Source: Candidatus Margulisiibacteriota bacterium (lineage in GTDB: Bacteria; Margulisbacteria; Termititenacia; Termititenacales; Termititenacaceae). Taken from it: a stretch of 35,266 bases of DNA. Under the pieces are notes generated by a model. It had not been told where the DNA came from, searched no databases, and saw only the letters and a program-made list of their open reading frames with translations. Position numbers and translations under genes: made by a program. This document shows, in pieces, positions 1 to 35,266 of the stretch (its first letter is position 1; each line of letters begins with the position of its first letter). The stretch lies in NCBI GenBank assembly GCA_031279305.1, contig JAITIS010000095.1, positions 1 through 35,266 on the forward strand. The letters are read 5' to 3'.

Positions 1-978
1 ATCGGCGGAGCGAATGTCAACGGGTTTTCCCTGCGCGCCGGGCCGCCGCGCGGTAAGGTCACGACCTCCAGCGTCACCCACGCGGCGGAAGGCGTCTGGG
101 AGTGGTATGAAACCGTGACCAAAACCCTGCCAAATAGTCAGGTAAATAAACCGTCCAATATGCAAAACAGCGGCACCATAAATAACATAAAATATCAGCC
201 GGCTGTCCGGAACGGCGCGGTATCCACGGGCAACTGGACGTGGAGACGCAGCGGCAATTACAGCCAGAATAATGTTGCCGTGCCCCTGCCCGCGCAAATA
301 CCGAACGAAGTGACGGCGGACAAAATAAATTTCAGCCAGACAGGCAACGCGAATAATAATATAACGTACCTGACCGGCACCTGGACCTACTATCTGTCCG
401 AGTACAAAAGCCGCGAGGGGCCGCAAACACCCAGACCATCCGGCGTGCCAACCACCGCCACCTGGCGGAAAATCAAAGACGCTTATACGGAAATAATTTA
501 CAACGACAGCGCGCAGGGCGGCGGGCTTTTCGTCTCGACCAACGGCACGGAGTTGTTCGCGGACGGGCCTTTGCAGATCCGTTTTGCCAAAAACGGCAAT
601 GTCAGCATCCAGCTGGGTTTCGTGCCGGAGACCGCTATGGGCGTAAACCTGCACGTGCGCCGGTTTGACACTGATGTCGGCGGCGCAAACAACAAAATTT
701 CTTACTATTATAAAAAATCTTACGACAATGGCCGCACGGTCGGCGCCGAGGTGCATAACTCCGCCTGGGAAAATATGCCGATGGGCACGCTTGATAAAAC
801 CAACAACACCGTGGGCAACGGCGAGTGGCACGAGGATATTCTGCCGATCCCGGAAGATTACGAGGGCGGAGTCTGGTACTGCACTTACTACGCGGCTTCC
901 AACGACTGCAGTTACTGGGAAATGTGGTACGAGGGTTACAACGAAGGCGCCAATGGTTTTGCCGCGCTGGTGGACTAA
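1..978 (+). CDS. C-terminal part of a hypothetical surface/extracellular-type protein (5' end outside window)
   Basis: Frame 1 is open from base 1 (IGGANVNGFSLRAGPPRGKVTTSS...) into the listed ORF at 115, with stop at 976-978. Rich in Asn/Thr/Tyr/Trp; no family recognised. Confidence 0.7.
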   Translation: MGGANVNGFSLRAGPPRGKVTTSSVTHAAEGVWEWYETVTKTLPNSQVNKPSNMQNSGTINNIKYQPAVRNGAVSTGNWTWRRSGNYSQNNVAVPLPAQIPNEVTADKINFSQTGNANNNITYLTGTWTYYLSEYKSREGPQTPRPSGVPTTATWRKIKDAYTEIIYNDSAQGGGLFVSTNGTELFADGPLQIRFAKNGNVSIQLGFVPETAMGVNLHVRRFDTDVGGANNKISYYYKKSYDNGRTVGAEVHNSAWENMPMGTLDKTNNTVGNGEWHEDILPIPEDYEGGVWYCTYYAASNDCSYWEMWYEGYNEGANGFAALVD

Positions 979-1017
979 GGTATATTTTAGCGTTGCGGCG
1001 GGCATAGTTAAGAGACT

Positions 1018-2007
1018 ATGCGCCGCTCAAAATATATATTAGTGGTTTTAGGCCTCAGCTTGTTCTACTGCGGCTGCGGTATGACCACTGCAGGAAACGA
1101 CCGCTCAGCGTCAACTGCCTACGCGCAGAGAGTGCCGCCTAAAATCAACAGTATCGGTTTTGATAAAAATACAGGACCAACTCCCCTGACCGTAAAATTT
1201 ACGCCAGACCTCACCACTTATGAAGACACGCCGCCGGTTTATTCTTGGGATTTTGGCGACGGTCTCGCATCAGCCGAATCCGCCCCCTCGCACACTTACG
1301 CCTACAGCGGAATCTTTTTCTGCACGCTGACCGTATACAACAGCGCCGGCCTGCACAGCGCGGCCAATGCCAGAATATCTGTCAGCTCCGGCGGAGACAG
1401 CGACAATCACCAGCCGCAAATAACTAATATCACCGCCGTCCCATCTTTCAAATTAGACAGCGCGGGCAACACGGCCGTTACTTTTAACTGCACGGCCGTG
1501 GATGCGGATGAAGACACTCTTGTTTTTCACTGGGATTTTGGCGACGGGCACACCGGGGAAGGAGCTGCCAGCAGCCATACTTATATATGGAGTGAAACAA
1601 ATAAAATCCACACTGTTTTACTGACCGTGTCTGAGAGCAAAATTAATCCGGCCAGCATACAGCGCAAACTGTATGTCGCCGTCGGGCCTTCGGCTAATAC
1701 AGTCAATCTCCCGCCGGTCATAAATGATTTTTACATAACCAGCATAGTGGCGGATAGTGGAGAAAATGTGCAATTTCTGACGCCCTGTGATGTGTTCGTC
1801 AGCGCAAATGCTATTGATTATGACGGCTCAATCTCTTCTTATGAGTGGAGTTTTGGCAACGGTGCTGCAGGGGACAGAGACAATGCGAGGTGCCGCTATG
1901 CCGGAGAAGGCACTTACACTATCAGATTAACCGTCACCGATGACAAGGGCGGAACGGCAGTTTTAGAAAAAAATCTAAAGTTAAACGGCCAGCAGCTCGC
2001 CAGCTGA
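1018..2007 (+). CDS. PKD-domain lipoprotein
   Basis: N-terminal signal with lipobox-like LFYCGC. Three PKD-like units: YSWDFGDG...HTY, FHWDFGDG...HTY, YEWSFGNG...YTIRLTVTDDKGG. Confidence 0.8.
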   Translation: MRRSKYILVVLGLSLFYCGCGMTTAGNDRSASTAYAQRVPPKINSIGFDKNTGPTPLTVKFTPDLTTYEDTPPVYSWDFGDGLASAESAPSHTYAYSGIFFCTLTVYNSAGLHSAANARISVSSGGDSDNHQPQITNITAVPSFKLDSAGNTAVTFNCTAVDADEDTLVFHWDFGDGHTGEGAASSHTYIWSETNKIHTVLLTVSESKINPASIQRKLYVAVGPSANTVNLPPVINDFYITSIVADSGENVQFLTPCDVFVSANAIDYDGSISSYEWSFGNGAAGDRDNARCRYAGEGTYTIRLTVTDDKGGTAVLEKNLKLNGQQLAS

Positions 2008-2027
2008 TTATTCTCTAGGAGGCAATA

Positions 2028-2162
2028 ATGCTTAAAAAATCTGTTTTACTTTTATGTCTGGCGGTTTTTGTCTTAACTTTTGGGTTGGTTTATTTGTCTA
2101 AAACCAATCCGTCCAGCCCGCAGTTTTGGCCCGCGAACCACAGCGCGGATGGACTGACCTAG
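2028..2162 (+). CDS. Small (44 aa) membrane-anchored/secreted protein between the PKD lipoprotein and cpaB
   Basis: ATG preceded by AGGAGG; translation MLKKSVLLLCLAVFVLTFGLVYLSKTNPSSPQFWPANHSADGLT*. Hydrophobic N-terminal segment. Missing from the supplied ORF track because it is under 60 aa. Confidence 0.65.
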   Translation: MLKKSVLLLCLAVFVLTFGLVYLSKTNPSSPQFWPANHSADGLT

Positions 2163-2214
2163 AAAGGTATAAAAAGCCTAAAAGTGGGTAACCTGTTTTT
2201 TGAGGGGGAAGCAT

Positions 2215-2991
2215 ATGCCGAAGAAACTAATTATATTGCTGCTCGGATTGGGGATCTGCCTCATAACTTTTTTTCTGGTCAACGCGCATATGGGTAAAAC
2301 GGCCGCCCGGCAGAAAGCGCTCAGCCAGCCGATCCGGGTCATAGTCGCCAAAATACCCATAGAGGCCAGAACAGCGATCACCGCAGAAATGCTGGAATAC
2401 AAAGAGATACCCAAAAACTACGCGGCGCCCGGCGCGGCGACTAATCACAGGGATGTGTTAGACAGGATCTCTCTGTCGCCTATCATCGCGGGCGAACAGA
2501 TTATCTCCGCCAAGCTGATCAAAAACGCCGGCAATGTCGGCCTGCCGCTGGTTATTCCAGAAAACAAAAGAGCCGTGTCTGTGCAGGTGGATTCCGCCGC
2601 CAGCGTCGCCAATATGGTCAAGCCCGGCGATATGGTGGACATCGTCTGCGTGGTGCACGACTGGGACAGAACTATCGCCATTCTGCAAAATGTGCAGGTG
2701 CTGGCTATCGATCAGCAGGTCATCGAGAGCTCCAGCGCGCCCAATCAAAGCAAACTAAACACCACAGTCATAGCCACTTTTGCGCTTAGCTTAAGCGACG
2801 CGGAAAAACTGATTCAGGCGTCGAATAAAGGCGCGCTGAAACTTTTGCTCAGGCCGCTCAACGATAATTCCAGCGTCATATCTTGGGGCGCGACCACCAG
2901 CAAACTGCTGCCTTATACAGCGGCGGCGCCCGCGCAGGCCTACAGCGTCCGGGTCATTAACGGCGCCCAAGTATCCAGCAAATCGCTTTGA
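2215..2991 (+). CDS. cpaB: Tad pilus assembly protein CpaB/RcpC (SAF domain)
   Basis: N-terminal TM, SAF-like region (IPIEARTAITAEMLEYKEIPKNYA...), and VSVQVDSAASVANMVKPGDMVDIVCV. ATG at 2215 has a GAGGGGGAA ribosome site and is preferred to the TTG at 2200. Confidence 0.88.
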   Translation: MPKKLIILLLGLGICLITFFLVNAHMGKTAARQKALSQPIRVIVAKIPIEARTAITAEMLEYKEIPKNYAAPGAATNHRDVLDRISLSPIIAGEQIISAKLIKNAGNVGLPLVIPENKRAVSVQVDSAASVANMVKPGDMVDIVCVVHDWDRTIAILQNVQVLAIDQQVIESSSAPNQSKLNTTVIATFALSLSDAEKLIQASNKGALKLLLRPLNDNSSVISWGATTSKLLPYTAAAPAQAYSVRVINGAQVSSKSL

Positions 2992-3002
2992 GGGAGATCA
3001 AA

Positions 3003-4280
3003 ATGCTGAAAAAACTTTTAGTTCTAAGCCTATTTTTAAGCAGTATGTTAAGCTCCGCGGAGCCGGAAGCCGTGTACAATATCGGGGCCGGCACTTCGCG
3101 TCTGGTCAGCCTGAATTATCAGATCAAAAATATCGCCGTGGGCAATCCTGAGCTGGTGGATGTGCTGATAATGGCCAAAAATGAAATGCTGATCAACGCC
3201 AAAAATCCCGGCATCACCACGCTGACCATCTGGGATAACGACAGTTATCACGATTATTCTCTCGCCGTCTACAAAGATTCTGAGGAATTAACTTTTCAGG
3301 TTTACAAACTGCAGAATTTAAGCCTCATCAAGAATAGCATCGCCAATCTAAATCAAATGGGCAGCGTGGACAGCTCGCCGATCGGTGAAACCGTCCAGAA
3401 TCTCAACACAGTATTAGGCTGTTATCTGGACAGCAAAATGTTCGCCGTCAACCCGTGGTCAAATTCCGTAATGGTGGTGGGCACCGGCCGGCAGCACCAA
3501 AAAATCCAGGACATACTCGCCGCGCTCGACCAAAAAGAAAAAATGGTCGTTTTTGAGATCGAGGTGTATGAGATCAGCAATGACAATGCCTATGAGCATA
3601 AGCTGGAGATCGGCAGCAAGACCGACCTGCTAAAAACCGAAGACAAACGCTTTCCGTTAAGCGACGGCAGTTATGACTCCGCCGGCGACGGGCTGACTTA
3701 TGCGCTCAAGACCGGCGCGTCCGTTTACACCAATATTTACGACCAGCTGGATTATCTGGATTATTTGAACATCACGCTCAAACATTTGCAGACCGAGGGG
3801 CGGGCGAAACTGCTGGCCAAGCCGCGGATCCTCACGCTCAACAATCATCACGCCTATATTCTCTCCGGCGAGAAAATCCCGGTGGAACAGAAAGACGCGG
3901 ACGGCAACACCAGCATAGAATATCTGCCGACCGGCGTCATCCTAGGCGTGGTGCCGCGGGTGGATGACTCCGGCAACATCAACTGCTGGATCGCCACGCA
4001 GGTCAGTTCATTAATCGCCGATTCGCAAAACAGCAATGGCAACCCGATTATCGCCAGCCGGGAAACGGTCAATGAAGTGCGGCTAAAAGATCAGTCCACG
4101 CTGGTGATCGGCGGCCTGCTCAAAGAAACCGAGGGACTCATCGAGCGCAAAATCCCCGTGCTGGGCGACCTGCTCGGCTGGGTGCCCTTTTTCGGTGGAT
4201 TTTTTAAGAACACCGCTTATGAAAAAACCACCTCGGAGCTTTTGATCACGCTGAAGCCGGCGCTGGTGCAGGAAGACTAG
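3003..4280 (+). CDS. cpaC: Tad secretin RcpA/CpaC (type II/III secretion secretin family)
   Basis: Signal peptide, BON/secretin N-terminal region (VYNIGAGTSRLVSLNYQIKNIAVGNPELVDVLIM), secretin core (AKLLAKPRILTLNNHHAYILSGEKIPV...VPRVDDSGNI...LVIGGLLKE). ATG at 3003 follows GAGGGAG. Confidence 0.9.
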   Translation: MLKKLLVLSLFLSSMLSSAEPEAVYNIGAGTSRLVSLNYQIKNIAVGNPELVDVLIMAKNEMLINAKNPGITTLTIWDNDSYHDYSLAVYKDSEELTFQVYKLQNLSLIKNSIANLNQMGSVDSSPIGETVQNLNTVLGCYLDSKMFAVNPWSNSVMVVGTGRQHQKIQDILAALDQKEKMVVFEIEVYEISNDNAYEHKLEIGSKTDLLKTEDKRFPLSDGSYDSAGDGLTYALKTGASVYTNIYDQLDYLDYLNITLKHLQTEGRAKLLAKPRILTLNNHHAYILSGEKIPVEQKDADGNTSIEYLPTGVILGVVPRVDDSGNINCWIATQVSSLIADSQNSNGNPIIASRETVNEVRLKDQSTLVIGGLLKETEGLIERKIPVLGDLLGWVPFFGGFFKNTAYEKTTSELLITLKPALVQED

Positions 4281-4289
4281 GAGGATTAT

Positions 4290-5456
4290 ATGAACATTTG
4301 TATTTTCAGCCAAAAAAATATACCCGCGGTCAGCGAGTTGCTGGCTATGAACTACAGTCTAAACAAAGCATTCCAAAACGCCGCGGACCTAAGCGCCTAT
4401 CTTGAGCAGGGCGAACAAATAGACATCCTGCTGTGCGATCTGACGCTGGCCGGGGAACAGCCGGAAATTATTTTAAGCAAAATAAACTACATCATCGCGC
4501 TGGCCGAAGACCAGTCGCCAGAAACTCTGCTGGAGGCGCTGTCGCTGGGCGCCAGAGAGGTGCTGGCTGCGCCGCGGCTAAGCGCCACCGAACTGGAAGC
4601 GGCGCTAAAAAAAGCCATTGGCTACATCAATGCTTACAATCAGCGCAGCGGCGTAAAATCCGCGAATATTATTACTTTTATCAGCAGCAAAGGCGGCATC
4701 GGCAAATCGGTCATCAGCACCAACCTCGCGGTAATCCTGCAGGAAATTTTTAAGAAAAAGGTCCTGCTGATCGACACGGTGCAGCGTTTTGGCAGCGCGG
4801 AAATTATTCTTAATTTCTGCTCGCGCAAATCGCTGTTAGCCGTGCCGGCTGAAGCGGACAATTTGGAAATATACTGGCAAGAGATCGAAAAAAATATTTT
4901 GAGGCACAGCGGCGGCTTGGATCTTTTGCTGGCCGGCGATGACAACCACGAACCCCTGGCCTCCGCTAAAATCCGCTCCGTCTTAAAAGCCGTCAGGGAC
5001 AAATATGATTATCTGATCATCGACACGGACAATTATTTTGTCGAGCCGGTGCTGTCTCTGCTGGAGCTGTCTGATCAAATCATTTATTTAAGCAAAATGG
5101 ACATCGCTTCGCTGAAAAATCTGCGTCTGGGACTGGACAGCCTGAAATCTTTTTATTTTTCTCTGGACAAAGTCAAGCTGGTCATCAATTGTTTTGAAAA
5201 AACCAGCGAACTCAGCATTGCGGAGCTGGAAAAATTTTTGAACTGGAAAATTTTCACCGTCCTGCCGGAAGACCGCAACACCATCATTAGCTCCATCAAC
5301 AAAGGCGCTCCTTTTGCCGCGGAGAAAAAAGACAGCGAGTTATTTCTAGCGCTGCGGCATTTCGCGGAGCTTTTGCAGGGCATCGCCGCGGACGACCAGA
5401 CGGACAACAAAAAAACCAGAACTTGGTTTAACTCGCTGTTAAAACTTTTAGCTTAA
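4290..5456 (+). CDS. cpaE: CpaE/TadZ-like pilus localisation ATPase (atypical receiver domain + MinD/ParA-like)
   Basis: Deviant Walker A SSKGGIGKSVISTNLAVIL; position between secretin and CpaF; N-terminal receiver-like domain. Confidence 0.85.
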   Translation: MNICIFSQKNIPAVSELLAMNYSLNKAFQNAADLSAYLEQGEQIDILLCDLTLAGEQPEIILSKINYIIALAEDQSPETLLEALSLGAREVLAAPRLSATELEAALKKAIGYINAYNQRSGVKSANIITFISSKGGIGKSVISTNLAVILQEIFKKKVLLIDTVQRFGSAEIILNFCSRKSLLAVPAEADNLEIYWQEIEKNILRHSGGLDLLLAGDDNHEPLASAKIRSVLKAVRDKYDYLIIDTDNYFVEPVLSLLELSDQIIYLSKMDIASLKNLRLGLDSLKSFYFSLDKVKLVINCFEKTSELSIAELEKFLNWKIFTVLPEDRNTIISSINKGAPFAAEKKDSELFLALRHFAELLQGIAADDQTDNKKTRTWFNSLLKLLA

Positions 5457-5467
5457 AAAAGGAGCGG

Positions 5468-6919
5468 GTGGTTATGTCGCTGCTGGATAGGATAAACACC
5501 GAACCGCCGAGCGCCCGCCAAGACAAAAACACTCCGGAGGCCAATCCTGCGCTCAACGAGGCGGCCCGGCAGATCATCGCCAATCTGGAGTCCCGGATGG
5601 ACAAAGAACCGCGGCTAAAAACTAAAGAAGACCGCCGGGCATTCTTAAAAAAAGTGATCGGATTGCACCGCGAGCTGATCAAGAATTCAGATCTCAATCT
5701 GACGGAGCTGTCCGCCGATCTGCAGAACAACACGGAACAGAAAAAACTCTATTCCGCCATCGAGCAGGAAGTGTTGGAAATTTTTGATACAAACAAGCAG
5801 TATTACTCCCGCCAAGAAAAAGCCGAAATTATCGAGGCGGTCGTCAGCGAAACTTTAGGACTGGGGCCTTTAGATGAGCTTATCAACGACAGCAGCGTTT
5901 CAGAAATTATGGTCAACGGCTGCAATAAAGTATTTGTCGAACGCAAAGGCATTTTGGAGGAAACGCCCGTCATTTTCTTTGATGACGACCATCTCAAAAG
6001 AATAATCGTCCGCATCGTCAGCAAAATAGGCCGCCATATCGACGAAGGCATGCCGATGGTTGACGCCCGCTTAAAAGACGGCTCCCGCGTCAACGCCATT
6101 ATTCCGCCGATCGCCCTGACCGGCCCCACTTTGACTATCCGCAAATTCTCCGAAAAAGGCTACACCTGCAAAGACCTGATCAAGTTTGGCTCGCTGACTC
6201 CAGCAATGGAAACTTTTTTACGGCTCTGCGTGGAAGCCAAATTAAATATTATTGTTTCCGGCGGCACCGGCTCCGGCAAGACCACTCTGTTAAACGCCCT
6301 GTCTAATTTTATCCCCAATGACGACCGGATCGTCACGATCGAGGACTCGGCGGAGCTGCGCCTGCAGCAAAACCACGTCATCATCTGCGAAACCAGACCG
6401 CCGAATATCGAGGGCACAGGCGAGATTACCATCCGCGATCTAGTGCGCAATTCTCTGCGGATGCGCCCGGACCGCATAGTCGTCGGTGAATGCCGCGGCG
6501 GCGAAACGCTGGATATGCTGCAGGCGATGAACACCGGCCACGACGGCTCAATGACCACCGCCCACGCCAACTCGCCCAAAGATCTGATCACCCGTCTGGA
6601 AACAATGGTGCTAATGGCCGGCGTCGACCTGCCTATCAAGGCTATCCGCCAGCAGATCGCCTCCGCTTTTGATCTGGTTATTCAGCAAAGCCGCCTGCAG
6701 GACGGCTCGCGCAAGATCGTCAAAATATCCGAGGTTTGCGGCATAGAAGAAGATTTGATCTTGATGAATGATATTTTTGTTTTTGAGCAAACAGGCGTTC
6801 ATTCGCAAACCCGCAAAGTCGAAGGCGCGTTTAAGCCGACGGGCATCGTCCCGGATTTTCTGCACAAACTGGAAGCGAAAGGCTTGAAAGTGCCTATAGG
6901 TATTTTTGGAGGACTATAA
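5468..6919 (+). CDS. cpaF: TadA/CpaF-type secretion ATPase
   Basis: GPLDELINDSSVSEIMVNG, SGGTGSGKTTLLNALSNFIP, RIVVGECRGGETLDMLQAMNTGHDGSMTTAHANSP. Start could be GTG 5468 or ATG 5474. Confidence 0.95.
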   Translation: MVMSLLDRINTEPPSARQDKNTPEANPALNEAARQIIANLESRMDKEPRLKTKEDRRAFLKKVIGLHRELIKNSDLNLTELSADLQNNTEQKKLYSAIEQEVLEIFDTNKQYYSRQEKAEIIEAVVSETLGLGPLDELINDSSVSEIMVNGCNKVFVERKGILEETPVIFFDDDHLKRIIVRIVSKIGRHIDEGMPMVDARLKDGSRVNAIIPPIALTGPTLTIRKFSEKGYTCKDLIKFGSLTPAMETFLRLCVEAKLNIIVSGGTGSGKTTLLNALSNFIPNDDRIVTIEDSAELRLQQNHVIICETRPPNIEGTGEITIRDLVRNSLRMRPDRIVVGECRGGETLDMLQAMNTGHDGSMTTAHANSPKDLITRLETMVLMAGVDLPIKAIRQQIASAFDLVIQQSRLQDGSRKIVKISEVCGIEEDLILMNDIFVFEQTGVHSQTRKVEGAFKPTGIVPDFLHKLEAKGLKVPIGIFGGL

Positions 6920-7846
6920 ATGTTTATTTTGCCCTATGCTATGCTCGTCGTTTCGCTGTTTTTCATCGGTTTTGCCGTATATGGTCTGGCGGTGAACAGG
7001 CAGGGCAGCCTCCGCGCCCGGCTGCATAATCTGCAGACTATCCGGGAGACCACCGGTAAACCGGGACGCCGCAAAAAAACAGATAAAAAAAATATCTATG
7101 AAAAATTCCTGCGGGAAAATATCCGCATTTTCAATAAGCTGTACATCAATATCCGCCCTCAGGAGATTATCCTTCTGGATACAGTCTGCGCTTGGGCTGT
7201 TTTCCTGCTGGTTTATCTGCTGCTCAAAAATATTTTCAGCGCTTTGCTCCTCGGTCTGTCTGGCATAGGACTGCCCTATCTGGTCTGCCTGCGGCTGCTC
7301 AAAAACAAACGCAAATCCTTTGAACGCTTGTTCGGCGACGCTCTGGTGCTGATCGCCAATGTGCTCAAATCGGGTTTTAGTTTGAAGCAGGCTTTGCAGA
7401 TCGTGGCTGAGGAGATGCCGCCGGCTGTCGCGGAAGAATTTACGGTCTTAAATCAAGAAATAAATTTCGGCCTTGATCTCAGCGAGGCAATGAGCAATCT
7501 GGCCGAGAGGATACCCAATGAGCACGTCCGGCTGTTTGTCACCGCGGTTAATATTCAGAATGAAGTGGGCGGTTCGATGTCCGAGATTATCGGCAAAATT
7601 TCGGAAACTATTCAGAAAAAACAGGAAATGCAGGGAGACCTCAAAGCGTTGACTTCTCAGGGCAAAACCTCCGGCTTTATCGTCGGCCTGCTGCCTTTTG
7701 GCATCTGCGGAATGATTTTTCTGATGAATCCGGATTATATGCGCCCGCTTTTCAGCACGCCGGTCGGTATGATGATGATCGCCGCCGCCGTGGTTTTGGA
7801 AATAATGGCGGCTCTGACTATCAAAGCCATCATTACCGTGGAGTAG
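6920..7846 (+). CDS. tadB: TadB-like inner-membrane platform protein (T2SSF domain)
   Basis: Hydrophobic segments plus T2SSF-like LIANVLKSGFSLKQALQIVAEEMPPAVAEEF; directly follows cpaF. Confidence 0.88.
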   Translation: MFILPYAMLVVSLFFIGFAVYGLAVNRQGSLRARLHNLQTIRETTGKPGRRKKTDKKNIYEKFLRENIRIFNKLYINIRPQEIILLDTVCAWAVFLLVYLLLKNIFSALLLGLSGIGLPYLVCLRLLKNKRKSFERLFGDALVLIANVLKSGFSLKQALQIVAEEMPPAVAEEFTVLNQEINFGLDLSEAMSNLAERIPNEHVRLFVTAVNIQNEVGGSMSEIIGKISETIQKKQEMQGDLKALTSQGKTSGFIVGLLPFGICGMIFLMNPDYMRPLFSTPVGMMMIAAAVVLEIMAALTIKAIITVE

Positions 7847-7849
7847 CTT

Positions 7850-8770
7850 ATGTTTATCTACGCTCTGCTGACCGCCTTTAGCGCGACTATTCTTTTCTAC
7901 CTGCTGTGTCTGCTGCTGCAAAACGCCAGGCAAAAAGCCGATCTCGCCCAGCGGCTGGCCAGAACGGTCATCCAGGCCGGCGCCGCGGAAAATGACAGTC
8001 TGCCGGACAACAAAAGCCAGCTGACCGATATTTTATCCCAAAAAATCACCGGCCTGGTCGCCCGGATCGTGCCGCAGAATATTATAGCCAATATTGAAAA
8101 AAATCTGGTGGCCGCCGACATCAAAAATTTCGATATCTCCAAATATTTTCTGCTGAAGGTGCTGGCCGACAGTTTTATTTTAATTTTCCTGCCGTTCTAC
8201 TTTATGGTTTTACATATCCAGCTTAATGTGGGGCTGCTTGCTCTTTTAGCCATTGGCGGTTTTTTTCTGCCGGATTTATTAGTCAAAAGCGCGATCGGCA
8301 AAAGACATAATAAAATTACCAAAGCCCTGCCGACTTTTATCGACCTGCTCCGGCTCTGCATCGAAGCCGGCCTGGATCTGGAGAGTTCTTTTGGCCGGCT
8401 GGTCAAAGAAGACACCAGCATTTTACAGCCGGAAGCGGCACGGCTTTTTAATGAGTTAAAAATGGGCGAGCCTTTGTCCGAGGCTCTTAGAAGAATGTCC
8501 GCGCGTCTGGCGCATCCAGATTTCTCTTCTTTTGCGACGATCCTGCTGCAGGCCAATGAAATGGGGATGAGCATCGCCGCTGTGCTGCGCACGCAGGAAG
8601 AGCAGATCACGCTTAAATATATTCAAGGCCTGCGCGCCAGAGCCGCCAAAACGCCTGTACTCATCACTCTGCCGCTGGTAGGATTGATCCTGCCCGCTCT
8701 GTTTCTGCTGGTGCTGGGCCCGGCGGTTCTGCAGTTAATGCAGGCTTTCAGCGGAGGAGGATTGATGTAA
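7850..8770 (+). CDS. tadC: TadC-like inner-membrane platform protein (T2SSF domain)
   Basis: LPTFIDLLRLCIEAGLDLESSFGRLVKED...LFNELKMGEPLSEALRRMS; directly follows tadB. Confidence 0.88.
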   Translation: MFIYALLTAFSATILFYLLCLLLQNARQKADLAQRLARTVIQAGAAENDSLPDNKSQLTDILSQKITGLVARIVPQNIIANIEKNLVAADIKNFDISKYFLLKVLADSFILIFLPFYFMVLHIQLNVGLLALLAIGGFFLPDLLVKSAIGKRHNKITKALPTFIDLLRLCIEAGLDLESSFGRLVKEDTSILQPEAARLFNELKMGEPLSEALRRMSARLAHPDFSSFATILLQANEMGMSIAAVLRTQEEQITLKYIQGLRARAAKTPVLITLPLVGLILPALFLLVLGPAVLQLMQAFSGGGLM

Positions 8771-9055
8771 ATGCAGATCATTCATTGTCGTTCTTTTCTG
8801 CAAAAATTCCGCGGGTTAATGTTTGCCCGCCGCCGTCCTGCCGTTTATTATCTTTTTCACGGAGAAAAATGCCTGCATAGTTTTTTTATGCGTTATCCGC
8901 TTTACGTCATCGTCGCGGACAAACAGCAGAGGATTTTAGACAAATTTATTTTGCCGCCCTGGCAGATCAGCAAATACTACCGAAAAGCGTTTTATATTCT
9001 GGAAACCACCAATCAGCAGTTTTGGCGAAAACAGCGCAAATATCTCAGGATTTAA
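8771..9055 (+). CDS. DUF192-like small protein
   Basis: FLQKFRGLMFARRRPAVYYLFHGEKCLHSFFMRYPLYVIVADKQQRILDKFILPPWQ resembles the DUF192 pattern (GLM.r, SF.M...p.dvi..D....i). ATG immediately follows the tadC stop. Confidence 0.6.
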   Translation: MQIIHCRSFLQKFRGLMFARRRPAVYYLFHGEKCLHSFFMRYPLYVIVADKQQRILDKFILPPWQISKYYRKAFYILETTNQQFWRKQRKYLRI

Positions 9056-9557
9056 GCCAGCGTTCCAGCAAAAATCCGCCTAAGACGGCTAGGCTGTAAG
9101 GGAACCGGCGTTTATCCGCGCCTTGTTCCGCCGGCGGCGGCAGGGGCGCGCGCCAGATTACCGACAGCCACAGATTCTGCAAAAAACATATCACCGCCCG
9201 GCCCTGCCCTCTCTGTAACAGCAATTGCAGCAGGGCCAGAGCGCCGCCGCAGACTGCCGACCAGAGACAGATCCACAAAGCCGCCGGCCAGCCCGCCAGC
9301 GCCGCCACGGCGGCCAAAAGTTTCACATCCCCGCCGCCCAAGCCGCCCGCCGCAAAAGCCAAAAAAAACACAATCCCGCAAAACACGACAACTTTTATCT
9401 CCATAACCAGACCGGGAATGCCGGATAGCCAGAAATGCCAGCCCAATCCCAGCAGCAAAGCCGGAATAGTCAGCCAGTTATAAATCTTTCTGGCGCGCAG
9501 ATCGGTCGCAACAGCAATCAGGATCACCAGCAAAATTATAATTTGCAAAAAGTCCAC
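9045..9557 (-). CDS. cpaA: A24 prepilin peptidase (TadV/CpaA)
   Basis: Multi-TM; D..ARKIYNWLTIPALLLGL and GGGDVKLLAAVAALAGW (GxGD motif). GTG start. Confidence 0.85.
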   Translation of the reverse strand: MDFLQIIILLVILIAVATDLRARKIYNWLTIPALLLGLGWHFWLSGIPGLVMEIKVVVFCGIVFFLAFAAGGLGGGDVKLLAAVAALAGWPAALWICLWSAVCGGALALLQLLLQRGQGRAVICFLQNLWLSVIWRAPLPPPAEQGADKRRFPYSLAVLGGFLLERWLKS

Positions 9558-9565
9558 CGCCGTCT

Positions 9566-9604
9566 ATTTTAGCACACGTTCACGCCCGCGTTTTATGCTA
9601 AAAT
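9566..9604. promoter_or_regulatory. Divergent extended -10 elements for cpaA (-) and recN (+)
   Basis: TGCTAAAAT on the minus strand (9566-9574) and TGCTAAAAT on the plus strand (9596-9604), ending 8 and 9 nt before the respective start codons. Confidence 0.55.
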
Positions 9605-9613
9605 CCCGGTGTT

Positions 9614-11254
9614 ATGCTGTTATCTCTCTATCTGGAGAATTACGCCCTGCTGGAAAAGCAAACTATCGAATTCCGCTCCGGATTTAATGTTATCACCGGC
9701 GAAACCGGCGCCGGCAAGTCGATTATCGTCAATGCTCTGGCGCTTATTATGGGCGAACGGGCTTCCAGCGATTTCATTAAAGCTGGCAGGCAGCGAGCGG
9801 TGCTGGAAGCGGTGTTTGACATACGCGGCAAACAGCTGGATGGCTGCGCAGACGATGACGCGCTGATTATCACCCGCGAGATATCGCTGAACGGGCGCAA
9901 CTTAATAAAAATAAATCACCGCGCGGCCACCCAGAATGAATTAAAACAAGTCTCGCGTTATCTCATCGACATTCACGGCCAGCATCAGCATCAATTGCTC
10001 ATTGATCCGGAGAATCACCTAGAAATACTTGATCTTTTCACCGAGAGCAGCCGCCGCTTGGCTGTGCGGGAAGTTTTTGCCAAATACCACGCGGTTAAAA
10101 AAGAATACACCCTGCTTTTGCAAAACCGCGACCTCCGGCAGGAGGAAAAAGATTTTTTGAGTTTTCAGCTGGCTGAGCTTAACGCCGCGGACTTAAAACC
10201 CGGCGAACACACGGAATTAAAAACTGAAAAAAGCCGGCTGGACTCTTTTGCCGAGATTGCCGAGGCGGTGCGCAGCATTGCGGAAAAAATGCCCGGCTTG
10301 AAAGACGGCCTGCGCTACAGCAAAAGCAAGCTGGCGCAAATCGCCGGCAAAGAAAACACGCTGCAAAATCTAGCGGACAAAGCCGAAGCAATCAATCTGG
10401 ATTTTGAGGATTTTCAGGACAGCCTAAACGATTATGAAAACCAGCTGGAGTTCTCGCCGCAGAGACTGGAAGAGGTAAACGAACGGCTGGATTTGCTGCA
10501 CAAACTCAAGCGCAAACATCTCAAACAGCTGGAAGAAGAAGATGTCGCCGCGCTGCTGATCAAAAAGCGAGACCAGCTAAGCACACTGCTGACAGGGCTG
10601 GCGGACACGGATGAGCGGCTGGCCGCTTTGGAAAAAAATCTGGCGGATGCGGAAAAAATATATCTGGAAAAAGCGGCGGCCCTGTCCAAACACCGCAAAC
10701 AAACCGCCCTGAAACTGGAGGAAAAAATTATTCGCGCGCTAAAAAATCTGCGTATGCCCGGCGTGGAGTTCAAAATAAACTTTACCGCGGCGCCTTACGC
10801 CGCGGCGGGGTTGGACGCTGTAGAGTTCCTGATCTCCGCCAATCCTGGCGAGCCGCTCAAAGCTCTGGCGAAGATCGCGTCAGGCGGGGAGCTGTCGCGG
10901 GTAATGCTGGCCATCCGCCAGACGCTGGCCGAGCGCGAGCAGAGATCCTCGATGATTTTCGATGAGGTTGACGCCGGCATCGGCGGCGAGACGGCGCTTT
11001 ATATAGCCGAGGCCATTCATTCTATCGCGCAGAAACATCAGGTCATCTGCGTCACTCATTTAGCCCAGATCGCCGCCCGGGCCAGCCATCATCTGTGCGT
11101 GGCTAAATCCGCCGGGGCGCATTCGACCACGGTGACCGTAGCTTCGTTAAACAAGTCTGAGCGGGAATTGGAAATAGCCCGGATGCTTTCCGGCAAACTC
11201 ACCGAGAACGCCGCCGCGCACGCGCAGGAGCTGCTGCATATCCAGCAAGCTTAG
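9614..11254 (+). CDS. recN: DNA repair protein RecN
   Basis: FNVITGETGAGKSIIVNALALIMGERAS, DIHGQHQHQLLIDPENHLEILD, SGGELSRVMLAIRQTLAE, SMIFDEVDAGIGGETA, VICVTHLAQIAA. Confidence 0.97.
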   Translation: MLLSLYLENYALLEKQTIEFRSGFNVITGETGAGKSIIVNALALIMGERASSDFIKAGRQRAVLEAVFDIRGKQLDGCADDDALIITREISLNGRNLIKINHRAATQNELKQVSRYLIDIHGQHQHQLLIDPENHLEILDLFTESSRRLAVREVFAKYHAVKKEYTLLLQNRDLRQEEKDFLSFQLAELNAADLKPGEHTELKTEKSRLDSFAEIAEAVRSIAEKMPGLKDGLRYSKSKLAQIAGKENTLQNLADKAEAINLDFEDFQDSLNDYENQLEFSPQRLEEVNERLDLLHKLKRKHLKQLEEEDVAALLIKKRDQLSTLLTGLADTDERLAALEKNLADAEKIYLEKAAALSKHRKQTALKLEEKIIRALKNLRMPGVEFKINFTAAPYAAAGLDAVEFLISANPGEPLKALAKIASGGELSRVMLAIRQTLAEREQRSSMIFDEVDAGIGGETALYIAEAIHSIAQKHQVICVTHLAQIAARASHHLCVAKSAGAHSTTVTVASLNKSERELEIARMLSGKLTENAAAHAQELLHIQQA

Positions 11255-12399
11255 TTTTTGCCGAGCAAAGACAAAACCGCCCGGGCGTTTTTCTTTAGCA
11301 CGGAGCGCGCGGAAAGTTTACTTTTTAATACGGAAAATTCTCTTTTTATTTTTCGCATTTTCTTTTTATCATAAAGCGTTTTCTCCAGCAGCTGATACAG
11401 CTCCGGCGCGGTGACGCCCCGCTGGATACGCTCCGGCATTATCTCCCGGCCGTTTAGCATATTGGGCAGGGCTTTGTAGCGGGGCGCTTTATTCCCCAGC
11501 ATTTTTTTTAACAGCCAGTAAGACAGCGGCGGAAACTTATACACCGCGATGAGCGGGGTGCCGAGCAGGGCGGCCTCCAGCGTGATCGTGCCGGTCGAGG
11601 AAACAATAATATCCGCGGCGGCCATCGCGGCGTAATTTTCTCTATATAAGACCTGTGTGTCCGCCACAAATTTTGTCTGGCGGCGGACTAAGCCCTGTAT
11701 TTTTTGCAAACAGTAGGAGTTGGCCGCCACTATGACAAACTGCTCCCGTCCCCGCGCCAAAGCGGTCATCTCCAGTAAAACCGGCAGCAGATTGGCCAGC
11801 TCCTGCCGGCGGCTGCCGGGGAATAAAGCCACCAATGGTTTGGCGGCGGACAGTCTATGTTTCCTGCGAAAGACCGCGGGCGCAACATTAGTCTTAACTA
11901 TCTCGCTCAAAGGATGGCCGTTGTAAACACTGCGGCCGCCAAGTTTCTGGTAAAACCGGTGCTCCTCAGGAAATATCGAGATGATCAGATCGCAGACATC
12001 CGCGACTTTCCGGCCGCCCGCCGCGCTGCCCCACAGCCACTCCTGCGGCGAGATGTAGTACACGACCGGCATTCCCAGACTTTTGGCATAGCCGGCTAAA
12101 GGCAGATGAAACCCCTGGCCGTCCACGCACAGGAACAGGTCAAATTTATTTTTCCGCAGATATTTTTTTAAGCGCGCCAGAGCGCGCAGATAGGCCGTGA
12201 GGTGGCGCAGCGGCTCAACAATGCCGACCGTGCTGCGGCTGGTTAAATCCAGCAGTATTTTCACGCCTTCGGCCCGCAGCGCCTCGCTGCCGAGACCGTA
12301 AAAACTTAAATTTTTATCCTGCTTTTTTAAGGCCTGCACCAGTCTGGCCGCGTGCAGATCGCCGGAAGTTTCTATGGCGCTGATGAATATTTTTTTCAT
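11251..12399 (-). CDS. lpxB: Lipid-A-disaccharide synthase LpxB
   Basis: MKKIFISAIETSGDLHAARLVQALK, VGIVEPLRHL, YYISPQEWLWG, LFPGSRRQE, SSTGTITLEAALLGTPLIAVYK. Start set at MKKIF rather than the upstream extension. Confidence 0.93.
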   Translation of the reverse strand: MKKIFISAIETSGDLHAARLVQALKKQDKNLSFYGLGSEALRAEGVKILLDLTSRSTVGIVEPLRHLTAYLRALARLKKYLRKNKFDLFLCVDGQGFHLPLAGYAKSLGMPVVYYISPQEWLWGSAAGGRKVADVCDLIISIFPEEHRFYQKLGGRSVYNGHPLSEIVKTNVAPAVFRRKHRLSAAKPLVALFPGSRRQELANLLPVLLEMTALARGREQFVIVAANSYCLQKIQGLVRRQTKFVADTQVLYRENYAAMAAADIIVSSTGTITLEAALLGTPLIAVYKFPPLSYWLLKKMLGNKAPRYKALPNMLNGREIMPERIQRGVTAPELYQLLEKTLYDKKKMRKIKREFSVLKSKLSARSVLKKNARAVLSLLGKN

Positions 12400-12416
12400 T
12401 GCCCTAAAATTATAAA

Positions 12417-13925
12417 CTAGAACGACGCGGAAATCCCGGCCCACCAAGATTCTTCAATCGTGTTATTTTCCAAACGGATAGTCCAGGGGCGGGATGTATA
12501 TTCCAGAAAATAGATAAGCCGGTTAATGCGTCCGTTGCGGATCAGATAGCGCAATGTCCGGCCCAGACGCATATTCCACAGGGAGACCCGCATAGTTGTC
12601 CGCACATTATCACCCATCTCATAATGCTCATCATAGGAAAAAGGCGAAGAGCCGCGTTCGTCCACATAGTCATACACTCGGGCGTTCCAGTCAAAAATCC
12701 AGAGCTTCCGGTGCGCGTTCACAAAGCTGAACACGCGGTGCCAGCTGTAAGGATACAGCGAATATTTAACCGTGTCATAGCCGACGCCGGGGCGGATAGA
12801 CAGCAAATAAGGCACTTCATAATCCCGCGAAAGCTCGGAATAGGACTGCCAGCGCTGGCCTTCGGCTCCGGTGGTCAGCTCGCGCACAGAAGTGTAGGTG
12901 TTTGTAGTGTAAAGACTTAGCCGCTGCCAGGGCAGATGAAACAAGGCGTAGTATTCCAGCTCCACATCCCGGTTAATAATATCCACTCCGGACTCTTCAT
13001 AGACCGTGTGCGTCAGGCGCAGAGTGCTAGCCGCAGCATTGTTTAACTCCGTGTTGTACTGCAAAAGCTCGTTAAAATTCATTTTTTTATTTCCGGTATG
13101 CGCTGGATCTAAAAAAGAGTGTTCGTAAGAAATATTTTCCTGCGTCGGCCAGTACTGCCAGTTTTCATTGATATAGGTCATCTGATCGTAATCAGAAAAA
13201 CGCATTATGTTCTGCATACCGTAGCCGGCGCCTTTTTCCAGCGCGTAGCCGAACTGCAGATTGCCGTAAAATTTTTCACTGGCGTAATAATGGCTGTTCC
13301 AGCGGAAAAAATCCCCGGCAAAATAAGTGCGCCCCCACTGGGGAAAAGAACCGGGCAGCTCAAAAGCATTGCGGCGTTTGTCCACCACATAGACCGGGAT
13401 ATACCAGAGCTTGTGCGCGCGCCAGTTAAAGGTAGTGTCGTAGAAAACCGCCCAGCCCGGATAGATATTCAATTCTCTGGATTTCATCGCAAAGTCATAC
13501 ATCGGCACGCCGATTGTCGCGCCGATCAAAGAAATTTTTTCGCCGCGGAAAAATAATTTCCCGGATTGGGCGTAGAGATCGTCCGTGCCGATGACAATAT
13601 TCTGCGCGGACATATCGTTATTGGCGGGATTATACTCTAGGGTTTCGCCAAAAATTTCATTGTTCAGGTAGCGGGAATGAAAACCGCCGGCCAGATAGAC
13701 GCGGTTGGTGGCGGAGGAAAACCGCACTTCGCCGGCGCGGATGAGCGTGTTATCGTAGCGCAGGGTGACATTTTGCGTGCCGGGCGCGGAATAAAAAAAC
13801 CATTCCGCGCCTTGATGCCCGGAGCGCGGCGCATCGATGGACAGCGTATGTAAGCCGATCTTTTGGGTGTACGGCGCGCCGGAACAGACAGCCAGCAAAG
13901 CCAGCAGCAGCCAGTATTTTTTCAT
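12417..13925 (-). CDS. LptD/OstA-like outer-membrane beta-barrel protein
   Basis: Signal peptide, OstA-like N-terminal repeats (NTLIRAGEVRFSSATNRVYLAGGF...ETLEYNPANNDMSAQNIVI), then aromatic alternating strands ending in Phe (WWAGISASF*). Adjacent to lpxB. Confidence 0.65.
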   Translation of the reverse strand: MKKYWLLLALLAVCSGAPYTQKIGLHTLSIDAPRSGHQGAEWFFYSAPGTQNVTLRYDNTLIRAGEVRFSSATNRVYLAGGFHSRYLNNEIFGETLEYNPANNDMSAQNIVIGTDDLYAQSGKLFFRGEKISLIGATIGVPMYDFAMKSRELNIYPGWAVFYDTTFNWRAHKLWYIPVYVVDKRRNAFELPGSFPQWGRTYFAGDFFRWNSHYYASEKFYGNLQFGYALEKGAGYGMQNIMRFSDYDQMTYINENWQYWPTQENISYEHSFLDPAHTGNKKMNFNELLQYNTELNNAAASTLRLTHTVYEESGVDIINRDVELEYYALFHLPWQRLSLYTTNTYTSVRELTTGAEGQRWQSYSELSRDYEVPYLLSIRPGVGYDTVKYSLYPYSWHRVFSFVNAHRKLWIFDWNARVYDYVDERGSSPFSYDEHYEMGDNVRTTMRVSLWNMRLGRTLRYLIRNGRINRLIYFLEYTSRPWTIRLENNTIEESWWAGISASF

Positions 13926-14431
13926 CTGGAGAAAAAATCCACTATGGCGCGGCCAAATTCTTCCGCCGCGGCAAAATCTCTGGCTGTAATAATATTACCG
14001 CTCACCACCACCGGCCGGTCTACATAAACGGCGTCGTGTTTACGCGCGTCCGCCAGAGCGTCCGGCGAGGGAAATACCGTGTATTCTCCGCCCCGCAGAA
14101 CACCGGCCTGCGCGGGAATAAGACCGGAAATACAGATCGCCGCGACGAGTCTGCCGTCCGCGGCAAACTCCCGCGTCAGCCTGAGCACTGTCTCGTCGTA
14201 CCAGTAAGTCGGCTGGCCGCCGGCAATAACCAGCCCTTGATAATCCGCCGCGGACACTTTGTCCAGCGTGATATCCACCTGCGCCGTGACCAAGCCTTTT
14301 TTGCCGCGCAGAGGGCCGACGGCGGCGGAGGCGGTAGTTACTTCCAGACCGGCATTCAACAAAATCCGGCGGGGCACAGCATATTCTTCATCACGAAAAC
14401 CATCCGGCACGAGCAGAAACAGTATGGACAT
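13922..14431 (-). CDS. DJ-1/PfpI (ThiJ) family protein
   Basis: MSILFLLVPDGFRDEEYAVPRRILLNAGLEVTTAS; GLVIAGGQPTYWYD; AAICISGLIPAQAGVLRG (nucleophilic Cys elbow). Start chosen at MSILF; overlaps flanking genes by a few nt. Confidence 0.85.
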   Translation of the reverse strand: MSILFLLVPDGFRDEEYAVPRRILLNAGLEVTTASAAVGPLRGKKGLVTAQVDITLDKVSAADYQGLVIAGGQPTYWYDETVLRLTREFAADGRLVAAICISGLIPAQAGVLRGGEYTVFPSPDALADARKHDAVYVDRPVVVSGNIITARDFAAAEEFGRAIVDFFSR

Positions 14432-14432
14432 T

Positions 14433-16685
14433 TTACAAGCCCCGGTTGACGTCGATCTTGCCGCTGTCGATCTGCTTGCGGCCGGCCGCCGGTATGACAG
14501 CGGACTGCACATTGTTGGTTGTAGCCGCTTCCTCCATATCCGAGAGAAAAATAATGCTGCCCGCATCGGGATAAAAAGTCCGCTCCCAGTCCGGTCTGGA
14601 GCGGCCGGCCGGCACCAGCCCGCCGAAGATCGAATGCTCCTGACAGGAAGAAGTGTGTATGTTGTTCTCCCACATCAATTCCTCCACCACATCCGACTCC
14701 GGACACATCGGCGTGGCCAGCGCTTTGCCGGTTATACAGATCCGCTGTTTGACCATCCCGCGCGGATAGGGAAAATATTCTTTGGGCAGTTTGGGCAGAG
14801 CGTAAGACATAAACATATGCCACATCTGCGCCGGCAGCCAGCCGCCGGTGACTTCCTGCATCGCCGAATTATCATCATTGCCCACCCAAACCACGGTCAC
14901 AATATTGGGCGCAAAACCGATGAACCAGGCGTCGCGGTAATCAGTGGTCGTGCCGGTTTTACCGGCCAGATCATAGCCGGGCACATTGGCGCCCTGGCCG
15001 GTGCCTTTTTGCATCACGCCTTTTAACATATAAATCAGCGCGTAGACATAACGCGCCTCGTAGACCCGGCGCGGCGCGATCTGGTGTTTGTACAGGACAT
15101 TGCCGTTACGATCCTCGATGCGCAGGATCGACACCGGATCGACGCGCACGCCGCCGCCGGCCAGCGTGCAGAAAGCCGCGCCGTGCTCCAGAATCGAGGT
15201 CTCGCTGGCGCCCAAGGTGAGCGACAGCACCGGAGCCAGATAAGACTGCAGCCCCAGTTTGCGGCAGGTCACGATGATGTTGCTCGGATCCAAAATATCG
15301 CTGACGCGCACCGCCACGACATTGAGCGACAGCTCCAGCGCGCGTTTTAGAGTCACCGGGCCTTTGAAATCATTGGTATAATTGCGCGGGCTGTACGGCC
15401 CCTGCGTGGTATTAAACGTGATCGGCAGATCATCAACGACCGTGCCCGGCGAAAGCCCCATACTCAAGGCCGTCAGATAGGTGTAGGGCTTAAATGAAGA
15501 GCCGGTCTGGCGTTTGGCCTGAGCGATATGATCGAATTCACGCTCCAGAAAATCCCGGCCGCCGACCCAGGTTTTGATATAGCCGGTTTTAGGATCGACG
15601 CTGAAAAGCGCGGCCTGCGTGGCGTTGAGCGATGAAACTTCCCGGCCTTTGATCCAGTGCGGACGGCTGGCTTCCATCATATAGTACTCGACTGTATCCT
15701 CGGCTTTTTTCTGCAGATCAACATCCAGCGTCGTGTATACTTTTAATCCGTCATTGTAAACCACCTCGCTGCCGTACATATCGATGAGTTGCTTGACCAC
15801 ATAGCTGGTGAAATACGGGTGTTTATAGCGCAGGGTCCGGCGCGCCGCTAGAAAGATCGGCGTGTCTTTAGCCTGATAATAATCTTCCTCGCTGATCAGA
15901 TTTAAGGTCAGCAGGCGGCGCAGCACTATGTCCCGGCGCCAGCGCGCCCGCTGCGGGTGATTGAAAGGCGAATACAATTCCGGGCCGCGCAAAAGGCCGA
16001 TGAGCGTGGCGGATTCCGGCAGAGTCAGTTCGGCGGCTTTTTTACCGAAATACAAATTGGCCGCGGACTCGATGCCGTAGGAGTTATGCCCCCAGTACAC
16101 CTGATTGAGATAAAATTCCAAAATTTCCTCTTTGGTGTATTTGCGCTCCAGCTGGAGGGCCAGAAGCATCTCGGCGATCTTGCGGATCATTTTTTTGCGC
16201 TTATTCAGGAAAATGCTGCGCGCTAGCTGCATCGTGATCGTGCTGCCGCCCTGCATTTTTTCGCCGCGGATGACATTCACAAAAATCGAGCGGAAAATGC
16301 CGTTAAAATCCAGCCCGTTGTGGCGGTAAAAATTCGCATCCTCGGAAGAGATGACCGCCGCTTTCACAAAATCCGAGATCTGGGAGATCGGCACGATCAC
16401 CCGGTTTTCTTCCTGATGCAGCTCGGCTAGGATCGTGCCGTCCGCCGCGTAAACTTTGGTCGTCTCGTTGGGCACGTAGGTCGAGATGAGGTCGACATCC
16501 GGCAGCTGGGTGGAGATCTGCACCACGATAATCAAAAAAAGCAAAGCGCCCGCCGCCGCGGCGACGCCCAAATACCGCATAATTTTTTGCAGCCCAAAAA
16601 ACAGTTTTTGTCTTTTGAGATGTCTGCCGTAGGAAGTCAAATGCGCCGATTTGACCTCATCTATCGGTTTTTTGAAAAGACCCAC
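14433..16685 (-). CDS. Class A penicillin-binding protein (PBP1A family)
   Basis: GT51: [62 protein letters not shown]. Transpeptidase: [44 protein letters not shown]. Confidence 0.96.
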
Positions 16686-16757
16686 CAGCTTCCCCTTGAG
16701 GCAAAAATTTTGAGGTGCTATTATAACATAATACTATGCGGCAAAACTGAGGCGCGA

Positions 16758-17912
16758 ATGGACGTTTGGGGTATCATCAAAAAAGGCGCGGTGGAGATAA
16801 TTTCCGCGGGCGATCTGCAAAATAAGCTTATTTCCGGCCAAAAATTAAAAATCAAGCTAGGGACTGATCCTTCCGCTCCCGATTTGCATTTGGGGCATAC
16901 GGTAGTTTTGCGCAAACTGCGGGAATTTCAGGAGCTGGGGCACGAGATCATTTTTCTCATCGGCGATTTTACCGCCGCGATCGGCGATCCGACCGGCAAA
17001 TCGGAAACCCGCCAGCCGTTAAATCCCGCGCAGATCGCCCAAAACGCCGCGACTTATCAGGAGCAGGTTTTCAAAATTTTGGACAAAACCCAAACCCGCG
17101 TTGTCTACAATTCGGAATGGATAAACAAGCTCACGCCGGCGGATATGCTCCAGCTGCTGGCCTCCCACACTGTCGCCCGGATGCTAGAGCGCGAGGATTT
17201 CAAAAAACGCTACAGCGAGAACCGCCCCATCGCCCTGCACGAATTTATGTATCCGCTCCTGCAGGGATATGACTCGGTCGCCCTGCGCGCCGATGTGGAG
17301 CTAGGCGGCACCGACCAAAAATTTAATCTGCTGATGGGGCGCGACCTGCAAGCTGCCGCCGGACAGACGCCGCAGAATATCGTCATTATGCCCCTGCTGG
17401 AGGGGCTGGACGGCGTCAACAAAATGTCCAAGTCGCTCGGCAATCACGTCGGCATCACCGATCCGCCCAATGAGATGTTTGGCAAACTGATGTCTCTGCC
17501 GGACGCGCTGATGCCGCGCTATTACGAGCTTTTGACGGATCTGGTTTTTGACCCAAACGCGCATCCCCGCGCCGCCAAAGAAAAACTGGCGCGCTATATC
17601 ACCGCGCAATACCACAGCCAGACGGCGGCGGATGCGGCGGCGGAAAATTTCCAGAATGTTTTTGCCCGCAGCGGCGTCCCCAATGACACGCCGGTCTTAA
17701 AGGCGGGGCGATTTGCCGGCCTGCGGCTCAAAGAACTGCTGGTGGCCGCCGGGCTATCCGCCAGCAACAGCGACGCCAAGCGCGACATCCAGTCCGGCGC
17801 AGTTCGGATCAACGGGCAAAAAGCGGACGATCCGGCCCGCGTGTTAATCAGCGGAAAAACCGGCAAGTTTATTTTACAGATCGGCAAACGCAAATTTGTG
17901 AAATTAGAATAA
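16758..17912 (+). CDS. tyrS: Tyrosyl-tRNA synthetase
   Basis: [21 protein letters not shown] (HIGH-like), [13 protein letters not shown] (KMSKS), C-terminal S4 domain ([22 protein letters not shown]). ATG 16758 has an upstream GAGG. Confidence 0.95.
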
Positions 17913-18431
17913 ACTTTTTAGGCTGTCCAGCAGGCTGTCCGCGGCCTGATCGCGCAATTGTTTTTCCAGCCGGGCTCTGTCCGGCAGAGGCACCTCGATA
18001 GTCTGGTCAAACTTCACGGGAAAATCCAGCACAAATAATATTTTTGCCGCGCACTGGCCGGCGACGCGGATTTTGACCGACTGCTGTCCCTGCATTATGG
18101 CGTTGAATAGCTCCGTCGCCGAACCGAATATTTTTTCCAGCTCGATATTCTGCGCCAGCGCAAAAACAACGCCGCCGCCCGCCGGCGCCTCGATCTGCTC
18201 CGACTGGCCGCTAAAAAATTCCCGCTCCGCGATGAAAAGCGCGTAGTCGATTTTGCCGTTTAACGGCACATTGTTGGGATTGCGCAGACTGAAATTAAAT
18301 TTGGCGGAGACGGTGCGCGCGTCTAACAGTTTGGCCTCGCTGCTCACAAAAGCGATTTCCGGGCTGCGCGCCAGACAACCGGTGAGAAAAAAACACAAAC
18401 CAAGCAAAATTAAAATTTTTAAGCGGCGCAT
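17904..18431 (-). CDS. LEA14-like (WHy domain) lipoprotein
   Basis: Lipobox [58 protein letters not shown] matches LEA14/WHy pattern. Confidence 0.7.
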
Positions 18432-18474
18432 AGGGCGGAATTATAACACGGGGCGCGGTAATTTAGATTTACTT

Positions 18475-18530
18475 CCCCTCTTCGCTAGGGGGGCGTCAAA
18501 AATTCACAAAGCAAATTTTTGACAGAGGGG
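18475..18530. repeat. Nested inverted-repeat element (REP/MITE-like)
   Basis: Outer arms CCCCTCT (18475-18481) / AGAGGGG (18524-18530); inner arms GTCAAAAATT (18495-18504) / AATTTTTGAC (18514-18523). Confidence 0.6.
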
Positions 18531-18553
18531 TCATACGCCTGCCGCGCAAACTA

Positions 18554-18562
18554 TGCTATAAT
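18554..18562 (+). promoter_or_regulatory. Extended -10 promoter (TGCTATAAT) for the PPIase gene
   Basis: TGnTATAAT 28 nt before the ATG at 18591; no good -35 at 17-nt spacing. Confidence 0.5.
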
Positions 18563-18590
18563 CACCAAAACTTTTTGGGGGGATTTGCGT

Positions 18591-19409
18591 ATGAAAAAAT
18601 TAGCGCTTCTGCTTGTCATTTCGGGATTATTTGCCGCGCCGCCCAAAGGCACGGTCGCCACGGTCGCCACGGATAATTACGTCGTCACTACGGACATCCA
18701 GACACGCATTGACGCCCTGCCCGCGCAGTACGTGCAGTACTACGCCTCGCCGGACGGCAAAAAACAGCTGTTAGATCAGATCATCGAGGAAAAACTGCTG
18801 GCCGTGGAGGCCGGCGCGCGCGGCTACGCCACCAATAATGAGGTGCTCCGCACGCTGGACAGCATCAAAGAAGAAGTAATGGTGCGCCAGTACGTCAAAG
18901 ACGAGGTGGGCAAACTGACTATCAGCGACAGCGAGATCAGCGCTTACTACAACGCCAATCTGGAAAAATTTATGCAGCCCGAAGCGGTGCGCGCCAGCCA
19001 TATACTGGTGGACGCCGAAGAAGCGGCCAAAGAAATACTCGCGCAGTTAAATAACGGCGGCGATTTTGCCGCGCTGGCCAAAGAAAAATCCACCGACACC
19101 GGCAGCGCCGTGAACGGCGGCGATTTGGATTTTTTCACCCGCGGCCAGATGGTCAAGCCTTTTGAGGACGCGGCATTTGGCCTCAAAAAAAACGAGACGG
19201 GCAAAACTCCGGTTAAAACTCAGTTCGGCTGGCATATTATCCGCGTCACGGACAAGCGCGCCGCCAAACAGCAGGCGCTGGCCGAGGTCAAGCAGGCTAT
19301 CCGCGGCGAGCTGCTCCTAGAAAAACAGCGCGCTAAAGTAACCAGCCTGATCTCCGCCGCCAAAACGAAATATCCGGTCGAGACCCACGCTGAAAATCTA
19401 AAATGGTAA
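18591..19409 (+). CDS. Parvulin-type peptidyl-prolyl cis-trans isomerase (SurA/PrsA-like)
   Basis: Signal peptide; VRASHILVDAEEAAKEILAQLNNGGDFAALAKEKSTDTGSAVNGGDLDFFTRGQMVKPFEDAAFGLKKNETGKTPVKTQFGWHIIRV. ATG 18591 follows GGGGGGA; the ORF extension to 18519 is not needed. Confidence 0.92.
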   Translation: MKKLALLLVISGLFAAPPKGTVATVATDNYVVTTDIQTRIDALPAQYVQYYASPDGKKQLLDQIIEEKLLAVEAGARGYATNNEVLRTLDSIKEEVMVRQYVKDEVGKLTISDSEISAYYNANLEKFMQPEAVRASHILVDAEEAAKEILAQLNNGGDFAALAKEKSTDTGSAVNGGDLDFFTRGQMVKPFEDAAFGLKKNETGKTPVKTQFGWHIIRVTDKRAAKQQALAEVKQAIRGELLLEKQRAKVTSLISAAKTKYPVETHAENLKW

Positions 19410-19413
19410 GCGC

Positions 19414-20262
19414 GTGCGGGTACAAAGCGCCGCCAAAATAAATCTAGTCCTAAACGTTCTAGCTCGGCGCGCTGATCATTATCACGAATTGCGCGCTGTT
19501 TTGCAGACAGTCTCGTTGTGCGATTATCTGGACTTCGCGCGGGCGCAGACGCTGGAAATACACGCGCCAGTCGGTATCACGGCAGAGCTTGAGCAAAATC
19601 TAATCTATCGCGCGGCGCGTAAATTTCTGGATAGATACACGCCGGGAGCGGGCGTTCGGATCACCCTGACCAAAAATATTCCGCTGGCGGCCGGTCTGGC
19701 TGGCGGCTCCACGGACTGCGCCGGCGCTCTGATAGGCCTAAACGAATTTTTGGCCGTGCACGCGCCGCCGGAGGAACTGGAGGAAATCGCCGACAGCCTC
19801 GGCTCAGACACGGCCTACTGCCTGCGCGGCGGCACCTATCTGGCTACAGGACGGGGCGAGCTCCTGCAAAAACTGCCGGAATTGCCAAAAATGACCGGAT
19901 TGATCTTAAAACCGCCTTTCCCGCTCTCCACCGCGGCGGTATACGCCAGATTTTCCGGACAAAATACGCCCTGCGATCTGAGCGCTTATGAGCGCGGAGA
20001 AGCCGCCGCGCATTTAGCTCTGAATATGCGCAACGATCTGACCGTCCCGGCGTTAAGTCTCCGCCCGGAGCTAAAAGATTATCTGCGCCGGGTAGAACAA
20101 ACATCTCCGGCGGTTTGCCAGATGTCCGGTTCCGGCCCCGCGATATTTGCCTTTTATCCGCATATTTCCGCCAGAGACACAGCCGTCGCCGCGCTTTCCA
20201 GAACCTGTGAGGTGTATCCTGTAGAAACCGTGCAGACAGCGCAAAAAATACTATATGATTAG
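19414..20262 (+). CDS. ispE: 4-diphosphocytidyl-2-C-methyl-D-erythritol kinase
   Basis: SAAKINLVLNVLARRADHYHELRAVLQTVSLCDYL; IPLAAGLAGGSTDCAGALIGLN; QMSGSGPAIFAFY. GTG start. Confidence 0.94.
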   Translation: MRVQSAAKINLVLNVLARRADHYHELRAVLQTVSLCDYLDFARAQTLEIHAPVGITAELEQNLIYRAARKFLDRYTPGAGVRITLTKNIPLAAGLAGGSTDCAGALIGLNEFLAVHAPPEELEEIADSLGSDTAYCLRGGTYLATGRGELLQKLPELPKMTGLILKPPFPLSTAAVYARFSGQNTPCDLSAYERGEAAAHLALNMRNDLTVPALSLRPELKDYLRRVEQTSPAVCQMSGSGPAIFAFYPHISARDTAVAALSRTCEVYPVETVQTAQKILYD

Positions 20263-20263
20263 T

Positions 20264-20485
20264 TTATCCACCAGTTATACACAGGCTCCCGCGCGGACGT
20301 CACGGCGCCAACAAGCCCATTCGGGGCTTATTAGTCCTTTTCCCTGCCAGCGCCAGCAAAGACACTATCTATATGGTTTATCATATCAACAAATCTGCAT
20401 ATATAGTGTTCAAAAATTTTAACAATTCTTAGATATTTTTTAATTAGCGAAGTATATCCACTATATTTTCAACAAGTTATACACA
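20264..20485. promoter_or_regulatory. Cluster of DnaA-box-like sites in an AT-rich intergenic region
   Basis: TTATCCACC 20264-20272, TTATACACA 20275-20283, TTATACACA 20477-20485; long AT-rich stretch between 20361 and 20470. Confidence 0.45.
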
Positions 20486-20526
20486 TAGCAAACCAGATAG
20501 TATTTTTAGCCTTTGTTCCCCTAAAT

Positions 20527-21486
20527 CTAACAAATTTGCAGCTCATCCGGGATGGTCAGGCCTTGTTGCAAAATATCCTGTCTGCTTTGCTCAAAAGAAT
20601 AAAAGACCTGATCCGTAAAAGAGCGGTATTCGAAAAAACCCGAACGGCCTCGGAAACCGCGCGGATCAGCCGCGCAGAGTCGGCGGTACAGCCGCTGGGA
20701 CAAAACCGCCAGCAGCACCGCGCGCAAAAGATACTCCGCTATGCCCAGATCCAGCAGGCGGGCAAAGGCTTCCTGCGTGTCGCGCGTATGCAGCGTGGCC
20801 AATACCAGATGTCCGGTTAGCGCGGCGCGCACCGCTATCCGCGCCGTAATCTCATCGCGGATCTCCCCGATAAAAATAATATCCGGGTCCTGCCTGAGCA
20901 CCGCGCGCAGCACGGAGGCAAAATCCAGCTCGCGGGCGGCGTTGATCTGCACCTGATTGATGCCCGGCAGCTGGTATTCGATCGGGTCTTCAATAGTGAC
21001 AATGTTTTTCTGCGCGCAGTCTAATAATTTCAGCAGAGAATACAGCGTGGTCGTCTTGCCGGAGCCGGTAGGTCCGGTCACCAGCAGCAGCCCCGCCGGC
21101 CGCCGGATATTCGCACGCAGAGAAACCAGCGCCGGCCCCGGCAGACCCAGCTCGCTCAGCGTGAGGCGCAGGGTGGAGCTTAAAATCCGTAGCACTATTT
21201 TTTCTCCCTGAAAGACCGGCATTACCGCCAGACGCACATCTCTCTCTTTGTAAGTAAAACGCCCGTCCTGCAGGCCATAGCGGTTGGTGTCCAATCCGGC
21301 CATAATTTTGAGCCGGGTGAAAAACTGTTCTCTGGCCGGCAAAGAATAGGTGCGCCAGAGTCTGAGCAGACCGTCCTCGCGGTAGCGCACCCGAAAAAAA
21401 TCCCGGAAAGTCTCAATATGCACATCCGAAATATCTGCGGACAGGCAGTTGTCGAGCATCTCATTTATCTCTTTAACCGGATTCAC
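20527..21486 (-). CDS. GspE/PilB-family secretion ATPase, short ComGA-like form
   Basis: DVHIETFRDFFRVRYREDG, GPTGSGKTTTLYSLL, TIEDPIEYQLPGINQVQIN, RQDPDIIFIGEIRD, LVLATLHT. Lacks the long N-terminal domain and the tetracysteine zinc motif. Confidence 0.88.
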   Translation of the reverse strand: MNPVKEINEMLDNCLSADISDVHIETFRDFFRVRYREDGLLRLWRTYSLPAREQFFTRLKIMAGLDTNRYGLQDGRFTYKERDVRLAVMPVFQGEKIVLRILSSTLRLTLSELGLPGPALVSLRANIRRPAGLLLVTGPTGSGKTTTLYSLLKLLDCAQKNIVTIEDPIEYQLPGINQVQINAARELDFASVLRAVLRQDPDIIFIGEIRDEITARIAVRAALTGHLVLATLHTRDTQEAFARLLDLGIAEYLLRAVLLAVLSQRLYRRLCAADPRGFRGRSGFFEYRSFTDQVFYSFEQSRQDILQQGLTIPDELQIC

Positions 21487-21502
21487 GGCTTAAAAACCGC
21501 AA

Positions 21503-21526
21503 AAAATATGCCAGCTGGCATATTTT
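21503..21526. promoter_or_regulatory. 24-bp perfect palindrome, probable operator in the divergent ATPase / GH116 promoter region
   Basis: AAAATATGCCAGCTGGCATATTTT; lies just upstream of TATAAT at 21540-21545. Confidence 0.6.
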
Positions 21527-21571
21527 CCCGGAATTGCGGTATAATACTTAATCTTTACTGCGAGGTGCGCA

Positions 21572-21745
21572 ATGCTGGTTTTGGTGATCGGTATTTGTAT
21601 GTCTTTAGGCTTATGGAGCGCTGTTTATCTGGGGTTCAAAGAAAAATACAGCGCCAGCGAAGGCACGTTAGCCCTGCTGGTTTTAGAAATTTTATTCCTG
21701 AGCAGCGGTTTAATTATTTACGGATTGGCCGGGCTGTTCCGCTAG
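21572..21745 (+). CDS. Small (57 aa) two-TM membrane protein
   Basis: ATG with upstream GAGG and a TATAAT at 21540-21545; MLVLVIGICMSLGLWSAVYLGFKEKYSASEGTLALLVLEILFLSSGLIIYGLAGLFR*. Its TAG abuts the ATG at 21746. Not in the ORF track. Confidence 0.6.
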   Translation: MLVLVIGICMSLGLWSAVYLGFKEKYSASEGTLALLVLEILFLSSGLIIYGLAGLFR

Positions 21746-24019
21746 ATGTCCGGGCAGTCCAGCATACCGGCCAGCGCCTATACTATTACGCTGGATAAAC
21801 TTAAACGGCTGAAACCACTCAAGCCCGGAGCGGCTTTTCCAATGATAAACACGTTTCCGCACGGCAGTCCGCTAGGCGGATTCGGCGCCGGCACTTTCAG
21901 CCGCAGTCCTTATGGAGATTTCAACATCTGGCATCTTTTTCCCGGCGTGCATATTGAAAAAAATCTGGAGCACTGCGCGCTGGTTATCCGGCGTCAGAGC
22001 CGGAAAAAAATCCGGGTTCAGCCGCTTTCACTGAAAGACACTATCTGGGGCGGACAGCAATTAAATCCTAAAAAATGCGTATATTCCGCGCTTTACCCGC
22101 GCTCGTGGTATGTGTACCGCGAGCTGGATGTGACAGTGGAGCAGCACTCGCCGGTGCTGCCGCATAATTATAAAGAAACATCTTACCCGGTGGCTTGTTT
22201 CAATGTGCTGATAAACAACAGGCATTCCACGCCTGAGGAAGTATCCGTGTTGTTCTCCTGGCAAAACATCTTAGGTTTTGCTTATGAAGGCGGCGACAAT
22301 GCCGCGAAATATAAATTCCGCCCGCTTAAAACGCGCCGTTACAACGAGCGCTGTTCGGACTATGAATATCAGGGCATTTTGTTCAAGGCAGACAGTGCCG
22401 GCGGAGACGCTCTGGACGGAGAAATGTGTCTGGCCACGCGCGCGCCGGCCGGCGCGCGCGTGTCATTCTGCACGCAGTACGACGCGGAACAGCCGCCGGA
22501 TGTTGTCCGGGAGCCTTTCGCCACCCGCGGCGTCCTGCACGAGCGTGCATCTGTCGAATGCGCGTATCCCGCCGGGGCCATAGCCGTAAAAGCGCTGGTT
22601 AATCCGGGCGAGACAGTGACCGTGCCTTTTGCGCTGGTCTGGGATATACCCCGCTGTCTGCGCGGACAGGTCGTCCGCTACTATACCAGATACTGGGGCG
22701 CTGGGGGCGGCAGCGCTTTTGCTCTGGCCAAAGACGCCTTGCAAAATCCGCGCGGGCCGGAAATCGCAAAATGGCAGAACGCTCTGGCGCGTAAAATGCC
22801 GGCTAGACTGGCCGGCGCGTTGTTTAACGAGCTGTACTATCTGGCTGACGGCGGTTCGCTCTGGGATGCGGAGAGCGGAATGTTTTCTTTGCTGGAATGT
22901 TTTGATTATCCTTTTTACGAAACGCTGGATGTGCGTTTTTACGGTTCTTTTCCGCTGGCCAAACTCTGGCCGGAGATCGAAAAAAGGATTATGCGCGAAT
23001 TTGGCCGGACGATTTTTCAGGAAGATGCGGTCAGAGTCACCTATCACGCGCAGGCGTCTGTGCTTAAAGACGTGGCGGTCAGCGGCGAACACAATAAAAA
23101 TTTTATCCAAAAAGACCTGCGCAAACGCCAATATGCTCTGCCGCACGATCTGGGCGCGCCGGACGAAAAACCGTGGGTCAAACTTAACGCCTACACTTGG
23201 CAAAACGCCAACCGCTGGAAAGATCTGAATTCTAAATATGTGCTGTTAGTCTACCGCGCTTATTATTACAGCGGCAAAAAAGACCGGGATTTCCTCGCCG
23301 CCCAGTGGCCGGGGCTGATCAAGGCCGTAGAATACCTGAACACTCTGGATACGGACGGGGACGGCTTGCCGGAAAACGAGCATTTTCCCGACCAGACCTT
23401 TGACAACTGGCTGATGCGCGGCACTTCGGCCTACTGCGGCATTCTGCGGCTGGCGGCTTTGCAGGCCGGAGTGCAGATCGCGGAGCTGCTGGCTGAAAAA
23501 GCGCAGGCCAAAGAATGGCGCCTGCTCTTAAAAAGAGCCAAAGACTCTCTTAATCAAAAACTCTGGAACGGCAGATATTTCCGTTTTGACGAAAATTCGG
23601 ACATCGTGATGGCCGCTCAGCTGACCGGACAGTGGTATCTGGAGCAGCTGCATCTGCCGTCTGTGCTGGAAGACTGGCAGATAGATGCCACGCTCAAGAA
23701 TGTGTACCGGCAGAATTTTCGGGGCGTCGCCGGCGGCCGCAGCGGATTGATTAATGGACGCACGAAGGACGGACGGCCTGTGGACACCAGACAGGGCAAC
23801 GACGCTTGGGTCGGCATCAATTACGCTTTTGCCTGTCATCTGCTCCTGCGCGGCCAGAAAACACGGGCGAAAAAGATCTTAAACCGCGCGCTAAACGCTC
23901 TGCAGTCCGGCGGTATGCTTTTCCGCACGCCGGAAGCTTGGAACGCCGGCAACCACACTTACATCGCCTCGATGTATATGCGCCCCGGAGTTATCTGGGC
24001 GCTGGCCGACTGGTGCTAA
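21746..24019 (+). CDS. GH116 family (GBA2-type / DUF608) glucosylceramidase-like glycoside hydrolase
   Basis: PLGGFGAGTFSRSPYGDFNIWHLFPGVH, YETLDVRFYGSFPLAKLWPEIE, DTDGDGLPENEHFPDQTFDNWLMRGTSAYCGILRLAAL, GRTKDGRPVDTRQGNDAWVGINYAFACHLL. Confidence 0.88.
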   Translation: MSGQSSIPASAYTITLDKLKRLKPLKPGAAFPMINTFPHGSPLGGFGAGTFSRSPYGDFNIWHLFPGVHIEKNLEHCALVIRRQSRKKIRVQPLSLKDTIWGGQQLNPKKCVYSALYPRSWYVYRELDVTVEQHSPVLPHNYKETSYPVACFNVLINNRHSTPEEVSVLFSWQNILGFAYEGGDNAAKYKFRPLKTRRYNERCSDYEYQGILFKADSAGGDALDGEMCLATRAPAGARVSFCTQYDAEQPPDVVREPFATRGVLHERASVECAYPAGAIAVKALVNPGETVTVPFALVWDIPRCLRGQVVRYYTRYWGAGGGSAFALAKDALQNPRGPEIAKWQNALARKMPARLAGALFNELYYLADGGSLWDAESGMFSLLECFDYPFYETLDVRFYGSFPLAKLWPEIEKRIMREFGRTIFQEDAVRVTYHAQASVLKDVAVSGEHNKNFIQKDLRKRQYALPHDLGAPDEKPWVKLNAYTWQNANRWKDLNSKYVLLVYRAYYYSGKKDRDFLAAQWPGLIKAVEYLNTLDTDGDGLPENEHFPDQTFDNWLMRGTSAYCGILRLAALQAGVQIAELLAEKAQAKEWRLLLKRAKDSLNQKLWNGRYFRFDENSDIVMAAQLTGQWYLEQLHLPSVLEDWQIDATLKNVYRQNFRGVAGGRSGLINGRTKDGRPVDTRQGNDAWVGINYAFACHLLLRGQKTRAKKILNRALNALQSGGMLFRTPEAWNAGNHTYIASMYMRPGVIWALADWC

Positions 24020-25514
24020 CCACGCACAGACGGCGCTTGTACAGCAGACGACGCCGCGGATAATCCGCCCGGTAATGCGCGCCCCGGCTCTCCCGGCGGC
24101 GCAAAGCGCCGGCTAGGCAAAGCCTGGCGCAGAGCAGCAGATTGCGCTCTGCCGGAGAGCCGGGCGTCAATCTATCTAGTTCCCGTCCGGCCTGTTCCAG
24201 ACCGGCGCGGTCGCGGATGATCCCGGCGCCCCGCCACATAATCTCTTGCAGAGCCGCGCGGATGCCGGACGGTTTGTCTATTTTAATTTCCGGTATTTCC
24301 GCCGGGCGGCGCAAAACGCCGCGGAAGCGCAAAGCCGTCTCCGCCGCGCGCCGGCCAAAGACCAGCCCCTCCAGCAGGGAATTAGAGGCCAGCCGGTTGG
24401 CTCCGTGCAGGCCAGCCGACGCGCATTCGCCGCAGGCCAAAAGCCCCGGTATGCTGGTCCGGGCGTGAATATCCGCGGCGATGCCGCCCATCGCATAATG
24501 CGCCGCCGGCACCACCGGCACTAAATCTTTGGCGATATTGATGCCCAGTGTCCGGCATTGCCTGTATATGGCAGGGAAACGCCCGCGCGGATCTACCGCG
24601 GCGGTGGTGAAATCCAGCAGCACGTGATCGGCGTTGGTTTTTCGCATTTCCGCCACGCTCGCTCTGGCGACTATATCGCGCGGCGCCAGCTCGGCCAGCG
24701 GATGATAATCCGGCATAAAACGCCGGCGCAGGACATTGCGCAGCACGGCGCCCTCGCCGCGCACCGCTTCGGAGATCAAAAATTGCTGGCCGGCGGCGCC
24801 GGTGTGCAGCGCCGTCGGGTGAAACTGCACAAACTCCATATCGCGTATCCGCGCGCCGGCGCGGCAGGCCAGCGCGATGCCGTCGCCGGACAGCTCTGGA
24901 GGATTGGTATTATGCTTAAATATCTGCACATAGCCGCCGGTGGCGAGAATAGCGCAGCGCGCCAGCACGGCGAACTGTTCATTTTTTTTATTCAAGAAAA
25001 CAGCGCCGGCGCAGACGCCGTGCGCCAGCAGCAGTTCCAGACATTGCGTCTCCGGGTACACGGTCAGCCGTCCCCGCTGATTTTTTTGCAAATACTGCGC
25101 CATACCGCGCTCGACTTCCGCGCCGGTAGAATCCCCGGCGTGCAATATCCGGCGGTGAGAATGCGCCGCTTCCCGGCCCAGCGCCAGCCCCCGCTCGTCG
25201 CGGTCAAAAAACACGCCCATATTAAGCAGTTCCGCCGCCGCCGGTATGCCCTGCCTGACCAGCGTGCGCACAGCCCGGCGGTCGCACAGCCCGGCGCCGG
25301 CATACAGCGTGTCCAGATAATGCGCGCGCGGACTGTCCAGCCGGTCCAAAGCCACGGCGATGCCGCCCTGCGCCAGCTGGGTGGCGCTGATATTGGGCGC
25401 GCCTTTGTGCGCCAGCGCGACGGCGCCGCCTCTGACCGCCCGGATCGCGGCAGATAGACCGGCCACGCCCGCGCCGATGATCAGCGTGTCGGCCTCGTAA
25501 ATTTTATTTATCAT
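23991..25514 (-). CDS. nadB: L-aspartate oxidase
   Basis: DTLIIGAGVAGLSAAIRA, SATQLAQGGIAVAL, HSHRRILHAGDSTGAEVERGM, ELSGDGIALACRAGARIRDMEFVQFHPTAL, AHYAMGGIAADIHARTSIPGLLACGECASAGLHGANRLASNSLLEGLVFGRRAA. Start set at MINKIYE. Confidence 0.94.
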   Translation of the reverse strand: MINKIYEADTLIIGAGVAGLSAAIRAVRGGAVALAHKGAPNISATQLAQGGIAVALDRLDSPRAHYLDTLYAGAGLCDRRAVRTLVRQGIPAAAELLNMGVFFDRDERGLALGREAAHSHRRILHAGDSTGAEVERGMAQYLQKNQRGRLTVYPETQCLELLLAHGVCAGAVFLNKKNEQFAVLARCAILATGGYVQIFKHNTNPPELSGDGIALACRAGARIRDMEFVQFHPTALHTGAAGQQFLISEAVRGEGAVLRNVLRRRFMPDYHPLAELAPRDIVARASVAEMRKTNADHVLLDFTTAAVDPRGRFPAIYRQCRTLGINIAKDLVPVVPAAHYAMGGIAADIHARTSIPGLLACGECASAGLHGANRLASNSLLEGLVFGRRAAETALRFRGVLRRPAEIPEIKIDKPSGIRAALQEIMWRGAGIIRDRAGLEQAGRELDRLTPGSPAERNLLLCARLCLAGALRRRESRGAHYRADYPRRRLLYKRRLCVVSTSRPAPR

Positions 25515-25539
25515 AGGGTTTAGTGTATCATATCTCTCT

Positions 25540-26847
25540 ATGAAACTTTGCGTGATCGGCACCGGCTATGTGGGACTGGTGGACGGCACCTGTTTTGCCG
25601 AAACCGGCAACGAAGTGGTTTGCGTGGACACCAATCAGGCCAAGATCGAAGCGCTGTTAGCCGGACGGCTGCCTATTTACGAGCCGGGGCTGGACGCGCT
25701 GGTCAAAAAAAATACGGAACGCGGACGTTTGTTTTTTTCCACCGATGTCAAAAACGCCGTGCGGAATGCGGAGATCTGCTTCATCTCGGTGGGCACGCCG
25801 CCCGGCGAGGACGGATCGGCGGATCTGCGCTATGTGCTGGCCGCGGCGCGCTCCATCGGGGAAAATCTCAACGGCTACAAAGTCATCGTGGACAAATCCA
25901 CCGTGCCGGTCGGCACCGCGGACAGAGTGCGGGAGACTATCGCCGCGCTGACCAAGCAGCCTTTTGACGTCGTGTCCAATCCGGAGTTTCTCAAAGAAGG
26001 CGCGGCGGTGGAAGATTTCCTCAAGCCTGACCGCATAATCATCGGCGCGGACAGCGACCGGGCTTTTGCCCTGCTAGAAAAACTTTACGCGCCGTTTGTG
26101 CGGATCAACGCGGCGATCATCAGGATGTCTGCCCGTTCGGCGGAAATGACCAAATACGCAGCCAACGCGATGTTAGCCACGCGCATTTCTTTTATGAATG
26201 ATCTGGCCAATCTCTGCGAGCTGGTGGACGCCGACATCGATATGGTGCGCCGGGGGCTGGGGTCTGATTCGCGCATAGGCAAAAGATTTTTATTCCCCGG
26301 CATCGGCTACGGCGGCTCGTGTTTTCCCAAAGACGTCAAGGCTATCATCCGCACGGCCGCAGAAAATAATTACCGGCTGGAGCTTTTGCAGGCGGTGGAA
26401 AACGTCAATGAGCGGCAGAGGCAGGCGCTGGTTAAAAAAATCAAACAGCATTACGGCGATGGGCTGTCCGGCAAAAAATTCGCGGTGTGGGGGCTAGCTT
26501 TCAAGCCGCAGACTGACGATGTGCGCGAGGCGCCGGCCGTCAGTATTATCCGGGAGCTGCTAAAAGCCGGCGCGCGCATCAGCGCCAGCGATCCAGAAGC
26601 GCTGGAGGAGTCCCGCAAAATTTTTGGCGAAAAGATCGAGTATCAGGCCGATAACTACGCCGCGCTCAACGGCGCGGACGCCCTGCTGATCCTCACCGAA
26701 TGGCGGGAATACCGCGAGCCGGATTTCACGCGCCTCAAAAAAGAATTAAAAACCCCGCTCATCTTTGACGGGCGGAATATTTACAGCCCGGCGCTGATGC
26801 GGGAGCAGGGATTTGCTTATTATTCTATAGGCCGGAAAAAAGTTTAA
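25540..26847 (+). CDS. ugd: UDP-glucose 6-dehydrogenase
   Basis: MKLCVIGTGYVGLVDGTCFAETGNEVVCVD, VDKSTVPVGTADRVRE, SNPEFLKEGAAVEDFLKPDRIIIG, IGYGGSCFPKDVKAI, WGLAFKPQTDDVREAP. Confidence 0.95.
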   Translation: MKLCVIGTGYVGLVDGTCFAETGNEVVCVDTNQAKIEALLAGRLPIYEPGLDALVKKNTERGRLFFSTDVKNAVRNAEICFISVGTPPGEDGSADLRYVLAAARSIGENLNGYKVIVDKSTVPVGTADRVRETIAALTKQPFDVVSNPEFLKEGAAVEDFLKPDRIIIGADSDRAFALLEKLYAPFVRINAAIIRMSARSAEMTKYAANAMLATRISFMNDLANLCELVDADIDMVRRGLGSDSRIGKRFLFPGIGYGGSCFPKDVKAIIRTAAENNYRLELLQAVENVNERQRQALVKKIKQHYGDGLSGKKFAVWGLAFKPQTDDVREAPAVSIIRELLKAGARISASDPEALEESRKIFGEKIEYQADNYAALNGADALLILTEWREYREPDFTRLKKELKTPLIFDGRNIYSPALMREQGFAYYSIGRKKV

Positions 26848-26892
26848 TAGTCAAACCCGGCAAAATCATCTAAAATATTTTTCCAATGGCGC

Positions 26893-26967
26893 GGCCTCAT
26901 CGTCTAATGGTCAGGACACGAGATTCTCAATCTCGCAATAGGGGTTCGATTCCCCTTGAGGCTGCCA
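26893..26967 (+). tRNA. tRNA-Glu (anticodon CTC), CCA encoded
   Basis: GGCCTCA acceptor with TGAGGCT (G1:U72 wobble), anticodon arm CGAGA-TTCTCAA-TCTCG, T arm GGGGTTCGATTCCCC, discriminator G + CCA. Confidence 0.93.
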
Positions 26968-26970
26968 CCG

Positions 26971-26991
26971 CGTGAAACAAATTGTTTCACG
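26971..26991. repeat. 21-nt perfect inverted repeat just downstream of tRNA-Glu
   Basis: CGTGAAACAA-A-TTGTTTCACG; no U tract follows. Confidence 0.6.
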
Positions 26992-27002
26992 GATAATCGC
27001 GG

Positions 27003-27578
27003 TTAATACCAGCTCTCCTCCAGCACATTTGTGATCTTCTGTTTCATTATGGCGATCAGCTGCCGGCCGGCGTTTATAATCTCCCGCTCTTTTGCGGCGG
27101 CGGCGGCGAGTTTCCGCTGTATCTCCAGCGCGGGGAGAGGAATTTTTATCCGAGCAATTCTGGCCAGGGCTAATTTAGGAATGCCGGCGCCTTTGGCAAA
27201 ACTTTTGATTTGCTCCTGACTGTCCGTATTCTGCAGAATATATGCCAAAAAATTTTTATCTAGCGCGGCCTTATTTTTAATAACCAATTTGGCGGCGTTT
27301 TCCGTCAAAGATTTTCCATCTAATTCCCGCGGCACGGTGCCCGTCACGCCAATTGTTCCCGCTATAGACATATAGACATCTTCTTGCGAAATAGTATATT
27401 TTCGGATCCGCGCAAAAACATCCCCGGAAATATATTTCACTTTCGACAAATTGATTGTTCCATTCATAAAATCAACAACCCTAATATACGGGTATTCCGT
27501 GACCACGCCTGAAAATGTTTTGCCTCGGGGAATTCTTTTGCCGCCCTTAATTTCGCAAATCTCGCCTAATTCCACCAA
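27003..27578 (-). CDS. hsdS: HsdS half-subunit (second TRD + conserved helix), frameshifted relative to the upstream hsdM-hsdS ORF
   Basis: LVELGEICEIKGGKRIPRGKTF...FAKGAGIPKLALARIARIKIPLPALEIQRKLAAAAAKEREII. Frame stays open upstream through the AG repeat; no strong initiation site (TTG 27578). Confidence 0.85.
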   Translation of the reverse strand: MVELGEICEIKGGKRIPRGKTFSGVVTEYPYIRVVDFMNGTINLSKVKYISGDVFARIRKYTISQEDVYMSIAGTIGVTGTVPRELDGKSLTENAAKLVIKNKAALDKNFLAYILQNTDSQEQIKSFAKGAGIPKLALARIARIKIPLPALEIQRKLAAAAAKEREIINAGRQLIAIMKQKITNVLEESWY

Positions 27579-27589
27579 GCGCGCATTGT

Positions 27590-29497
27590 TTAATTTTCTA
27601 AGGCTGTAACCAAACCTCTCTCTCTCTCTCTCTCTAAATTTTTGATAATTTCTCTGGCGTGGTTGATGGCCTGTTGTTTGGCTTCAATCTGGCTCACAAT
27701 TTCTCCCTGCGCCTCCAGCGGCGGCCGCGGGATTTTGATTTTTAGCAGATCTTTGCCGAGCAAATGAATGATGTTGGTGCCTCTGGCGTAAGCGGCCAGT
27801 TCTTTTTTTAAGGGGCCGCTTAAAAGATAGGCGAGATAAACCGGATTGATTTTAGCTTTGTCAATTCGGAGAATATTTATATCTCCGCCAATAATCACCC
27901 CGTCCTCCAGCAAAGCGCTGGCGGTGGCGATGCCCAGCGGCCCCGCGGTGGTCGTGCCGGGCACCAGCACATCTCCGCTGACGGAGAGTATCTTGCCGTC
28001 CCGGTCCGTGCGGCTCACCGCCTCCTTGATCACTTGCCCGTACAGCGTGTAAAGCTGGCCGTAATGAACGCATTTATTTCGGCCTTTTTCCCGCAAATCG
28101 CTTTTGGTCAGACCCTGTCCTCGCAAAAGCGCCGCCACTTCTTTTAACTCCACCAACGGCCATTTCTGATTTTTGCGGATTTTCGCCATTTTGTACCGCC
28201 CGCCGGATAAATTATAGTCGCCGGCGGCGGCGATTTTTTCCTGCGGCGCCCAGATGGCCAGCTCGCTTTTTTTCTCCAGCCCCTGCTGCCACGCCGCCAG
28301 CACGGCCAGCGCCTCAGGCAGATCATTTTTTTCTATTTTCCGGCGCTGCGCGCCGAGGTCAAAACCATCATTTTTAATTTCTATAAATAAAATTTTATCC
28401 GTTTTTTTAATAAACTGTTTGTCAAAAAACAGAATGCTGGTCTTCACGCCCGAATACGGCTGAAAAACTCCGGGCGGCAGCGAAACAACAGCCCATAGTC
28501 CGTCCGCGCAGAGTTTTTGGCGGATCTGGGTGTAGGCGCGCTCTGTCTTGAAAACAACGCCCTCCGGCACAATAATACCCGCGCGGCCTCTTAGGCTCAG
28601 GTGTTCCAATATGTAATCCACAAAAAGCACTTCGGAGCGCCGGGCTTGCACGGAAAATCTTTGATGCGGTTTTATGCCGCCTTTGGGCGTCATAAACGGC
28701 GGATTGGCGAGGATCACGGCAAAAGTTTCGTCCCATCTTTGCTCGCTGGTCAGGGTGTCGTACTCGTGGATTTTCGGCTCCGGGAAGCCGTGCAAATACA
28801 TATTGACGAGCGCCAGCCGCACCATATCCGGCGAAATATCATAGCCCGCGAGATTATTCATCAATTTTAATTTTTCGTCCGGGGTAAGCGGCTTGGCTTC
28901 ATTTTGCCTCAAAATATGCTTGTACGCGGAAATCAAAAACCCGGCGGTCCCGCAGGCGGGATCCAGAATTGTCTCATTCTTTTGCGGAGCCACCGCCGCC
29001 ACCATAAAATCAATAATATGCCGGGGCGTGCGGAACTGCCCCGCGTCACCTTGACTGCCGAGGACGGAAAGCAGATATTCAAAAGCATCGCCAAGATCTT
29101 CGCTGTGCTCATAATGAAAGTCGTTAATCTCTTTGAGGAAAAGCGTCAGCGTGCGCGGATCATTGTACGGCAGAAACACGCCTTTGAAAATATCCCGGAA
29201 CAACCGCGGGATGCGCGGATTTTGGGCTATATCCGCGATCGCCCGCACGTAGAGACTCAGACGCTCCGGCCCGGAAAGCCTCCCGTCCAGCAGTCTAGCC
29301 CAAGCGTATTGTTTTCGCTTAGCGGCAAAAAACTGCGCCTTTAAGCCCACTTCCTCATTTTCCCGGTCCATATCATCCATAAATTTATAGATGAGCGCCG
29401 TCGTGATCTGCTCCACCTGAGCTTTGGGATCAGGGACTTTGCCGACGAGAACATCCCGCACCGAGTCAATTTTTCGTTTGGTAAGCTGATCCAGCAT
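27590..29497 (-). CDS. hsdM: Type I DNA methyltransferase HsdM fused to an N-terminal HsdS half (TRD1)
   Basis: HsdM: GDAFEYLLSVLGSQGDAGQFRTPRHIIDFMV, DPACGTAGFLISAYKHI, VILANPPF. C-terminal TRD: WPLVELKEVAALLRGQGLTK...YARGTNIIHLLGKDLLKIKIPRPPLEAQGEIVSQIE, then NLERERERGLVTALEN*. Confidence 0.92.
   Translation of the reverse strand: MLDQLTKRKIDSVRDVLVGKVPDPKAQVEQITTALIYKFMDDMDRENEEVGLKAQFFAAKRKQYAWARLLDGRLSGPERLSLYVRAIADIAQNPRIPRLFRDIFKGVFLPYNDPRTLTLFLKEINDFHYEHSEDLGDAFEYLLSVLGSQGDAGQFRTPRHIIDFMVAAVAPQKNETILDPACGTAGFLISAYKHILRQNEAKPLTPDEKLKLMNNLAGYDISPDMVRLALVNMYLHGFPEPKIHEYDTLTSEQRWDETFAVILANPPFMTPKGGIKPHQRFSVQARRSEVLFVDYILEHLSLRGRAGIIVPEGVVFKTERAYTQIRQKLCADGLWAVVSLPPGVFQPYSGVKTSILFFDKQFIKKTDKILFIEIKNDGFDLGAQRRKIEKNDLPEALAVLAAWQQGLEKKSELAIWAPQEKIAAAGDYNLSGGRYKMAKIRKNQKWPLVELKEVAALLRGQGLTKSDLREKGRNKCVHYGQLYTLYGQVIKEAVSRTDRDGKILSVSGDVLVPGTTTAGPLGIATASALLEDGVIIGGDINILRIDKAKINPVYLAYLLSGPLKKELAAYARGTNIIHLLGKDLLKIKIPRPPLEAQGEIVSQIEAKQQAINHAREIIKNLERERERGLVTALEN
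27616..27635. repeat. (CT)10 dinucleotide microsatellite ((AG)10 on the coding strand) at the hsdMS/hsdS junction
   Basis: Directly read: CTCTCTCTCTCTCTCTCTCT; encodes the ERERER stretch at the C-terminus of the HsdM-S ORF. Confidence 0.97.
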
Positions 29498-29549
29498 AAT
29501 TAAAACATCGCCGTGTTCTTTTTATTTTGCCAAAATGGCAGCCGCTATT

Positions 29550-32057
29550 TTACTCCATATATTGATTAACAGAAACATAATCTTTTACATACTCCGGGAT
29601 AATTTCCCGCCAGCTATCCAGAGCTTTATACTCCGCCATTGTAAAACCGGCAAAGCTGCGGGGAAACCGCCGGTTGTTTATTTCCCGGCGGAAATATTCA
29701 TTGGCCGCGTAGGCTTTCAAATAATTTTTAATATGCGGCACATATTTACTGTCCGGTTTATAGATCGAAATAAACTTTTCACATTCTTCCTCTAGTTTTG
29801 CGTCTTTGGACTTGAACGCGTCAATTAAGCCGAACGCGCGCTCCAAAAATTCGCGCCAAGTGATCCGGCGGTCAAGATTTTCACTGCGGCGTATTTTTTC
29901 CAGATTGAGAAACAACCGCGGCTTATCCTCATATCTGTCCCGCGCAATCCGCACGGCTCTGTCCCATTGCTCGTTTTCCACGGCGGATTTTAGCTCCGCA
30001 TCCTCCCGCAGCTTTGCGCGGGCTTTTTCAAATAATTTGCGGTCAACTTTCATGCCTTCGAGTCCGACCGGCGTCTCCACAAAAGTTTTTATGCTGTCCG
30101 GATCAAATACTTCAATTTCATCAGTCCCTGCGCCGCCAAGCCCGCCGCCGGCTCCTTGCCGCCCGATCGGCAGCGGCAAAATCTCGTCATAATCAAATTT
30201 TTCCTCAAAATACTCGCAATTGGCGAAAAAATCAAAAAACTTAAAATGTTCTTTTTCCGCTCTATGCTTGGCGCCGTCCGCGTCGATGTATTCAAAAGTA
30301 TGCCGGCGCGTACCGCGCCCTTTGATCTGAATAAAATCTGTCGGCGAAAAAACAGGGCGCATCAGCGCCAGATTCAAAATATCCTGACAGTCATAGCCAG
30401 TGGTCATCATTCCGACGGTCACGCACACTCTTGTCCGGCTGGATTTATAGTTTTCCAGAAATCTGGTGCAGCCGTGGAGATTATTATTGGCAAAATTGAG
30501 CGTGAAACGCTGCGCGTCTGGAATGCTGGAGGTGACCTGCACGGCAAAATCCGAATTATATTTGCCGGGCCAGAGCCGGTCTGCTTCTTGATTGAGCGCC
30601 TGCGTTATTTTTGAGGCGTGCCGCTGGCTCACGCAAAACACGATGCTTTTGCCGATCTCTCCGCTCAGCGGATCGGCGAGGGCGTTTTTCATAAATACTT
30701 GGCAAAAGACACGATTGGTTTTTTCGGAAAAGAATCTCTTTTCAAAATCCCGCTGAAAAAATGTCTCCTCATTTTCTTCGCCGTCGACGTTTGCCGTCGT
30801 CACGGCATAGCCTTTTTGCGAAAGAAGATCCGCGGTAATATCGGTCCGCGCGTCAGAAACAATCGGATTGATCAGATATCCTTCGCGCACCCCGTCCAGC
30901 AAACTAAAACGGAAAGTCGGCTCGCTGTTTTTACAGCCAAAAGTCACGTAAGTATCCAAAAGCTGCCGGCGTTCCCAAGCGCGCGGGTCATTCTGGGAAA
31001 TCCGCCGCGGGTCAATATTTTTCAGATAATCTTTGGGAGTCGCGGTCAAACCTAATTTATAGCCAATAAAATACTCAAAAACCGCCCGCGAGTTTCCGCC
31101 AATCGCGCGGTGGGACTCGTCGGCAATGAGCAAATCGAAATCCGTCGGCGCAAAAAGTTTTTTGTATTTATCCTGCGCTGTAAAACTCTGCACCGTCGAC
31201 ACAACAATCTCCGCTTTTTTCCAGTCGTCGCGGTTTTGTTTGTAGATCACCGCGGCAAAATCATTGCTCAAATAGCAATCAAGGTTTTTGCGAGCCTGCG
31301 TCTCCAGCTCCAGACGGTCTACCAAAAACAAAATCCTTTTGGCATTGCCAGTCCGCAGAAATAATTTAATAACCGCCGCGGAAATAAGCGTCTTGCCTGT
31401 GCCTGTGGCCATTTCAAAAAGGAAACGGTCATTTCCCGCCGCGGCGGCTTCTTGCAAAGCGCGAACCGCCCTAAGCTGGTAAGGGCGCAAAATCCGCAGA
31501 TTTTCCGCCCAGAGATACCGCGCCCTTGTCGCTTTGTCTCTGTAGCGAGGATCATCCTGAAAATGCGGCTTTTGGGTCAAAGCGATATAGTCCGCTTCAA
31601 CTTTTTCCGCGGCCAGACGCTTGTTGTCGGGCTTAAATTCCCGGCGGTGTTTTAAGGACTCCTGTGAGGGAAATTTGGCAATGACTTCCGGGTTGCCCCG
31701 CGCCAAATCCCAAAAGTAGTGCAGATTGCCATTGGACAGAAGCACAAAGCGAGCCTTTGCAGCGCTGGCGTATTTCCTCGCCTGTTCTTTGCCGTCGAGA
31801 GGATCCTTATCCTCTCTCTTGGCCTCCAAAACCACCAGCGGAAATCCCTGCTCATCCAGCAGGAGAAAATCGACAAACCCGTTTTTTGCCGACTCAAAAT
31901 CTTTGCCGAGAGCGGCAATGTCCTTTTGCGCGAGTTTCACGGCTTGTTCCAGCGCGATATTGGCCTGCCCCGCGCTATCGTCAAAAAACCGCCAGCCCGC
32001 TTCTTCAAGAAGTTTGTTTATTTTTATCCGCGCGCCGGCTTCTTTAGAATCCACCAT
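29550..32057 (-). CDS. hsdR: Type I restriction endonuclease subunit HsdR (EcoEI-like)
   Basis: Nuclease motif region FVDFLLLDEQGFPLVVLEAKRED; FLFEMATGTGKTLISAAVIKLF; DLLIADESHRAIGG; LGLTATPKDYL; FIQIKGRGTRRHTFEYID. Confidence 0.94.
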   Translation of the reverse strand: MVDSKEAGARIKINKLLEEAGWRFFDDSAGQANIALEQAVKLAQKDIAALGKDFESAKNGFVDFLLLDEQGFPLVVLEAKREDKDPLDGKEQARKYASAAKARFVLLSNGNLHYFWDLARGNPEVIAKFPSQESLKHRREFKPDNKRLAAEKVEADYIALTQKPHFQDDPRYRDKATRARYLWAENLRILRPYQLRAVRALQEAAAAGNDRFLFEMATGTGKTLISAAVIKLFLRTGNAKRILFLVDRLELETQARKNLDCYLSNDFAAVIYKQNRDDWKKAEIVVSTVQSFTAQDKYKKLFAPTDFDLLIADESHRAIGGNSRAVFEYFIGYKLGLTATPKDYLKNIDPRRISQNDPRAWERRQLLDTYVTFGCKNSEPTFRFSLLDGVREGYLINPIVSDARTDITADLLSQKGYAVTTANVDGEENEETFFQRDFEKRFFSEKTNRVFCQVFMKNALADPLSGEIGKSIVFCVSQRHASKITQALNQEADRLWPGKYNSDFAVQVTSSIPDAQRFTLNFANNNLHGCTRFLENYKSSRTRVCVTVGMMTTGYDCQDILNLALMRPVFSPTDFIQIKGRGTRRHTFEYIDADGAKHRAEKEHFKFFDFFANCEYFEEKFDYDEILPLPIGRQGAGGGLGGAGTDEIEVFDPDSIKTFVETPVGLEGMKVDRKLFEKARAKLREDAELKSAVENEQWDRAVRIARDRYEDKPRLFLNLEKIRRSENLDRRITWREFLERAFGLIDAFKSKDAKLEEECEKFISIYKPDSKYVPHIKNYLKAYAANEYFRREINNRRFPRSFAGFTMAEYKALDSWREIIPEYVKDYVSVNQYME

Positions 32058-32089
32058 AATTTTGTTTTAGCAGGACAATCAATACAGAG

Positions 32090-32174
32090 CGGAGAGGGCG
32101 AGATTCGAACTCGCGGTGGCTTGCGCCACACAACATTTCCAATGTTGCACCATCGGCCACTCGGACACCTCTCC
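32090..32174 (-). tRNA. tRNA-Ser (anticodon GGA), CCA not encoded
   Basis: Minus strand GGAGAGGTGTCCGAGTGGCCGATGGTGCAACATTGGAAATGTTGTGTGGCGCAAGCCACCGCGAGTTCGAATCTCGCCCTCTCCG: acceptor pairs, CAACA-TTGGAAA-TGTTG anticodon arm, long variable arm, T arm. Confidence 0.95.
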
Positions 32175-32230
32175 GCAAAGATAAATATTTTAAGCGAAAA
32201 CAGCCGGTAAATAAAGCCGGCGCAGAGAGG

Positions 32231-32264
32231 TAAAAAAGAAGCCGCCGGGCAGAGGGCGGCTTCT
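32231..32264 (-). terminator. Rho-independent terminator of the sigma factor gene
   Basis: AGAAGCCGCC / GGCGGCTTCT 10-bp stem with 8-nt loop, followed on the minus strand by TTTTTT. Confidence 0.85.
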
Positions 32265-32289
32265 GCGCAAATTGATGTCCTCCCCTCGA

Positions 32290-33081
32290 TTACATCAAAG
32301 CCAGAGCTACTTTGCGGCAGGCGCTTTTGATTATCCGCGAGACCTGCGCCTGCGTGATTCTAAAACGCGCGGCGATCTGATCTTGGCTGAATTCCCGGAA
32401 AAAATGATATTTCAAAATCAACTGGTCGCGCGGACTGAGCAGATACAGGGCTTCGTGCAGGCCTTCGCGTTCCAGCATATTGTCCGTAAAACCATCGCAG
32501 CCGATGACCTCCTCCAGCCGGACAAAAGCCTCTTTGCCGTTGTTGTTCTTGACCGGCGCGTCCAGCGAGGCCAGATAATGGGCGTTGACCGTCTGGGTGA
32601 TTTTGTCCAGCGCTTTCTTTTTAAGCTTAAAACGGCGGGCGATCTCGGCGCGGGAGGCTTCGCGTCCGTGTTTATACAAAAACTCCTCGCGGTATTTCTG
32701 GATGCGCGCGTTAAGCTCCACGCATTTGCGCGAGACGCGGATGCCGTAACAATTGTCCCGGATAAAATGCTTCAGCTCGCCGTCGATAGTCGGTATCGCA
32801 TAGCAAGACAGTTTTCCGCGGCGCGCGGGATTGTATTTGCGCACAGCTTTGATCAGGCCGACCGCCGCCACCTGCACCAGATCTTGAATATCCACGTCCC
32901 GGCGCATATATTTTTTGGCCATATAGACCGCCAGCGGAAAATTTTCCTCGACGATTCGCCGTTTCTCGATATTCAGCTGAGTTTTCAAACTGCCGTTTAT
33001 CAGTTTCGCGATAATCTTTTTGTGAATACTTTTGAGTTCCAGAATATCCCTGTGTTTTTTGGTCTTGAGCGCTGCCGCCAT
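32290..33081 (-). CDS. Sigma-70 family alternative sigma factor (SigB/SigF/FliA-like group)
   Basis: NFPLAVYMAKKYMRRDVDIQDLVQVAAVGLIKAVRKYNPARRGKLSCYAIPTIDGELKHFIRDN; region 4 LSPRDQLILKYHFFREFSQDQIAARFRITQAQVSRIIKSA. GGGAGG ribosome site. Confidence 0.9.
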   Translation of the reverse strand: MAAALKTKKHRDILELKSIHKKIIAKLINGSLKTQLNIEKRRIVEENFPLAVYMAKKYMRRDVDIQDLVQVAAVGLIKAVRKYNPARRGKLSCYAIPTIDGELKHFIRDNCYGIRVSRKCVELNARIQKYREEFLYKHGREASRAEIARRFKLKKKALDKITQTVNAHYLASLDAPVKNNNGKEAFVRLEEVIGCDGFTDNMLEREGLHEALYLLSPRDQLILKYHFFREFSQDQIAARFRITQAQVSRIIKSACRKVALALM

Positions 33082-33246
33082 TTGTCTGCCTCCCTCTGAT
33101 GTACAGGTTTACAGACAAAATAAGACAGTTTTTGCGCCAACTCATATTTTTAGCGTATTCACAGCAAAAATTATAAAATCTGGCTGTTTTTATGGACACT
33201 TCTTGTGTTCAAGATTAAACACAGGTGCAGGCGTGTAAAGGAATAG

Positions 33247-33948
33247 TTATTTTATGTGTATAAATTTATGCATTTGCGGCAGCACCTTATATGCATAGCC
33301 CGCTTTATCCAGAATATACAGCCATTTTTGCAGGGTCGGGAGATGCAGTTTATTGTGCGCCGGCTGTAAATATAATTCCGGGGCGGGCGGCGTTAAACGG
33401 CTCCGGGGCGGATAACAATGTCCGAGTATTTTCAAAATACCCTGCGTATCCAAATTTTTTTCTAAAACTATTTTTATATACCGGCTGGATTTTTCAGGCA
33501 CGGCGCGGTAAAAATCCTCAAATTTTTTATTTTTGATGTCAATGGAATAAATTATATTTTTCCGCGCGGGCAGATATTTGATCCGGCCGGGCAGAGTGCC
33601 ATTGGTCTCGATAAGATAGGTGTGCCGCGCGCCCAGCAGGTCGATGACCGCGGCGATGTAGCGCGCCTGCAGGAGCGGCTCGCCGCCGGTGAAGCTGACC
33701 AGACCGGACGGCGCCAGACGGGAAACCAGAGCCGCGCAGTCCGGCGCGGATATATCGTTGAGAAAACGCGCGGCGCGCCGGCCAAACTCCTGATGCCGGC
33801 AGTATTTTGTCCGGCGCCAAGCGCGTCTGGTGTCGCAGTAGGCGCAGCGCAGATTGCAGCCGCTGAAACGCACGAATACCGTCGGCGCGCCGGTAAAGCG
33901 GCCTTCGCCCTGAATACTGCGAAATATCTCCTGAATATTGGCTTTCAT
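33247..33948 (-). CDS. queE: 7-carboxy-7-deazaguanine synthase (radical SAM)
   Basis: MKANIQEIFRSIQGEGRFTGAPTVFVRFSGCNLRCAYCDTRRAW; LVSFTGGEPLLQ; LIETNGTLPG. Start set at MKANIQ. Confidence 0.93.
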   Translation of the reverse strand: MKANIQEIFRSIQGEGRFTGAPTVFVRFSGCNLRCAYCDTRRAWRRTKYCRHQEFGRRAARFLNDISAPDCAALVSRLAPSGLVSFTGGEPLLQARYIAAVIDLLGARHTYLIETNGTLPGRIKYLPARKNIIYSIDIKNKKFEDFYRAVPEKSSRYIKIVLEKNLDTQGILKILGHCYPPRSRLTPPAPELYLQPAHNKLHLPTLQKWLYILDKAGYAYKVLPQMHKFIHIK

Positions 33949-34655
33949 TTTAACGCGCCGATAAACTCCGCGTAGCCGCGCCGGCGCAGCAAACAGGCTG
34001 GACATTCCCCGCAGCCATAGCCCCAGTCGTGCCGGACAGTCCGGTCGCCGCGGTAACAGGTGTGAGTATGCTCGCGGATTAGCTCCGCGCCGTACTGTTT
34101 ATCCGCCCGGTCAAAAGGCGGCACCCGGTACTGATAAGCCATAGTCCAGGTTTCGGCTTTGGTTTTACGCATCAGCGGAGCGGCGATCTCCAAATCTGTT
34201 TCCATCGCCGCGTTAAGCGCAGCCTCTAAAAATTTGATGGTGTATTCCCGGCAGTCTGGATAGCCGCTGTAATCCGTCTCGCTCACGCCGGTCACCAGCC
34301 GGCCGCAGTTTAACTGATAAGCCAGCGCCGCGGCTTGGGCTAAAAATATGGCGTTCCGTCCCGGCACGAAAGAAGCCGGCAGCCCGTCCCGGCGTTCATT
34401 CAAATCACCGCCGGTCAAAAGCGCGCTGCCGCCGATCTGCCGCAGAGCCGGAATATCCAGCGCGTAATAGCCGGCAGTTTTTAAGATTTTGGCCGCCTGC
34501 GCGGCGCAGTCTAACTCTATGCTATGACGCTGACCGTAATTAAAGGATACCGCGTAGGTCCCGCCGCCGGTCTGCGCGGCCTCCATCAGACAGGTGACGC
34601 TGTCCTGCCCGCCGGACAGACAAACCAGTGTTTTGGTTTTATCCAGCAGCTTCAC
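33945..34655 (-). CDS. queC: 7-cyano-7-deazaguanine synthase
   Basis: TLVCLSGGQDSVTCLMEA, SFNYGQRHSIELDCAAQAAK, FVPGRNAIFLAQAAALAYQL, DYSGYPDCREYTIKFLEAALNAAM, YGCGECPACLLRRRGYAEF. Confidence 0.95.
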   Translation of the reverse strand: MKLLDKTKTLVCLSGGQDSVTCLMEAAQTGGGTYAVSFNYGQRHSIELDCAAQAAKILKTAGYYALDIPALRQIGGSALLTGGDLNERRDGLPASFVPGRNAIFLAQAAALAYQLNCGRLVTGVSETDYSGYPDCREYTIKFLEAALNAAMETDLEIAAPLMRKTKAETWTMAYQYRVPPFDRADKQYGAELIREHTHTCYRGDRTVRHDWGYGCGECPACLLRRRGYAEFIGALK

Positions 34656-34894
34656 CGATCCAGCCAGTCCAGCAGGGCATCCCAGCGGCGGTGAAAAAAA
34701 CCGGAAATGATTAGTTTATTCAAATAAAAATGCAAAAGCAAAAACAAAAGCCAGAAAACGAGCGGATAAAAAAACCAGATAGTCCCGCGCAGGGCTAGAT
34801 TAAGCAGCAGAAAAAATAAATTGGCGCCGGCAAAAAGCGCGGCGTGCACCAGAAAAAACAGCCATAGCGCACGTCTAAGCGCGGGATCGAGCAT
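34652..34894 (-). CDS. Small 2TM-domain-like membrane protein
   Basis: Two hydrophobic segments with H/N/W pattern typical of the 2TM domain (FLVHAALFAGANLFFLLLNL...WFFYPLVFWLLFLLLHFYLNK); 4-nt overlap with queC. Confidence 0.65.
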   Translation of the reverse strand: MLDPALRRALWLFFLVHAALFAGANLFFLLLNLALRGTIWFFYPLVFWLLFLLLHFYLNKLIISGFFHRRWDALLDWLDR

Positions 34895-34909
34895 AGCGGT
34901 ATTGTAACA

Positions 34910-35110
34910 TTATTTGCGGCGGAGCACGCCGGGGTCTTCGGAAAAGACGATTACTTCATAGGGCTGCAATTCCGCGCCGGCGCCGGCATAGGCGCCCGGA
35001 CCGCTGATCAGCGCCGAAAATATGTCGTCATAATATTTGCGCAAAAATTCATCCTGTTCGGCGCCGGAGTTTTCCGGATCAATAAACTCTTCCGCAAAAA
35101 AATCATCCAT
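34910..35110 (-). CDS. Hypothetical acidic small protein (66 aa)
   Basis: ATG with upstream AGGAG and AAGGTG on the minus strand; no family recognised. Confidence 0.55.
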   Translation of the reverse strand: MDDFFAEEFIDPENSGAEQDEFLRKYYDDIFSALISGPGAYAGAGAELQPYEVIVFSEDPGVLRRK

Positions 35111-35203
35111 AAAGACACCTTCTCTCCTGACGCTAAAAAAATACCCGCGCCAAAATCTAAATATGTATGAATTTTTTCCGTTGTTTTGTTAAACTAGCCG
35201 GCA

Positions 35204-35266
35204 ATGCTGTATCCCCGCTGGCTCAAAAAATCTTTGCCCAAATCCGCCGCCGGTCTGCGCATCCGG
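35204..35266 (+). CDS. N-terminus of a CDS running off the window, possibly lipoyl synthase
   Basis: MLYPRWLKKSLPKSAAGLRIR... open to window end; the PxWLKK.LP start resembles LipA N-termini, but only 21 codons are visible. Confidence 0.4.
   Translation, partial: MLYPRWLKKSLPKSAAGLRIR

Follow-up and report, generated by a model that had tools for sequence, protein, structure and literature searches.

A probable phase-variable specificity switch at an (AG)10 tract in a type I HsdM-HsdS fusion gene of a Candidatus Margulisiibacteriota bacterium

In the NgoAV type I restriction-modification (RM) system of Neisseria gonorrhoeae, hsdS1 and hsdS2 are joined or split by a poly-G tract, and the full-length and truncated forms of HsdS differ in specificity (PMC7394358, PMC9577141). 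The first-pass annotation of the DNA described here had invoked this system as a precedent for slippage-driven switching of type I RM genes. For AG[n] tracts in mycoplasma hsdS, PMC9465063 cites Atack et al. 2020, and the HsdS-associated dinucleotide tracts of Candidatus Mycoplasma girerdii vary in length in reads (PMC5476646). Engineered fusions of HsdM to one half of HsdS show activity, form dimers and recognise a palindrome (PMC6158711).

The locus compared here with these systems lies in the window, i.e., the whole stretch of DNA that was analysed (35,266 nucleotides of contig JAITIS010000095.1). Reading of the sequence gives an (AG)10 tract at 27616-27635 on the minus strand, between two HsdS halves, exactly as annotated at first pass.

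Anatomy of the locus and frames set by the tract

The tract is located at the end of the helix that links the two target recognition domains (TRDs), and a homologous tract is found in 15 other loci. The hsdM-TRD1 ORF (27590-29497, minus strand; 635 aa at n=10, ending in LVTALEN) contains an N6_Mtase domain at residues 132-439 (E 2e-54), followed by a Methylase_S domain at 444-621. Its HsdM part possesses the N6-adenine methyltransferase (MTase) catalytic motifs DPACGTAGF and NPPF, and the closest PDB matches to HsdM are type I M proteins. The TRD2 frame (27003-27683, minus strand) is open back through the tract, as had been claimed, without any stop or frameshift in TRD2; its 191-aa part contains a second Methylase_S domain, and n=9 would join this frame to hsdM-TRD1. 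The domain positions thus place the repeat between TRD1 and TRD2. An intact hsdR (29550-32057, minus strand; 835 aa, ResIII and HSDR_N domains) is localized just upstream of hsdM-TRD1 in the same island, and hsdR adjoins the fusion gene in most relatives too. On its gene content, i.e., MTase, two TRDs and HsdR all present, the locus is a predicted type I RM system in HsdM-S fusion form.

The frames were rebuilt in silico for each tract length. A tract of n=9 joins them into one 830-aa HsdM-TRD1-TRD2 protein containing NLERERERFGYSLRKL; n=10, as sequenced, leads to 635 aa with the C-terminal end ERERERGLVTALEN; n=11 leads to 633 aa with the C-terminal end EREREREVWLQP (EVWLQP). The fusion at n=9 and the stops at TALEN and EVWLQP predicted at first pass are all reproduced. 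Computed from n=6 to n=14, the outcome cycles every three AG units, with n=6, 9 and 12 in the fused class, and the two encoded TRDs are joined only at n = 0 mod 3. In other words, a simple repeat within the coding frame of the window gene sets which protein is made. The downstream part of the cassette (27587-27615, minus strand, up to CTTAGAAAATTAA) contains stops in both non-fused frames, and it is on this part that the codon conservation (14 loci) and recoding results given below bear.

Three translational states had been proposed at first pass. The three-frame cycle stands as computed; two biological states are nevertheless more likely than three, because the n=10 and n=11 proteins are nearly alike (M-TRD1 with a different short tail) and the truncated relatives all have n = 1 mod 3. 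The n=11 form was not retained as a third biological state: its protein is unlike that of n=10 in the last residues only, and n = 2 mod 3 occurs in no relative. A separate internal translation of TRD2 is not favoured either, its first listed start being a TTG at 27578 with no evident ribosome-binding site.

The tract is the sole (AG)≥7 tract of the genome (1,503,008 bases scanned, in a fragmented draft assembly), and none of 100 dinucleotide-shuffled versions of the window contains it, even when 3 mismatches are tolerated.

The hsd island is bordered by tRNA-Glu (CTC; 26893-26967, plus strand) and tRNA-Ser (GGA; 32089-32174, minus strand) and occupies the whole interval between them (window 26893-32174). 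In a sister species the same tRNA interval (L286 1389-10580) is filled by a different 9-kb gene set, with C5 methyltransferase-like, endonuclease III-like, ATPase-like, Dam-like and RadC-like ORFs, the names being given by visual inspection of the sequence. A tRNA-Glu(CTC) and a tRNA-Ser(CGA) are just 0.7 kb apart in a different genus of this family (L288 1867-2737). Since the content of the interval differs in this way, the RM system occupies a variable spot, and it has probably been acquired. No close relative of the gene was found in its own genus (2 genomes) or phylum (75 genomes), hence horizontal acquisition is probable.

Relatives with the tract and conservation of its codons

One scan of 85,462 species genomes with the M-TRD1 ORF led to 80 relatives. 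In most of them the junction is KPxIxIDPxW-like and has no repeat; in 14 of the 80, an AG-tract-encoded NLERER stands at the homologous place. One further AG-junction locus (L257) was found when 381 genomes of the phylum of L020 were searched by pattern. Together, 15 loci besides the window have the AG tract at the homologous residue, i.e., 16 with the window. Carriers are mainly Patescibacteria (Magasanik-, Moranii-, Parcu-, Yanofsky-, Wolfe- and SR1), and the remaining records are labelled Bacillota, Gamma- and Alphaproteobacteria and Omnitrophota. Binning errors may account for some of these labels: the TRD2 of L025, a contig of 3 kb, matches that of L022 at 100% identity. Viral contigs contained no AG-junction member by junction pattern scan and protein scan, and plasmid and phage records contained distant HsdM relatives only, all below 60% identity.

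The number of units is not fixed at 10: it ranges from 4 to 7 in the 15 other loci, which is the repeat-length comparison that the first-pass annotation had called for. The effective n is 4 (one locus), 5 (one locus, interrupted), 6 (nine loci), 7 (four loci) and 10 (the window). The two TRDs are in one frame in ten of the 16 loci; the other six, among them the window, are truncated, all with n = 1 mod 3. These differences of length and frame are between different species and not within one population. In all six truncated loci the TRD2 frame is open through to the normal HsdS C-terminus. The spacing from NL to FG in the window at n=9 equals that of the relatives at n=6, therefore the n=10 of the window is one unit off the length-matched in-frame state. 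Most of the carrier genomes that were checked have no, or almost no, other (AG)6-or-longer tract. It must be added that the near-identical pairs L029/L030 (HsdM and TRD1) and L022/L025 (TRD2) have equal n and thus give no direct evidence of slippage.

Codon identity was compared at conserved residues of 14 distinct loci. The upstream baseline (55 six-fold columns) has a mean pairwise codon identity of 0.33 and a maximum of 0.74, with no invariant column. On the contrary, the GAG of the tract is invariant in 14/14 loci, and so are the codons that follow the tract wherever the residue is kept: CTT (13/13), AGA (13/13) and TTA (12/12). Read out of frame, these invariant codons give TAG in one of the wrong frames and either TAA or TAG in the second, and both wrong frames end 3-11 codons past the tract in all loci. 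In the divergent L086, the stops are at the same positions and are supplied by other codons. When each locus was recoded synonymously with its own codon usage, both nearby stops survived in 1-38% of trials per locus, percentages that are not simply multipliable because the loci share ancestry; for the same reason, and because related loci recombine, the codon statistics as a whole are not independent.

The fixation is restricted to particular codons. Directly upstream, in the same conserved helix, codons vary normally; E-R pairs elsewhere in these genes are not normally GAG-AGA; and CGN, GGN and AAR codons vary within the cassette itself. This last point argues that what keeps the fixed codons in place is the stops they form. 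As judged from these codons, the tract and its out-of-frame stops are conserved beyond the needs of the protein.

The junction is also a border between modules, because TRD1 and TRD2 have been swapped independently there (pairwise comparison). L029 and L030 are 96% identical in HsdM and 99% in TRD1, with TRD2 at 31%; L022 and L025 have identical TRD2 and TRD1 at 32%; L257 has a TRD2 like that of L011 (93%) and a TRD1 like that of L015 (86%). On the HsdM tree (82 tips) the AG-tract label is scattered, with 7 changes, at least 5 of them forced by well-supported branches. All 16 carriers nevertheless fall within one 36-row part of the tree, alongside 5 of the 6 natural one-TRD members. The role of module border could itself help to keep the junction DNA alike.

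The short form, the proposed switch and other readings

The protein made at n = 1 mod 3 has 38 residues after the last IPLPPLExQ (TRD1) motif in 14/14 loci where the motif is placeable. The natural one-TRD members L068 and L088 likewise have 38 residues past the motif; the in-frame protein's own C-terminus has 35-38 where placeable, and the other wrong frame leads to 32-36. The short form keeps the whole MTase, the whole TRD1 and a 38-residue terminal helix (domains and AF2 model), through which it may dimerise. For the in-frame relative L021, the inter-TRD helix (608-639) of the AF2 model (mean pLDDT 78.5) ends with the ERER encoded by the tract. In the AF2 model of the window short form, ERER falls within one continuous C-terminal helix, the only part where the model is confident and the only part used, because the MTase part is poor (mean pLDDT 54.5).

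It is probable that slippage at the tract toggles the enzyme between an M-TRD1-TRD2 form with an asymmetric target and a self-dimerising M-TRD1 form with a palindromic target, as in NgoAV. With n = 0 mod 3 (n=9 here), HsdM-TRD1-TRD2 would be made, with an asymmetric bipartite target expected. With n=10, HsdM-TRD1 would be made with a complete C-terminal helix; by analogy with the engineered M-half-S fusions and NgoAV, it would dimerise and methylate a palindrome of two TRD1 half-sites, and the dimer together with HsdR would restrict the same palindromic target. Such slippage would occur within a population, and it may affect defence or gene expression. The slippage-driven specificity switch put forward at first pass is, on comparative grounds, well supported: homologous tract, varied n, both frames represented, TRD2 open and stops conserved.

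The reading that survives best beside it, albeit an unlikely one, is a phase-variable on/off switch, n=9 giving an active methyltransferase and n=10 and 11 an inactive truncated protein, as for type III mod. The conserved double stops also fit such a clean off state, and in the type III MmyCI mod an AG tract is followed by conserved stops in both other frames, the gene being off when out of frame (PMC3498834). However, a whole MTase and one whole TRD precede the tract here, and the short form is as long as the natural one-TRD members of the same part of the HsdM tree. Moreover, its engineered equivalents are active (PMC6158711), and the six truncated loci all use one wrong frame only (a two-sided probability of about 0.03 with both frames taken as equally likely and relatedness ignored). 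The specificity switch is favoured because of the 38-residue match to one-TRD members, the continuous C-terminal helix and the activity of engineered half-S fusions; we infer by analogy that the short form is active and dimerising.

It is rather improbable that n=10 is a one-unit error of assembly or sequencing, or a fixed frameshift in a decaying gene, with a stable n=9 fusion as the normal gene. The genome is a single draft assembly and, taken alone, may contain a one-unit assembly error; ten copies among relatives are in frame, and the TRD2 of the window could be decaying. Against this, five other loci from independent assemblies are truncated at the same tract, all with intact TRD2, the window TRD2 itself has no lesion, and the tract and stop codons are kept beyond what the protein needs.

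In some bacteria, ribosomes can be prompted to shift frame by tandem AGA codons. If such a shift were programmed at the AGA-rich tract, a single tract length would suffice for both proteins and the DNA would not need to slip; stops just past the tract would end the unshifted chains. This is nevertheless very improbable, since 10 of the 16 loci are already in frame and need no shift, and the tract varies in length among relatives, which slippage explains directly. Least credible of all is that the junction is mainly a TRD-swapping recombination site, with the AG tract as a by-product of E-R coding and local homogenisation: the independent exchange of TRD1 and TRD2 and the scattered tract label would agree with it, and the normal codon variation of the helix directly upstream, the freedom of CGN, GGN and AAR beside fixed stop-making codons, and the absence elsewhere of a preference for GAG and AGA speak against it.

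Other AG tracts and comparison with known systems

Other AG tracts were noticed in the genomes of relatives. In the genome of L021, a second, unrelated type I system (L250, G082:C36) contains an (AG)9 tract at 5671-5688 on the plus strand, in frame between the two TRDs of a separate hsdS (4905-6341), and both other frames stop at once. As read from its frames, L250 is the same switch design arrived at in a different hsdS. Among 287 genomes of the phylum of L020, 4 of the 13 (AG)8-or-longer tracts are in reverse transcriptase genes (RVT_1; L292, L293, L299 and L300). Three of these four have a phrog_1423 match; the tract starts at position 1502 of the coding strand. In L292, L293 and L300 it stands just ahead of a G(I/L)PIGNL(T/S)SQ motif, L293 (n=8) being in frame and L292 (n=9) and L300 (n=8) out of frame. 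The four genes are possibly phase-variable reverse transcriptases. Long AG tracts of 12-18 units were also found in genomes of this phylum at L290, L295, L296, L297 and L298, that of L296 in a Na/Ca exchanger-like gene and others in frames with no assignment. Finally, an (AG)10 in the genome of L011 (L251 4962-4981, minus strand) is near short ORFs only.

Most descriptions of phase variation concern, to our knowledge, cultured pathogens and mycoplasmas. The cassette found here, a candidate specificity switch, is present in uncultured lineages with reduced genomes and moves together with TRD swapping. It is quite possible that (i) a mobile cassette, i.e., the AG tract plus stops in both other frames at the TRD-swap border, spreads among HsdM backbones in Patescibacteria and other phyla; (ii) thanks to this cassette, every newly combined TRD pair can act in turn as a two-TRD enzyme and as a one-TRD homodimer; (iii) the short frame is selected as a proper half-S C-terminus (dual coding); (iv) the similar AG tracts in a second, unrelated hsdS and in reverse transcriptase genes point to AG slippage as a general contingency mechanism in these small genomes. 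If the switch at the window locus works as proposed, one defence locus would have two target specificities, and more via TRD exchange, and a two-state methylome, testable in existing long-read metagenomes, would be expected.

PDB 7EEW (638 aa chain) matches the family profile over HsdM and TRD1. It is probably the M-TRD fusion reported by Seo et al. 2022. With this natural fusion, as with the engineered type IMS EcoKI and the CC398-1 MSfus and M-half-S proteins, the window shares an HsdM fused to one or two TRDs and a separate HsdR (PMC3510504, PMC6158711); unlike the window gene as proposed, none of them switches between one- and two-TRD forms. With NgoAV it shares a simple repeat between TRD1 and TRD2 which chooses between full-length and one-TRD specificity; however, NgoAV has a poly-G tract, separate hsdM and hsdS and a switch known from experiments, whereas the window has AG, a fused gene and a switch proposed from sequence. 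The Mollicutes hsdS genes have in common with it a dinucleotide tract in type I specificity genes (with read-level variation in Ca. M. girerdii), but they are separate hsdS genes and not an HsdM-S fusion. The MmyCI type III mod of Mycoplasma mycoides subsp. capri has an AG tract in a methyltransferase gene and, as here, conserved stops in both other frames (PMC3498834), but it is type III with an on/off outcome.

The first-pass view that a dinucleotide tract exactly at the inter-TRD helix of an HsdM-HsdS fusion is unusual needs a correction as regards hsdS as such, AG[n] tracts being known there in mycoplasmas. In the open-access papers searched, among which Atack et al. 2020 itself is not included, no description was found of an HsdM-S fusion whose AG switch is kept, together with its stops, in many lineages. 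What was already known is thus the AG tract in mycoplasma hsdS and switching by truncation in NgoAV; what is new is the tract as a conserved feature of one HsdM-HsdS fusion group.
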